A DNA stretch of 64,000 nucleotides from Iodobacter ciconiae (lineage in GTDB: Bacteria > Pseudomonadota > Gammaproteobacteria > Burkholderiales > Chitinibacteraceae), in contig NZ_CP034433.1 in the NCBI RefSeq assembly GCF_003952345.1, positions 3,472,001 through 3,536,000 of the forward strand, written 5' to 3'. Positions 1 through 64,000 of the stretch are shown in pieces (the first letter of the stretch is position 1; every line of letters starts with the position of its first letter). A program made the translations under genes and the position numbers. The notes below the pieces were generated by a model. That model was given only the letters and a program-made list of their open reading frames with translations. It was not told the DNA's origin and made no database searches.

Positions 1-1282
1 CAAACTGATGAATCAGACGCGGGTTGCCTGCAAAGTTAACAATGCGGTTGTTATCCGTGCGGCCTGCCAGCTCTTGCAGCTCAGGGTTTTTACGTGCCAT
101 GCCTTCAACCAGTACACGTTGCACGGTGCCGATCATGTTTTTGTTGACGTCCAGCGCCAGCTCGTCAATGCGGGTTTGCAGGCGTCTGAGGCGGGTGAGT
201 TTCAGCTCTTCAGGTACATCATCTGGCAAATCGGCAGCAGGCGTGCCGGGGCGGCGGCTGTAAACAAAGCTGAATGATGCATCAAAGCCCACATCGTTAA
301 TTAGCTTCATGGTGCGCTCAAAATCGTCTTCGGTTTCACCGGGAAAGCCCACAATAAAGTCGGAGCTCAGGCAAATATCCGGGCGTGCGTCTTTTAGCTT
401 ACGCACCAGTGATTTGAATTCCAGCGTGGTGTAACCGCGTTTCATATTCACCAGTACGCGGTCCGATCCGGCCTGCACCGGTAAATGCAGGTGGGAAACG
501 AGCTTGGGCAGGGTGCGATAGCAATCTACAATCCGCTGGGTCATTTCACGCGGATGGCTGGTGGTGTAGCGCATGCGCTCAATTCCGGGAATTTCGTGTA
601 CGTATTCGAGCAAGGTGGCAAAGTCGGCTACTTCGCCGTCTTTGCCTTCTTCAATCGCCCCGCGATAGGCGTTTACATTTTGTCCAAGCAGGGTAATTTC
701 TTTCACGCCTTGCGCGGCAAGCCCAGCCACTTCGGCCAGTACTTCTTCAAACGGGCGGCTAAATTCGGTACCGCGTGTGTAAGGCACCACGCAGAACGAG
801 CAATATTTGCTGCAACCTTCCATGATCGATACAAAAGCGGTTGCACCCTCGACACGCGCTGGCGGCATATTGTCGAATTTTTCGATTTCAGGGAAAGAAA
901 TATCTACCTGAGAAATACCGCTGCTGCGACGCTCTGCAATTAAATCGGGCAGGCGGTGCAGGGTTTGCGGGCCAAACACCATGTCTACATAGGGCGCGCG
1001 CTTCACAATGGCTGCACCTTCTTGCGAGGCGACGCAGCCGCCTACACCGATTAAAAGATTAGGGTTTTTTAGCTTGAGCTCTCTTACGCGGCCAAGATCT
1101 GAAAACACTTTTTCCTGCGCTTTTTCACGCACGCTGCAGGTGTTAAACAAAATCACATCGGCTTCTTCAACATTATCGGTTTGTGTTAAGCCTTCGGATG
1201 CGTGGAGGACATCGGCCATTTTGTCCGAATCGTATTCGTTCATCTGGCAGCCAAAGGTCTTAATAAATACTTTCTTGCTCAT
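1..1282 (-). CDS. miaB: tRNA-2-methylthio-N6-dimethylallyladenosine synthase (3' end cut by window edge)
   Basis: Radical SAM methylthiotransferase that adds the 2-methylthio group to isopentenyladenosine-37 of tRNAs reading UNN codons; cytoplasmic, with two iron-sulfur clusters. The frame opens [19 protein letters not shown], the start of the UPF0004 domain, with its first cluster cysteine at residue 12. The radical SAM triad C157-x3-C161-x2-C164 (GCSKYCSFC) sits at the same residue numbers as in E. coli MiaB. The last visible residues ([12 protein letters not shown]) belong to the C-terminal TRAM domain. There are 427 visible codons against about 440-475 for the family, so only the extreme C-terminus is missing beyond the left edge. 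The Shine-Dalgarno sequence is weak. Single gene, no visible operon partner in the window. Confidence 0.97.
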
Positions 1283-1394
1283 TGATACATGCTCTGATCG
1301 TTAGTTTTACTTCAAATTCATTCATTGAATTGTGTTTGCTTGTTACGGGCAGCTAATGCTCGAAGATATGAAATGTGCCTGTACTTTCGGTTAA

Positions 1395-1721
1395 TTATTC
1401 TGTGAGGATCGCTTTCGGGCGGGCTTTTAATGTGGCGGTTTCATCATCTGTAAGCAGCCAGATCCGCCAGATATTGCCGGAAGTTGTTTCAATCTGATAC
1501 CAGATCGGGGCTTGTTGCGGGGTTTGATTTTGCATAATCAGGGCATTATTAATGCCGTAGATTCTAAGCCCCGGCGCTGTGCGGTAGAGCTTGCCGTTAA
1601 TTTTAATTTCAGGCAGAGCGGCGGCTTCCAGACTCCCTAACTGGCCTTGATTGGGCAGGATGCGAGCGGCGTAACTGTGGCTGCTGATGGCAAGCGCTAG
1701 CCAAAACAAGAGCTTAGGCAT
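1395..1721 (-). CDS. small exported hypothetical protein
   Basis: I do not recognise a named family. The 108-residue product begins with a typical Sec signal peptide (MPKLLFWLALAISSHSYA) with a likely cleavage after SYA, leaving a periplasmic protein of about 90 residues. The mature part is rich in beta-type sequence and carries the segment INGKLYRTAPGLRIYG followed by WYQIETTSGNIWRIWLLTDDE. The chosen ATG follows GGGAAT; a longer frame exists 12 codons upstream but would bury the signal peptide. The gene lies 112 nt downstream of miaB in the same direction and may be co-transcribed with it. Function cannot be inferred. Confidence 0.75.
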   Translation of the reverse strand: MPKLLFWLALAISSHSYAARILPNQGQLGSLEAAALPEIKINGKLYRTAPGLRIYGINNALIMQNQTPQQAPIWYQIETTSGNIWRIWLLTDDETATLKARPKAILTE

Positions 1722-1918
1722 GGGGATTCCCGCTAGTAAAACCCGCAATGCTAACAAGCTCGGGGGCGTATTGAAAGTGCAGACTGATTTATGTGGGCGT
1801 GAAAACTGGGCTTTTTGTGCCGATTAAGGGCTTTTTTGCTGCGAAACAAGGGCGCTTATGCGGCAAAATCAAAATCTTGAAAATATAATTTACGAAAAAT
1901 ACGGAGCTTTGTATAGCA

Positions 1919-1944
1919 ATTGGCCCGACATAAGCCGGGCCAAT
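1919..1944 (-). terminator. stem-loop after the glycerate kinase gene
   Basis: A perfect 9-bp inverted repeat (ATTGGCCCG / CGGGCCAAT) with an 8-nt loop starts 6 nt after the stop codon of the glycerate kinase gene; ATAGC/GCTAT extends it outside a small bulge. There is no clear T-run after it, so it may be a 3'-end stabilising hairpin or a weak terminator. Confidence 0.5.
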
Positions 1945-1949
1945 GGTGG

Positions 1950-3098
1950 CTATCGTTTAGGCAGGTTTTGCGCCAGTTTAATGGTGGCGGCGATGTTTCT
2001 GGCGCAGCGCCGTATATTTTCTGCAGCCTGGGCCAGAGCTTCTTCAATTGAGACGGCACGGTTGAGAACACTAAATACGGCTTCGATTCCGTGCTGGTGC
2101 ACCACATCTACATCGGGGCTGAGGCAGCCTGCGACGCCAATAACGGGGATATCAAATATCTTGGCCATTCGCGCCACACCCATCGGTGTTTTGCCATGGA
2201 TGGTCTGGCTGTCCATACGGCCTTCGCCAGTGATGACCAGATCTGCGTCTTGCAACAGAGCGGCAAATTGCACGGATTCCAGTACGATTTCTACACCGGG
2301 GCGCAGGCTGGCATTTAAAAACGCCAGAGCCGCAGCGCCCATGCCGCCTGCTGCACCCGCTCCTTTGGCGTGTGCCACGTCAATGCCTAAATCCTGGCTG
2401 ATTTGCTGGGCGTAGTGGGCAAGACCTGCATCAAGTAGAGCGACCATTTCAGGTGTTGCCCCTTTTTGCGGGCCAAAGATAGCTGCGGCGCCTTGTTCGC
2501 CAATTAGCGGATTGTTTACATCGCAAGCCACTTCAAATTTGCAATCCTGAATGCGCTTATCGACGGCGCTGAGGTCCATTTGTGCGAGCTGGGACAGATC
2601 AGCACCACCAAAAGCCAGAGGATTACCTGATGCGTTTAAAAATCGTCCGCCCAAAGCCTGCATCATGCCTACGCCACCATCAACCGTCGCGCTGCCGCCG
2701 ATCCCCAGAATAATATGTCTTGCGCCATGCTCGAGTGCGGCCAGAATCAGCTCACCTGTGCCATAACTGGTGGTCAGCATGGGGTTACGTAATGAAGGGG
2801 GGACCAGGCTTAAACCACTGGCTGCCGCCATTTCGATAATGGCAGTATGGCCATCACCAGACAGCCCTAAAAATGCCTGCACACATTCGCCGAGCGGGCC
2901 GGTGACTGTTTGCAAAATAATCCGCCCGCCTGTGGCGGCAACCATGGCTTCAACCGTGCCTTCACCTCCATCGGCTACCGGCACTTTTATATACTGTGCA
3001 TCGGGTAGTATTTCTTTGAAACCGGCTTCAATTTGCGTGGCAACTTCAAGTGCAGAGAGGCTTTCTTTGTAGGAATCGGGGGCAATTACAATTTTCAT
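1950..3098 (-). CDS. glycerate 2-kinase (GarK/GlxK family)
   Basis: Phosphorylates D-glycerate with ATP, giving 2-phosphoglycerate, the last step of glucarate/galactarate or glyoxylate-derived glycerate use. The product is 382 residues, matching the family (about 380). It starts [16 protein letters not shown], the family hallmark, followed by VADGGEGT near residue 45, a Gly-rich [12 protein letters not shown] segment near 135 and [12 protein letters not shown] near 285. GGAG lies 6 nt before the ATG; an in-frame TTG two codons upstream is less likely. It is the third gene of cdaR-permease-kinase, only 15 nt after the permease, so translation in one transcript is likely. The sequence alone does not separate GarK from GlxK. 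Confidence 0.95.
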
Positions 3099-3113
3099 TA
3101 TCAACTCCAGTAC

Positions 3114-4370
3114 TTAAAATTTAAACACACCAAAAATCAGCGTAGAAACAATTGTAATTGACAAGCCAACTGCTGTTTCGTAAGGAATGACTTTCAGGCG
3201 TTCAGTGATGCTCATATTGACCGCGCCACCTGTGGCGTGGAAGAAACTGCCGTGCGGCATATGGTCAAATACGGTAGCACCCGCATGAATCATGGCGGCA
3301 CCGGCAAGGGCTGGAACGGCCAGCTCGAGTAACGTGCTGCTGAATACTTGCGATGCAACCACAGTGCCTGCTGTGGTGGAAGCGGTTGCCAGCGACATTA
3401 GCGCACCGGAGATCGGGGCCAGCATATAGGCGGGCAGGCCAGAACTTTGCAGTGCTTCGATCAGTACAGTTTTAAGGCTGGATGCACCAATGATCCCAGC
3501 TAAAGTCCCCGTGCCCAGCAGCATAATCGCCACCGGAGCCATGCGGCCTAAGCCTGCCACGGCAAATTGATTGCTGTCTTTAAAGCGGCCCATTGCCAGT
3601 GCGCCAAGTAAACCGCCAAGAGGCAGGGCGAGCAGGGGGTCAATCACAATGCCAAACACCGGGCGTAGTGAAAGCAGAATAATAGCCACCAGCGGGGCCA
3701 CGATGGCGGTCGCAAAGGAAGGCAAGGCTTTGCGATCAAAAGCGACCACTTCGCTGGCTTCAACCTTGCTGCCTTTATTAACTAGCTTTTTGGCAATGAA
3801 ATAGGCAACCCCTAAACCGACCAGACCTGGCACTATCCCTGCAGCCATCACCGAGGTGAGTGGTACATGAAAGGTATCGGCCGCTGCAATTGCATTGGGG
3901 TTGGGTGACATGACATTACCCGCCTTACCACCGCCTATCATGGCCAGTAAAATCGCCATTTTGGATAGATCGGCCTGCCGTGCAATTGCCAGGGCAATCG
4001 GGGCAACGGTAATGACAGCCACATCAATAAACACACCAACGGCAGTTAAAATCATGGTGGCCATTGCCAAAGCTAGGAGTGCGCGGGTTTCGCCTACTTT
4101 TTTGACGATGGTATCGGCAATGCTGGCTGCGGCACCTGATTCGATCAGCACACCCGCCAGCACACCGGCCGCCAGAATGCGCATGACGGCAGGGATAATC
4201 CCTTTGGCGCCACCCATCATTAAATTGACGGTGCTGGATAAATCAACCCCGCCTACAATTCCGCCCACTAAAGCGCCAACAATCATGCCGTAGGCAGGAG
4301 GTACTTTTCTTAAAATTAGAAAAATGGCAACAACGAGCGCACTGAGCGCACCTAGAGTACTGACTTCCAT
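3114..4370 (-). CDS. GntP-family permease, probable glycerate/gluconate-type importer
   Basis: Inner-membrane proton symporter of the GntP family (gluconate, glycerate and related sugar acids). The 418-residue product is almost entirely hydrophobic, with about twelve predicted membrane segments starting at residue 5, and family-type stretches such as VGVFIDVAVITVAPIAL near residue 112 and ATASTTAGTVVASQ near 330. AGGAG lies 8 nt before the ATG. Its place between a CdaR regulator and a glycerate kinase makes D-glycerate or a related acid the best substrate guess; this is an inference from context. Family members are usually 430-450 residues, so this one is slightly short but shows no sign of damage. 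Confidence 0.92.
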   Translation of the reverse strand: MEVSTLGALSALVVAIFLILRKVPPAYGMIVGALVGGIVGGVDLSSTVNLMMGGAKGIIPAVMRILAAGVLAGVLIESGAAASIADTIVKKVGETRALLALAMATMILTAVGVFIDVAVITVAPIALAIARQADLSKMAILLAMIGGGKAGNVMSPNPNAIAAADTFHVPLTSVMAAGIVPGLVGLGVAYFIAKKLVNKGSKVEASEVVAFDRKALPSFATAIVAPLVAIILLSLRPVFGIVIDPLLALPLGGLLGALAMGRFKDSNQFAVAGLGRMAPVAIMLLGTGTLAGIIGASSLKTVLIEALQSSGLPAYMLAPISGALMSLATASTTAGTVVASQVFSSTLLELAVPALAGAAMIHAGATVFDHMPHGSFFHATGGAVNMSITERLKVIPYETAVGLSITIVSTLIFGVFKF

Positions 4371-4450
4371 CGCTTGAAACTCCTGTTCTGGCCGAGGGTT
4401 GCGGATAGCATATGTTGAACAGGATAAACTTCCTGCGAGGGGATATCTTC

Positions 4451-4462
4451 ATGCAATTGCAT
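4451..4462. promoter_or_regulatory. 12-bp palindrome between cdaR and the permease gene
   Basis: ATGCAATTGCAT is a perfect 12-bp palindrome about 80 nt upstream of the permease start, in the only sizeable gap of the cdaR-permease-kinase cluster. It is a candidate operator, for example for CdaR itself; no binding data are visible from sequence. Confidence 0.35.
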
Positions 4463-4518
4463 AAAAATATGCAGGGTGTTTGGTATTTTTTTTGGAGTTT
4501 ATTACGGGTGGCGTGATG

Positions 4519-5664
4519 TTATGCAATTTGCAAAGCAGCGTAGAGTAAAAAGCGATCATCCGTTTTGCTGAGATTCAGGTCAGTAATAGCCTCAATCCGG
4601 CTCAGGCGGTAATCCAGCGTGTTGCGATGAATATGCAAAAACTGCGCTGTTTCTACGGGGCGGGTGTCACAGGCAAACCACGCCTGTAGTGTTTTGCGCA
4701 GCTGGCCGTTGCCATCCTGGCGCTCAAGATTTTTAAGCGGGATACGTAGCTGTGCGGCTTGCCAGCCTGAATTTAACCCGGCCAGCAGCACCGGCAAGCT
4801 TAAATCCTGATAAAAAAAGCAGGCCTGCTCCAGGTGGCGTGTCTTGCCGATTTGCAAAGTTGTGATGGCACTCTGATAAGACAGGGCCACGGCATTGGCG
4901 CAGCTAAAATATTGCCCTAGCGCAATGCGTACTCCCAGCTTGCTTTTGCTGGCAACCCGTGCGAGTAAATCGTGTACCCGCAGCCGGTGCTCTTCCGGGT
5001 TCCAGCTGCCTTGATGATCTAACGCGGGTTTGAGCACCACTAATTCGGTTAAAGAAACGGTGGCCACCAGATTGTCGCGCTCTGGCGTGCCCAGCAGGGT
5101 TTGCAGCTCTTGCAACTCGGCCAATGCAGCATCAATACCCAGCGTGCCGCTGTCTACCTCAATCACCGCCACCACGCGCGGGCGCTGGATATCTACGCCT
5201 AGCTTTTGCGCCCAGGCTTCCAGATCGGAATGCGGCGCGGCTTCTCCTTTGATCAGCTGCAAAACCAGCTCTTCACGGTAACGGGTGTCACGCCCCAAGG
5301 CCTGAATCAGCCTTGCTTGCTCTAAGCTCATTTCCGCCGTCATGCGCACCAGCTCGCCATAGTGGCGCACCGCATCGGGCTGGCCGGTGATACCGACTAC
5401 GCCCACAATCTGCCCGGCAAGGCGCAGCGGTAAATTCACACCGGGGCGCACGCCATGCAGCTGCTGCGCCATGGCATCGTCAATTTCTACCGTGCGCTGC
5501 TGAGACAACACCAGCAAAGCGCCTTCATGCTGCTTGCCCAGCCGCTTTGCATCACCACTGCCGATCACCGTGCCCGAGGCATCGATCACATTTACATTGC
5601 TGCCAATAATTGTCATGGTTCGGTTGACGATTTCTTGTGCAAGAGCGGTATTGAGCAAAGACAT
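4519..5664 (-). CDS. cdaR: CdaR-type sugar diacid/glycerate regulator
   Basis: Transcriptional activator of sugar-diacid and glycerate genes. The product lines up with E. coli CdaR over its whole length (381 versus 385 residues). It has the N-terminal diacid-sensing domain (DASGTVIGSGDAKRLGKQHE, then HEGALLVLSQQRTVEIDDA), a middle GGDEF-like domain (VVAVIEVDSGTLG), and the C-terminal PucR-type helix-turn-helix (FLHIHRNTLDYRLSRIEAIT). I chose the ATG giving MSLLNTALAQEIV because it matches the E. coli start. A TTG 13 codons upstream is possible, and neither has a strong ribosome-binding site. It lies upstream of and parallel to the permease and kinase genes, which it most likely controls. Confidence 0.93.
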   Translation of the reverse strand: MSLLNTALAQEIVNRTMTIIGSNVNVIDASGTVIGSGDAKRLGKQHEGALLVLSQQRTVEIDDAMAQQLHGVRPGVNLPLRLAGQIVGVVGITGQPDAVRHYGELVRMTAEMSLEQARLIQALGRDTRYREELVLQLIKGEAAPHSDLEAWAQKLGVDIQRPRVVAVIEVDSGTLGIDAALAELQELQTLLGTPERDNLVATVSLTELVVLKPALDHQGSWNPEEHRLRVHDLLARVASKSKLGVRIALGQYFSCANAVALSYQSAITTLQIGKTRHLEQACFFYQDLSLPVLLAGLNSGWQAAQLRIPLKNLERQDGNGQLRKTLQAWFACDTRPVETAQFLHIHRNTLDYRLSRIEAITDLNLSKTDDRFLLYAALQIA

Positions 5665-6101
5665 AGCGGGCCTAGAGGTAAGGGGTTTATATCTTGATGC
5701 CAAAAATATCTTTCATCGTATTTTGGCCCGCTGCAGTAGCGTTGCGGCCGAGCGCGCCGCCTAAGTGAGGGTTGCGCTCGCTCCAATTGAGGCAGACGCA
5801 GGCAAAGCTATGCCAAGTTTACTTAGGGTGTTTGGGTTTTGCTTACTTAAAATATCTTGAGATAAGTTTTTAACTGCTCTGGATGTTATCAGTCAATGAC
5901 AAATAACTAATGGTGTAGTGGCACCATTAATGTTTATGTCATATGGTGCGAGACGTACATTGCCTACTCATGACTGTGGTTAAGCAGAGCGCTCCTGCTA
6001 TAAAAATATATGGTTATATGCTACTTTTTTACGGTAAAAAATAGTCAAGCCGGGTGTTATGCTGACCGCCTCGTTTTATCGACTGCTTGGAAGAAAACGC
6101 G
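5665..6101. other. intergenic region between cdaR and macA
   Basis: These 437 bp carry the divergent control regions of the cdaR cluster and the efflux operon. No gene is visible. The main structure is the inverted repeat at 5908-5929. An imperfect palindrome (AGCAG-AGCGCT-CCTGCT) ends near 6000, just before a TATAAAAAT stretch that could be part of the macA promoter. Confidence 0.6.
5908..5929. promoter_or_regulatory. 8-bp inverted repeat upstream of the macAB operon
   Basis: TAATGGTG and CACCATTA form a perfect inverted repeat around a 6-nt spacer (TAGTGG), about 175 nt upstream of macA. A further ATGGTGC half-site follows near 5942. The symmetry and spacing suit a dimeric repressor or activator; no dedicated regulator gene is adjacent. 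Confidence 0.4.
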
Positions 6102-7253
6102 ATGACTTGGAAGTTTAAACGTTGGTCCTGGTTGAAAATTGTAATGGTTTTATTCCTGCTGGCTTTATTTGGCTGGGGAGTAAAGGTGATTTTCTTTCCA
6201 AGTAAGGCTGCCCCTCAGTACACCACGGCGAAGGCGGAGAGGGCAGATCTGGAAAATGCAGTACTGGCAACAGGCACTTTGCAGGCTTTTCGCAAGGTAG
6301 ATGTGGGTGCGCAGGTTTCCGGGCAGTTGCAAAAGCTGGAAGTGGAACTTGGGGACAGGGTAAAGAAAGGCCAGCTTTTAGCAACCATCGACCCGAATCT
6401 GGCGCAAAACGAGGCACTCAATGCTGGGGCATCTTTAGAGGGGTTGCTCGCGCAAAGGCAATCGACTCTGCTGCAATTGGAGCAGGCCAAAACCGAGCTG
6501 AGCCGCCAGCAAACCATGCTGAGCCGTGAAGCTACGTCCAGGCAGGCATTGGAGGATGCAGGCTTAAAGCAAAGAATGCTGCAATCCGATTTGGCGCTGC
6601 GCGATGCCGATATCAAAAAAGCCAGGCTTACACTTGATTCTGCCAAAACCCGTCTTGGCTACACCCGTATTCTTGCGCCGATTGATGGTGAAGTGGCGGC
6701 GATTACTACGCTGGAAGGGCAGACCGTAATTGCTGCTCAGCAAGCGCCTAATCTTTTAACCTTGGCCGATTTAGATACCATCACCGTTAAAGCGCAGATT
6801 TCGGAGGCAGATGTGATGAAAGTCCATGCCGGGCAGGCGGTTTATTTCACTACTTTGGGGGAGCCGGATAAACGCTATCACGGTAAATTGCGTGCGATTC
6901 AACCGACTCCGGAAAAATTGAATAATGCGATTTTTTATAATGCACTGTTTGAGGTGCCAAACCCCGGTCGTGCGCTGCGTCAGGATATGACAGCTCAGGT
7001 GGCGATTGTGCTTGATTTTGCAAAAAGTGCTTTAAGTATCCCCACCATTGCCTTGGGAGCGAAGGCCAAAGATGGCCGCTATACCGTGCGGGTGGTCGGC
7101 ATGGATGGTTTTGCTGTGGACAAACAGATCAAAACCGGCCTGAATAACAATGTGCAGGTGCAAGTACTTGAAGGCTTGAAGGAAGGCGATCTGGTGGTAA
7201 CTGGCGATGCGGCCCTAGGTAAATCAGGTGGTTCTGCGTCAGTTGGAGCATAG
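6102..7253 (+). CDS. macA: MacA-type periplasmic adaptor of an ABC efflux pump
   Basis: Membrane-fusion protein linking the MacB ABC transporter to an outer-membrane channel. The 383-residue product has an N-terminal membrane anchor (about residues 10-30), the lipoyl half-motif VDVGAQVSGQLQKLEVELGD near residue 68, an alpha-helical hairpin rich in Gln/Leu/Lys (about 110-190), the second lipoyl half with ILAPIDGEVAAI near 200, then beta-barrel and membrane-proximal domains. GGAAG lies about 10 nt before the ATG; an in-frame TTG five codons upstream is less likely. It is the first gene of macA-macB-OMF; the macB start codon follows its stop by one nucleotide. Confidence 0.95.
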   Translation: MTWKFKRWSWLKIVMVLFLLALFGWGVKVIFFPSKAAPQYTTAKAERADLENAVLATGTLQAFRKVDVGAQVSGQLQKLEVELGDRVKKGQLLATIDPNLAQNEALNAGASLEGLLAQRQSTLLQLEQAKTELSRQQTMLSREATSRQALEDAGLKQRMLQSDLALRDADIKKARLTLDSAKTRLGYTRILAPIDGEVAAITTLEGQTVIAAQQAPNLLTLADLDTITVKAQISEADVMKVHAGQAVYFTTLGEPDKRYHGKLRAIQPTPEKLNNAIFYNALFEVPNPGRALRQDMTAQVAIVLDFAKSALSIPTIALGAKAKDGRYTVRVVGMDGFAVDKQIKTGLNNNVQVQVLEGLKEGDLVVTGDAALGKSGGSASVGA

Positions 7254-7254
7254 C

Positions 7255-9207
7255 GTGCGTAAACCATTATTGGAGTTAGCCAATATTGTGCGCAGCTTTT
7301 CGGCTGGCGATGGTGATGCTGTGGTGCTCGATCAGGTGAATCTTTGTATTCACGCTGGTGAAATGGTGGCGATTGTGGGCGCTTCCGGCTCGGGCAAATC
7401 TACCTTGATGAATATCCTGGGTTGCCTGGATCAGCCAACTTCGGGTACTTATCAGGTGAATGGCCGTGATGTTTCTAGTCTTGATAGTGACGAGCTGGCC
7501 GGGTTGCGGCGGGACCGTTTTGGTTTTATTTTTCAGCGCTACCATTTATTGCCGCATTTATCGGCGCAGGGCAATGTGGAAATGCCGGCGATTTATTCGG
7601 GGCTGGCTAAGGATGCGCGGCAGGATAGAGCCAAAGCTCTGCTCAGCCGCCTTGGCTTAAGCGATAAATTTGAGCATCGCCCCAGCCAGCTTTCTGGTGG
7701 TCAACAGCAGCGGGTGAGTATTGCCCGTGCTTTGATGAATGGTGGCGAAGTCATTCTGGCTGACGAGCCCACCGGTGCGCTTGACAGCCACAGCGGTGAA
7801 GAAGTGATGAATATACTGCGCGAGCTGCACGCACAGGGACACACCGTCATTATTGTTACCCATGATCATAAAGTGGCCGATTGTGCCGAGCGCATCGTAG
7901 AGATCAGCGATGGGCGCATTATTAGCGATCACAGCAAGCCGCTGGATGTGCAGGTTGAAGGAAAAGTCGCACCGCACAGGCGGGAAGTGAAATCGCTAAA
8001 AGTTGTACTAGATCGCTTTGGGGCGGCTTTAAATATGGCCTGGCGGGCGATGTCGGCTAGCCGGATGCGCACCTTGCTCACCATGCTGGGCGTGGTGATT
8101 GGTATTACTTCGGTCGTGTCGATTGTGGCAATTGGTGAGGGTGCCAAGCGCAGGATTTTGCAAAATTTTGGTGAAATTGGCAGTAACACGATGAATATCT
8201 TCCCCGGTAAAGGCAGAGGGGACGATAGGGCGGGAAGTTTACGCTCCCTGCTGCCGGGGGATATTACTGCGCTGCAGGCTATGCCCTTTATTGATAGTGT
8301 AACCCCTAGTACCAGTACTAATTTGCGCTTGCGCCATCGATCCCAGGATATAGAGGCCAGTGTGAGTGGGGTAGGTGAGTATTATTTCCGGGTGAGTGGT
8401 TTGCAGCCTGCACTGGGGCGATTTTTTAATAGTGAGGATGTGGCGAACCAATCGCAGCTGGTCGTGATCGATCTTCATACCCAGGGCAAATTATTCCCTA
8501 AGGGGGGCAACCCGCTGGGACAGGTGATTTTAGTAGGTAATTTGCCAGCCACGGTGATTGGTGTGGCAGCAGAAAATAAGAGTGGCTTTGGCGGTGGCGG
8601 GCAATCTTTGCAGGTCTGGCTGCCGTTTACCACTACGGCCAATCGCCTGTTCGGGCGGCAATATTTTAACAGCATCACGGTGCGGGTGAAGGATGGGCAA
8701 TCGTCCGCTGCGGCCGAGCAAAGTGTAGAAAAGCTGCTTACATTACGCCATGGCAGTAAGGACTTCTTTATTTACAATATGGATAGTCTCGTTAAAAAAA
8801 TAGAGCAGACCAGCCAGATGCTGGCGCTTTTATTATCGCTGATTGCGCTGATTTCTCTGGTGGTAGGCGGGATTGGCGTGATGAACATTATGCTGGTGTC
8901 GGTCACTGAGCGAACGCGTGAAATCGGAATTCGTATGGCGGTGGGCGCAAGGCAAAGTGATGTGATGCAGCAGTTTTTAACCGAGTCGGTACTCGTTTGC
9001 CTGATTGGTGGCGCAATTGGTGCCTTGTTATCGCTGGCAATTGGCGGCCTGGTGGCTCTGGTTGCACCTGACTGGAAAATGATTTTTTCACTTGGCTCTT
9101 TTGTTGCAGCCTTTATTTGTTCGACTTTGATTGGTGTCTTTTTTGGCTTTCTGCCCGCCCGCAATGCTGCACGTCTAGATCCGATTGAAGCGCTGGCGCG
9201 AGAATAA
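7255..9207 (+). CDS. macB: MacB-type ABC transporter, ATPase-permease fusion
   Basis: Inner-membrane mechanotransmission ABC protein of the MacAB-TolC type; family members export macrolides, enterotoxin, lipopeptides or haem precursors. The 650-residue product matches the 648 residues of E. coli MacB. Residues 1-225 are the ATPase, with Walker A GASGSGKST at 42-50, signature LSGGQQQR and Walker B VILADEPTGALD. A membrane helix near residue 275 is followed by a large periplasmic domain, and three C-terminal membrane helices include GGIGVMNIMLVSVTERTREI. The GTG start lies 6 nt after GGAG. Substrate cannot be told from sequence. Confidence 0.96.
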   Translation: MRKPLLELANIVRSFSAGDGDAVVLDQVNLCIHAGEMVAIVGASGSGKSTLMNILGCLDQPTSGTYQVNGRDVSSLDSDELAGLRRDRFGFIFQRYHLLPHLSAQGNVEMPAIYSGLAKDARQDRAKALLSRLGLSDKFEHRPSQLSGGQQQRVSIARALMNGGEVILADEPTGALDSHSGEEVMNILRELHAQGHTVIIVTHDHKVADCAERIVEISDGRIISDHSKPLDVQVEGKVAPHRREVKSLKVVLDRFGAALNMAWRAMSASRMRTLLTMLGVVIGITSVVSIVAIGEGAKRRILQNFGEIGSNTMNIFPGKGRGDDRAGSLRSLLPGDITALQAMPFIDSVTPSTSTNLRLRHRSQDIEASVSGVGEYYFRVSGLQPALGRFFNSEDVANQSQLVVIDLHTQGKLFPKGGNPLGQVILVGNLPATVIGVAAENKSGFGGGGQSLQVWLPFTTTANRLFGRQYFNSITVRVKDGQSSAAAEQSVEKLLTLRHGSKDFFIYNMDSLVKKIEQTSQMLALLLSLIALISLVVGGIGVMNIMLVSVTERTREIGIRMAVGARQSDVMQQFLTESVLVCLIGGAIGALLSLAIGGLVALVAPDWKMIFSLGSFVAAFICSTLIGVFFGFLPARNAARLDPIEALARE

Positions 9208-9209
9208 AA

Positions 9210-10562
9210 ATGAAAAAAATTTTATTATTTTCAACGGTTTTACTTAGCGCTTGCGGCTCTTTGCTTAGTCCTAGTTCCGGTACACCTTTGCCCGCTACAC
9301 CTGCCCTGTGGGTTGAGCAAAATCAGGCCGCTAACGTGTCTCAGGGCTCATGGTGGCTGGCATTTCATGATACGGCGCTTAACCGGCTGATTGACGATGC
9401 TTTGCAAAGCAATGCAGATTTATCTGTTGCCGCTATCAGATTACGCCGTGCGTATCTTAGAGAGGGCGTCAGTGAGCATGCGGCTTTACCAGTTCTGGGT
9501 GGAAGTGGTGAAGCGGGTGTGAGTCGTAGTTTTGATCCGGTAGTCAATCGTCAGAGCTACAATCTCTCGGCCACTGCCAGCTATGAGTTTGATCTGTGGG
9601 GGCGTTTAGCCAGTGATCGGGCCGCCGCCAGGGAAGAGCGGATTGCTTCTGAGGCCGACAGGCAGGCGCTTAAATTATCAATCTCGGCATCGGTTGCAGG
9701 TCAATATTGGACTATTGCTTTACTGGATCAAAAGCTTGCGGCCAGCACCCTTGATCTGCAGCAGCAGAAGCGGCTGCTGGCGATCGTACAGGCCAAGAAT
9801 CAGGCAGGGGCTTTGGCAAGAAGTGAAGTGCTGAGCGCCGAGCAAAGCTTGTTGAGTGAAGAGGCTAATCACACTCAGCTTTTGCAGCAAAGAAAATCCG
9901 CATTTTATAGCCTGAGTTTATTGTTTGATCGGCCACCACAGAGTTTTACTCTGACAGAAGCCCGCTTACCGCAAGGTGATTTACCCGGCATTGCCGCGGG
10001 TTTGCCTAGTGAGGTATTAGGCCGACGCCCTGATTTACAGGCGATGGAGGCTAGATTAAGGGCGAGTTTGGCGCAAATTGATGTGGCTCGGGCAGCGTTC
10101 TACCCCGGCTTTTCACTTACCAGCAGCCTGGGTAGCGGTAGTTCTGCTTTAGTTGAGCTATTTCAAAACCCGATCGCTTCTGCCGGCCTGAATCTTGCGC
10201 TGCCTTTTTTAGATTGGGAAAAGCATCAGCTGAATCTGGATATCAGCCGTACGCAATATGAAGAGTTGCTTATTACATTCAGGCAAGGTCTTTATAAAGC
10301 ATTGGCTGAAACTGAGCAGGCACTGGATGCCAGAGTTCGCCTTGGCGAACAAAACCAGCAGCTGGTTCAGTCTTTGCAATTGGCAGACAAGCTAGATGGT
10401 ATCGCTCAGGCCCGTTTTGAAGCAGGGGCCACAGACATCCAGCCCCGGCTGGATGCCGCCGCCCGCCGCCGTAACGCCCAAACCAGCCTGCTACAAAATC
10501 GCTTTGATCAGGCAAGTAATTTGCTGGCCATTTATAAGGCTTTGGGTGGCGCTGTGGAGTAG
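9210..10562 (+). CDS. outer-membrane efflux lipoprotein, NodT/OprM family
   Basis: TolC-type outer-membrane channel that completes the MacAB pump. The 450-residue product starts with a lipoprotein signal (MKKILLFSTVLLSACGS, lipobox LSAC, acylated Cys15). It carries two outer-membrane-efflux repeats: the first with TASYEFDLWGRLASDRAAA near residue 115, the second with LGRRPDLQAMEARLRASLAQ near 270 and a matching FLDWEKHQLN strand near 335. It starts 2 nt after the macB stop, so the three genes form a tight operon. The lipid anchor places it in the NodT group rather than with TolC itself. Confidence 0.93.
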   Translation: MKKILLFSTVLLSACGSLLSPSSGTPLPATPALWVEQNQAANVSQGSWWLAFHDTALNRLIDDALQSNADLSVAAIRLRRAYLREGVSEHAALPVLGGSGEAGVSRSFDPVVNRQSYNLSATASYEFDLWGRLASDRAAAREERIASEADRQALKLSISASVAGQYWTIALLDQKLAASTLDLQQQKRLLAIVQAKNQAGALARSEVLSAEQSLLSEEANHTQLLQQRKSAFYSLSLLFDRPPQSFTLTEARLPQGDLPGIAAGLPSEVLGRRPDLQAMEARLRASLAQIDVARAAFYPGFSLTSSLGSGSSALVELFQNPIASAGLNLALPFLDWEKHQLNLDISRTQYEELLITFRQGLYKALAETEQALDARVRLGEQNQQLVQSLQLADKLDGIAQARFEAGATDIQPRLDAAARRRNAQTSLLQNRFDQASNLLAIYKALGGAVE

Positions 10563-10583
10563 GGGAAGCCTGTCTTTACTGGA

Positions 10584-12287
10584 TTACACTAAGTGAAATT
10601 GCTGCATTTCTGCTGTGAGCGCTTTGGATAGCTCTCTCAGGCGTCGTGCGTTACCGGCGGCTTTTTCTACTGCACTGCTGCTGGATGATGCCAGCCGTGA
10701 AACAAGGTCTATGTTACCAACCACGTTATTGGCTTTTTGTGATTGCTGGTGCAGAGAGCTGCTGATGTCGCCGATTACATTCCCCATTGCTTCTGCATCA
10801 ATGCGTATGGTTTCGATTGCAGTCCCTGCACGGCTGGCGAGTTCAACGCCCATTTCTACCTTCTTTACTCCATCATTCATATGTACTGCTGTGTATTCAG
10901 TGCCTTCCTGGATTTTACGTACTTTATCGGTAATTTCCTGTGTGGAGCTAGCGGTGCGTTCAGCTAGTTTTCGTACCTCATCAGCGACGACAGCAAAGCC
11001 CCGTCCTTGCTCGCCAGCTCTTGCAGCTTCGATAGCAGCGTTTAAAGCCAGAAGGTTGGTTTGATCTGCAATATCTCTGATGACTTGCACAATCACAGAA
11101 ATCTGCTGGGCATGGCCTGTGAGCATAGCGACACTGCCGGAGGCTTCTTGTACTGTAGCGGCAATAATTTTGATGCTGTCTACTGTTTCACGGATTACCT
11201 GATCGCTGCGGGTTAAGGTTTGATTGGATGATTTGGTCATGTCGCTGGCGTTGTTGGCGTTGCTTGAAATTTGACTAATGCTGGTGACAAGTTGTTGTAC
11301 GGTTTCACGCATCGCGAGCATTGAGTCGGATTGATTTTTGACTAAATTTTCTGCTTCATCCGAGGCATTGCCAATTGCATCTGCTCCCAATTCGATTTCC
11401 TGGGCAGCATTTGAAACTTGTTGCATTATGCGGCTTAATTTGATTTGCATATCGCCCATAAGGGCCAGAAAGCTGTCTGGAGCGTGGCCACTTATTGCAA
11501 TGTGGTGTGCAAAATCACCTGCGGCCATATAGGAAATGTGTTGCTTGGCTTCTTCCACACTGCCACCGATGGTGTTGCGTAAGGCGACAAAAGTGCGCCA
11601 CAGCATAAATAGAGTCGCTAGTCCGGTTAATATGAAGGTCAGTTTTGCAATGTTGGCCAAGTGATTGGAGTCGACTACCGCCTTTGTGGTACGTAATTCA
11701 AGCAGGATGTAAAACTCATCAATGGGCTGCATGATTTTGGCTTTATTTATGTGATAGTTTTTATCGTGCATTATTGTTCGTGCTTTGGCGTAGCCTTCTT
11801 CCGAGCCTTCTCCGGTTTTTTTGACTAAACCCATGGCTTCTACTTCGGTATTGACTAAGCCATCGGAGTTTTTCTTGGCTTCAGTGAGCTTGCCAAATTC
11901 TTCATCGGTAAATCCCAGCTCCTTCATCATTTCTAATAAGGGGCGTTTGAGGGCTGAATCGGCTCTTGGCGCGGCTCCTGTAGCAGCTACAAAATCCCAG
12001 TAGATTCGGTTGTAGCTTTCTGGCCGTGCTTTTTCTCCATTACGAATCGCCAAAATATCCATATATTGCTTTTCATACGCCGGATCGCGCGACACCACAT
12101 AGGTTCGTGCCAGGCGGGTTAAATCATCAGAAGACTGACGTAACTCGTCTGCAAGTAAATAGGATTGGTAGCGCTGCAAATTGGCATCGTCCACCCGGCT
12201 TTGCAGGCTGACATATACGGCAAATACGATGACTAATAGCATCAGACAGCCAATAGATAACATAAGATTTTTTTGGAAAGAAGACAT
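10584..12287 (-). CDS. methyl-accepting chemotaxis protein
   Basis: Transmembrane chemoreceptor feeding the CheA/CheW pathway. The 567-residue product has a first membrane helix at about residues 8-28, a periplasmic four-helix-bundle-type sensor domain (about 29-205), a second helix (about 210-230), a HAMP region ([11 protein letters not shown] near 255), and a long cytoplasmic signalling domain. The hairpin tip has the highly conserved sequence [19 protein letters not shown] followed by [14 protein letters not shown]. No obvious C-terminal CheR-binding pentapeptide is visible (it ends MQQFHLV). It lies tail-to-tail with the efflux lipoprotein gene, with 21 nt between stops, and no chemotaxis genes are adjacent. 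The ligand is unknown. Confidence 0.96.
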
Positions 12288-12541
12288 TTTGCATCACCAT
12301 TTTATGGTTACTGGTTATGCTTAATATGGCAGAGATTTTTAATTACAAAACGGAATATTTTTTTTAACTGATGGTAGGTACAAGTAGGTTCTATAGCGCT
12401 GTTTTTTGAGTTTTTTGTGTGAAATGGTGCAGTTATTGATTTTGATCGCTTTGTTGATGAATAGTCTTAGATGGTAGAGATACGCATTAAGCAGTTTTTA
12501 ATCTGGTTAGCCAGTTCAAATGTATGAACTGGCTAGCATAT

Positions 12542-13774
12542 TTAATTGTTTTGATTTAACCAATCCAGAGCACCCAATCCGGCTTGCCTGCCGCTGGCAA
12601 GACAGGCGGTAATTAGATAGCCACCGGTGGGAGCTTCCCAATCCAGCATTTCGCCCGCACAAAATACGCCGGGCATTTTGTTCAGCATCAGCGCAGGGTT
12701 TACTGCTTCAAAGCGCACACCGCCAGCACTGCTGATGGCTTCATCAATTGGCCGCGTGGCTAATAGTTTGAGCGGCAGACCTTTAATAGCGATAGCCAGT
12801 TTATTCATATCGTTAAAATCGTTGCGGGAAATCTCTTCGCGCAGCAGGCCCGCTTTTACCCCCTCGATACCTAATTTGCGGCGCAAATGGCTGGCCATTG
12901 AATCTGCACCACGCGGGCGTTTCAAATCTTCTAAAATACGTTCCAGCGATTTGCCGGGGGCGAGATCCAGCAGAATATCGGCGCTACCACTGGCTTTGAT
13001 TTCATCACGAAAAGCTGCAGAGAAGCTATAGATCAGGCTGCCTTCTACCCCGCCTTTGGTCAGTACAAATTCGCCTTGTTTACGCATGCCTTTAAATTCA
13101 ATGGCAACCGCTTTCAGTGGCGTACCGGCAAAGCGCTCGCTTAAGTGATCGCTCCAGCCAATATCAAAGCCACAATTTGCAGGGGCTAAAGGCTCTATAT
13201 CGATGCCTTTTTCTGCCAGTAGAGGCTGCCAAAGGCCATCAGAGCCGAGCTTGGCCCAGCTTGCACCGCCCAAAGCCAGTATGGCAGCATCGCTGCTGTG
13301 GCTGATTTCGCCCTCTGGCGTAGTAAAGCGCATTTGCCCAGTATCGTTCCAGCCCAGCCAGCGATGGCGCACATGAATGCGCACGCCACTGCTGCGCAAT
13401 CTGGAAATCCAGGCGCGTAATAGGGGGGCGGCTTTCATTTCTTTCGGAAATACCCGGCCAGAGCTGCCCACAAAGGTTTCGATGCCGAGGCCATGTACCC
13501 ATTTTTGCAAAGTTTCGTTACTAAAGGCAGCCAGCATGGGCTGCAGCTGGCTGCTGCGCTGGCCGTAGCGGGCTAAAAAAGGCTCGGTAGCTTCGGAGTG
13601 GGTAATATTTAAACCACCCACGCCAGCAAGTAAAAATTTACGCCCTACCGATGGCATTGCGTCAAAAAGATCCACGTCTGCCCCTCCCTGGCTAAGGATT
13701 TCGGCGGCCATGAGGCCAGCAGGGCCACCACCAATAATGGTGACAGATTTGCGGGGTGCGAAAGGAGAGGTCAT
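12542..13774 (-). CDS. HI0933/YhiN-type FAD-dependent oxidoreductase
   Basis: Predicted flavoprotein of the HI0933 (YhiN, TIGR03862-like) family, whose substrate is unknown. The 410-residue product has the FAD dinucleotide-binding motif GGGPAGLMAAEIL at about residue 15, the family's GRKFLLAGVGGLNITHSE at about 45, a second ILALGGASWAKLGSDG segment near 165, and the C-terminal FAD contact region CAGEMLDWEAPTGGYLITAC near 370. AAGG lies 6 nt before the ATG. Neighbours on both sides are unrelated, so it appears to be a single-gene unit. The alternative of a tricarballylate or succinate dehydrogenase-like enzyme is not supported by the motif order. Confidence 0.9.
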   Translation of the reverse strand: MTSPFAPRKSVTIIGGGPAGLMAAEILSQGGADVDLFDAMPSVGRKFLLAGVGGLNITHSEATEPFLARYGQRSSQLQPMLAAFSNETLQKWVHGLGIETFVGSSGRVFPKEMKAAPLLRAWISRLRSSGVRIHVRHRWLGWNDTGQMRFTTPEGEISHSSDAAILALGGASWAKLGSDGLWQPLLAEKGIDIEPLAPANCGFDIGWSDHLSERFAGTPLKAVAIEFKGMRKQGEFVLTKGGVEGSLIYSFSAAFRDEIKASGSADILLDLAPGKSLERILEDLKRPRGADSMASHLRRKLGIEGVKAGLLREEISRNDFNDMNKLAIAIKGLPLKLLATRPIDEAISSAGGVRFEAVNPALMLNKMPGVFCAGEMLDWEAPTGGYLITACLASGRQAGLGALDWLNQNN

Positions 13775-14600
13775 GACGAGCCTTACGGTAAAAGCGCCCG
13801 AAGATTGGGGGCGGGTAGAGCAGACTAAGAGAGAGCGATAAGATATTTAAAAGCGGCAGCTTCAGACTTATTGCATTGCATAAATTTGCTGTATTTTAGC
13901 AGATTAGTGCTGTGCATATGGAAGGGTAGCCGTTGTTATGTCAAAGTTAGAAGCGCTGTTTTAAACCGGAGCACGGTACTGATTTAGCTGTGCTTGCAGG
14001 TAAATCAGTGGGGCCAGAGGCCACGAGTGGTGCCATATTTTTGCTTAGCTGGCGATGCAGGGGCTCGAAAAAACGCTCTAAAATATTTTTTTTGGCTATG
14101 TTTTTGCTCTATAGCAGGTAAAAATGTACATTTTATTTAGTCAATATAAAAATTAAACTTTGACGCATCAATGGAAAGTGCAGTAAAAAATCAATAACAT
14201 ACAACGCGATGTAAACAAGGATTCATTTTTTTGCCTTTGAAGGCTCAATTAAATAAAGCTTTCCTCTGCAAACTATATTGTAAAAATTAAATTATTTTAT
14301 TGGCGTACCTAAGAATTAAAAATCTAAATTTATAGTGAAATATGAAGGTACAGCGGGCATCTTCTAAGTACATGATCGCTCTTAAAATAGAGATAGGCCG
14401 TATGGTATTTGTGGCAAAAGGGGACTTGCTATCAAAAGCCAAAATTCAGCGCGGGCATATTTTTGCCAGCCCCAAGCAGCGGGGGGTGAGGGAGGAATAT
14501 CCACGGAAAATGGATTGTTGGTATGTGGATTTGATACCAACAAATATACCAACAATGGTGGTCGGCTTTGTTGGTACTTGGGAGAGCGATGACCAATGTC
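13775..14600. other. AT-rich gene-poor stretch beside tRNA-Met
   Basis: Over 800 bp with no convincing gene. The part from about 14060 to 14340 is clearly more AT-rich than its surroundings, with many A- and T-runs. One 92-codon open frame (14342-14620) lacks a ribosome-binding site and any recognisable domain. The right part holds four 10-bp repeats (see 14515-14577). Because it abuts the 3' end of a tRNA gene, a decayed insertion is possible; no integrase gene is present. Confidence 0.5.
14515..14577. repeat. cluster of four 10-bp repeats in alternating orientation
   Basis: TTGTTGGTAT occurs at 14515-14524, its exact reverse complement ATACCAACAA at 14534-14543 and again at 14546-14555, and the near-identical TTGTTGGTAC at 14568-14577. 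The first pair forms a hairpin with a 9-nt loop and the second pair one with a 12-nt loop. The cluster is 85 bp from the tRNA-Met 3' end. Arrays of this sort can be integrase or excisionase arm sites, which is only an inference here. Confidence 0.6.
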
Positions 14601-14636
14601 AAAAGCCCCGTAACCGTTAGATTTGCGGGGCTTTTT
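14601..14636 (-). terminator. rho-independent terminator downstream of tRNA-Met
   Basis: AAAAGCCCCG pairs with CGGGGCTTTT around a 15-nt loop. In the minus direction it follows the tRNA-Met 3' end by about 25 nt and ends in a T-run; the symmetrical A/T flanks would let it act from both sides. A second small hairpin (CTCTGG/CCAGAG, 14637-14654) lies between it and the tRNA. Confidence 0.8.
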
Positions 14637-14661
14637 CTCTGGCGTTAACCAGAGAAGTATC

Positions 14662-14738
14662 TGGTGGCTATGGCGGGACTCGAACCTGCGACCCCAGCAT
14701 TATGAGTGCTGTGCTCTAACCAACTGAGCTACATAGCC
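14662..14738 (-). tRNA. tRNA-Met (CAU), elongator type
   Basis: A 77-nt tRNA with encoded CCA. The acceptor stem is GGCTATG/CATAGCC, the D arm contains GTAGCTCAGTTGGTTAGAGC, the anticodon loop has CTCATAA with anticodon CAT, and the T arm GGTTCGAGTCC is standard. The body closely resembles E. coli metT/metU elongator tRNA-Met rather than the initiator (the first acceptor pair is G-C) or tRNA-Ile2. Confidence 0.96.
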
Positions 14739-14899
14739 TTAAAGAGGGACGCATTATGGTGGCTTTTTGGAGGGCTGTCAAACACTAATTAGGCGCTTTT
14801 TGAATATTTTTTAAAAAATACCCGAGTGTATTTAATGCTGGAAACGTGCTTGGCCATTGAAATTTAATATGAGTTCTTAAAAAGACATTCAGTTCAAAA

Positions 14900-16057
14900 T
14901 TAAAGCTCGCCCGAGCGGTCCCGCCCGCCCAGCCCCGGCGCTGTTTTGCCTTGCAATTCTTTGGAGAAGGCGATGACTTTAAACAGTTCGCCCATTTCGG
15001 TATTGCTGGTTAGTTTTTGTAAGGCAGTGGACATTCGCAGGTATTCTACGCTGCCGGTTTCCATTTGTGCTGCACGCTCCAGAATGCCCGCGTCGATCAG
15101 ATAGCTGGCCTGCGAGGTATAGCCTTCAAGGCTCAGCCCGGCTTGATTGGCTGCGTGGTAAATGGCCGAGAAATCCACGTGACAGGTAATATCTGTCAGG
15201 CCGGGTAAAAAGAAAGGGTCATGAATGCTGTGGTGCCGATAATGGCCCATCAGCGTGCCCATGCTGCGCTCCGGGTGGTAAAACTCGCGGGCAGGAAAGC
15301 CGTAATCAATCAGTAAAATCAAGCCAAATTGCAAGCTGGCAGCGAGCGTATTGATAAAGCCCTGTGCTTCTTGCTGGATTTCGGTGGTGTATTGCGGGAT
15401 GTGCGGGAAGGGCTCGCAAGCGACTTCCAGTTTTAAATCTGTAATCGCCCGGTGTTCAAATGCCAGATTGCCATTGTTTTCAACCACACCACATTGCTGC
15501 CAGTGATAGCCGTTAAAGCGCACCAGCTCGCAGGGCATGGCGTCTAGTACTTCGTTGCCAACCATTACGCCCACAAATTGTCTGGGCAGATCATCAAGCC
15601 ATCTGGCTTTGTGTGCCAGGTGTGGCACAAGGGTTTGGAGTGTTTTACGCTGGCGCTCGCGTAATTCGCCCGATAGCTCCAGAATGAAGTATTCGCTGGG
15701 CAGGGCATCAAGGCGCTCTAACTCGAGTAAGATTTGTGCGGCAAGCTGGCCTGTGCCTGCGCCTATTTCCAGAACGTCGCCCCCGCATTCCTGCAAAGCA
15801 TGAGCCAGCGTATTGGCGATGCAGGTACCAAAGAGGGGGGAGATTTCTGGTGCAGTAACAAAATCACCCGCGCCTCCAAACTTGGCCGCACCACCGCTGT
15901 AATAGCCAAGGCCCGGTGTGTATAGGGCCATGCGCATATAGTCGGCAAAAGAAATCCAGCCTCCCGATTCTTTAATCTGCTGGCGAATATGTAAGATTAA
16001 GGCCTGGCTGGCTTGTAGTGCCTCGTCAGATGGCGTTGGGAGTTGCGGATTAGTCAT
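14900..16057 (-). CDS. SAM-dependent methyltransferase, MidA/NDUFAF7 (DUF185) family
   Basis: Class I methyltransferase of the family that includes mitochondrial NDUFAF7/MidA, a protein arginine methyltransferase of complex I assembly; the bacterial role is not established. The 385-residue product shows the family start ISFADYMRMALYTPGLGYYSGG near residue 35 (two adjoining motifs), the SAM-binding motif VLEIGAGTGQLAA near 100, VMVGNEVLDAMPC near 170 and LLIDYGFPAREFYHPERS near 255. I chose the ATG giving MTNPQLPTPSDEA; a frame 37 codons longer has no family-like sequence. It is divergent from folM, with 168 nt between their starts. Confidence 0.93.
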   Translation of the reverse strand: MTNPQLPTPSDEALQASQALILHIRQQIKESGGWISFADYMRMALYTPGLGYYSGGAAKFGGAGDFVTAPEISPLFGTCIANTLAHALQECGGDVLEIGAGTGQLAAQILLELERLDALPSEYFILELSGELRERQRKTLQTLVPHLAHKARWLDDLPRQFVGVMVGNEVLDAMPCELVRFNGYHWQQCGVVENNGNLAFEHRAITDLKLEVACEPFPHIPQYTTEIQQEAQGFINTLAASLQFGLILLIDYGFPAREFYHPERSMGTLMGHYRHHSIHDPFFLPGLTDITCHVDFSAIYHAANQAGLSLEGYTSQASYLIDAGILERAAQMETGSVEYLRMSTALQKLTSNTEMGELFKVIAFSKELQGKTAPGLGGRDRSGEL

Positions 16058-16225
16058 GTGGGCGGGAAAATCGCAAGCATAAAAACAATATTGTATGGGG
16101 CGGGGGGAGAATATGCAGCACAAAGTGGTGTTGAGTGCCGTTGGCGTGGAAAATAAAGTGTGGGGCAAGTGGGGGGCCGGGCTGTATAAATTGCTGGCAA
16201 GGGCCGTTAAAACGGGGAGTTGGGC

Positions 16226-16957
16226 ATGCAGGTAGTTTTGATTACTGGCGGGGCGAAAAGAGTAGGAGCAGGTTTGGCTCGTTATTTACACGCCCGTGGC
16301 TGGCAAGTGCTGCTGCACTATCGTTCATCCGCTTTGGCCGCGCAGCAGCTGGCTGACGAGTTAAACACCATCCGCCCGGCATCTGTTGCACTGGTGCAAT
16401 TAGATTTACTCGACACCGCTCGCCTGCCCGAGCTGGTTTCTGCTGCGATTGTTGCGTTTGGCCGGCTGGATGCTGTGGTGAACAATGCCTCATCCTTTTT
16501 CCCAACGCCGATTGGCGATTTTAGTGAAATGGCCTGGCTAGATTTACTGGGCTCCAATCTAAAAGCCCCGCTGTTCTTGGCTCAGGCCGCTGCCTGCGAG
16601 CTGAAAAAAACAGGAGGGGTAATTGTTTCCATTACCGATATTCATGCTGATCGCCCGTATAAAAATCACACCATTTACACTATTGCCAAGGCGGGCCTGG
16701 TGGCGATGACCAAATCGCTAGCCAGAGATCTGGCCCCTTATGTGCGTGTTAATGCCGTCGCTCCCGGTGCAAATATCTGGCCCGAGGGCGAATCTGTTTT
16801 TGATGATGCCGAGCGTGAACGCATTATCGATACCATTCCTTTGGCCCGCAACGGCAGCCCCGAGGATCTGGCCCAGGCTATTCACTTTTTACTGGAAGCG
16901 CCATATTTAACCGGGGTGATTTTGCCGGTGGACGGGGGAAGGAGTGTGGTGCTGTAG
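16226..16957 (+). CDS. folM: pteridine reductase / dihydromonapterin reductase (FolM-like SDR)
   Basis: NADPH-dependent short-chain dehydrogenase that reduces pterins such as dihydromonapterin or dihydrofolate. The 243-residue product carries the pteridine-reductase form of the cofactor motif (TGGAKRVGAG, that is TGx3RxG, near residue 7) with Arg typical of PTR1/FolM. It also has NNASSFFPTPIGDF near 85, the catalytic YTIAKAG (Tyr-x3-Lys) near 150, and the C-terminal ILPVDGGRSV. GGGGAG lies 6 nt before the ATG. It is followed by ttcA in the same direction. A general SDR role cannot be excluded, but the TGx3RxG form is quite specific. Confidence 0.88.
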   Translation: MQVVLITGGAKRVGAGLARYLHARGWQVLLHYRSSALAAQQLADELNTIRPASVALVQLDLLDTARLPELVSAAIVAFGRLDAVVNNASSFFPTPIGDFSEMAWLDLLGSNLKAPLFLAQAAACELKKTGGVIVSITDIHADRPYKNHTIYTIAKAGLVAMTKSLARDLAPYVRVNAVAPGANIWPEGESVFDDAERERIIDTIPLARNGSPEDLAQAIHFLLEAPYLTGVILPVDGGRSVVL

Positions 16958-17050
16958 GGCTTCTCTTTGTGCTTTGCTAATAAAATACCTTCTATATCTA
17001 CGGTAATTCGCTCTAATCGGGTAAAATCCGCATTAATTCAAGAATCTACA

Positions 17051-17071
17051 GCAGGGCGCGATGCGCCCTGC
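17051..17071. other. perfect 9-bp stem-loop between folM and ttcA
   Basis: GCAGGGCGC and GCGCCCTGC flank a 3-nt loop, 19 nt upstream of the ttcA start codon. There is no T-run after it, so it is not a standard terminator. It could be an operator or a hairpin in the ttcA leader. Confidence 0.6.
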
Positions 17072-17089
17072 TCTGCATTGGTGCCCCGT

Positions 17090-18019
17090 ATGACTGATTC
17101 AACGCTTTCCGAAGTCGAAAAAAAACAGCAGTACAATTTCAATAAGCTCGCCAAACGCTTACGCCACAATGTGGGTGATGCGATTAATCATTTTAATATG
17201 ATCGAGGAAGGCGATAAGGTGATGGTGTGCCTGTCAGGAGGCAAAGACAGCTATACCATGCTGGATATCTTACTTGGTTTGCAAAAATCTGCGCCGATTA
17301 ACTTCAGCATTGTTGCTGTTAATTTGGATCAGAAGCAGCCGGGTTTTCCGGAGGATATTTTACCGGCCTATCTGACTGGTATTGGCGTGGAACACCGGAT
17401 TATCGAGGAAGACACTTATAGTATTGTCACTCGGGTGATTGAAGAAGGTAAAACCACCTGCAGCCTCTGTTCGCGTTTACGTCGCGGCATTTTGTACCGC
17501 GTTGCAGAGGAAATCGGCGCAACTAAGATTGCCTTGGGCCACCATCGCGACGATATCCTTAGTACACTATTTTTAAACATGTTTTACGGCGGTAAGCTAA
17601 AAGGCATGCCGCCTAAGCTGGTTTCGGATAACGGTAAGCATGTGGTGATCCGCCCGCTGGCTTATTGTAAAGAAAAAGATATTATTCGCTACGCCGATGC
17701 CCGTGAATTCCCGATTATTCCGTGTAATTTATGTGGTTCCCAGCCTAATTTACAGCGCCAGATTATTGCAGACATGCTGCGCGATTGGGATAAACGCTTT
17801 CCGGGCCGCCTGGAAACCATGTTTACCGCCATGTGCAATGTGGTGCCTTCGCATCTGGCCGATCCTAAGCGCTATGACTTTGCCAATATCAAGGCCGATG
17901 GACAGCCGCGAGAAGACGGCGATAAGGCTTTTGATAAGGAAGTCTTTAGTGACCCGGCGCGTATTTCGATTATGGACAGCCGCAGGCCGATTCAGGTTGA
18001 AGCCTGTGGAGATGCATAA
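17090..18019 (+). CDS. ttcA: tRNA 2-thiocytidine(32) synthetase
   Basis: ATP-dependent tRNA thiolase that makes 2-thiocytidine at position 32 of certain tRNAs, using a [4Fe-4S] cluster. The 309-residue product has the PP-loop motif [10 protein letters not shown] near residue 45, the cluster cysteines in [12 protein letters not shown] near 125 and IPCNLCGSQ near 215, and LGHHRDD near 150. I chose the ATG giving [20 protein letters not shown], which matches family starts; a frame 41 codons longer covers the hairpin region. The stop codon overlaps the start of the next gene (TAATG), so the two are translationally coupled. Confidence 0.96.
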
Positions 18020-18801
18020 TGCTGGGCAGACGCACTCCCCGCCGTGGTGGCGATGAAATTATGATTGATGTGTCTGAATCGCAAGGTGTACGTAAATTAC
18101 ATTTCGGTGCGGACGACACGCAAAGTGCAATGCGGGTATCTGATCCAAACGAAATGATTCTTGCCTACTCGCGCTGTATGTTTGGCTATCTCTTATTTAC
18201 TGAATTGCCCAAAACGGCGCTGTTAATTGGCCTGGGTGGCGGATCGATTGCCAAATGGGTGCATCATAAGCTGGTGGATACCAAGCTGACCTGCGCCGAA
18301 TTGCATCCGCAGGTGATTTCAGTAGCGCGTTCGATGTTTTGTTTACCGCCTGATGATGACCGTCTTGAAGTGTTGTGCACGGATGGTGCGGCCTATGTTT
18401 ACAATATGCCAGAGAATTCAAGTGACCTGATTATGATGGATGCTTATTCTGCAACCGGTATTGCTGAGCCGCTTGCCACCGTCGATTTTTTCAGTGCATG
18501 CAGGCAAAGGCTGACAAATAATGGTGTGCTGGCGGTAAATTTGTGGGGAGCAGATCGACGTTTTAATCATTACTTAGAGCGTCTGGGTGAAGTTTTTGAA
18601 GGGCGGGTGCTGTGTTTACCTGCAAGACAGAAGGGAAACGTAATTGCTTTTGCTTTTCGTTGTGGTCAGAATAATCCAACGTGGGATAAGCTGGCCGAAC
18701 GGGCCAAAGTGCTTGAAACCCAGCTGGGGCTTGAGTTTGCTGAGTTTGTGAGCGATCTGGCAAGGATGAATCCTCACAATGACAGAAAATTATTTATATA
18801 A
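18019..18801 (+). CDS. spermidine synthase-like (SpeE-fold) protein
   Basis: Protein with the spermidine-synthase methyltransferase-like fold. The 260-residue product has LLIGLGGGSIAKWVH near residue 68, the acidic strand CAELHPQVISVAR near 92, CTDGAAYVYN near 122, and LIMMDAYSATGIAEPLAT near 138. True spermidine synthases have a conserved gate-keeping loop with D-x-(S/T)-DP; here the equivalent is MMDAYSATG, so aminopropyl transfer is doubtful and the function is best left open. It overlaps the ttcA stop by one nucleotide and may be co-translated with it. Confidence 0.85.
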   Translation: MLGRRTPRRGGDEIMIDVSESQGVRKLHFGADDTQSAMRVSDPNEMILAYSRCMFGYLLFTELPKTALLIGLGGGSIAKWVHHKLVDTKLTCAELHPQVISVARSMFCLPPDDDRLEVLCTDGAAYVYNMPENSSDLIMMDAYSATGIAEPLATVDFFSACRQRLTNNGVLAVNLWGADRRFNHYLERLGEVFEGRVLCLPARQKGNVIAFAFRCGQNNPTWDKLAERAKVLETQLGLEFAEFVSDLARMNPHNDRKLFI

Positions 18802-18900
18802 ATTCTGCGATTAACTTCCTATTTGCGAGCAATACCTGTTTCCAAGCAGAGTAGGATGTGGAAAAATCGAGTTAACTAAGCAATTTACGCAGGTAAGGAT

Positions 18901-19416
18901 ATGCTCGATCGTGATGGCTATCGGCCTAACGTCGGCATCATCATCATCAACCGGCAAAACCAGGTGTTCTGGGGCAAACGGGTGCGTGAGCACTCGTGGC
19001 AGTTTCCGCAAGGCGGCATTAAACAGGGTGAAACACCCGAACAGGCGATGTATCGCGAGCTGATGGAAGAAGTTGGATTAGGCCCTCAGCATGTTGAAAT
19101 CATTGGCCGCACAAGGGATTGGTTGAAGTACGATGTGCCGACAAACTGGGTTCGCCGCGAATGGCGCGGTACGTACCGGGGGCAGAAGCAAATTTGGTTT
19201 TTGCTTCGCCTGACGGGGCACGATTCTGATGTGTGCTTGCGCCGCACTATGCATCCTGAATTCGATGCATGGCGCTGGACTGAATATTGGTCACCGCTTG
19301 ATTCGGTGATTGAATTCAAGCGTACGGTGTATGAATCTGCTCTTTTTGAACTGACTCGTTTCTTTGAAGAAGCACCTGAGCGTGTGGTTCGTGTCATGCG
19401 TTTTTCAGGTCACTAG
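18901..19416 (+). CDS. rppH: RNA pyrophosphohydrolase
   Basis: Nudix hydrolase that removes pyrophosphate from the 5' end of mRNAs and so opens them to RNase E decay. The 171-residue product begins [17 protein letters not shown], the RppH hallmark. The Nudix box [20 protein letters not shown] is at about residues 38-57, followed by [10 protein letters not shown] and the [13 protein letters not shown] segment near 140. AAGGAT precedes the ATG. Length and motifs match betaproteobacterial RppH. It is separated by 99 nt from the preceding gene and by 219 nt from pilS. Confidence 0.97.
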
Positions 19417-19591
19417 CCGCCTGTTGGATTTAGGATTGATCTACTGCAGAAAGAGCCGGATTTGGCTATATTTCACGCGTTTTTTCGTCAAATAGCCAGC
19501 TATTCGCCTCAACAACGCATGAAATCTGTCCCAAACTGGTCTTTTCCTCACTACAATCGCCTAAGTCCAATGGGCGGCTGGTGCAACTATT

Positions 19592-19621
19592 ACGCGGGCT
19601 GATGTTTTTCCTGGCCCGCGT
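19592..19621 (+). other. stem-loop just upstream of pilS
   Basis: ACGCGGGC and GCCCGCGT form a perfect 8-bp stem around a 14-nt loop that ends 14 nt before the pilS start codon. No T-run follows. The nucleotides between it and the ATG are pyrimidine-rich and contain no Shine-Dalgarno sequence. Confidence 0.55.
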
Positions 19622-19635
19622 CTCTCCCTCTTCCT

Positions 19636-21222
19636 ATGCCCAATATCTCCTCTGCTTTTCATACCGAGATTCATTGGCGCTCTTTAGCGCTGCTGAATGT
19701 TTTTCGGCTGCTTTCTAATATTGGTATTTTTTGCAGCGTGCTCTGGCTGGCTTATAAGCCGCTAAATGATATGAGTAGCTGGTATTCGTTTCTTGCTCTT
19801 GCCGGGGTGGATAGTTGTTTAGCTCTGTTGTTTGCCTTGGGAATTTGGCGCCGTTGGCCCGGTTTTGAAATACAGCTCAGCATCCAGGTGGCTACTGATG
19901 TGCTGTTTATTGTCGGGCTGATGCATTTATTTGGAGGTTTACACAGCGGTATCGGCACTTTATTACTGCCTTATCTGGCCGCAGCAGGATTGATTTCCCG
20001 CGGGAGGATGACTTTATTTCATGCGGCGATGGCAAGTATTGCCCTATTGAGTGAGCAAACCTGGCAGATCTGGCAGGATAATGCGAATGTCAGCGATTAC
20101 TTACCGCCAGCTTTGCTATGCGTGGCTTCTTTTGCCGTGGCCTGGCTGGCACATCGCCTGGCTCGCTTTGCTCAGGCCAGCGAGGCTTTAGCCGAGCAAC
20201 GTGGTGTTGATCTGGCTAATTTGGGGCAGCTTAATCAGCGTATTTTGCAAGATGTGTCTGATGGAGTGTTGGTAGTTGATGCTGATGGCATTGTCCGTCA
20301 ATGTAATGAGCAGGCGATTCGTTTAGCGGGAATGCGGCCCGAAGGCGTGCTATTGCATGCGATGCCTGTGATTGCTGTGGCGCTGGCCCGTTGGCGGGCA
20401 AATCCGTCTGACAACCCTAGTTTAATTACAACAGCTTTAACCCGAAAAACACTCAGGCCTCGTTTTATTTCACTCTCTCATGATTCACACGGCAATGTAC
20501 TGATTTATCTGGAAGATTTGGATAAATTGGGCCGGGAGGCGCAACAATTAAAGCTGGCGGCATTAGGGCGTTTAACCGCGAATCTGGCGCATGAAATCAG
20601 AAATCCACTGAGTGCGATTACACATGCCGCACAATTATTGGGGGAGGAAGCTGAAGATAATGCTTTGATGCAACGGCTAACCCGCATCATTGATGATAAT
20701 AGTCAGCGTCTGGAGCGTATGGTGAAAGACGTGCTGGAGCTTAATCGGCGTGATCGTGTGCAAATGACGCAGATTAAGCTGGCAGACTGGCTGGCCGTTT
20801 TTGTTGAGCAATTTAGCATGCAGGAGGAAATCCATGTAGAGCTGGCTCTGGAGTGTCCTTCCAATGCCGAGGCTCGTTTTGATCCGGGGCATCTGCATCA
20901 GGTGATGTGGAATTTATCCCGTAATGGCTGGCGTTATTGTCAAAAAAATGCGGGGAGCCTGAGTTTTAATGTGTGGCGTGAAAATGAGCACTGGGTTTTA
21001 GATGTACGTAATGATGGCCCGCCAGTGGCAGTTGATGCACAAACACAGTTGTTTGAGCCTTTTTTTACGACTGACACCAAGGGGACTGGTCTGGGGCTAT
21101 ACATAGCGCGTGAAATTTGCGCTGCAAATGGGGCTGTATTGGAATACGTCTCATCACCTGGCCCTGATCCGTGTTTTCGTATTGTGTTTGGGTATGCTTA
21201 CGGACAGAGGAGCGTAATTTGA
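19636..21222 (+). CDS. pilS: PilS-type sensor histidine kinase
   Basis: Membrane histidine kinase partner of PilR, controlling type IV pilus (pilin) transcription. The 528-residue product has about six N-terminal membrane segments (residues 15-180) ending in VAWLAHRLARF, a PAS domain (ILQDVSDGVLVVDADGIV near 200), a dimerisation/phospho-acceptor helix with LTANLAHEIRNPLSAITHAA (His near 320), and an ATPase domain with VMWNLSRNGWRY, DVRNDGPP and TDTKGTGLGLYIAREI (N, G1 and G2 boxes). The start has no clear ribosome-binding site. pilR follows after 102 nt. Confidence 0.94.
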   Translation: MPNISSAFHTEIHWRSLALLNVFRLLSNIGIFCSVLWLAYKPLNDMSSWYSFLALAGVDSCLALLFALGIWRRWPGFEIQLSIQVATDVLFIVGLMHLFGGLHSGIGTLLLPYLAAAGLISRGRMTLFHAAMASIALLSEQTWQIWQDNANVSDYLPPALLCVASFAVAWLAHRLARFAQASEALAEQRGVDLANLGQLNQRILQDVSDGVLVVDADGIVRQCNEQAIRLAGMRPEGVLLHAMPVIAVALARWRANPSDNPSLITTALTRKTLRPRFISLSHDSHGNVLIYLEDLDKLGREAQQLKLAALGRLTANLAHEIRNPLSAITHAAQLLGEEAEDNALMQRLTRIIDDNSQRLERMVKDVLELNRRDRVQMTQIKLADWLAVFVEQFSMQEEIHVELALECPSNAEARFDPGHLHQVMWNLSRNGWRYCQKNAGSLSFNVWRENEHWVLDVRNDGPPVAVDAQTQLFEPFFTTDTKGTGLGLYIAREICAANGAVLEYVSSPGPDPCFRIVFGYAYGQRSVI

Positions 21223-21324
21223 GTTTTGCTCCTATAAGAAATTTTGGGTGACTGGTAAAACGAAGTTCTGTTCTGGGCTGATTTAAAAAAACTTTAGTTT
21301 TGCGTCTGTGCGTCAGGAGTAGTA

Positions 21325-22674
21325 ATGGCTAAAAAAATCAATAAAAACAGTAAGCGTGTACTGGTGGTTGACGATGAGCATGATCTTGCTGAGCTGCTGG
21401 AACTTACGCTCATAAAAATGGGGCTGGATGTAGATTGTGCTTATGGAGTGCAAGATGCATGTGCAAGGCTAGATCGTGCGGCGTATGACCTGTGCCTTAC
21501 CGATATGCGGATGCCCGATGGTGAGGGGCTGGAAATCATCCGGCATATTCAAGCAAAAGGAATGGATGTGCCGGTGGCAGTGATTACTGCCTATGGCAGT
21601 ACTGACAATGCGGTGGCGGCGCTAAAAGCAGGCGCATTTGATTACCTGGCTAAACCGGTGGCTTTGGATCAGCTGCGTTTATTGGTTAAATCGGCTTTAG
21701 CCCTTGATGATATGCTGGTGTTGGATGTGAGCGATCGCCCTTTATTGGGTGAATCTGCCGCCATGCAGCACACATTGGAGCTGATTTCCAAATTGGCTAA
21801 AAGTCAGGCTCCTGTTTATGTAACGGGAGAATCCGGCTCTGGCAAAGAGCGGGCTGCGCGTTTGATCCACGGCAGCTCCAGCCGTGCCAAGCAGCCTTTT
21901 GTGGCAGTAAATTGTGGGGCTATTCCTGAAAATTTAATGGAAAGTGAATTTTTCGGACATAAAAAAGGTGCTTTTACTGGCGCAAATGAAGACAGAGATG
22001 GTTTTTTTCATGCCGCAAATGGCGGTACCTTGTTTTTAGATGAGGTGGCTGATCTTCCGCTTGCCATGCAGGTCAAACTATTACGGGTGATTCAGGAACG
22101 TAAAGTGCGCAAACTGGGGGCGACGGCCGAGGATGCGCTGGATGTGCGGATTATCTCTGCCACGCACCAAAGTCTGAGCCAGTGTGTGGAAGCAGGGCGG
22201 TTCAGGCAGGATTTATATTATCGCCTGAATGTGATTGAGCTGCGTATGCCGGCTTTAAGGGAAATGGGCAGTGATGTCTTGGTGATTGCCCGGCATGTGC
22301 TGGCGAGAGTGGCTAAGTTAAATGGCCAGAAGTTACCTGACTTTGCTGCAGATGCACTCACTGCACTTCAGCGCTACGATTTTCCTGGCAATGTGCGCGA
22401 GCTGGAAAACGTACTGGAGCGTGCTCTGGCTCTGGCTGATGGATGCGCTATTACGGCGGCGGATTTGCAACTTAGCCTTAGCGATCATGAGGATGAAGAA
22501 GGGCTGGATCTGGGGGAAAAATTCCCTTTGCAGGATTATTTGGATCGGGTTGAGAAGCAGGCCATTCTAGAGGCTCTGGAAAAAACACGGTTTAACCGTA
22601 CTCAGGCCGCTAAAATACTCGGCCTCACTTTCCGAAGCCTGCGTTATCGCCTAGACCGGTTGGGAATTCAGTAA
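21325..22674 (+). CDS. pilR: PilR-type sigma-54-dependent response regulator
   Basis: NtrC-family activator that, once phosphorylated by PilS, turns on sigma-54 promoters such as that of pilin. The 449-residue product has a receiver domain (VLVVDDEHD, phospho-acceptor Asp in LCLTDMRMPDG near residue 58, Lys in YLAKPVAL). The AAA+ domain carries Walker A GESGSGKE, the sigma-54 contact loop GAFTGA (ESEFFGHKKGAFTGANED) and GGTLFLDEVADL. A Fis-type helix-turn-helix (RTQAAKILGLTFRSLRYRL preceded by N) closes the protein. The start follows CAGGAG by 5 nt. No pilin gene lies in the window. Confidence 0.95.
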   Translation: MAKKINKNSKRVLVVDDEHDLAELLELTLIKMGLDVDCAYGVQDACARLDRAAYDLCLTDMRMPDGEGLEIIRHIQAKGMDVPVAVITAYGSTDNAVAALKAGAFDYLAKPVALDQLRLLVKSALALDDMLVLDVSDRPLLGESAAMQHTLELISKLAKSQAPVYVTGESGSGKERAARLIHGSSSRAKQPFVAVNCGAIPENLMESEFFGHKKGAFTGANEDRDGFFHAANGGTLFLDEVADLPLAMQVKLLRVIQERKVRKLGATAEDALDVRIISATHQSLSQCVEAGRFRQDLYYRLNVIELRMPALREMGSDVLVIARHVLARVAKLNGQKLPDFAADALTALQRYDFPGNVRELENVLERALALADGCAITAADLQLSLSDHEDEEGLDLGEKFPLQDYLDRVEKQAILEALEKTRFNRTQAAKILGLTFRSLRYRLDRLGIQ

Positions 22675-22689
22675 TACAGGAAGTGAATC

Positions 22690-23268
22690 ATGCAATTTGA
22701 TGAGCAGGGCTGGTTAGATCAGGCGCGGATTATACCTAGTCCCAATTGCGATGCTCGTGCGCCGAATACGGTTGTGGATATGGTGGTGATTCATAATATT
22801 CATTTGCCGCCGGGGCAGCCTTTTGGCGGGGATGATATCGAATGCCTATTTACTAACACCTTAAATACGGCTAAGCATCCGGCATACGCTGAATTATCCA
22901 GATTACGGGTATCTGCGCATTTTTTGATTCGCCGCAGTGGGGAGTTGTTGCAATTTGTCCCTTGTATGCAGAGGGCCTGGCATGCCGGGGTGTCCAGCTG
23001 GCAGGGCAGGGAGCGTTGTAATGATTTTTCGATAGGAATCGAGCTTGAGGGCTCTGATTTTGTGCCGTTTGAAGCCGCTCAGTATCAGATACTAAACAAG
23101 CTGCTGAAGGCTTTAGCTATTCAATATCCATTGAAGTACCTGCTGGGTCACAGCCAGATTGCGCCGGGTAGGAAAACCGATCCGGGGCCTTTTTTTGACT
23201 GGGGTCATATTGCACTGCCGCAAGATTTGTCCAAAAAGTCAGTTTTTTTACAAAGGCCAGCGTTATAA
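22690..23268 (+). CDS. ampD: 1,6-anhydro-N-acetylmuramyl-L-alanine amidase AmpD
   Basis: Cytoplasmic zinc amidase of peptidoglycan recycling; loss of it raises anhydromuropeptides and can induce AmpC beta-lactamase in bacteria that carry AmpR. The 192-residue product shows the amidase_2 zinc ligands: His in VVIHNIHLPPG near residue 35, His in RAWHAGVSSWQGR near 98, and Asp in APGRKTDPGP near 160 with HSQI. CAGGAAG precedes the ATG. It lies 15 nt after pilR and 31 nt before kup, so these could share a transcript although they are unrelated in function. Confidence 0.95.
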   Translation: MQFDEQGWLDQARIIPSPNCDARAPNTVVDMVVIHNIHLPPGQPFGGDDIECLFTNTLNTAKHPAYAELSRLRVSAHFLIRRSGELLQFVPCMQRAWHAGVSSWQGRERCNDFSIGIELEGSDFVPFEAAQYQILNKLLKALAIQYPLKYLLGHSQIAPGRKTDPGPFFDWGHIALPQDLSKKSVFLQRPAL

Positions 23269-23299
23269 TCCGCCGACCCTCAGTTAGGCACCATAAAAT

Positions 23300-25195
23300 A
23301 TGACTTCAGCATCAAGCTTGGATCGTGACCCAAAAAAAATAGCCGGTTTGGCAGTCGGAGCGATCGGCGTCGTTTATGGCGATATTGGCACCAGCCCGCT
23401 CTATACACTTAAAGAGTGCTTTAACCACGCAGAGCTGACTTTATCTGCTTTTAATGTGCTGGGCATTCTATCCCTGATTTTTTGGGGGTTGATGTTGGTT
23501 GTATCTTTGAAATACGTTGTATTCATTTTGCGAGCGGATAACCGTGGTGAAGGCGGCGTGTTGTCCCTTATGGCTTTAGCGCTGCGCTCTGCGGCCCCCG
23601 GCTCGCGAAAATATGCGGTGATTGTTGGCCTGGGCCTATTTGGTGCGGCTTTATTTTACGGTGATAGCATGATTACCCCTGCGGTATCCGTGCTCTCTGC
23701 CTTAGAAGGGATTGGGGTGATTTCGCATCAGCTTGATGCTTATATTATCCCTGTCACCATTATTGTTCTGATTGGCCTGTTTATGATGCAGGCACGAGGT
23801 ACGGCCAGTATTGGCAAGCTGTTTGGCCCTGTCATGTTGATCTGGTTTGCTATTCTTGCAGCGCTTGGTGTCTGGAATATCATTAAATCCCCAGATGTGC
23901 TGGCTGCAATGAACCCTATCCATGCGGTGCATTTCTTTGCTGCAGAGCCGGGTCTGGCCTTTATATTATTGGGCGCGGTGGTGCTGTCTCTGACTGGGGC
24001 TGAGGCGCTGTATGCAGATATGGGCCACTTTGGCCGGCCTGCTATCCGTTATGCATGGTTTTTACTGGTGCTGCCTGCTCTGGTTTTAAATTACTTTGGT
24101 CAGGGTGCTTTGCTTTTACATACCCCCGAGGCGATTAAAAACCCTTTCTTTTTGATGGCTCCGGCCTGGGCTCTTGCGCCGCTGGTAGTGCTGGCAACGT
24201 GCGCCACCGTCATTGCATCACAAGCGGTGATATCAGGTGCATACTCGATGACCAGCCAGGCCGTACAGCTTGGTTTTTGTCCACGTATGGATATCCAACA
24301 TACTTCTGAGAATGAGATCGGCCAGATTTACATCCCGCAAATTAACTGGTTCCTGCTGGTTTCAGTGATTCTCTTGGTGCTGGCTTTCCGCACTTCTAGT
24401 AATCTGGCTGCGGCTTATGGCTTTGCTGTAACGTGTACGATGGTGATTACTACCCTGCTGGCGTTTATTGTGCTGGGGCGTGATGCTTCCCGTGTGAATC
24501 GCCTGCTGATCTGGTTTGTTTTGTCGTTCTTACTAGTGATCGATTTAGCATTTTTCTCTGCCAATTTGCTCAAGTTACACGAAGGTGGCTGGTTCCCTCT
24601 TATGATTGGCCTTATGGTGTTTGCTTTGCTGACAACATGGAAATATGGCCGCAAGCTGCTGAGTGAGCGCATGCACGACGGTGAGCTCCCTCTGGCCGGT
24701 TTTGTTGAAGCTTTGGAAGCAAGCCCGCCACAACGCGTTGAAGGAACCGCTATTTTTATGACTGCGAGCACGGATTCGGTGCCCCACGCCCTGCTACATA
24801 ATTTAAAACATAATAAAGTGTTGCACGAGCACGTGGTATTTATGACTGTGTTAACGATGGATATTCCCTATGTGGCCGCGCGTGAGCGGGTAGTGGTGCG
24901 TAAATTAGGTGAGAGTTTCTGTCAGATCATTGCCACTTACGGTTTTAAAGAAGAGCCGAGTGTGCCCGCTATTCTGGCTCAGGTAGAGCTATTACAACCC
25001 GAGCTTGAGTTTGATAGCATGCTGACATCCTATTTCCTTTCACGGGAAACAATTGTCGAAGCCAAATATCCGGCTATGAGCTGGTGGCGCAGGAATCTCT
25101 TTAGCATCATGAGTCGTAATGCAACGCGTGCAACTAACTTTTTTAAGATCCCCCCAAATCGTGTGGTCGAGATGGGGATGCAGGTAGAGATGTAG
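23300..25195 (+). CDS. kup: Kup-type potassium uptake protein
   Basis: Low-affinity potassium-proton symporter of the KUP/HAK/KT family in the inner membrane. The 631-residue product opens the membrane domain with VGAIGVVYGDIGTSPLYTLK near residue 16, then about twelve membrane helices (FYGDSMITPAVSVLSALEG near 115, LTGAEALYADMGHFG near 232), and ends with a cytoplasmic C-terminal domain (from about 455) typical of the family. Length matches bacterial Kup (620-630). It is followed by a strong terminator at 25241-25270. Confidence 0.97.
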   Translation: MTSASSLDRDPKKIAGLAVGAIGVVYGDIGTSPLYTLKECFNHAELTLSAFNVLGILSLIFWGLMLVVSLKYVVFILRADNRGEGGVLSLMALALRSAAPGSRKYAVIVGLGLFGAALFYGDSMITPAVSVLSALEGIGVISHQLDAYIIPVTIIVLIGLFMMQARGTASIGKLFGPVMLIWFAILAALGVWNIIKSPDVLAAMNPIHAVHFFAAEPGLAFILLGAVVLSLTGAEALYADMGHFGRPAIRYAWFLLVLPALVLNYFGQGALLLHTPEAIKNPFFLMAPAWALAPLVVLATCATVIASQAVISGAYSMTSQAVQLGFCPRMDIQHTSENEIGQIYIPQINWFLLVSVILLVLAFRTSSNLAAAYGFAVTCTMVITTLLAFIVLGRDASRVNRLLIWFVLSFLLVIDLAFFSANLLKLHEGGWFPLMIGLMVFALLTTWKYGRKLLSERMHDGELPLAGFVEALEASPPQRVEGTAIFMTASTDSVPHALLHNLKHNKVLHEHVVFMTVLTMDIPYVAARERVVVRKLGESFCQIIATYGFKEEPSVPAILAQVELLQPELEFDSMLTSYFLSRETIVEAKYPAMSWWRRNLFSIMSRNATRATNFFKIPPNRVVEMGMQVEM

Positions 25196-25240
25196 GCTCC
25201 GGTTTGTATATGGGACCTGGTATTTGAATGGACTAAACAT

Positions 25241-25270
25241 AAAAAGCGCGGCCTAAGGGCTGCGCTTTTT
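25241..25270 (+). terminator. rho-independent terminator of kup
   Basis: AAAAAGCGC and GCGCTTTTT are perfectly complementary, with an inner GGCC/GGCT extension and a 4-nt loop. The T-run and symmetry also allow it to end transcripts arriving from the other strand, although the QueD-like gene on that strand starts farther right and ends at 25387. Confidence 0.9.
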
Positions 25271-25386
25271 ATTTGTTTGAGTAAGCTCTGATTAAATCCG
25301 TATTGTTCATGGTTTGACAAACTTGCCATGAATGAGGGCAAGGACTCAGTTTTGGGTGAGTGATGCCCTTTTTAGTTGTGTGTTGT

Positions 25387-25983
25387 TTAGACTTCAATCT
25401 GCCTTGGTGCTGGCGGGTTGCTAAAGTGCTTACCAGATAAGAGTTTTTTATACATATCAGGGTCTTTCCATTCAGCCTGGCATTGTTCAGAAAAGATAAT
25501 ATCTTCCAGGCGAATGATCCCCATACGCTCATTTATCGCATCTGCCCGGAAAGCCTGTGCGTAGCCGGTATCTGTCTCGTGGGCAATTACAGAATGGAGG
25601 GTGACATCTGCTTCTCCGTTAGCCATGATCGTTTGCTGAAGCAATGCATCGATAATGACAAAAAATATACGGGAAAATTGTTCGGCAGAAGGTGACACCG
25701 GCATGGCGATCCAGCGTGTAGAGAACTGCTTGCACAGGCGGATGTATTCCGTGTCATCTCTGTCCCAGAAACAGATTGCGTGATCAAAAGCATCAATTAC
25801 ATCACGGATCGTACCTTTCATTAAACCAAAGTCATAAACCATCTGGCCGTGATCAAGTGCGTTTGCTTCCAGTAGTATTTCAACCCGATAGCTATGTCCA
25901 TGAATTGAGCTGCGGCAGCGCTCACTTGAGCAGTTACGCACGATGTGTGCATTTTCAAATTTAAACAGTTTACGAATTAGCAT
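25387..25983 (-). CDS. 6-carboxytetrahydropterin synthase-like (QueD/PTPS family)
   Basis: Member of the 6-pyruvoyltetrahydropterin synthase fold family; QueD acts in queuosine/7-deazaguanine synthesis. Zinc ligands are visible as His13 (FENAHIVRN) and the His28-Gly-His30 pair (IHGHSY), with catalytic Cys23 just before (ERCRSS). A DAFDHA segment near residue 65 and HETDTGYA near 150 match the catalytic Asp-His pair and the C-terminal Glu. At 198 residues it is much longer than E. coli QueD (121), the extra being an insertion in the middle and a C-terminal tail ending KDPDMYKKLLSGKHF. No other queuosine genes are near, so the reaction is uncertain. Confidence 0.85.
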   Translation of the reverse strand: MLIRKLFKFENAHIVRNCSSERCRSSIHGHSYRVEILLEANALDHGQMVYDFGLMKGTIRDVIDAFDHAICFWDRDDTEYIRLCKQFSTRWIAMPVSPSAEQFSRIFFVIIDALLQQTIMANGEADVTLHSVIAHETDTGYAQAFRADAINERMGIIRLEDIIFSEQCQAEWKDPDMYKKLLSGKHFSNPPAPRQIEV

Positions 25984-26417
25984 AATGAATAGCAGGTCAA
26001 AGAGTTAGTTCGGTTTCTATCAGATGCAGCGCAGATCGGCAAGGTATTGATTAAAATAGCCTTTTAAATAGATCCACTTGTTAATTTTTTTTAATTCCAT
26101 TTATTGAGAATGGCTAATTTTTTGTAAGAAATTTTTTGTATGATGCCATTTGTGTTTATTAACATGTTTAGAAAGAATTAAGAAAGATATTTTTTATATT
26201 TACTGATGTAATAATTTCTCTTCTTTCTGGTTTTGTATCAAAAATTATTCTTTTTTTCTGATCTGAACTACATTTTCATTTGTTTTTTGACTACATATTT
26301 TGTAGGTTTATGTGTTTGTTTGTTAATATTTTATTTTTTTAATCAAGTACTTATATTTTTTGCTGTGATGTTTCCATGAGAAAATTATTGGGTTTTTGTA
26401 ACTATCATGACAGAGAA

Positions 26418-26427
26418 GGGGGGGGGG
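26418..26427 (+). repeat. homopolymeric G10 tract upstream of the chitinase gene
   Basis: Ten consecutive G in an otherwise AT-rich region, 218 bp before the chitinase start codon and about 35 bp upstream of the possible -35 box. Runs of this length are prone to slipped-strand length change. Confidence 0.8.
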
Positions 26428-26461
26428 TCGATTTTTTTGTTGGTAAGCGATACAGAGCTTG

Positions 26462-26490
26462 TTGACATAGTAAATGCGTTAGTGACTAAT
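26462..26490 (+). promoter_or_regulatory. possible sigma-70 promoter of the chitinase gene
   Basis: TTGACA at 26462-26467 and ACTAAT at 26485-26490 are separated by 17 nt. The -35 box is perfect and the -10 box matches at four of six positions. It would give a leader of roughly 150 nt containing the palindrome at 26540. Confidence 0.4.
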
Positions 26491-26539
26491 CTTAATTACT
26501 TATCTTTAAGTTAGTTCCAGAAGCATTCTGTAAATGACT

Positions 26540-26553
26540 TTATTACGTAATAA
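26540..26553. promoter_or_regulatory. 14-bp perfect palindrome upstream of the chitinase gene
   Basis: TTATTACGTAATAA is perfectly self-complementary and lies 93 nt before the chitinase start codon, downstream of the possible promoter. It is a candidate operator; no regulator gene is adjacent. Confidence 0.45.
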
Positions 26554-26645
26554 TTACAAAAAAGAATAGACACGTGTTTGTAACATCAATACCACTTGGT
26601 GCTTGCAGATAACGCCAATTCATAAGATGGATGGAGAATTAAACT

Positions 26646-29534
26646 ATGTCGCAATTTAGTCGTTTTATGCTGGCTGCTATTCCAGCCGCCTTTATTTCAG
26701 CCCAGGTTTTTTCTGCTCCTGAGTGGACAGCTTCTTCTACTTATACTGCAGGTCAAACCGTAAGCTATTCTGGGAAAGATTGGAAAGCGAAGTGGTGGAC
26801 GCAAGGTAATGTGCCGGGTGCTGAGCAGTGGGGCCCTTGGGAGCCGATTGCCAGTGACTCGTCTACCCCTTCGCCAACACCAGCACCAACAACGGCTCCA
26901 ACGTTAGAGCCTGCTCCAGCACCAACACCAGCCGGTTGTTTTCTGGCATGGGTGGCAACGACGGCTTATTCCGGTGGTCAAAGTGTGACTTATGATGGCC
27001 GTAATTATAAAGCACAGTGGTGGACACAGGGCGATGTGCCGTCCAGTAATGTAGGGGCAGGCAAGCCTTGGTTAGATCTGGGCGCTTGTGGTTCAACTCC
27101 AACTCCGACTCCGACTCCAACTCCAACTCCGACTCCGACTCCAACTCCGACTCCGACTCCGACTCCGACTCCGACTCCAACTCCAACTCCGACTCCGACT
27201 CCGACTCCGACTCCAACTCCAACTCCAACTCCGACTCCGACTCCGACTCCGACTCCGACTCCGACTCCGACTCCGACTCCGACTCCGACTCCGACTCCGA
27301 CTCCAACTCCAACTCCAACTCCAACTCCAACTCCAACTCCAACTCCAACTCCGACTCCAACTCCAACTCCAACTCCAACTCCAGTCCCTGCTCCCGCTCC
27401 AAGCGTTGCTTGTCAGCCTGAGGGTTTGGTGACAGATGTTGCAAATGTGCCTTATTGTGATGTGTATGATGCAAACGGCCGGGAGAAGCTGCCAAACAAT
27501 ATGAAGCGTCGCTCAATTGGCTATTTCACTAACTGGCGTAATTCCGGGCCGAATTCTTATCTGGCCGCAGATATTCCATGGAATGACATTACCCACGTGA
27601 ATTATGCCTTCGCTCATATCGATAGCAATTGGCAGGTTTCGGTAGGTAATACTGCGGATCCTAACAACTCTGCCGTTGGTATGACTTTTGACGATAAAAA
27701 AGCTGATCCTAAATACGCGCTAGACCCAAATCTGCCGTACAAAGGCCACTTTAATATGCTGCATAAGAACGCGCCTAAAGGCGTGAAGCTGTTGCTGTCG
27801 GTGGGGGGCTGGGCTGAAACGGGGGGGTATTTTAATGATGCAGATGGCCGTACGGTCAGCGGTGGCTACTATGCATTGACTAACGATGCGGCAACAGGCG
27901 CAGTTCGTCAGGATAGAATTGATATCTTTGCTAAGTCGGCGGTTGCCTTCCTAGAGAAATATGGCTTTGACGGTATTGATCTTGATTATGAATATCCAAC
28001 ATCAATGAATGATGCGGGTAATCCGGAAGACTGGAAAATCGGTAATGCCCATCGTGGTGAATTGTGGAAAGGCTATATGGCTCTGACCAAAACACTGCGT
28101 GCCGAGTTGGATAAGGCGGCAGCAGCAAAAGGTAAGTACTACATGTTGACGATTGCGTCCCCATCATCTGGCTATTTATTGCGTGGCATGGAAGCCATGC
28201 AGGCAGTTAAATACCTAGATTACGTCAATATGATGACGTACGACTTGCACGGCGCATGGAACCACTTTGTGGGCCACAATGCACCGTTGTACGATACAGG
28301 TAAAGACAATGAAATTGCCGATGCCAAAATTTATTCGGGTGGCGATGCGCATTATTACAATTCACAAGGCTATCTGAATATTGACTGGGCATATAAATAC
28401 TTCCGTACAGCTCTTGCGGGAGGGCGCATTAACATTGGTTTGCCCTACTACACCCGTGGTTCACAAAATGTAGCGGGTGGCACTAATGGTTTATGGGGGC
28501 TTTCTGCTCTGGCCGATCAAACCAAGTGCTATCTCGGTACTGGCGGGAATCTTGGCCCGGATGCACTGAGTGTAAAAGCGGGCGCACCCTGCGGTTTAGG
28601 GGCCCAGGGGATTGATAATCTCTGGTTTGATCGGGATGCTGCTGGTAATGAAATGTATGCTGGTGTTAATCCGCTGTGGCATGTTAATAACCTTCGTGAT
28701 GGTCTGAGTGCACCTTACTTTACTCAGTATGGTCACGATCAAAGCCGTCCAGAAGCCAAAGTTCGTGGCTCTTACCAGGAAAATTATGACGATGTCGCTA
28801 AGTCTTCCTGGCTATGGAATCCAACCACCAAAGTGTTCTTGTCGACTGAAAATGAGCAATCCTTTGCTGCAAAGGTTCAGTACGCCATTGATCAGGGCGC
28901 GGGCGGGATCATGTTCTGGGAAATGGCAGGGGACTACAGTAAGCCATCAGAAAATGGCTTGGGTTATTACGCCATGGGCAGTACGCTGACCAAGCTAGCA
29001 GCCGCTAAGCTGCGTGCAGCCGTACCTTATGGCATCAAAGCTGGCGACGAGAAATTTGTCCGCCCGGCAGATTTGCTAGATATCTCGGTCGATATGGTTG
29101 GGTATAAGCCTAAGGGTGATGATAACTACCCGCTTGCTATTGGGCTTAAGCTGAAAAACAATTCAACGATTGATTTAACCGGTGCAAAGGTTGCATTCAA
29201 TGTTGCGCCATCCACTCCGTTGATTCCTTCCGAAGTTCAATACCTCAAGCCAAGTGATCCACCTGTAGGCAATGGTGTAGAGAATTTAGTAGATATTTAT
29301 AGCGGTGGCACTTGGACAGCCACAACGGCCGGTACAAAAACAGGCAATGTTGGTGGTTTGCCAGATGGTTTTCATCGTCTGACTTATGCGATGAAAGATT
29401 CAGGCTGGGGTGTTGCAGACTTTAGTGCAGGAAAAACTATCACTATCGGCATGCGTGTATTTATGCCGCTAACGGTACCTAGCGACATTACTATTACTTT
29501 GCCAAATGGCAAGGTATACGGGGTTAAGCGCTAA
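26646..29534 (+). CDS. secreted modular chitinase (two CBM5/12, Thr-Pro linker, GH18, ChiC C-terminal domain)
   Basis: Extracellular endochitinase. The 962-residue product has a signal peptide (cleavage likely after QVFSA, residue 24). Two chitin-binding CBM5/12 modules lie at about 25-68 ([26 protein letters not shown]) and 98-148 ([27 protein letters not shown]). A pure Thr-Pro linker follows at 151-246, then a GH18 catalytic domain (about 275-805) and a C-terminal ChiC-type domain (about 815-962). The catalytic motif is DGIDLDYE at 442-449, Glu449 being the acid; SVGGW near 380, MTYDLHG and [10 protein letters not shown] also fit. GGATGGAGAA precedes the ATG. It stands alone with its own terminator. 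Confidence 0.97.
27096..27383 (+). repeat. 48-copy hexanucleotide repeat ACTCCR inside the chitinase gene
   Basis: 288 bp made of 48 tandem ACTCCG or ACTCCA units, encoding 48 Thr-Pro pairs with no interruption. The A/G third-base variants form blocks rather than a random mix, as expected from local duplication. Gain or loss of units keeps the frame and only changes linker length. Confidence 0.97.
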
Positions 29535-29565
29535 ATTTGCACTAATTTCAGCGAGTAAAGTAAAC

Positions 29566-29596
29566 AAAAACGTCGCACGCTAATTGCGGCGTTTTT
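29566..29596 (+). terminator. rho-independent terminator of the chitinase gene
   Basis: AAAAACGTCGC pairs with GCGGCGTTTTT (one G-T pair) around a 9-nt loop, 31 nt after the chitinase stop codon, ending in a T-run. Confidence 0.88.
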
Positions 29597-29690
29597 GCTT
29601 TGTATGAAAACGAGATGTTTTTTGTTGATATTGCTTCTTATCTAAATCAATCAGTTAGCGCATTACTAGGCTTTTATTGCACGGTAGTGG

Positions 29691-29719
29691 TTGACCTTCC
29701 CGGGTAAGGTCCGTATATT
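29691..29719 (+). promoter_or_regulatory. rRNA operon promoter
   Basis: TTGACC (-35) and TATATT (-10) are separated by exactly 17 nt, and a GC-rich discriminator (TCGGCCTC) follows, the form expected for a stringently controlled, growth-rate-regulated rRNA promoter. It lies about 180 nt before the mature 16S 5' end. Confidence 0.8.
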
Positions 29720-29771
29720 TCGGCCTCTCGCTGCAGCACACACGGCAACACAGTGTTTGGGCAAGCGAAAC

Positions 29772-29787
29772 GATCTTTAAAAAAATA
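29772..29787 (+). promoter_or_regulatory. boxA-type antitermination site in the rRNA leader
   Basis: GATCTTTAAAAAAATA resembles the boxA core CTCTTTAAC and is repeated almost exactly in the 16S-23S spacer at 31572. One copy in the leader and one in the spacer is the usual arrangement for Nus-factor antitermination of rRNA operons. Confidence 0.7.
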
Positions 29788-29805
29788 CAGTCGATGAGTG
29801 TGAGT
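29786..29805 (+). other. left arm of the pre-16S processing stalk
   Basis: These 20 nt are perfectly complementary to 31459-31478 downstream of the 16S gene. Pairing of the two arms forms the long double-stranded stalk cut by RNase III during 16S maturation. Confidence 0.85.
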
Positions 29806-29900
29806 GCTTGATTCGGAAGCGAAACAAGTGCTTGCATAGTAAGAGTCATTTTTCGGAATGGCTTGAGTTTTGTAAGCCAGTAAGTACTAGCTTAGTGATT

Positions 29901-34632
<4,732 letters not shown>

Positions 34633-34765
34633 ATAACCTGAGACGCGTGTGCGCGACGGTATAATCTACCCAGATTAGAAAACTAGATTTGAAATGTAAG
34701 ACATTACTTCTTCTATTGAACTGAACGCGTTGTGGAGCAATACACACAACGAGTTACCCCGTTAA

Positions 34766-34882
34766 AGTCTGGCGACCATAGCGAGGTGGTCCCACTCCTT
34801 CCCATCCCGAACAGGACAGTGAAACACCTTAGCGCCGATGATAGTGCAGATTACCTGTGTGAAAGTAGGTCATTGCCAGACA
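34766..34882 (+). rRNA. 5S ribosomal RNA
   Basis: About 117 nt. AGTCTGGCGACCATAGCGAG at the 5' end pairs with TTGCCAGAC at the 3' end, and the central TCCCATCCCGAACAGGACAG and AGCGCCGATGATAGTG segments are typical of proteobacterial 5S. It lies about 130 nt after the 23S gene, closing the operon. Confidence 0.96.
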
Positions 34883-34925
34883 CCCTTACTGAGCGAATCA
34901 AAGATTCGCACGTGATGTAAACAAG

Positions 34926-34954
34926 ACCCCGTACTCGAAAGAGGCGGGGGTTTT
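34926..34954 (+). terminator. rho-independent terminator of the rRNA operon
   Basis: ACCCCG-TA-CTC, a GAAA tetraloop, then GAG-G-CGGGGGTTTT. The GC-rich stem with a tetraloop and T-run is about 45 nt after the 5S gene. Confidence 0.88.
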
Positions 34955-35068
34955 GCTTTGTGTGGAAGAAAAGTGGCTATCGCGTAGCGAGCAACCACCA
35001 GTGGTTTGCATGCTGGGTTACGCGATTATCCAAGCTACAAAACCTACGCCTGTTATGCCATCAGTGGC

Positions 35069-36115
35069 TTATTCAGCCGTGTTTGCAAGGCTAAGTGCCA
35101 GCTCGTTTTGGGCTGTGGGTGTAAATGGGTGCAGGTGAGCCAGAAACTGCTGGCTGGCTGCGGCCCATGAGAATTTTTCTGCATGCTTGCGCACTTCTTC
35201 ACGGCTTAATTTTAAAGAGTCTAAGCAGGCTTTTTGCAAATCAGCATTAAGTGCACCAGGACCATCTGTGCCGATAACGTCAATGGGGCCGGTGACCGGA
35301 TAGGCTGCAACAGGGCAGCCGCAGGCCATGGCTTCAAGTAGTACTAAGCCGAAAGTATCTGTTTTTGATGGAAAGACAAAAGAATCAGCTGCGTTATAGA
35401 CTTTGGCAAGCTCCGTCTGGCTGAGGACTCCCAGCCAGTTGATCTCCGGATATTTAGCCCGTAGTTGTCCTGCGGCCGGGCCATCGCCGCATACCCATTT
35501 TGAGCCGGGTAAATCGAGCTGTAAAAAGGCTTCGATATTTTTTTCAACCGCAACGCGGCCCACATAAACAAAAATAGGGTGGCGTGTTTGCAGGCGGCCT
35601 CTGTCGCCCGGACTGAATATTTTGAGATCTACGCCGCGAGACCACATCACTACATTTTTAAAACCGCGAGCTTCAAGATCTTTTACTACCACCTGGGTTG
35701 GGGCCATGACGGCTTCAGCAGCATTGTGAAAACGTGCCAGCCAGGTGTAAGTCCATGAGAGAGGAATACCAACCCGCAGTTGGACATATTCTGGAAAACG
35801 AGAGTGATAGGCCGTGGTGAATGGTAGTTTATTGTGCAGGCAATAGCGGCGGGCAGATAGCCCTAAGGGGCCTTCAGTTGCGATATGGATGGCGTCGGGG
35901 TTGAATGTTTTGATGCGCTGCGCAATCTTTCGGCCGGGAAATATGGATAGTTGAATTTCTGGATAAGTCGGGCAGGGAATGGTGTTGAATTCGAGTGGAG
36001 AGAGCACGTCAATGGTATGACCAAGCTGTTCTAGTTCCTGGCGCGTTTGCTTGAGGGTGCGAACCACACCGTTGACTTGAGGTTCCCATGCATCGGTCAC
36101 AATCAGGATATTCAT
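35069..36115 (-). CDS. GT4-family glycosyltransferase
   Basis: Retaining glycosyltransferase of the GT-B fold, similar to lipid- or GDP-mannose-dependent alpha-mannosyltransferases; acceptor unknown. The 348-residue product starts MNILIVTDAWEPQVNGVVRT, the standard family opening with the Gly-rich loop. It has an acceptor-side HIATEGPLGLSARRYC segment near residue 77 and the C-terminal donor motif VFPSKTDTFGLVLLEAMACG (E-x7-E type) near 255. It overlaps the stop of the LpxH-like gene by 4 nt (ATGA), so the two are translationally coupled and likely serve the same envelope glycolipid. No signal peptide; probably membrane-associated on the cytoplasmic side. Confidence 0.9.
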   Translation of the reverse strand: MNILIVTDAWEPQVNGVVRTLKQTRQELEQLGHTIDVLSPLEFNTIPCPTYPEIQLSIFPGRKIAQRIKTFNPDAIHIATEGPLGLSARRYCLHNKLPFTTAYHSRFPEYVQLRVGIPLSWTYTWLARFHNAAEAVMAPTQVVVKDLEARGFKNVVMWSRGVDLKIFSPGDRGRLQTRHPIFVYVGRVAVEKNIEAFLQLDLPGSKWVCGDGPAAGQLRAKYPEINWLGVLSQTELAKVYNAADSFVFPSKTDTFGLVLLEAMACGCPVAAYPVTGPIDVIGTDGPGALNADLQKACLDSLKLSREEVRKHAEKFSWAAASQQFLAHLHPFTPTAQNELALSLANTAE

Positions 36116-36930
36116 GTGGTTATTCCTTCGAAAAGTGGTGAGTGAGGGGCATACAGATGGATGAGCTCAGCTTGTTGTTCGCTAAATAATTTTTGCCAGC
36201 TGAGGATGCGCAGTTCTCCGTTTTGTAATTCGACGAGAGCACTCAGGCTTTCCACCCAGTCGCCGTCATTACAGTAGAGCACCCCATCAATTTCACGCAT
36301 TTCTGCTTTGTGGATATGGCCGCAGATCACGCCATCTAAGCCGAGGGCTTTAGCTTGGGCCGCGACGGCTGTTTCAAAGTTGGATACAAAGCTGACGGCA
36401 GACTTTACCTTGTGTTTTAAGAATTGTGATAAAGACCAATAACCCAGGCCAAGCCGTGCGCGGGCTCGGTTAAACCAGTGGTTCAGTTTCAAGGTAATGG
36501 TATAGAGCCGGTCGCCGACAATGGCCAGCCACTTGGCGCATTGCACAACACCATCAAAGCGATCCCCATGTAGTACCAGAAAGCGTTTACCATTGGCCAT
36601 GGTGTGGATCACTTCATCTTTGATTATGATTTCACCAAACATCAGTCCCAGAAACTGCCTGGCGCCTTCATCATGGTTGCCGGGGATATAAGTTACCTTG
36701 GTGCCTTTGCGGGCTTTTCTGAGGATTTTTTGGATGACATCATTGTGGCTTTGCTGCCAAAACCAGGAGCGTTTTAAGGCCCAGCCATCGATAATATCAC
36801 CCACTAAATAAAGGTGATCTGCATCGCAATGCTTGAGAAAATCAAGCAAATAATCTGTTTGGCAACCTGATGTTCCAAGATGCAGATCAGAGATCCAGAT
36901 GCTACGAAACTTGAGCGTATTCTTCGACAT
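36112..36930 (-). CDS. LpxH-like metallophosphatase (UDP-2,3-diacylglucosamine pyrophosphatase family)
   Basis: Calcineurin-like phosphoesterase of the COG2908 family. The 272-residue product has the complete metal-binding set: SIWISDLHLGT (Asp-x-His) near residue 11, LVGDIIDGW near 42, IPGNHDE near 80, LHGDRFDG near 117 and CGHIHKAE near 200. True LpxH acts in lipid A synthesis; this longer subfamily includes paralogues whose substrate is not settled. The chosen ATG gives MSKNTLKFRSIW; another ATG 11 codons upstream is possible, and neither has a strong ribosome-binding site. The downstream glycosyltransferase overlaps it by 4 nt, which points to an envelope lipid function. Confidence 0.87.
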   Translation of the reverse strand: MSKNTLKFRSIWISDLHLGTSGCQTDYLLDFLKHCDADHLYLVGDIIDGWALKRSWFWQQSHNDVIQKILRKARKGTKVTYIPGNHDEGARQFLGLMFGEIIIKDEVIHTMANGKRFLVLHGDRFDGVVQCAKWLAIVGDRLYTITLKLNHWFNRARARLGLGYWSLSQFLKHKVKSAVSFVSNFETAVAAQAKALGLDGVICGHIHKAEMREIDGVLYCNDGDWVESLSALVELQNGELRILSWQKLFSEQQAELIHLYAPHSPLFEGITT

Positions 36931-37043
36931 ACTGGTAGCTCGTGGAAGCGATGTGTAAATCATGCCGCTTGTTTATGACAGATCAGTGATAGTAATGCTG
37001 TCCTTGAATTAGTGAGCACTTTCCACCACAGGGAGATTAAATA

Positions 37044-37244
37044 TTGAAAAAAGAGCGCCCAGATTCGCCGTGCATTGCAGTTTGTTCAACGGCATTAGGT
37101 GATGATATTTGCAGGGGATGCGGCCGGAGTGCAGTTGAAGTGTCAAGTTGGGTAACGATGAGCGATGAGCAGAAAGATCAAGTCTGGGAGCGCTTGGAAG
37201 AGCTGTGGCGGCAAGGCGGCAAGGTTGCGCCCTGGCTTAGGTAG
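37044..37244 (+). CDS. DUF1289 Cys-rich small protein
   Basis: Short protein of the DUF1289 family, function unknown. The 66-residue product carries the family cysteine pattern SPCIAVC...CRGCGRS (Cys near residues 10, 14, 23 and 26), which suggests a bound metal, followed by a Trp-containing helix (VSSWVTMSDEQKDQVWERL). The only suitable start is TTG, and GGGAG lies 9 nt before it, so I accept the TTG. It is divergent from the LpxH-like gene. Confidence 0.85.
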   Translation: MKKERPDSPCIAVCSTALGDDICRGCGRSAVEVSSWVTMSDEQKDQVWERLEELWRQGGKVAPWLR

Positions 37245-37311
37245 CAAGCGAAAGGGGTATTTCAGTAGCAATGAGAGCGTTTAAGTAGCTCTCACTGGCT
37301 GGGTGGCAAAC

Positions 37312-39276
37312 TTACCGGCGTTGCTCCCAAACGCCGAATTCAATGCCGTTTTCTATGACCAGCACTCGCCAGGTGTAGTGCGGTTCTAATTGCGCACTTA
37401 ACGCGGTAAAAGCTTCGGGGCTGCGTGCCTGATCGAAGCGGCTCCAGACGATGTAGCGAATATTCTGACTTTTGAGCCAGGTATCAGCGTTGGGAAGAGA
37501 CGCATGATAAAACGCCCGAATTTTGTTCGCTTCAGTTTGAATAAAAGGCGTTTGGTTCCGCCACAGGCTCTCATGATCTGGCCAGCCTAAGGCGGCCATC
37601 TGACCACTATGCAGAGCAAAGGCGCTTGCCGGTGCGTAAGAGCCTCTGTCTAATCCTTCTAAAACGATGCCTTTTTCAGCCGAGCGAAGGTGATTTAAAA
37701 TAGCGCGGTGAACGGTGTCATTTTTTAACCAGCCATCGCCAGCAAATTGGCCCATGCTGGTTTTGGGGTGATAGCGCCAGTATTGTGCTTGTGGCAAAGC
37801 GTAAAGACAGACTGCGATCAGCGGTACTGCGGCTAAATATTGTTGCCAACGCCTGGGGCTATTGAGTGCGGTGGATCCCAGCAGCAAAAGCGCTGCAGGA
37901 TAAAGCCAGGACCACCACTTTAAGGTGGAGTTAAACCGGTTATAGGTGCCTGAGAGTGGATCATCGATATAGATAAATTCCATCAAGGCAAGGAGCAGTA
38001 AAACACCTGCTCCACTCCAAAATGCCAGTCTGTTTTTAGGTCCCTGGCCCAGTGCTAAAGCGGCCAGCAGTAATACTGGCCACCAAATGGCAAGACCCTT
38101 ATGCAATGGTGTATGGTCTTCTGTGGTGACAAGGGCAAAGCCCGCAGATAAGGCATTCGGTGCGTAGCTATTAATAAATGGGTAGAGCAAGGCCAAGGCG
38201 CAGCCTGCACCTGCGATCAAGTATTTTAGATAGCAAGCTTGCTGGCCTGCTCGGCGATAGGTGCACCACCCTAAGACCAATAAGCCTTGCAAGGGCAGAT
38301 TCCAAGCATTTACCGCCAGCAGTAGTGGCACACTCGCACCTAGGGCAAAGGCTAGGGGTTTGGCTTTAGGCTCCTCTTTGTTCTCTAGGCGGATCATCAG
38401 CGCCAGCGCAAACAAGAGCAGTGCAAAGCCTGCTAATGGCGGATGTAAATCCCCGAGGTAAATGTAATAAGAAAGCGTTTCTAGCGGTAATTCGCGTGGC
38501 ACTGCTCCCTCAATTTTTGGGAAAAGCGCTTGCCCTGCTACTGTATTGATCTGCTGATCGTAAAGCCCTGCAAAGCGCGTATTAGCCCAGAGCTGGCTAA
38601 TCGCGGTTTGATCGCTGTTGGCTGCTCCATAGAGCACAGGTAACAGTGGGGCAACGCCTGTTCCGCCGACTAAGAGCGCGGCGGTGACGAGGCTTTTTTT
38701 CCAGCGAGAAGTCAAAAAATGGCTTACTACACTCCAGGCCAGGCTGATACTAAAAGCGATCGTCAGACAAAAGCCAAAATTCATGGCACGCCCTGCATCC
38801 AGAGCCAGTACACGGCCCATCAAGGCGGTTGCATAATGCAAGAAACCGTAGTAAATATCAAAACGGTAAGCGGGGAGCCAAACATCAGGAGGGGGAAGCT
38901 GCGTGCCGCCGAGGTAATTCGATATAAAGGCTAAATCTGTGAGATGCTCAGATTGCCCATCAATATCGGGAAAGACAAAACGCCAGGCAAACACATAAGC
39001 AAAGGGGAGCCACAATGGCAGCTCGGATCGCCAGCCTCCCGTTTTCCAATGCTTAAATAGCAAAGGCACGCTGATTAGAGTGCCAAGTGGCCAAACCCAG
39101 CTTAAACGGCCTAAACCGATAAAATGTTCAATGAAAAACAGGGCAGTTAGCAGAGTTAGTGTTCCGGCTGCCCTTGCAAGCTGTGCATCGGCGAAGTAGA
39201 GGTTAAACAAGCGACCTAGTGCAGCTAAATTTACAAGTAAAATAGCTGCCGTTAGTGCCAAATAAATCAAATGCAT
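37312..39276 (-). CDS. multi-pass membrane protein of the YYY/DUF2298 type
   Basis: Large inner-membrane protein of unknown function. The 654-residue product has about twelve to fourteen hydrophobic segments over residues 1-500 and a soluble C-terminal part of about 140 residues. The segment PPPDVWLPAYRFDIYYGFLH near residue 130 matches the Tyr-rich signature of the DUF2298 (YYY) family, which resembles GT-C glycosyltransferases in layout. GGAG lies 7 nt before the chosen ATG; a TTG-started frame 16 codons longer is less likely. No operon partner is evident. Confidence 0.75.
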   Translation of the reverse strand: MHLIYLALTAAILLVNLAALGRLFNLYFADAQLARAAGTLTLLTALFFIEHFIGLGRLSWVWPLGTLISVPLLFKHWKTGGWRSELPLWLPFAYVFAWRFVFPDIDGQSEHLTDLAFISNYLGGTQLPPPDVWLPAYRFDIYYGFLHYATALMGRVLALDAGRAMNFGFCLTIAFSISLAWSVVSHFLTSRWKKSLVTAALLVGGTGVAPLLPVLYGAANSDQTAISQLWANTRFAGLYDQQINTVAGQALFPKIEGAVPRELPLETLSYYIYLGDLHPPLAGFALLLFALALMIRLENKEEPKAKPLAFALGASVPLLLAVNAWNLPLQGLLVLGWCTYRRAGQQACYLKYLIAGAGCALALLYPFINSYAPNALSAGFALVTTEDHTPLHKGLAIWWPVLLLAALALGQGPKNRLAFWSGAGVLLLLALMEFIYIDDPLSGTYNRFNSTLKWWSWLYPAALLLLGSTALNSPRRWQQYLAAVPLIAVCLYALPQAQYWRYHPKTSMGQFAGDGWLKNDTVHRAILNHLRSAEKGIVLEGLDRGSYAPASAFALHSGQMAALGWPDHESLWRNQTPFIQTEANKIRAFYHASLPNADTWLKSQNIRYIVWSRFDQARSPEAFTALSAQLEPHYTWRVLVIENGIEFGVWEQRR

Positions 39277-39636
39277 TGCTTGCTCCGATATAAGACTTTG
39301 CTGACAGATTGTACATAAATGCAAGCTTAAAATGATTTAATGAGTAGTAATGTCCTGTTTTTGCTGATAATTACTCTTGCTGTTTTGAGTTCCCGTGTTT
39401 GGGAACCGTGAGACATTTGCGTTACAAATCTAAAAAAGGGAAAAAGGCTGCTTGCCAACAGGGGGCGATTCCCGTCCAATCTGTATCGGACAAAAACTTT
39501 TATGAATGAGACCTCGTTTTGTAAGTGAGATTTCAGCCGGGGATATTGCCCGAAATAATGCTTTGAATGCGCGCCTGATTCCGGGGTGAATGTAGTGCTT
39601 TAAGCACTCTGAAATGAATTGAATAAAGAGTACTGA
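39277..39636. other. intergenic region upstream of the Gcr-family gene
   Basis: 360 bp between divergent genes. It contains a 15-bp near-palindrome (AGTGCTTTAAGCACT) near 39595 but no clear promoter, RNA or repeat that I can support. Confidence 0.5.
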
Positions 39637-41637
39637 ATGGAAAAAATACTGAAATCAATGCAGGCGGCTACGGTAGATCAAGCTTTTGAGCTATTGTGCC
39701 AGCTGATTGCTGTGCTGCGTCCTGTAAAAGCGGAAGACACCGCTCAGGCAGTTAATAATATTCAGGCTCTATGTTATTTACTTGAACAGCAGATTGAATT
39801 ACGTACGGCTTTACGCCGTCATTTACTGCATTTGTTATCAACAACAAAGCAGGTTCATTTATATACCGATACCGGTATTCTTTCGAATGAAAGCCTTTAT
39901 GATGCGCTGGTACGGCGAATCGGGCATCGTTTGCTGCCACCAACTGTTAATTTGTCATCATTAAAAGATTTATTTGGCGCAGCATTTAATTGTAAAGATG
40001 ATTATGTCTGGTTTGGCAATGTGCCGCATGAGGCATGGCAGGATTTAGGTTTGGCGCTGCATTTTCATGATGAAACAGACCAAGAAAGTATTAACCGCAC
40101 TTTAGTACAAATGCTCGAAGCGATTCAGGTTTTATCCTGCCGGGTTTCTGCAATTGGGCTCGAGCCTGAAATTGTAAAAAATCATCCTGATATAGAACGC
40201 TTTGAATCTCCTTTTGTACGGCAGAATGTAGAAACACTCGCCTGGATTGAACGCTATCGGCAAGATTTAATTCATGAGGGCAAGCCTAGTGAAGATGATT
40301 TACAGATTCGTGTATTGCTTGCTCAATGTGAAGAGGTGATTGCCAAAGTACGTAAAAATGCAGCCAAGCGGGGAGTGTCGGTTAGTTTAACTTATTTGCT
40401 GATTCGATTACGTCAGCATATTGATCGCTTAAAAACGTTACTTACCTTGGCTAATCCAGATTCATCACCTGAAAAATCAGCAACTTTGCTTCGTACCCTG
40501 CACGCATTTGTAATAGCAGAAAATCGTAAATATAGTTTGAAAGATCTTTTTGCAGAAAATACGGAATTGCTGGCTTTGCAGGTTACAGAGCATGCCAGCC
40601 ATACCGGAGAGCACTATATCGCTGAAACACGCCGGGATTGGGTGGGCATGTTTAAATCCGCTGCGGGAGCAGGGATTATTGTCGGCTTTATGGCCATGCT
40701 AAAAATTCTGATTACCAAAGCACACCTGCCCTTATTGCTGGAAGCGATTGCATTTAGCCTAAATTATGCTTTTGGTTTTATGTTTATCCATATGATGCAT
40801 TTTACTGTAGCGACCAAGCAGCCTGCGATGACTGCCGCTAAAATTGCAGCATCAATTCATTCTTCAACCAAGCAAAAAGATAGTTTGGGCGAATTAGTTG
40901 AGCTGATTGTAAAAGTATTTAGAACACAATTTGTGGCAATTGCCGGCAATGTTTTACTGGCTATTCCGGTTGCATTGTTAATTGGCATGGCATGGAAGTG
41001 GCAGCTGGGCGAGCCTTTTATTAGTGCAGATAAGGCGGATTATTTACTGCATGATTTAAGCCCGATTGCCAGCCTGGCTATTTTCCATGCGGCTATTGCT
41101 GGTGTGTGCTTATTTATGTCGGGCCTGATTTCAGGTTATTACGATAATAAGGCAATTTATAACGAGATTCCCGAACGAGTCGCTGTTTTGCCTTGGTTAA
41201 ACCGCTGGCTGGGGGCTGCAAGAACACAAAGAGTGGCCAATTATATAGAGCATAATTTAGGCGCTCTGGCCGGTAATTTTTATTTTGGAATAATGCTCGG
41301 CTCAATAGGCACAATTGGTACGCTGCTGGGTTTGCCTATCGATATCCGGCATATTACTTTTTCATCCGCTAATTTTTCTTTTGCTTTAGCTGCGCAAAAT
41401 TTTCAAATGGACTGGCATATTGCTGTGATCTCATTGCTTGGTGTGATGCTGATCGGGATGACCAATTTAGTGATGAGCTTTACCCTGGCGCTGTGGGTTG
41501 CATTGCGTTCCCGTAAATTGTCTTTTGGCCAGACCCGGCCTTTATTAGGACAGCTGATGCGGCGTTTTCTAAAACGCCCTGCAGACTTTTTTATTCCAAC
41601 AAAAGATGAAGCATCGAGTGACGCGAATGGACATTGA
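39637..41637 (+). CDS. Gcr-family 'site-specific recombinase' membrane protein
   Basis: Member of the family annotated as site-specific recombinase Gcr (SpecificRecomb). The 666-residue product has an N-terminal soluble half (helical, to about residue 335), then six or seven strongly hydrophobic segments (AGAGIIVGFMAMLKIL near 345, LNYAFGFMFIHMMHFTVATK near 380, NVLLAIPVALLIGMAW near 435, YFGIMLGSIGTIGTLLGLPI near 550, LGVMLIGMTNLVMSFTLALW near 610). No recognised recombinase catalytic motif is visible, so the name should be treated with doubt. Its end overlaps the next gene by 11 nt. Confidence 0.85.
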   Translation: MEKILKSMQAATVDQAFELLCQLIAVLRPVKAEDTAQAVNNIQALCYLLEQQIELRTALRRHLLHLLSTTKQVHLYTDTGILSNESLYDALVRRIGHRLLPPTVNLSSLKDLFGAAFNCKDDYVWFGNVPHEAWQDLGLALHFHDETDQESINRTLVQMLEAIQVLSCRVSAIGLEPEIVKNHPDIERFESPFVRQNVETLAWIERYRQDLIHEGKPSEDDLQIRVLLAQCEEVIAKVRKNAAKRGVSVSLTYLLIRLRQHIDRLKTLLTLANPDSSPEKSATLLRTLHAFVIAENRKYSLKDLFAENTELLALQVTEHASHTGEHYIAETRRDWVGMFKSAAGAGIIVGFMAMLKILITKAHLPLLLEAIAFSLNYAFGFMFIHMMHFTVATKQPAMTAAKIAASIHSSTKQKDSLGELVELIVKVFRTQFVAIAGNVLLAIPVALLIGMAWKWQLGEPFISADKADYLLHDLSPIASLAIFHAAIAGVCLFMSGLISGYYDNKAIYNEIPERVAVLPWLNRWLGAARTQRVANYIEHNLGALAGNFYFGIMLGSIGTIGTLLGLPIDIRHITFSSANFSFALAAQNFQMDWHIAVISLLGVMLIGMTNLVMSFTLALWVALRSRKLSFGQTRPLLGQLMRRFLKRPADFFIPTKDEASSDANGH

Positions 41638-42211
41638 TTTAGTTATTGACGATCTGGTGGAGCATGGCTTTGTTCTTGTGCCCCAGTTTTTAGATAGTAC
41701 AGAGGTTCGTGGTTTGGCTTCTGCCATGCAAGAGCGCCGTGATTTATTTTGTCAGGCAGGAGTCGGGCGAAAAGAAGGTCATTTTGTAGTCGAGCAGATT
41801 CGGGGGGATCATATTTACTGGATTGATGCCCGTGATCCGGTTGCCGCCCAGGTATTAGACAGGCTGAATGAATTAAAACAATCACTCAATGCTGCACTAT
41901 ATCTGGGCCTGGATGAGCTCGAGTGCCATTTTGCAGCTTACCCGGCAGGCAGTTTTTATGCCCGCCATTTAGATCAGCACCGGGGGGAAGACAGTCGTGT
42001 GGTCACGGTTGTTTTATACCTGAATTCAGAATGGGAAGAGCAGGATGGGGGACAATTGCGTCTGTATCTGGATGAGCATAGGCATTTGGATGTTTTGCCC
42101 GAAGGGGGCAAGCTGGTAGTGTTTTTATCGGATCGCTTTGAGCATGAGGTTTTAGCTGCCCGGCGCGAGCGCTTATCGCTGACAGGATGGTTTCGTCGCA
42201 GGTCTAAATGA
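41627..42211 (+). CDS. 2OG-Fe(II) oxygenase (prolyl 4-hydroxylase-like)
   Basis: Iron- and 2-oxoglutarate-dependent dioxygenase of the prolyl-4-hydroxylase-like type; substrate unknown. The 194-residue product has the double-stranded beta-helix signature. The His-x-Asp iron ligands lie in FYARHLDQHRG near residue 115, VTVVLYLNSEWEEQDGGQLR follows near 130, and the distal His in FEHEVLAARRERLSLTGW near 170 comes with the Arg that binds 2-oxoglutarate. I chose the ATG giving MDIDLVIDDLVEHG, which overlaps the upstream Gcr-family gene by 11 nt; GAG lies 8 nt before it. The overlap suggests translational coupling. Confidence 0.9.
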   Translation: MDIDLVIDDLVEHGFVLVPQFLDSTEVRGLASAMQERRDLFCQAGVGRKEGHFVVEQIRGDHIYWIDARDPVAAQVLDRLNELKQSLNAALYLGLDELECHFAAYPAGSFYARHLDQHRGEDSRVVTVVLYLNSEWEEQDGGQLRLYLDEHRHLDVLPEGGKLVVFLSDRFEHEVLAARRERLSLTGWFRRRSK

Positions 42212-42314
42212 TCAGGTACATAGCGGGGTTAGGGTGTAAACGTTATAATTGCTGAGAATAAACCACATCGGTGGGGCCGCCAGGGAAGCTGTATCAATGC
42301 AGAATAAGAATTCT

Positions 42315-42337
42315 CACTCCTTTATTGTGCAGGAGTG
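42315..42337 (+). promoter_or_regulatory. hairpin enclosing the Shine-Dalgarno sequence of the binding-protein gene
   Basis: CACTCCT (42315-42321) and AGGAGTG (42331-42337) pair perfectly around a 9-nt loop. The right arm contains the AGGAG that lies 6 nt before the ATG at 42342. When folded, the ribosome-binding site would be hidden, so initiation could be controlled by temperature, a protein, a small RNA or a ligand. Confidence 0.6.
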
Positions 42338-42341
42338 ATGC

Positions 42342-43433
42342 ATGAATTTACTTCGTCATTTTTTTATCCTGATTTTGTTATTAAGTAGCTCATCTTCCTG
42401 GGCTATTTCGGTTTTATTTATTAATCCGGGCAAAGAAAGTGAAGCATTCTGGGTCAATGTCAGCCAGTCTATGGCTGCGGCCGCTCAAAATCTGGGTATG
42501 GAGCTGAGAGTGGTTTATGCCGAGCGTGATCATTTGCGCATGCCTTCTCTTTTGCAGCAAACGCTTGATCAGGGACCAAAACCAGATTATTTAATTGTGG
42601 TCAATGAAAGGCAAATGGCTCCTCCTTTATTGGCGATTGCCGAGCGAGCACAAATTCCAACATTACTTACACTTAATGATTTAACGCCGGAGCAGATTAA
42701 GCAATTCGGCGCTCCCCGAACGCATTTCAAATATTGGCTGGGAAGTGTCTTTCCGGATAATCAGCAGGCGGGCTATTTAACGGCTAAGGCTTTATTAACC
42801 CGGCTGGTGCAAACAAAGAAACCTGGCGCTAACGGTCTTTATCAGTTATTGGCGATTGCAGGGGATAAATCGACGCCAGCATCGCAAGATCGTGTATTGG
42901 GTTTACAAAGGGCGTTGAAAGAGTTTCCTAATGTGGAGCTGAAGCAAATCGTCTATGGTAATTGGCGCAGGGGGCTTGCTGCGGAGCAGATGAATGTATT
43001 GCACGATCGTTACCCCGATGTTGCCGCCGTCTGGTGTGCTAATGATTTGATGGCTTTTGGGGTGATCTCCAGTTTGGAGCAAAGAAGGGGGCCGCGTAAG
43101 GAGGTATTTGTCTCGGCTATTAATTACTCCAATGATGCAATTTCAATGATTAAAAATGGCCGCTTGACTGCTTTATCAGCAGGGCATTTTATGGTGGGGG
43201 CCTGGAGTATAGTGCTGCTGTATGATTATGCACATGGTCGGGATTTTGGCAGGCAGCAGGGTACGCAAATGCAATTGCCTTTATTGAGTTTGGTAAGCGT
43301 ATCGAAGGCGGGTTTATTTGCTGAGCGGCTTAGCCCGGAGGGCGTTCAAAAAATTAATTTTACCCGCTATAGCAAAGTGCTTAATCCCAAAATAAAGCAG
43401 TATGATTTTTCTTTAGAGTCTTTATTACAATGA
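42342..43433 (+). CDS. periplasmic substrate-binding protein (type 1, sugar-binding-like)
   Basis: Secreted periplasmic binding protein of the LacI/ribose-binding fold (Peripla_BP type). The 363-residue product has a signal peptide ending SSSSSWA at about residue 21. It then has the fold's first strand ISVLFINPGKESEAFW, a domain with YLIVVNERQMAPPLLAIAE near 85, GDKSTPASQDRVLGLQRAL near 175, VAAVWCANDLMAFGVIS near 228, and a C-terminal FTRYSKVLNP segment. There is no ABC permease or ATPase nearby. Instead its stop codon overlaps by 4 nt the start of a membrane GAF-GGDEF protein, so it most likely delivers a ligand signal to that receptor. Ligand unknown. Confidence 0.88.
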   Translation: MNLLRHFFILILLLSSSSSWAISVLFINPGKESEAFWVNVSQSMAAAAQNLGMELRVVYAERDHLRMPSLLQQTLDQGPKPDYLIVVNERQMAPPLLAIAERAQIPTLLTLNDLTPEQIKQFGAPRTHFKYWLGSVFPDNQQAGYLTAKALLTRLVQTKKPGANGLYQLLAIAGDKSTPASQDRVLGLQRALKEFPNVELKQIVYGNWRRGLAAEQMNVLHDRYPDVAAVWCANDLMAFGVISSLEQRRGPRKEVFVSAINYSNDAISMIKNGRLTALSAGHFMVGAWSIVLLYDYAHGRDFGRQQGTQMQLPLLSLVSVSKAGLFAERLSPEGVQKINFTRYSKVLNPKIKQYDFSLESLLQ

Positions 43434-45283
43434 GTGCACGCAAGCATTTTCAGCCAATAGCACAGCGGCTAAGTAATATTTTATATCGCATTGGTTTTTT
43501 GCTGATGCTTGTTATTGTGATGGTCTATGCCGTTCTTTGTTATTTTGATGTAGCCGATAATTTACACGAGCAGCTGGTGGGCCTTGCTCAGGAGCACCGC
43601 CCCAGGCTGAGTGCTGCATTGTGGGATATTGATCCGATTGCTCTGACCGAAGAGCTTGATAATCTTCTGGCTGTAAATAGCGTGGCAGGTATTGTACTCA
43701 CCACACCCAGTGGTGCCCGCTATATCAGGGGGGAGACTGATGAGGTTGCTAAGAAATTAAGATATTCGGTTGAATTAATGTACAGGAGCAGCAGTATTCC
43801 TGTCGGACGGTTAACACTGATTAGTGATCGTTATGAAATCTGGAAGCAAGTTGCTTATCGCGTGTTTCCTTTTGCTCTTGCACAACTGCTGTTTGTAATG
43901 GGGCTTTTATTTGTTTTACAACTGTTTTTGCGCAAAGTGGTATTGCGGCGTTTGGATGCATTGACCATTCATACTCATATTTTGCAGCATGGCCATTTAG
44001 ATACGGCTCCTCCTTCTCCCTTATTTGAAAGCCCGGTTCGGGATGAGCTGGATAATTTGCTGCAAGGCTTTGCTAATTTACAAGATAATTTATTGCATCA
44101 GCAGCAGCAGCGTGGTCAATTAATTCATGCTCTGGCAAAAAATCGTGATCAGTTAGAAGTCGAAGTCGCGCAACGTGCCGATGAATCCTTTTATTTATCG
44201 GGCTTTTTGCAGCTGTTATCCAGAGATACTGCACGTTGTTTAAGTATGTTCCCGGATGGTACCCAATATGCTTTAGAGCAAACCTTAAAAGAAACAGGCC
44301 AGCTGATGGGACTGGATGCCTTGGTGGTGGTGCATTTTGCAGATGGTCACCATAAAGGCGCTCTTTATTTCTGGGATAAAGATGATAAAAAAATACGCAG
44401 TGATTTTAATTTCGCTAAGCGCAATTTATTTGAATTGAGTAAAAAAAATCTTATTTCGCAAACTACTTTTATGGTGAATGCAGATGATGAATTATCGAAA
44501 GGAAGCGATGAGGCTGTATTATGCCGTGATCTGCATTTAAGTAAGCTGGCGGGCTTGTCTCTTGATTTTAATACGGAGCGCTTGGGGGTTTTATTTGCAG
44601 GTTTATCGGATCAGGACCGCCAGTATTCCGCGCTGGAAATGCGCTTGCTCCCTATGGTGGCCGGGCTGTGCTCCAATGTATTGGCGCATCATTGCCAGCA
44701 ATTGTCATTGCAGGAAACCCAGCATGCTTTGCTGCTTGCTAATACCCAATTGGCACATTTGACGCGTCATGATGCCTTAACCGGAATTGCCAACCGGCGT
44801 GTTTTTGATGAGCTGCTTGCCAAGGAAATGGCTAATGTGGCTCGCAAGAATCAGCCCTTATCACTGATCATTTTGGGCTTGGATTCATTTAAACAATATA
44901 ACGATAGTTTTGGTCACCACGAGGGTGATATTGCTTTGCAAAAAGTGGCAGCAGTATTGGGTAAGTTCGCCGAGCGTCCTGGTGATTGTGCTGCCCGGAT
45001 TGAAGGCAATGGGTTTGTTCTTTTACTGCCCAATACAGATTTACATATGGGTACATTACTGGCCGAGCGTATTCGTCTGGCGGTTATTAAACTCGGAATT
45101 TTACAGGAAGATGGCTCTGTTCTGACTATTAGCCAGGGCCTTGCTATTCATTCTGGAGCAGAAGAAGTCAGTGCTGCTGACTTCTTGCGCATGGCGGACA
45201 GAGCGCTTTATCGTGCCAAGCACCATGGTAATCAGGTGCAGGCGATCGGGTCTTTTAGCGACCTAAGCGCTGGCAGACAGTAG
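43430..45283 (+). CDS. membrane sensor with GAF and degenerate GGDEF domain
   Basis: 617 residues. A membrane helix at about 18-40 is followed by a periplasmic sensor of about 100 residues (with SAALWDIDPIALTEELDNLL) and a second helix at about 146-168. A coiled-coil/HAMP-like linker, a GAF-like domain (about 255-410) and a GGDEF-fold domain (about 445-610) follow. The catalytic GGDEF motif reads EGNGF (525-529), so cyclase activity is unlikely. The inhibitory-site RxxD, RPGD at 516-519, is kept five residues before it, and the IIGLDSFKQYND-type metal strand is largely kept (ILGLDSFKQYND). This pattern suits a c-di-GMP receptor. It overlaps the binding-protein gene by 4 nt, and its 3' end overlaps the convergent metF by 29 nt. 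Confidence 0.93.
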   Translation: MSARKHFQPIAQRLSNILYRIGFLLMLVIVMVYAVLCYFDVADNLHEQLVGLAQEHRPRLSAALWDIDPIALTEELDNLLAVNSVAGIVLTTPSGARYIRGETDEVAKKLRYSVELMYRSSSIPVGRLTLISDRYEIWKQVAYRVFPFALAQLLFVMGLLFVLQLFLRKVVLRRLDALTIHTHILQHGHLDTAPPSPLFESPVRDELDNLLQGFANLQDNLLHQQQQRGQLIHALAKNRDQLEVEVAQRADESFYLSGFLQLLSRDTARCLSMFPDGTQYALEQTLKETGQLMGLDALVVVHFADGHHKGALYFWDKDDKKIRSDFNFAKRNLFELSKKNLISQTTFMVNADDELSKGSDEAVLCRDLHLSKLAGLSLDFNTERLGVLFAGLSDQDRQYSALEMRLLPMVAGLCSNVLAHHCQQLSLQETQHALLLANTQLAHLTRHDALTGIANRRVFDELLAKEMANVARKNQPLSLIILGLDSFKQYNDSFGHHEGDIALQKVAAVLGKFAERPGDCAARIEGNGFVLLLPNTDLHMGTLLAERIRLAVIKLGILQEDGSVLTISQGLAIHSGAEEVSAADFLRMADRALYRAKHHGNQVQAIGSFSDLSAGRQ

Positions 45284-46085
45284 AAACGGCTCCGGCTGCA
45301 TTGAGTGTGTAAAAATGCAGGCCCGGTGCACCGCCCGCTAATACCCGGTCGGAAAGCTCGGTAACAAAATCCAGGCCAAAGGCGCGGATCGATGCCGTGT
45401 CGTCACCAAAGGCTTGCAGCCGCAGCCGCAGCCAGCGTGGAATTTCTGCACCGCACATATCTGAAAAGCGCGCCAATTGACTAAAGTTCTGGATGGGCAT
45501 AATGCCCGGTACGATAGGAATTGTTATGCCGCGTGCATTGACTTCGTCTACAAAGCGAAAATAAGCATCGGCATTAAAAAAGTACTGGGTAATTGCCGAA
45601 TCCGCACCGGCGCGCACTTTATTAACAAAATTATGGATGTCAGCCTCGGCACTTTGTGCCTGCGGGTGAAACTCGGGATAGGCTGCTACTTCAATATGAA
45701 ACCAATCGCCAAATTCATGGCGTAAAAAACTGACCAGTTCATTGGCATAACGAAATTCGCCAAAATCTCCCATCCCCGAAGGAATATCGCCACGCAAAGC
45801 CACAATATGGCGGATACCGTGGTCTTTATAGTTTTGCACAATATTGCGAATGCTTTCTTTGGACGAGCCTACACAGGACAGGTGCGGGGCCGCAAAATGG
45901 CCTTCGGACTGGATATCCAGTACGGCATTAAGAGTGCCTTCCTGTGTTGTGCCACCTGCACCAAAGGTCACCGAAAAGAATTCGGGTTTAAATTGCGCTA
46001 ATTGCCGGCGTGTTGTGCGTAGTTTTTCTGCACCTTCCGGTGTTCTTGGCGGGAAAAATTCAAAGCTGATAGGAGAAGGCGTCAT
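45255..46085 (-). CDS. metF: 5,10-methylenetetrahydrofolate reductase
   Basis: FAD enzyme that reduces methylenetetrahydrofolate to methyltetrahydrofolate for methionine synthesis. The 276-residue product shows ISFEFFPPRTPEG at residue 6 with the catalytic Glu, FSVTFGAGGTTQEGT near 37, HIVALRGDIPSG near 93, EVAAYPEFHPQA near 132, ITQYFFNADAYF near 164, and GLHFYTLN near the end. Length is close to the family's 280-300. Its 3' end overlaps the GGDEF gene on the other strand by 29 nt. The upstream region holds a MITE-like element and an IS rather than a normal promoter region. Confidence 0.96.
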   Translation of the reverse strand: MTPSPISFEFFPPRTPEGAEKLRTTRRQLAQFKPEFFSVTFGAGGTTQEGTLNAVLDIQSEGHFAAPHLSCVGSSKESIRNIVQNYKDHGIRHIVALRGDIPSGMGDFGEFRYANELVSFLRHEFGDWFHIEVAAYPEFHPQAQSAEADIHNFVNKVRAGADSAITQYFFNADAYFRFVDEVNARGITIPIVPGIMPIQNFSQLARFSDMCGAEIPRWLRLRLQAFGDDTASIRAFGLDFVTELSDRVLAGGAPGLHFYTLNAAGAVSTVCQRLGR

Positions 46086-46104
46086 TATTATTTATCCAGG
46101 GTAC

Positions 46105-46272
46105 TAGGGTCTGTTGACGTTTTATTCATGGCTGCATTGCTTAGCAGCTTTGGGGTTGTGGTGGGAAATGGTTATTTCCTGGTTATCGGGGCCAATTACA
46201 CTTTGTATACCTTGTGCCTGAGTATTTTTCCGGCTCAGTACAATGCTGAATTAAACGCTAACAGGCCCTGAT
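46105..46272. mobile_element. MITE-like element with imperfect terminal inverted repeats
   Basis: About 165 bp without coding capacity, bounded by 21-nt ends that read TAGGGTCTGTTGACGTTT on the left and, reverse-complemented, CAGGGCCTGTTAGCGTTT on the right (16 of 21 matching). The size and ends fit a non-autonomous IS derivative. I see no matching transposase in the window and no clear target duplication, so this is a suggestion. Confidence 0.45.
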
Positions 46273-46635
46273 CAATTCATCTTAACATTGCCTCCTTATT
46301 TATGGCGTGCAGGGAATTCATTTCAGACATGAAAGAAATTAATTGTTTTTTATGAAAATGGCTGCCTCATATGGTTAATGCGGATTGTTTTTCTAACAAC
46401 TATTTTTTAAATTCAATGGGTTAGCTTATTGTGCATTGATGCTATGTTTGTAGCGGTTTCACAAAAAAGTAGCGGGCACTTTAATAGACTTAATAAATAT
46501 GGAGTTATAAGCAAATAGTCGGGCTCTCAACTTTGCTAATCAGGCAGGGACGTGTGTTTTAAGCGGATTCAGGATGCATCCGGAAAAATGCCGGAAGTAG
46601 GTGGTTCACACAGGATACGCAGCTCTGTACGGCCC

Positions 46636-46648
46636 AAAAAAAGCCGGC
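46636..46648 (-). terminator. left arm of the purL terminator, separated by the IS
   Basis: A7 followed by GCCGGC; it is the exact complement of GCCGGCTTTTTT at 48113-48124 on the other side of the IS. Read in the minus direction this arm supplies the T-run of the terminator. Confidence 0.75.
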
Positions 46649-46705
46649 TTTTATTGAACTGCACCCCAAAAGTTGGACACCCGTCCATATTTTTGGGGTG
46701 TTTTT

Positions 46706-47236
46706 ATGTCCAAGTACACAACGCAATTCAAGCTTTCTGTCGTTCAGCAATATTTAACGGGCGAAGAAGGTATTAAAACGATTACTAACCAATATGGCAT
46801 CGAGCAGGCCATGTTTCGTCGCTGGGTGAGGTCGTTTCGCCAGCATGGTGAATCGGGTTTAGCCCCCAAATACAGTCATTACGATGCCGTGTTCAAACTC
46901 TCCGTGCTCCAGCACATGTGGGACAATCATCTTTCCCAGCAGGAAACTACCGCTTATTTTGATATTCGTAGCCCCACTTGTTTGAGCCAATGGAGCACGC
47001 AGTATTGCGCAGGCGGAATTGCTGCCCTTGAATCTGCGCCTAAAGGTCGAAAGAAATCACCCATGCCCGTTGCCGAAAATAACACTGCTCCCCTGCCGAT
47101 TGATGATGAAACCCGTAGCCGTGAAGAACTCATTGCAGAAGTCAAACGCCTCCGTTTAGAGGTGGCCTACATAAAAAAGTACAATGCCTTAGTTCAAGCC
47201 AAAGCCCAATCGGCACAGCAGAAACAGCACAAATAG
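46706..47236 (+). CDS. IS3-family transposase OrfA (helix-turn-helix protein)
   Basis: DNA-binding regulatory part of the transposase. The 176-residue product has two helix-turn-helix regions, the first in VVQQYLTGEEGIKTITNQYG and RRWVRSFRQHG (residues 10-45), the second near 65-100 (WDNHLSQQETTAYFDI). A C-terminal leucine-zipper-like helix (REELIAEVKRLRLEVAYIKK) follows, as in IS150-group OrfA. I chose the ATG giving MSKYTTQFKLSV; an upstream in-frame start would lie in the terminal repeat. Its stop overlaps the OrfB start by one nucleotide. Confidence 0.93.
   Translation: MSKYTTQFKLSVVQQYLTGEEGIKTITNQYGIEQAMFRRWVRSFRQHGESGLAPKYSHYDAVFKLSVLQHMWDNHLSQQETTAYFDIRSPTCLSQWSTQYCAGGIAALESAPKGRKKSPMPVAENNTAPLPIDDETRSREELIAEVKRLRLEVAYIKKYNALVQAKAQSAQQKQHK
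47173..47179 (+). other. programmed -1 frameshift site of the IS
   Basis: A AAA AAG, with AAA AAG being OrfA codons, is the classical slippery heptamer of IS3-family elements. From here the -1 frame is open without a stop through to the OrfB frame, so slippage would give the OrfAB transposase. Confidence 0.85.
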
Positions 47237-48072
47237 TGCTTGAATTAAGGCCGCAGTTTCCCTTGGCTGATTTGTTGAAACAAGCCGAGTTGCCGCGTAG
47301 CACCTTCTATTACCAGAAGCAGGCTTTGGCGGTGAGCGACAAGTATCAAAACGTCAAAACACAGCTTACAGCGCTGTTTACAGAGCATAAAGGGCGCTAC
47401 GGCTACCGGCGCATCATGCTGGCGCTGCGTAATAAGGGCGAATGGCTTAATCACAAAACGGTGCAGCGTTTAATGCAAGAGCTGGGTTTGAAGTCGTGCG
47501 TTCGGCCTAAAAAGTACCGTTCATACAAGGGTGAATGCGGCAAAATCGCGCCAAATATATTGCAGCGACAATTTAGTGCAGATAAGCCGAATCAGAAATG
47601 GGTAACCGATGTGACTGAATTTAACGTACAGGGAGAAAAGCTCTATCTGTCGCCAGTTTTGGATTTATACAATGGAGAAATTATCGCTTTTGAAATGGCG
47701 CGCCGCCCAGTATTTGCGCTGGTCAGTCAAATGCTAAAGAAAGCGATCGTTAAGCTGAGCCCGGATGAAAAACCACTACTGCATTCGGATCAGGGTTGGC
47801 AGTATCAAATGGCAAAGTATCGGCAGCAATTGGCAGGAAAAGGACTGGTACAAAGTATGTCAAGAAAGGGCAATTGCCACGATAATGCAACGATGGAAAG
47901 CTTCTTTGGTACGTTGAAGTCAGAGTTTTTCTACCAGGAAAAATTCACTAGTATTGAGCAACTGGAGCAAGGCATCGTGGACTACATTCATTACTATAAC
48001 CACGACCGAATCAAGTTGAAGTTAAAAGGGCTGAGTCCTGTTCAATACAGAACCCAGCCCTTGAGCACCTAG
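47236..48072 (+). CDS. IS3-family transposase OrfB (DDE integrase domain)
   Basis: Catalytic half of the transposase. The 278-residue frame begins with GTG overlapping the OrfA stop by one nucleotide, but the working enzyme is probably the frameshifted OrfAB. It has the HTH_21-type region HKGRYGYRRIMLAL near residue 50 and the rve catalytic core with Asp in KWVTDVTEFN near 135, Asp in LLHSDQGWQYQ near 190, and Glu in NATMESFFGTLKSE near 225, ending YYNHDRIKLKLKGLSPVQYR. All three DDE residues are present and no frame damage is visible. Confidence 0.95.
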   Translation: MLELRPQFPLADLLKQAELPRSTFYYQKQALAVSDKYQNVKTQLTALFTEHKGRYGYRRIMLALRNKGEWLNHKTVQRLMQELGLKSCVRPKKYRSYKGECGKIAPNILQRQFSADKPNQKWVTDVTEFNVQGEKLYLSPVLDLYNGEIIAFEMARRPVFALVSQMLKKAIVKLSPDEKPLLHSDQGWQYQMAKYRQQLAGKGLVQSMSRKGNCHDNATMESFFGTLKSEFFYQEKFTSIEQLEQGIVDYIHYYNHDRIKLKLKGLSPVQYRTQPLST

Positions 48073-48112
48073 CTTTTATACTGTCCAACTAATTGGGGTC
48101 AGTTCATATCAG

Positions 48113-48124
48113 GCCGGCTTTTTT
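48113..48124 (-). terminator. right arm of the purL terminator
   Basis: GCCGGCTTTTTT, 14 nt after the purL stop in the minus direction. With 46636-46648 it would form a perfect 12-bp stem with a 9-nt loop if the IS and one copy of its TAT duplication were removed. Confidence 0.75.
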
Positions 48125-48137
48125 GTTGGCAGGGTGA

Positions 48138-51100
48138 TCAGCCAACAAACTGACGGGCGTTGCGGAACATGCGCATCCATGCGCCGTCTTCCGCCCAATC
48201 GCTTGGGTGCCATGAGTTCTGTACGGTACGAAATACGCGTTCCGGGTGCGGCATCATGATGCTGAAGCGGCCGTCGGCGGTGGTTACACCGGCAATTCCC
48301 TGCGGGCTGCCGTTTGGATTAGCCGGGTAGGCTTCGGTGGTTTTGCCATGGCTGTCCACATAACGCATGGCCACCAGCGCCTTGCTGATGTCGCCTTGCT
48401 GGTTGAAGTTGGCAAAGCCTTCGCCGTGAGATACCACTACCGGCATACGGCTGCCGGCCATTTCGCTGAAGAACAGCGATGGAGATTTAGTCAGCTCAGC
48501 CATCACCAAGCGCGCTTCAAACTGCTCGCTTTGGTTGCGAGTGAATTTAGGCCAGTGCGCGGCTCCCGGGATAATGCCGGACAGATTCGCCATCATCTGG
48601 CAACCGTTACACACACCCAAACCAAAGGTATCTGTGCGGCCAAAGAAGGCTTCAAATTGTGCGCGGGCCGATGCATTAAATAAGATCGATTTAGCCCAGC
48701 CTTCACCAGCACCCAGCACATCGCCGTAGCTAAAGCCACCGCAAGCGGCCAGACCCTGGAAGTCTGCCAGCTGAACCCGGCCAGAAATCACATCGCTCAT
48801 ATGCACGTCAACGGCGGTGAAACCGGCGCGGGTAAAGGCGGCGGCCATTTCTACATGGCCGTTTACGCCTTGCTCACGCAGTACGGCTATCTTGGGACGA
48901 ACGCCGGTGGCGATATACGGCGCGGCGATGTCGATATTCTGATCAAAGCTTAACTTGGCAAACAAGCCTTTCTCGTGCTTGTCGGTAAGGCGTGCGTATT
49001 CGGCATCGGCACCGGCCGGGTTATCCCGCAGGCGTTGAATGTGCCAGCTGGTTTCCGACCATGCTTTGTGCAGATCAACCCGCGATTCTTCCAGTACCAA
49101 GCGATTACGCGCCTTGATTTTGAGCTTGTCATCGTGGTTGGTGCTGCCGATCACGTGCAGCTCGGAGCGGATATCCACATTAGCAAAGGCGGCAATTACG
49201 GCGGCAGTATCAGTGCGCTTCACTTGCAATACTGCACCCAGCTCTTCGTTAAACAGCACGCCCATCACGCGTGCATTGGCTTCGCGAACCACATCTTCGG
49301 CGGTAAATTCATTTTGCTGGCGCTGACGGCGGCGGCGCTCGATACACAGCTCATCGATTTCCAGCGTAACGCCCACATGGCTGGCAAACATCATTTCAGC
49401 AACCGTGGCAAACAGGCCGCCATCCGATCGATCATGATAGGCCAGTAATTTTCCTTCGGCATTCAGCTGCTGAACTGTAGCAAAGAAGGATTTCAGATGG
49501 GGTACATTCACGATATCAGGTGCGGTATTGCCAACCTGCTTATAAACCTGAGCCAGGGCCGAGCCACCCAGGCGGCATTTACCATCGCCCAGATCAATCA
49601 GAATCAGGTCTGAATCAACATTAGTTTGCAGCTCTGGCGTCAGTATTTTGCGTATATCGGTCACCGGTGCAAAGGCAGAAATCACCAGGGATAGCGGCGC
49701 GACGACTTGCTTAGCGTCCCCAGCTTCATCCCAGACTGTTTTCATGGAAAGTGAATCTTTACCCACCGGAATCGACACGCCCAGCTCGCGGCACAGCTCT
49801 AAGCCAACCGCTTGTACTGTGTCATACAGATTAGCGTCTTCGCCAGCATGGCCAGCAGGGGCCATCCAGTTGGCAGAAAGCTTAACATCAGATAGCTGAC
49901 GAATTGGCGCAGCCGCAATATTGGTCAGCGCTTCACCTACGGCCATCCGGCCAGAAGCCGGGCCGGAAATCAGTGCCAGCGGGGTGCGCTCACCCATTGC
50001 CATGGCCTCGCCCAGATAGCTATCGTAAGCCATGGCGGTCACAGCCACATCGGCCACGGGAACCTGCCAGGGGCCAACCATCTGATCGCGTGCGGTAAAG
50101 CCACCTACGGTGCGATCGCCAATATTAATCAGGAAAGATTTATCGGCAACCGATGGCAGACGTAATACGCGGTAAGCGGCTTCTTTCAGCTCTATGTCAG
50201 ATGCATCAAAAGCAGTCAGTTCTGGTGTAATACGGCTCACGTCGCGTGTCATTTTTGGTGGCTTGCCGAGTAAGACATTCATCGGCATATCAACAGGCTT
50301 GTTACCGAAATGATCGTCAACCAGCACCAGTTGTTTTTCGTCAGTCACACGGCCAATCACGGCAAACGGGCAGCGCTCGCGCTCGCAAATGGCCTCAAAA
50401 GCCAGTAAATCTTTAGGATCGATTGCTAATACATAGCGCTCCTGGCTCTCGTTCGACCAGATTTCCTTAGGTGCCATGCCTTTTTCTTCGATGTTCACTT
50501 TGCGCAGATTAAATACCGCGCCCTGGCCAGCGTCGTTCACCAGCTCCGGGAAGGCATTGGAAATGCCTCCCGCGCCCACATCGTGAATCGACAAGACCGG
50601 GTTATTAGCACCCAGCTGCCAGCAGCGGTCGATCACTTCCTGCGCACGGCGCTGGATTTCCGGGTTGCCGCGTTGTACTGAGTCAAAATCCAGATTGGCT
50701 GCATTGTCGCCAGTCGTCATTGAACTAGCCGCGCTGCCGCCCATACCAATCAGCATGCCGGGGCCGCCGATCTGGATCAGCAGCGAGCCATCCGGCAGGC
50801 CACTTTTTTTAACATGCAAGGCGCTGATATTGCCTAAACCACCAGCAATCATAATGGGCTTATGGTAGCCACGGCGGCAGCCAGCAAGGTCTTCTTCAAA
50901 GGTACGGAAGTAACCGCAGATATTAGGGCGGCCAAATTCATTATTAAACGCAGCTGCACCAATCGGGCCTTCGATCATGATATCCAGTGCGCTGGCAATG
51001 CGATCCGGCTTGCCATAAGGCTGCACTTCCCAAGGCTGCTCGGCACCCGGAATATTTAAGTTAGATACGGTAAAGCCCGCCAAGCCTGCTTTGGGCTTGG

Positions 51101-52088
51101 AGCCACGGCCGGTTGCACCTTCGTCGCGAATCTCGCCACCCGAGCCGGTTGCGGCACCGGCAAACGGGGAGATCGCGGTTGGGTGATTATGTGTTTCCAC
51201 CTTCATCAGAATATGCGTTTGTTCGGTACTGAATGCGTATTCGGCACTACCGGCCTGCGGATAAAAGCGGCCGATTTCTGCGCCTTCAATCACCGAGGAA
51301 TTATCCGAATAAGCCACAACGGTGCCCGCTGGCGCTGTTTTATGCGTTTCGCGGATCATGCCAAACAGGCTGTAATCCTGTTTTTTGCCATCGATAATAA
51401 AATCGGCGTTAAAAATCTTGTGGCGGCAGTGCTCAGAATTGGCCTGCGCAAACATGGTGAGCTCAACATCGCTTGGATTGCGGCCCAGCTTGTTGAAGTT
51501 TTCTACCAGGTAATCAATTTCATCATCACTGAGCGCCAGGCCAAATTCGCTGTTGGCTTTGAGTAGCGCGGCTTTGCCACCACCGAGGATATCGACTGTC
51601 AGCAAAGGTTTAGGCTCAACGTGGCGGAACAGCTCACGGCCAGCTTCTAAGCTGCTGAAGACTTCTTCAGTCATTCTGTCGTGAATCAAGGGTAGCAATA
51701 AGCTTTGTTCCGCTGCTGACAATGGGCTGCCGTCTTCCTTGCTGGCGTAAATTACAACGCCACGCTCGATACGGGCAATCTTATCCAGGCCACAGTGCTG
51801 GGCAATATCGGTGGCTTTGGAGGACCAGGGAGAAATAGTCCCCAGGCGTGGCAATACCATCATCAGGCTACCGATGGCAAGCTTAGGCTGAGCAGGTTCG
51901 CCATAGTGCAGAATTTTGTTGAGGATGGTGTTTTCGTCCTGCGTCAGCTCGGCACTAATTTCGGCAAAGTGCCAATACTCAGCATAAATCTGCGCAAAAA
52001 TACCCTTAGCAGCGAGAGCGCCGGTCAATTTTTCGACCCGGAAAGATGAAAGCGCGGTACCGCCGCGCAATTGGAGAACGTCAGCCAT
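48138..52088 (-). CDS. purL: phosphoribosylformylglycinamidine synthase (PurL, large single-chain form)
   Basis: ATP- and glutamine-dependent enzyme of the fourth step of purine synthesis. The 1316-residue product has the N-terminal PurS-like domain ([17 protein letters not shown]), AIR-synthase-type catalytic domains ([67 protein letters not shown]), and a C-terminal glutamine amidotransferase domain. That domain carries nucleophile Cys in [15 protein letters not shown] near 1180 and the His-Glu pair in [10 protein letters not shown] near 1285. I chose the ATG giving [10 protein letters not shown], matching family starts; 13 codons more are open upstream. Its terminator has been split by the IS. 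Confidence 0.97.
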
Positions 52089-52543
52089 GTCTTTGATCTT
52101 TGATAGGAAAGCCTCGGGAAGTCGCAATGATACCCAAAAACGACTTATTTTGCCTTGAATATCGGCAAAGTACGCGAACTAATATGGGTTTTTTAGCAGG
52201 AGATACTGGCTTGTGAAAGGTGTTTTCTGTGCTTTTTTATGTCGTTAATTTTGCGGAATATTTTAATAATGCCCAGGTGATTTTTTGTGTGTTAGATTTA
52301 TCCAAGTTTTTAATTTTAAGAAGGGCACCTTTGTAATTTGCTATCGCTGTTTTGCTGGATTTGTAATTATAAATGCTTAATTGGCAAGCTCGCAGGTTAT
52401 GCAGGCAGGCCGCAGCCTCGTTACCATTAAATTCCGCAATACAGGCAAAGCCCCTGGCTGGTTTCTGTGATTGATTGCTTCTACACTCGAGCTGCGCCTT
52501 TGAGCGTGGTGCTTTTAATATAAAAACGAGAAGGGAAGAGAAG
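52089..52543. other. intergenic region between purL and the GH20 gene
   Basis: 455 bp between divergent genes, presumably carrying both promoters. I see no well-spaced -35/-10 pair, no PurR-type palindrome and no recognisable riboswitch. Confidence 0.5.
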
Positions 52544-55027
52544 ATGACGCAGCCAGCGGGTGCACAATTACAGCTGAAGTGGGAATGCCTGACTAATCAT
52601 TACGGGGGTGATCACTTTTTAGCCGAGCTGACGATTACTAATCTGTCAGATGTCGCTTTAAGCGGGCAGGATTGGGCGATTTACTTCAATACCTGCCGTA
52701 AGATTAAGCCAGAAACTGTGCAGGGTGGTGTGGTGGTGGAGCACATAAATGGCGACGTTTCACGCTTTATTCCAGCTGCGGATTTTGCGGGCCTGGCTGC
52801 GGGCGCTTCGATGGTGGTTCGTTACCAGGGGATCTTCTGGGTGATTAACGAAACCGATGCACCGCTGGGTTTTTATATTGTTTATGACAATACGGTGGCC
52901 GATGCGATTGGTGATCCACAGATCGTGCCTTTCAGCCGCCCTGAGCAATGTAATCGTAATTTAGCGGATGTCGTGCCTTTGATGACGTCTGCATTACGTT
53001 TTGCTGAGAACCAGGCGCTCACGCTATTGCCTGCCGATGCAGTAGGCAAAATCACGCCAACACCGATAGAGGCGCGCTGGGATGCAGGTCAGTACCTGAT
53101 TACGGCGGCAACTTTGATTGTGCATGGTGAGGCGCTGGCTAAAGAAGCGGCGTTTTTGCGTGCTGCTTTGCGCGATGTCTCGGGTGTGGAATTACAAAGA
53201 GCCAGCCGTGGTGCAGGTATTACTTTGCAAATTGCAGCACTTGATGTGGCGCAAAGTGGTGCGCCGCTAGAGGCTTACCGCTTAGAAATTAGTGCCTCAG
53301 GCATTGTGATTAGCGGCGTCAGTGCGGCTGGCGTGATGAACGGTATTCAATCTTTGCGTCAGTTATTACCATTAGAAAGTTATCTTAATCCGCAGGCTAG
53401 CTTGGCCGTGCCTTTCGGCTATGTGCTGGATGCGCCGCGATTTGCTTACCGTGGCATGCATTTGGATGTGGGTCGCAATTTCTCTAGTAAAGAAACAGTG
53501 TTGCGTCTTTTAGACTGCATGGCCTTATATAAACTCAATAAATTTCACTTTCATTTAACTGACGATGAAGGCTGGCGCTTAGAGATCCCCTCTTTGCCTG
53601 AGCTTACCGAAATCGGCTCTTTGCGCGGCTTTAGCCCTGATGAAGAAAGCAGCCTGCTGCCAAGTTTTGGCTCTGGAGCAGTGGTGCAGGGCTCGTCGGG
53701 CACAGGTTTTTATACCCGTGCCGAGTTTATCGAGATTTTGCAATTTGCTACCGCCCGCCATATCGAAGTGATCCCAGAAATCGACGTGCCCGGCCACGCC
53801 CGCGCTGCGATCAAGGCGATGGAATTGCGTTATAAGCGCTTAAAGGCCGCTGGCAATCTGGCTGGCGCAGAAGAATATCTGCTCAGCGATTTTAACGACC
53901 AATCTAAATATGAATCGGTGCAGCTGTGGCATGATAATGTGATGTGTATCGGTCTGGAATCTTGTTACCGCTTTATTGAAACGGTTCTCGTGGAGATGAA
54001 GGCGATGTTTGCCGAGGCGGGCGCGCCACTGACTACTATGCATACCGGTGGCGATGAAGTGCCGCATGGTGCCTGGGAAGCTTCTCCGGTTTGTCAGGCT
54101 TTTATGCAAGAACAGGGCATTACTTCGATTCAGGACTTACAAAATTACTTTCTGGCGCGTTATCGCATCCTGTTGCAAAAGCACAATCTGGTCTTTGGCG
54201 GCTGGGAAGAGATTGCTTTATCCAAGCAAGATGGCAAGCATGGCCCGAACCCGGAATTTGTGGACGCCAAATTCCAGCCCTATGTCTGGAATAATGTCTG
54301 GGGCTGGGGGCAGGAAGACTTTGCCTATCAGCTGGCCAATGCGGGCTATCAGGTGGTGCTGTCCAATGTGACCAACTTGTATTTCGATTTGTCCTACGCC
54401 AAAGATCCGCAAGAGCCGGGCTATTACTGGGGGGGCTTTATTGAAACGCGCGGCGCCTATGAGTTCTGCCCGCTGGATATTTACACTACCGCTACGGTTG
54501 ACCTATTTGGCAATCCGCTCAATGCAGATAGCCTTGCCAAAATGCAGCGCCTAACGCCTGAGGGTACTAGAAATATCTTGGGTATTCAGGGCCAGCTTTG
54601 GGGCGAAAATGCGCGTAGCCAAAAGCGGGTGGAATATCTTGCAATGCCACGAGTGATTGCACTGGCAGAGCGTGCCTGGGCGGCTGATCCGGGTTGGACC
54701 AAGATCGGCGATAAAGCCGAACAGGCAGCAAAAATGGATGCTGATTGGAACCAGTTTGCAAACCGCCTGGGGCAGCGCGATATGCCGCGTCTGGATGGTT
54801 TTGTCGGAGGTTACGGCTACCGTATTCCCTTGCCGGGCGTGCAGCGTGTGGATGGCAAGGTTGCACTGAATGTATCCGCGCCGGGTTTGGCACTGCGTTA
54901 TACCGTGGATGGCAGTGAGCCCAATGTGCAATCGGCGCTTTATACCGAGCCCTTTGCAGCAGATGGGGCTGTAAAAGCCGCCAGCTTCAGCCGCACAGGG
55001 CGTAAGAGCAGGACAGTTGTGGCTTAA
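52544..55027 (+). CDS. GH20 beta-N-acetylhexosaminidase (chitobiase type)
   Basis: Cleaves GlcNAc from the non-reducing end of chitobiose and chito-oligosaccharides. The 827-residue product has the CHB_HEX N-terminal domain from residue 10 (LKWECLTNHYGGDHFLAEL, GQDWAIYFNTCRKI), a GH20b domain (about 165-300), the GH20 catalytic barrel (YRGMHLDVGRNFSS near 305, HFHLTDDEGWRLEI near 340, HTGGDEVPHGAWE with Asp504-Glu505), and the CHB_HEX_C domain (LRYTVDGSEPN near 785). GGGAAGAG precedes the ATG. Unlike the Vibrio and Serratia enzymes it shows no signal peptide or lipobox, even if an upstream start is used. It complements the chitinase at 26.6 kb. Confidence 0.95.
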   Translation: MTQPAGAQLQLKWECLTNHYGGDHFLAELTITNLSDVALSGQDWAIYFNTCRKIKPETVQGGVVVEHINGDVSRFIPAADFAGLAAGASMVVRYQGIFWVINETDAPLGFYIVYDNTVADAIGDPQIVPFSRPEQCNRNLADVVPLMTSALRFAENQALTLLPADAVGKITPTPIEARWDAGQYLITAATLIVHGEALAKEAAFLRAALRDVSGVELQRASRGAGITLQIAALDVAQSGAPLEAYRLEISASGIVISGVSAAGVMNGIQSLRQLLPLESYLNPQASLAVPFGYVLDAPRFAYRGMHLDVGRNFSSKETVLRLLDCMALYKLNKFHFHLTDDEGWRLEIPSLPELTEIGSLRGFSPDEESSLLPSFGSGAVVQGSSGTGFYTRAEFIEILQFATARHIEVIPEIDVPGHARAAIKAMELRYKRLKAAGNLAGAEEYLLSDFNDQSKYESVQLWHDNVMCIGLESCYRFIETVLVEMKAMFAEAGAPLTTMHTGGDEVPHGAWEASPVCQAFMQEQGITSIQDLQNYFLARYRILLQKHNLVFGGWEEIALSKQDGKHGPNPEFVDAKFQPYVWNNVWGWGQEDFAYQLANAGYQVVLSNVTNLYFDLSYAKDPQEPGYYWGGFIETRGAYEFCPLDIYTTATVDLFGNPLNADSLAKMQRLTPEGTRNILGIQGQLWGENARSQKRVEYLAMPRVIALAERAWAADPGWTKIGDKAEQAAKMDADWNQFANRLGQRDMPRLDGFVGGYGYRIPLPGVQRVDGKVALNVSAPGLALRYTVDGSEPNVQSALYTEPFAADGAVKAASFSRTGRKSRTVVA

Positions 55028-55185
55028 TTCTGCGCGAAGGCTTCTCCGCTGCTAAGTACGGTAGCGGACGGGACTGCTATGTCCATATTACAATATTTGT
55101 TGGTGTTAGTACGGTGTAATTATATCGGGCGATATACGACTATTGATCAATAGACTTTTTTTATGAGTATTGACTGAAACCGAAA

Positions 55186-55209
55186 CCGTGTGAATTTTAT
55201 TTCACACGG
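55186..55209 (-). terminator. stem-loop downstream of the rhodanese gene
   Basis: CCGTGTGAA and TTCACACGG form a perfect 9-bp stem with a 6-nt loop, 20 nt past the rhodanese stop. In the minus direction it is followed by TTTCGGTTTC, a weak T-rich tail. It may also serve the GH20 gene from the other side. Confidence 0.6.
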
Positions 55210-55228
55210 AATGCGTTTTAAATCAGTA

Positions 55229-55588
55229 TTAGCAGGATGTTGCTGTGCAAGGCTGCAGTTTGGTCTGCAGCTCTGTCATGCCGCCACCATTATAAAGTTG
55301 TTGAAAGCCAAGCTGTTCAAGTGCCGTGACTGCGATGGCCGCCCGGCGACCGCTGTAACAATAGATCAGAATCGGGCTCTCTTTTGTTGCTGCCCCGATT
55401 GATTGAATCCCTTCGGTAATTTGTTCGTGAGGAATATTTATCGCGCCATCAATATGCCCTGCAGCAAACTCCGCAGGTGTACGCACATCAATAATCACGG
55501 CCGGTTTGACCCCGTTATAACTAAAATCTGCAGCGATTGCGCCGACAGAGATGAAGACCAATAACAAGTATTGCAGCAAGAGTTTCAT
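55229..55588 (-). CDS. periplasmic rhodanese-domain protein
   Basis: Single-domain sulfurtransferase exported to the periplasm. The 119-residue product has a signal peptide (MKLLLQYLLLVFISVGAIAA), then a rhodanese domain with VIIDVRTPAEFAAGHIDGAI near residue 30 and the active-site loop YCYSGRRAAIAV with Cys near residue 76. A C-terminal Cys (TATSC) is also present. GGAAG precedes the ATG. Similar small secreted rhodaneses resemble E. coli PspE. No operon partner is visible; sulfur donor and acceptor are unknown. Confidence 0.9.
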   Translation of the reverse strand: MKLLLQYLLLVFISVGAIAADFSYNGVKPAVIIDVRTPAEFAAGHIDGAINIPHEQITEGIQSIGAATKESPILIYCYSGRRAAIAVTALEQLGFQQLYNGGGMTELQTKLQPCTATSC

Positions 55589-55932
55589 ATTTTCTTCCGA
55601 GAGTTTTTTTGATATTTAAAGCGGGGTTTTGCACTCAGGCAACGCTTAGGCTATTCCTTTCGTTTACTAAGTCTATTACTGGCAGCAATGCGCCAAATGC
55701 AAAGATTATTATCAAAGCTGTCACAAGCATGACGTCCAAACATGGGGCCTTGCTGCTTCTAATAGAGGTTTTACTTACACCTTAGTGAGTTAGCGTACAG
55801 CTTTGTATAAACAACTACCGCTTGAAGCCCCAGATATAATGATCTATTTGTAAGGCGTCAGCAATAGATTGGCTCTTGCTTGTTATGGGTAAATTTTGCA
55901 GCCCAGCTGTGAAATTTATCTTTTCACTTTGT
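55589..55932. other. intergenic region between the rhodanese and endonuclease genes
   Basis: 344 bp in which I see no gene, RNA or clear repeat. Confidence 0.5.
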
Positions 55933-56811
55933 TTAGGTGCAGAAAGTAGCTGTTTTTCTTTCGCTTACAAAATGATTGCCATCGCCTTGTAGCTTCACAA
56001 TCCGCTGATCCCGTTTGATTTCCCAATCATCTACCGGATAGGTTTTTGCCCACGCGCACATCAGTCGCTGGTCTTGCCTGGATAGCTTGAGCTCATAGCG
56101 CTCGTACATATAAAAGTGGATGCGGGCAATGCGGCCGCGTACTTCTTCTCTTGGCTGGGCTTTCTTGTTTTTGAAATCAACAATGGTTTTGCACTGGCCG
56201 TACATGGGTTCGGGCTTACTGGTCCATGCGCTATAGGCGAAGTTGCTGCGATCGCCATTGACTTCACCCACCGAGGGAACCAGGTTCACCAGATTGCCTT
56301 CGGCGCTTTTAAATTGTGGATCATTATCACTACAGTTTTTGCGCCCGCCGTTTTGCCAGCATTGGCGTTGATGGCCTAATACCCAGGCCGGAACCACGTG
56401 CTCCCACTCAAGGCGTGAGGCGCGTGTTTCGCTCTTTCTGGGGGAATAACCACAGCTGGCTAAATCGATTTCTTTGCCTTTGTAGGCACAGCCGCAGTAG
56501 AAATCGCTTTCCATGCCGCGAAATACATCGGGTAGCACCTGCTTGGCACGGTTAAAATCCCGCTGGCCGGTGGCGGTACGGCCCGTGACTAACTCAACCG
56601 GTTTATCCGGGGCATTGTCGTGCTCTGCTTCGTCTTTCTGATTGAGTGCTTTATCAATCATTATCTCACCCAGCCTGGCCAGTGTTTTGGCTTCCTGGCT
56701 ATGAGCGATTTTTTCGATCTGTGCCATGCTGCTGTCGTCACATGCACTTAAACTGCAAGTCAAAATTGTTATGATAATTGCATACTGGCCGGGCTTCTTA
56801 TTAAACAACAT
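55933..56811 (-). CDS. endonuclease I family lipoprotein (EndA/NucM)
   Basis: Secreted DNA endonuclease of the beta-beta-alpha-metal type. The 292-residue product starts with a lipoprotein signal (lipobox LSAC, Cys24), then a helical linker to about residue 75. The nuclease domain follows, with FYCGCAYKG near 103, the catalytic RLEWEHVVPAWVLG near 133 (His of the family's WEHV motif), EGNLVNLVPSVGEVNGDRSN near 170 and GRIARIHFYMYERY near 240. E. coli EndA is a soluble periplasmic protein, so a lipid anchor is a difference. The residues after the Cys are Asp-Asp. Confidence 0.92.
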   Translation of the reverse strand: MLFNKKPGQYAIIITILTCSLSACDDSSMAQIEKIAHSQEAKTLARLGEIMIDKALNQKDEAEHDNAPDKPVELVTGRTATGQRDFNRAKQVLPDVFRGMESDFYCGCAYKGKEIDLASCGYSPRKSETRASRLEWEHVVPAWVLGHQRQCWQNGGRKNCSDNDPQFKSAEGNLVNLVPSVGEVNGDRSNFAYSAWTSKPEPMYGQCKTIVDFKNKKAQPREEVRGRIARIHFYMYERYELKLSRQDQRLMCAWAKTYPVDDWEIKRDQRIVKLQGDGNHFVSERKTATFCT

Positions 56812-57527
56812 TGATTCGTTTGATTCCTGTCCAGATTATTAATGAAGTAGAAAATAAATACAGAGGTAAGCTGCCTTATAACAAACGCGGGCACATTTTA
56901 TGAGATGTAATGCAGGCTGTATTGCTTTTACTGGAAGTAAAAGAGGTTTGATAGGTAATTATTTCTTAATGGATTGAATTTATTGTCTATTTTTAGGAGT
57001 GTTTCGATTTAATAGACGTTTCAAAGTATTTGATCGGTGATTTTATCGCCATGCCGGATTCATGTCTTTGCAGGAATGATAAAGTTAAATAAATCAGAAT
57101 TTATTAAATGATGTTTGAAATAAGCAGCCTTCCAGCATATCTGCTTCAAGTTGTCGGGTGATACCCCGCAGCAGCTTCCATTGCGCATTTTTCTGTGTCT
57201 TTGGCATAAGAAATCATTTTTTAAAGTGGTGTAATAATGGATCTGATTTAACCCGGCAAACCCGCTTTGCAGTTATTAATATTGATGGCAATAGTATGGA
57301 CTCTGGCAAAGGATTGATTTTTTTTGTCCGTTATTAAGGGCAGGTGTTTAACGTTAAGTTATGGCGGCTTAATGATACCGGGCTGAGGGATTGGGTGTGA
57401 TTTAAGTACTGATTATTCATTGAATGAAAATAATGCCATATTAATGATGCTATGTAGAAGGCGTAGATAAATACCTTCTGTATCCGTAAAACGGGCTCGG
57501 TTTTTTTGTATTTTTCGTGCCGTTTTT
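56812..57527. other. 716-bp gene-free region between endonuclease and lrgB
   Basis: AT-rich in its first half. I see only very short open frames without ribosome-binding sites, no tRNA and no convincing terminator; T-runs near 57500 may contribute to termination of lrgB but no clean stem is present. Confidence 0.5.
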
Positions 57528-58217
57528 TCAGGCAAAAAAGGGCGTTAGCAAGGGGGCAATCAATACCATTACTACACCGGAAACCATCATGGTGATGCAG
57601 GCAACCACACCTTCTTCATTACCAATCTCTCTTGCTTTTGCCGTGCCAACTGCATGGGCCGCAGCACCAAACAAAGCACCGCGTGCCAGTCTGGAGCGCA
57701 GCGGCAACAGCACCAGCATCAGCTCGCCAAACAGCATTCCCATTAAACCGGTAATCACCACAAATAAAGCGGTCAGCTCGTGTGATCCGCCCCAGGTGTC
57801 CGATACCGCCAGTGCAAACGGCGTGGAGATGGATCTGGGTAAAAGGCTGCGGGTTAGTTCGGGTGATAAATGAAATAATTTGGCGAGCAAAACACAGCTC
57901 AGTAGCGCTGTGATGCAGCCAGCAATGACACCCGCAGATAAAGCCAGCCAGTGCTTGATCATCAGGGCACGGTATTCATACAAGGGTACGGCAAAAGCGA
58001 CCGTGGCAGGGCCAAGCAGCCATAGCAGCCAGCGGGTATCGGAGTAATACGTTTCATAGGGGGTCTGCGTCAGTAGCATAAAAGCCACTAGCAGCACTGG
58101 CGTCAGTACCAGCGGTGCCAGCCACCAGCGCTGATGGCGTGCATACAAGAACTTAGCCAGTGCATAGGCACTAATCGTAAGCACCAGGCAGATAAGGGCG
58201 AGAGTGGAGCTTGTCAT
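57528..58217 (-). CDS. lrgB: LrgB/CidB-family membrane protein
   Basis: Inner-membrane partner of LrgA in the LrgAB/CidAB family, linked to control of murein hydrolases, overflow-metabolite export and cell death. The 229-residue product has about six to seven membrane helices and the family segments SLLPRSISTPFALAVSDTWG near residue 127, VVITGLMGMLFGELML near 155 and RGALFGAAAHAVGTAKAREI near 180. Its start overlaps the lrgA stop by 4 nt (ATGA). Confidence 0.93.
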   Translation of the reverse strand: MTSSTLALICLVLTISAYALAKFLYARHQRWWLAPLVLTPVLLVAFMLLTQTPYETYYSDTRWLLWLLGPATVAFAVPLYEYRALMIKHWLALSAGVIAGCITALLSCVLLAKLFHLSPELTRSLLPRSISTPFALAVSDTWGGSHELTALFVVITGLMGMLFGELMLVLLPLRSRLARGALFGAAAHAVGTAKAREIGNEEGVVACITMMVSGVVMVLIAPLLTPFFA

Positions 58218-58621
58218 GATGCTGATCGTTTTCTGCTTTTGGCCAGCCGCAGCCGATGTTCAATTTTAAAAAAGCGATCGACCACGAGCGCTGTTACACA
58301 CATGACCAGTGCCGTGCCGAGGAAAATTACCACCAATAATTGCCAGCCTTCACTGATAAAAAGTGCTTTGTACTTAATCATTGCGACGACTGCAGGTACA
58401 AAAAATAGCAGCATTTCAGCCAGAAGCCTCTGGGCTCCATCTTTGACCCAGTTTAGCGGGACACCTAAAAGCAGCAGTACAAAGACAATGCCCAGGCCCA
58501 GCACGCCGCCTGGCACCGGCAGGCCAGTACGACGCACAAACCAGTCGGATGCTAGCCAGACGGCAATCAAAAGGCCAATCTGGGCGAGTACGCGAAAAAA
58601 GGAAAACAGCTTCTTGGGCAC
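58214..58621 (-). CDS. lrgA: LrgA/CidA-family holin-like protein
   Basis: Small inner-membrane holin-like protein acting with LrgB. The 135-residue product has four membrane segments and the family motif GLPVPGGVLGLGIVFVLLLLG (shortened here: PVPGGVLGLGIV) near residue 35, then AEMLLFFVPAVVAM near 68, ending in a basic tail. The start is GTG, preceded by AGGAG 9 nt upstream. It is divergent from the LysR-type gene with 100 nt between starts, which is typical for regulator-target pairs. Confidence 0.92.
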   Translation of the reverse strand: MPKKLFSFFRVLAQIGLLIAVWLASDWFVRRTGLPVPGGVLGLGIVFVLLLLGVPLNWVKDGAQRLLAEMLLFFVPAVVAMIKYKALFISEGWQLLVVIFLGTALVMCVTALVVDRFFKIEHRLRLAKSRKRSAS

Positions 58622-58721
58622 TACCTGGAACTCCTTATGATCGGCCTTGAATTTTACGCCTTATAGATAAATAGCTGAAATGAATTATTATTATAGAATC
58701 CATTCCAATCTGGCATGTGTC

Positions 58722-59588
58722 ATGGATATTAAAGCGCTGCGTTATTTTATTGAAGTTGTGAATTTGCAAAGCTTTACGGCTGCTGCAAAAGCATTGAATG
58801 TGACTCAGCCTACGATTAGCAAAATGGTGAAAAACCTGGAAGATGAGTTGGGCACTCCGCTCTTGCTGCGTGAGTATCGTCGTTTTCATTTAACCGATGC
58901 GGGCCGGGTGGTGCTCAAACGTGGCCAGGAAGTGCTGGCAGCAGAGGCACGTCTGCAAGCCGAGCTGTCCGACTTAAATGCCATGGCGGTGGGTGAATTG
59001 GCGCTTGGCGTGCCGCCTCTGGCTGGTATGTTATTTATACCACTGATTGCTCATTTCAAACGTCTTTATCCTCAGATCGAGCTGAGCCTGCGTGAAGAAG
59101 GTGGTAAAGCCATCGAAGCCGCGCTGGATGAGGGGGAGCTGGAGATTGGCGGTTTGTTGCTGCCTGTGGACGAAAACCGTTTTGAAACATTACCTCTATC
59201 AGATGATCGTTTGGTTTTAGTGGCTGCTGCTACATCCAGATGGCAGGGGAGATCTGCCGTGCGCCTGATTGAGCTGAGTACGGAGCATTTTGTGCTTTAT
59301 AGCGCTTCTTATTCGTTAAATGACAGAGTGCTGGCTGCTTGCCAGGCTCAGGGCTTTAGCCCTCAAATTGCGGGGCGAAGCGGGCAATGGGAGTTTATGG
59401 TGGCTTTGGTCGAAAGTGGCCTGGGGGTGGCACTGCTGCCTGAATCCGTCGCCCGCCGTATTCCGGCTGGCCGTTGTGTGATTGCAGCCTTAAGTGAGCC
59501 AGAAATCCCCTGGCGAATTGCGCTGGGCTGGCGCAAAGATGTTTATCTGTCTCATGCGGCAAGAGCATGGATTGAGGCTTTGAGCTAA
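58722..59588 (+). CDS. LysR-type regulator, probably of lrgAB
   Basis: Transcription factor with an N-terminal winged helix-turn-helix (MDIKALRYFIEVVNLQSFTA, then AAKALNVTQPTISKMVKNLE) and a C-terminal ligand-binding domain (from about residue 90, with LALGVPPLAGMLFIP). The product is 288 residues, the usual length. I chose the ATG giving MDIKALRYF, the standard LysR start; an ATG 14 codons upstream is less likely. Its divergent position next to lrgAB suggests it works like CidR; the inducer is unknown. Confidence 0.93.
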   Translation: MDIKALRYFIEVVNLQSFTAAAKALNVTQPTISKMVKNLEDELGTPLLLREYRRFHLTDAGRVVLKRGQEVLAAEARLQAELSDLNAMAVGELALGVPPLAGMLFIPLIAHFKRLYPQIELSLREEGGKAIEAALDEGELEIGGLLLPVDENRFETLPLSDDRLVLVAAATSRWQGRSAVRLIELSTEHFVLYSASYSLNDRVLAACQAQGFSPQIAGRSGQWEFMVALVESGLGVALLPESVARRIPAGRCVIAALSEPEIPWRIALGWRKDVYLSHAARAWIEALS

Positions 59589-59636
59589 AGGGGATTATTT
59601 GAGGGGCTGCGTTTTTTGATGTGCAATTGTCAGGCG

Positions 59637-59677
59637 AAAAAAAGGACTTCAGGCTGATGCCATGAAATCCTTTTTTT
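59637..59677. terminator. bidirectional terminator between the LysR gene and tRNA-Leu
   Basis: AAAAAAAGGA-C-TTCA pairs with TGAA-A-TCCTTTTTTT around an 11-nt loop region. It follows the LysR-type gene by about 48 nt and lies 17 nt past the tRNA-Leu 3' end on the other strand, so it probably serves both. Confidence 0.88.
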
Positions 59678-59693
59678 ATCAGTGCTTAACGAG

Positions 59694-59778
59694 TGGTGCC
59701 CGGGGTCGGACTCGAACCGACACACCTTGCGGCGGGGGATTTTGAGTCCCCTGCGTCTACCAATTTCGCCACCCGGGC
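59694..59778 (-). tRNA. tRNA-Leu (CAA)
   Basis: 85-nt class II tRNA with encoded CCA. The acceptor stem is GCCCGGG/CCCGGGC, the D arm GGCGAAATTGGTAGACGC, the anticodon stem GGGGA/TCCCC with loop CTCAAAA (anticodon CAA), a variable arm with GCAAGGTG, and the T arm GGTTCGAGTCC. It reads UUG codons. Confidence 0.96.
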
Positions 59779-59988
59779 TCGTTCAGTGCAGGAGCCGAAT
59801 TATGTAGAAGACACCACTGCTTGGCAAGTACTATCTGTCGTCAATTGCGGATATTTTCCGGGGTGTTACATAAATTACTGTTATTTAAGGTTGTTTTTTT
59901 TATAGAAGGTTTGCGGGTTTACTCATTCAGCGGAGCAAAGATCGTGCTCTTGGGTCCATGGGTCAGTAAACCTTGCGCCCTTCTTTGG

Positions 59989-60858
59989 TTAGAGTTGTGT
60001 TTCTTTTTTGAGTGTTAAAGCGCGTTCATACAGTGCATTTTTAGGGGCTCCAGTGATAGACACGGCCAGTGCCACGGCTTGCTTGAGCGGTAGCTCGGCA
60101 ATCAAAGGTAATAAGATACTGTCGTAATCGGCCCCATCGGTTTTTTCTGCGCGGGGTGCTGCATTCACTACCACTACCGATTCGCCTCGTTCCTGATTGC
60201 TATCGCTGGCGACCCATGCTGCCAGCTCGCCAAGCGGCAGGCGGCGTATGGTTTCAAAGGTTTTGGTGATTTCGCGGCAGAGCACGGCTTCACGCTCTGG
60301 CCCAAATACGCTGGCCATATCATTTAAGCAATCAACAATACGATGTGGTGCCTCATAAAAGACGCTGATAAAGTTTTGCTCTTTTAGTTCGGTCAGCGCA
60401 TCACAGCGCTGCTTGGTTTTGGGGGGTAAAAAACCATAAAACAAGGCATGCGGGCAATTAAAACCACTGGCAGATAATGCCGTGGTGAGTGCAGAAGCGC
60501 CGGGAACAGGGATAATCTTGCAACCTGCTGCATGTGCTGCTGCGGCAAGCAGAGCGCCCGGGTCTGATACGGCAGGTGTTCCGGCGTCTGATACTTGAGC
60601 GATGGTTTCACCAGAGAGCATGCGGGCAACGAGTTTTTCCGCCATGCTGTGTTCGTTGTGCTCACGCAAAGACACCATGGGGGTTGAAATATTAAAATGT
60701 TTAAGCAGCATCCCGGTGACGCGGGTATCTTCGGCCGCGATCACATCGGCGCCTTTTAGTGCGGCAATGGCGCGGGGCGTCATGTCGTTAAGGTTACCGA
60801 TTGGGGTGGCTACCACATATAATGCGGACTTAATAATAGGATTGGATTCTGTATGCAC
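59989..60858 (-). CDS. rsmI: 16S rRNA 2'-O-ribose C1402 methyltransferase
   Basis: Tetrapyrrole-methylase-fold enzyme that methylates the ribose of C1402 in 16S rRNA, with RsmH modifying the base. The 289-residue product has YVVATPIGNLNDMTPRAIAA at residue 14, AAEDTRVTGMLLKHFNI near 41, VSDAGTPAVSDPGALLAA near 88, IIPVPGASALTTALSASG near 114 and ISVFYEAPHRI near 164. No ATG fits the conserved start, so I accept the GTG 9 nt after an AGGAG that lies inside lpoA. The two divergent genes overlap by 6 nt at their 5' ends. The arrangement with lpoA-yraN-gmhA-dolP is conserved in proteobacteria. Confidence 0.96.
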   Translation of the reverse strand: MHTESNPIIKSALYVVATPIGNLNDMTPRAIAALKGADVIAAEDTRVTGMLLKHFNISTPMVSLREHNEHSMAEKLVARMLSGETIAQVSDAGTPAVSDPGALLAAAAHAAGCKIIPVPGASALTTALSASGFNCPHALFYGFLPPKTKQRCDALTELKEQNFISVFYEAPHRIVDCLNDMASVFGPEREAVLCREITKTFETIRRLPLGELAAWVASDSNQERGESVVVVNAAPRAEKTDGADYDSILLPLIAELPLKQAVALAVSITGAPKNALYERALTLKKETQL

Positions 60859-62051
60859 GCCAAGGCTCTCCTTTTTGCTTCGGAATGGCGCAGTGCGCTA
60901 GGGGTAGTACTATACGGTGCTGTACTGCTTACTGCCATAGCAGGCTGTGCTGCGGCACCTGTTTCCGCACCTGTAGCAGCAAAACCTGCGTTTACGGTTG
61001 CTGCACAAGTACCTGCAACTGAGCTAAGTGCAGTGCAGGTTTTGCCCACGTTACCTGCGGCAGACTCTAGGCCGGCACCGCGTGGTGGTTTCATTGCGGT
61101 ATTGTTACCAGGCAAGAGTAAGGTAATGCGCCCTGCAGTGGATGCGATCAAGGCCGGGGTGCTGGCTGCGGAAAAAAACAATGGTAATGCTGATTTACCC
61201 GGCGTGAGGATTTTTGACACCGATGATGTGCCGGCTGAGGTGTTCGAGCAGTTTCAGCAGTTGCGTCAGCAGGGGGCTGTGGCGGTGATTGGGCCATTAA
61301 CCAAGCCCTCAATTAATTATCTGGCCGATGTGGGAGATTTTGATATTCCGGTGATTGCTTTGAATTCTTTCGATGAAAAAACATTGCATCGTGCCCAGCT
61401 TTATAGTTTTTCCTTATCTATCGAGCAGGAGGCACAGCAGATTGCCAGACAGATGTTTGATGAAGGTTTACGGATGCCTCTGGTTTTACAGGGTGACAGT
61501 CCCTTATCGGGCAGAATGGTGCAGGGTTTTGTAGATAGCTGGAAAGAGGCGAGCGGTACGCAGCCCGTTATTTTTACGCTGAAAGATGCACGCAGCCAGG
61601 CACAGGCTTTACGTGCGCAGCTGAAAGATGGCGAGCATGACTCAGTCTTTTTTGCCGCTGGCTCAAGGCAAACACAGGTTTCCCGCCCATTTGTGGGGAA
61701 TGAACGACCCGTTTATGCAACCAGTCAGATTAATCCGGGAGCCATGAGCAAGACAGCCCGCGTTGATATGAACGGCATACGGTATTTGGAAGCTCCGTGG
61801 ATTTTACAACCGGCAGATAGTGAATACGCTTTACTTAACCGGACTCGCTCGAAGTCAAATGATGTCGAGCGTTTATTTGCGCTGGGTGTAGATGCATGGA
61901 AGCTGGCTGTTTTATTAAATAACAGGGCAGAGGTTGATTTTGATGGCCTTAGTGGACATATCAGCATGGGGAGCGATGGATTAATCGAGCGGACACTTAC
62001 GCCGAATTCTTTTAGCAGCACAGAAGAAAGCGCTCCGGTAACTCCTGCTCC

Positions 62052-62055
<4 letters not shown>
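60853..62055 (+). CDS. lpoA: penicillin-binding protein activator LpoA-like lipoprotein
   Basis: Outer-membrane lipoprotein that activates PBP1A from outside. The 400-residue product has a lipoprotein signal with lipobox IAGC (Cys32), a Pro/Ala-rich linker, and a type 1 periplasmic-binding-like domain (IAVLLPGKSKVMRPAVDAIK near 80, AVIGPLTKPSINYLAD near 143, VFFAAGSRQTQVSRPF near 267). It lacks the N-terminal TPR domain of E. coli LpoA (678 residues), as is usual in betaproteobacteria. The start follows GGATT. Its stop overlaps the yraN start by 4 nt, in the conserved lpoA-yraN-gmhA-dolP operon. Confidence 0.92.
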
Positions 62056-63567
<1,512 letters not shown>

Positions 63568-63594
63568 TTGTAAGTTGATTTGTTTATTTTATAA

Positions 63595-63618
63595 AAAGCG
63601 GGCCAATCGGCTCGCTTT
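63595..63618 (+). terminator. rho-independent terminator of the lpoA-dolP operon
   Basis: AAAGCGGGCC pairs with GGCTCGCTTT (one G-T pair) around a 4-nt AATC loop, 28 nt after the dolP stop. The T-run after it is short. Confidence 0.75.
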
Positions 63619-63853
63619 GTCCTGCATAAAAGCCACACGTGATGGTCGGCAAGACAGGTAAAGATTGGTGAGAGCAACGCGCATGAGCTTACAAGGAAAA
63701 GGCCGTGTTTATGTCTGCCCATGCTAAAATTGCCAGTTGTAAAATGTGCCTTTAGTGCATTGCCAGCAGTCTTGCTTCCTTATTGTCATCATGCGGTTTG
63801 GAGGGCCAGACCGCTTTCACGCCTTTCCCAATTACTTTTGCTGGAGTACCAGG

Positions 63854-64000
63854 ATGACATCCTCGATTTTCACCGCAGTAGAAATGGCACCTCGTGACCC
63901 GATTCTGGGTCTTAATGAAGCCTTCAATGCCGATACACGTGCTGGTAAGGTTAATCTGGGTGTGGGTGTGTATTACGATGACAATGGCAAGATCCCATTG
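63854..64000 (+). CDS. aromatic/aspartate aminotransferase (cut by window edge)
   Basis: PLP-dependent class I aminotransferase, N-terminal 49 residues only. It starts [20 protein letters not shown], then [20 protein letters not shown], the standard opening of TyrB/AspC. GGAG lies 11 nt and AGG directly before the ATG. An extended -10-like TGCTAAAAT at 63722-63730 may be its promoter. Aspartate and aromatic forms cannot be separated from this part. Confidence 0.93.

Follow-up and report, generated by a model that had tools for sequence, protein, structure and literature searches.

A periplasmic binding protein paired with a degenerate GGDEF receptor in Iodobacter ciconiae: a cyclase possibly turned into a ligand-responsive c-di-GMP receptor

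In the NspS-MbaA system of Vibrio cholerae, a periplasmic binding protein signals through a membrane c-di-GMP receptor protein, NspS being of the polyamine type and MbaA a working, bifunctional GGDEF/EAL enzyme. LuxP, a ribose-type binding protein, acts on the membrane receptor LuxQ, whose output is a histidine kinase. In Salmonella, the membrane GGDEF protein STM1987, with its dCACHE sensor, is described as needing the periplasmic binding protein ArtI for its response to its ligand, arginine (PMC8846402). There are also inactive GGDEF receptors that have lost the motif: PelD, PopA and CdgA are cited as c-di-GMP binders (PMC3974145), and PssE of Listeria, an inactive GGDEF protein with an RxxD, is reported to bind c-di-GMP with a Kd of 0.79 uM (PMC4125290). 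Such receptors are tied to a polysaccharide operon, the cell cycle or predation. The locus described here, from a 64,000-nt stretch of the Iodobacter ciconiae genome (the window), shares the pairing of NspS-MbaA and the lost motif of PssE, PelD, PopA and CdgA. Unlike NspS-MbaA, however, it combines a ribose/LacI-type binding protein with a dead GGDEF domain, and Pfam found no EAL in the receptor, GGDEF being its only C-terminal domain; it thus has neither of the two output domains, EAL and active GGDEF, that define the Vibrio system proper. It differs from ArtI-STM1987 in its CHASE5-like sensor, sugar-type binding protein and dead motif, from LuxP-LuxQ in having a GGDEF fold as output, and from the inactive receptors in possessing a periplasmic domain, its own binding-protein gene and intact-motif orthologues in the same genus. 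In the open-licence PMC literature, no paper was found that joins CHASE5 and GGDEF, and Iodobacter together with c-di-GMP returned phage reviews only.

The two genes overlap on the same strand by four nucleotides, ATGA (43430-43433), and the open reading frames agree with the sequence-only reading, which had described a signal-peptide-bearing binding protein overlapping its receptor in this way (Table 1). By eye, the signal peptide ends in SSSWA and the Cys of a lipobox is absent. Pfam assigns the protein to Peripla_BP_4 (E 9.9e-28), and the solved structure closest to its model (pLDDT 89.8) is 3h75, a periplasmic sugar-binding protein of Pseudomonas fluorescens (Foldseek E 1.4e-28, TM 0.83/0.92) that belongs to the same family (phmmer E 4.2e-68). 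One distant relative of the binding protein adjoins an ABC transporter on a Mesorhizobium plasmid, and others adjoin kinases on Cupriavidus and Azoarcus plasmids. The five Rfam matches in the window include no c-di-GMP riboswitch. A binding protein serving ABC transport was considered for the window locus and rejected, as Pfam identified neither a permease nor an ATPase of an ABC system in the five proteins on which it was run between 39.6 and 46.1 kb; the earlier statement that no ABC transporter is involved holds for these local neighbours, and that is its scope.

Table 1. Features of the binding protein-receptor locus (positions in the window)
Feature	Position	Strand	Basis
Ribosome-binding site AGGAG of the binding-protein gene	42331..42335	+	read from sequence
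Periplasmic binding protein, 363 aa, Peripla_BP_4, ribose/LacI-type fold	42342..43433	+	ORF, Pfam, model
Membrane receptor with two helices, 617 aa; GGDEF protein, active site broken	43430..45283	+	ORF, Pfam, model
Periplasmic sensor domain, approx. residues 41-148, CHASE5-like	43550..43873	+	Pfam below cut-off; flanking long helices in model
HAMP-like linker, about residues 169-222	43934..44095	+	Pfam match at 166-222, E 0.0017, below cut-off
GAF-like middle domain, residues 263-430	44216..44719	+	weak Pfam, low-confidence model
GGDEF fold, residues 446-601, nearest WspR and GcbC	44765..45232	+	Pfam, sequence and fold matches
R472, equivalent of WspR R198	44843..44845	+	alignment
Metal-ligand position changed to Gly483	44876..44878	+	alignment; unique to window among eight orthologues
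I-site RxxD = RPGD, residues 516-519	44975..44986	+	sequence, alignments
A-site EGNGF, residues 525-529, dead form of GGEEF	45002..45016	+	sequence, alignments

The proposed receptor architecture, two membrane helices with a periplasmic sensor followed by GAF-like and GGDEF domains, was likewise recovered, with the sensor, linker and middle domains as tentative assignments, the CHASE5, HAMP and GAF matches all lying below the Pfam cut-off. CHASE5 covers residues 53-140 (E 1.9e-4). Run on the whole receptor, Pfam gave no GAF hit; on the middle domain alone it gave PF01590 at E 0.012, again below the cut-off. This domain had no sequence match among solved structures at E up to 1, and the order of its strands and helices is GAF-like as we read it from a low-confidence model. 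The GGDEF match (E 2.2e-38) is far beyond chance, and among solved domains those of WspR and GcbC come closest, with identities of about 40%. GcbC is an active cyclase. WspR is described as one too (PMC2270323). The likeness to PelD drawn in the sequence-only reading consequently weakens, these two being the nearest solved domains. A PelD-like receptor was not favoured, no PelD entry having been recognised among the 49 PDB sequence matches or the 50 fold matches listed, where absence is not proof; nor were pel genes recognised among the five scanned neighbours.

The pairing of the binding protein with a GGDEF receptor is real and conserved across genomes. Among the sampled genomes of the order, a membrane GGDEF receptor adjoins a binding-protein homologue (for part of the loci, adjacency was defined as same strand, start within 400 nt) in 29 of the 33 loci examined, 23 of these 29 receptors reading GGEEF, and the one Iodobacter genome of nine that lacks one of the genes lacks the other too. 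The co-occurrence expected of a working pair was therefore found, and NspS-MbaA remains a good functional analogy, but one with another type of binding protein.

Does this receptor still make c-di-GMP? Its RPGD-CAARI-EGNGF has the spacing of RSSD-LAARY-GGEEF in WspR, so that the dead motif and the RxxD five residues upstream of it stand as first read. The case for a loss of cyclase activity has become stronger, with two further changes coming to light: in the DxDxFK metal loop, the leading Asp, which we take to be the equivalent of PleD D327, is replaced by Gly483, and the Arg following the C-terminal AKxxG, equivalent to PleD R446, is deleted, as it is in five of the eight Iodobacter orthologues. 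Both the GG[DE]EF motif and the metal DxD of active diguanylate cyclases are thus missing. It is improbable to a high degree that, with catalysis lost, the former active site now senses GTP or another guanine nucleotide. All eight orthologues retain Asn491, Asp500, Lys488 and Lys597, the first two presumably contacting guanine if the roles of these four residues carry over from PleD work, whereas in the window receptor the metal ligand D483 is gone and motif positions three and four are lost as well, changes that, together with that of the R446 equivalent, should make phosphate and metal binding poor. That the changed motif still supports cyclase activity is extremely unlikely: some first-position variants, AGDEF and SGDEF, are cited as active (PMC3974145), but here the substitutions fall on motif positions three and four and on the metal Asp, not on the first position alone.

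The I-site, by contrast with this catalytic loss, seems to have been kept. R516, D519 and R472 all align with their WspR counterparts, and in WspR, R198 is described as completing the I-site of the neighbouring domain, co-purification of c-di-GMP as needing both arginines, and a dead GGAAF mutant, as unpublished data, as binding added c-di-GMP (PMC2270323). On the alignments, the window receptor therefore appears to have lost synthesis of c-di-GMP and retained a site for binding it. The RxxD alone is weak evidence, since 16 of this genome's 21 GGDEF domains carry it, and with 92 of the 166 GGDEF columns invariant in the eight Iodobacter orthologues its retention is not significant by itself.

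More can be learned from the order of events. Of 30 receptors compared, 24 read GGEEF, and the six dead copies form one Iodobacter clade (support 100/99) in a tree with long branches outside the genus; for 16 of the receptors (L146-L161), the frame was picked by the word GGEEF, an earlier search allowing other motifs having given the same frames, and one row (G734), whose C-terminus is unusual, is possibly damaged. Within Iodobacter, the motif is intact in G001 and G004, GEKEF in G007, [ED]GNEF in four species and EGNGF in the window. The RxxD is present in all eight Iodobacter receptors, and because these include the two with an intact motif, it predates the catalytic loss. At five-residue spacing, it occurs in none of the 22 receptors outside the genus, 13 of which, however, have RxxxD with the Arg one residue further out, so that the contrast there is a one-residue shift and not full absence. 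Resolution in the tree of GGDEF domains is too poor to tell whether a domain swap brought in the I-site.

Why would a GGDEF domain persist after its catalysis is gone? Purifying selection acts on the dead domain, the window branch included. Omega values, which are rough because the window and its sisters are separated by a dS near 1, are 0.060 for GGDEF pairs within the four [ED]GNEF proteins versus 0.081 for the intact pair, higher in comparisons with G007 (0.169 and 0.190), 0.121 by maximum likelihood across the six dead copies, and 0.124 on the window branch, where omega = 1 is rejected (p = 4.2e-6). A sequencing error or pseudogene was rejected on this ground and on that of the intact frame. 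The domain might instead be kept only as a structural or dimerisation module, or as the partner of an active cyclase, with c-di-GMP binding dispensable. We regard this as unlikely, yet it has several observations behind it: the entire domain is constrained, well beyond the I-site, with the six dead copies agreeing in 112 of 166 columns; of the genome's 21 GGDEF domains, the 17 that read GG[DE]EF are potential partners; PMC3974145 cites CdpA as a protein that requires its degenerate GGDEF domain but not c-di-GMP; and the R198 equivalent is Cys in the dead copy G008. The presence in the window of the I-site core together with the second arginine speaks against it, as does the fact that no partner was identified.

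The receptor could also be decaying in the window lineage and have no function, which we consider improbable. With G007 as the outgroup, it carries 61 unique amino-acid changes versus 28 in its sister G005 (p = 6e-4, uncorrected), including 8:0 in the HAMP/linker and 17:6 in GGDEF, and the acceleration is receptor-specific, synonymous changes being 60:65 and unique changes in the binding protein 17:18. Whole-receptor omega is 0.159 versus 0.096 (p = 0.03), and two extra active-site losses, D483G and E528G, have accrued. The GAF-like domain is relaxed or accelerated in this lineage, its window-branch omega of 0.42 being indistinguishable from neutral (p = 0.24); branch tests covered six stretches and two foreground branches with uncorrected p, the GAF-like result moving from p = 0.005 to about 0.03 after correction for six. 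Against decay, the reading frame is intact and, besides GGDEF, the sensor (0.075), the HAMP/linker (0.081) and the binding protein (0.077) all reject omega = 1 on that branch; when G001, a more distant outgroup, is used, the counts are 39:31 and the rate difference is not significant (p = 0.4, uncorrected). Faster receptor evolution and a near-neutral GAF-like domain could nevertheless mean that signal transfer is being lost.

The reading that we prefer, with a probability of about 0.5, is that a cyclase has been turned into a ligand-responsive c-di-GMP receptor, the binding itself being what we infer from sequence. The sugar-type binding protein would report a small ligand to the CHASE5-like receptor, whose output domain, in most relatives examined, is a GGDEF with an intact cyclase motif. 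Catalysis would then have been lost in one Iodobacter clade, from GGEEF to GEKEF or [ED]GNEF and, in the window, to EGNGF with loss of the metal Asp, while the RxxD I-site already present in intact Iodobacter relatives was kept. In the dead domain, now a c-di-GMP receptor, an I-site-bound c-di-GMP dimer would bridge the GGDEF domains of the receptor, the ligand-loaded binding protein would alter their arrangement from outside, and output would pass through a protein partner encoded elsewhere; no such output partner was found. More tentatively, the genus may hold a living series from intact cyclase to doubly broken form with the partner kept throughout, its end member integrating an external ligand with internal c-di-GMP, possibly inside-out, with c-di-GMP controlling retention of the binding protein.

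GGDEF domains without activity are common, making up 24% of cyclases by a figure quoted in PMC3974145. The change from enzyme to receptor is rarely visible; here, intact and broken orthologues with the same partner occur in sister species, and with the I-site preceding the catalytic loss, the step from a feedback-inhibited cyclase to a receptor becomes testable with natural proteins. If the reading is true, a non-model member of the Neisseriales would possess a two-input receptor, for a ligand outside and c-di-GMP inside.

The pair consists of a gene for a periplasmic binding protein and, joined to it by an ATGA overlap, a gene for a membrane receptor ending in a GGDEF fold.

Features of the pair and its surroundings in the window
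Feature	Position	Strand	Remarks
GH18 chitinase	26646-29531		
rRNA operon	29901-34881		16S, 23S, 5S; full
Periplasmic binding protein	42342-43433	+	ORF; 363 aa
Membrane receptor	43430-45283	+	ORF; 617 aa
Receptor/MTHFR overlap	45255-45283		3' ends of convergent genes
IS3-like transposase	46673-48072		two-frame; by eye, without family search
GH20 hexosaminidase	52475-55024		

The binding protein belongs to Peripla_BP_4 (Pfam, E 9.9e-28), and 3h75 is nearest to it both by sequence (E 4.2e-68) and by fold (Foldseek E 1.4e-28, using a model of pLDDT 89.8). In the receptor, two membrane helices flank a CHASE5-like domain; next come a linker resembling HAMP, a middle domain of GAF-like appearance and the GGDEF fold; the CHASE5, HAMP and GAF matches each fall under the Pfam cut-off, and the structure model is only moderate (pLDDT 71.1, pTM 0.40). 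The 29-nt overlap with the MTHFR gene recurs in six other Iodobacter genomes (G001, G003, G004, G005, G006 and G008) and shrinks to 12 nt in G007. The transposase lies on the 5' side of the window's MTHFR gene, and no ORF with its starts occurs in sister loci L012-L014 among ORFs of at least 180 aa. The GH18 and GH20 genes flank the pair, about 23 kb apart.

The sequence-only reading had treated the two genes as a functional pair, and the survey of related genomes agrees with it. The 33 loci examined were made up of every binding-protein match from a search of the order (23 places, in 22 genomes out of 399), a further seven loci in Iodobacter and three additional family members; a GGDEF receptor adjoins the binding-protein gene in 29 of them, with GGEEF in 23 receptors and a broken ('dead') motif in six, and the Iodobacter genome G002 lacks both genes together. 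The four loci without an adjacent GGDEF receptor are in G014, G738 (two loci) and G620, where the neighbour resembles a histidine kinase by motif only. A class-wide draw (matches in 6 of 369 genomes) added four loci, two of them from one genus and without a neighbouring receptor, a third from the same genus that ends at a contig edge, and a fourth with a kinase-like protein, judged by eye, on the opposite strand. In the eight plasmid records opened out of 18 matches, the binding protein is paired with a cyclase in two from Salinivibrio, with histidine kinases in those from Cupriavidus and Azoarcus, and with an ABC transporter in that from Mesorhizobium; the remaining three have no annotated receptor immediately downstream. 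The order, class and plasmid loci together thus indicate that binding proteins close to the window's mostly adjoin membrane receptors, the output domain differing at greater distance, and the pair itself is old and normally carries an intact cyclase motif. A separate histidine kinase containing GAF (L103 in G002 and L104 in G005; domains seen in L103) shares 26-28% identity with receptor residues 1-443, is matched in seven Iodobacter genomes and unmatched in the window's genome and G001, and at L103 and L104 adjoins a small gene resembling, by eye, another periplasmic binding protein.

That the GGDEF motif is broken, as first proposed from the sequence, is confirmed, and the damage goes further than was claimed. 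In an alignment with seven Iodobacter orthologues, EGNGF falls on the GGEEF of the intact proteins; the Asp of DxDxFK, a metal ligand, is replaced by Gly483 in the window alone among the eight receptors, and the Arg following AKxxG is deleted in five of the eight, the window's included. Asn491, Asp500, Lys488 and Lys597 are conserved in all eight. By equivalence with PleD, we take Asn491 and Asp500 to be guanine-contacting positions and assume the metal-binding role of the DxDxFK Asp.

In what order did the I-site and the broken active site arise? Across 30 receptors (the 29 paired and one from Salinivibrio), RxxD occupies the I-site position in 8/8 from Iodobacter and 0/22 from elsewhere. Thirteen of those 22 have the Arg one residue further out (RxxxD), so the contrast may there amount to a one-residue shift; this weakens the contrast with other genera and leaves unaffected the succession of changes in Iodobacter itself, which underpins the reading of a former cyclase turned ligand-responsive c-di-GMP receptor. 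G001 and G004 combine RAGD with intact GGEEF, and the six dead receptors form one clade (support 100/99), in which G007 (RSGD/GEKEF) is followed by the window (RPGD/EGNGF) and four species with RTGD/[ED]GNEF. Since the outgroups are all intact, the I-site predates the loss of catalysis in Iodobacter. It may have arisen by mutation or by domain exchange, neither of which the comparison of GGDEF domains favours over the other.

The dead GGDEF domain is not free to drift. Its pairwise omega is 0.060 among the four [ED]GNEF proteins, 0.089 between those and the window and 0.081 between the two intact Iodobacter receptors, with higher values in pairs with G007 (0.169 and 0.190); maximum-likelihood estimates are 0.121 for all six dead copies, 0.106 once the window's is dropped and 0.059 when only the four [ED]GNEF proteins are kept, and on the window branch (0.124) omega = 1 is rejected (three-taxon branch model, p = 4.2e-6). 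Other findings point in the opposite direction. When G007 serves as outgroup, unique amino-acid changes number 61 in the window receptor and 28 in that of G005 (p = 6e-4), the same comparison giving 60:65 for synonymous changes and 17:18 for the binding protein; partners G008 and G003 agree (67:34 and 62:29), and the more distant outgroup G001 gives 39:31 (p = 0.4). The omega of its GAF-like domain on the window branch is 0.42, different from background (p = 0.005) but not distinguishable from neutrality (p = 0.24), so the window lineage may be altering or relaxing the coupling part.

Would such a domain still bind c-di-GMP? The WspR study (PMC2270323) describes a c-di-GMP dimer bound via R242 and via R198 of a neighbouring domain, mutants of either residue that purified nucleotide-free, and a GGAAF mutant said, from unpublished data, to take up added c-di-GMP. 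These arginines match R516 and R472 of the window receptor, both kept; the R472 position is Cys in G008. PssE, with DKDDA and RxxD, is reported in PMC4125290 to bind c-di-GMP with a Kd of 0.79 uM. RxxD is common in the window's genome (16 of 21 GGDEF domains, 15 by script and the sixteenth, L094, by eye from its sequence) and over half of the GGDEF columns are invariant among the eight Iodobacter receptors (92 of 166), which cautions against reading too much into its presence; I-site function in the window receptor is the leading inference rather than a result. L094 itself (G000:C1:3540689-3541141, ~4.7 kb past the window end), the weakest GGDEF match in the genome, is a second clearly degenerate GGDEF protein, with EGPQF and with RRED at the I-site position as read by eye; L093 (G000:C1:2903725) and L085 (2732015) carry the further non-canonical motifs NGADF and SGDEF.

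Receptors with an inactive GGDEF domain and RxxD have been described before, as have pairs of a binding protein with a GGDEF protein; among the open-licence PMC papers listed by our searches, none showed the two features combined in a genus that holds intact as well as broken orthologues. The binding protein's fold matches to binders of ribose, allose and galactofuranose only loosely suggest a sugar-like ligand. In the mechanism we propose, the ligand-loaded binding protein would touch the periplasmic domain of the receptor dimer, and the HAMP and GAF-like parts would relay the effect to the paired GGDEF domains; the way these are bridged by c-di-GMP would decide partner engagement. In the ancestor, such a motion would have acted as the switch of a cyclase subject to product inhibition.
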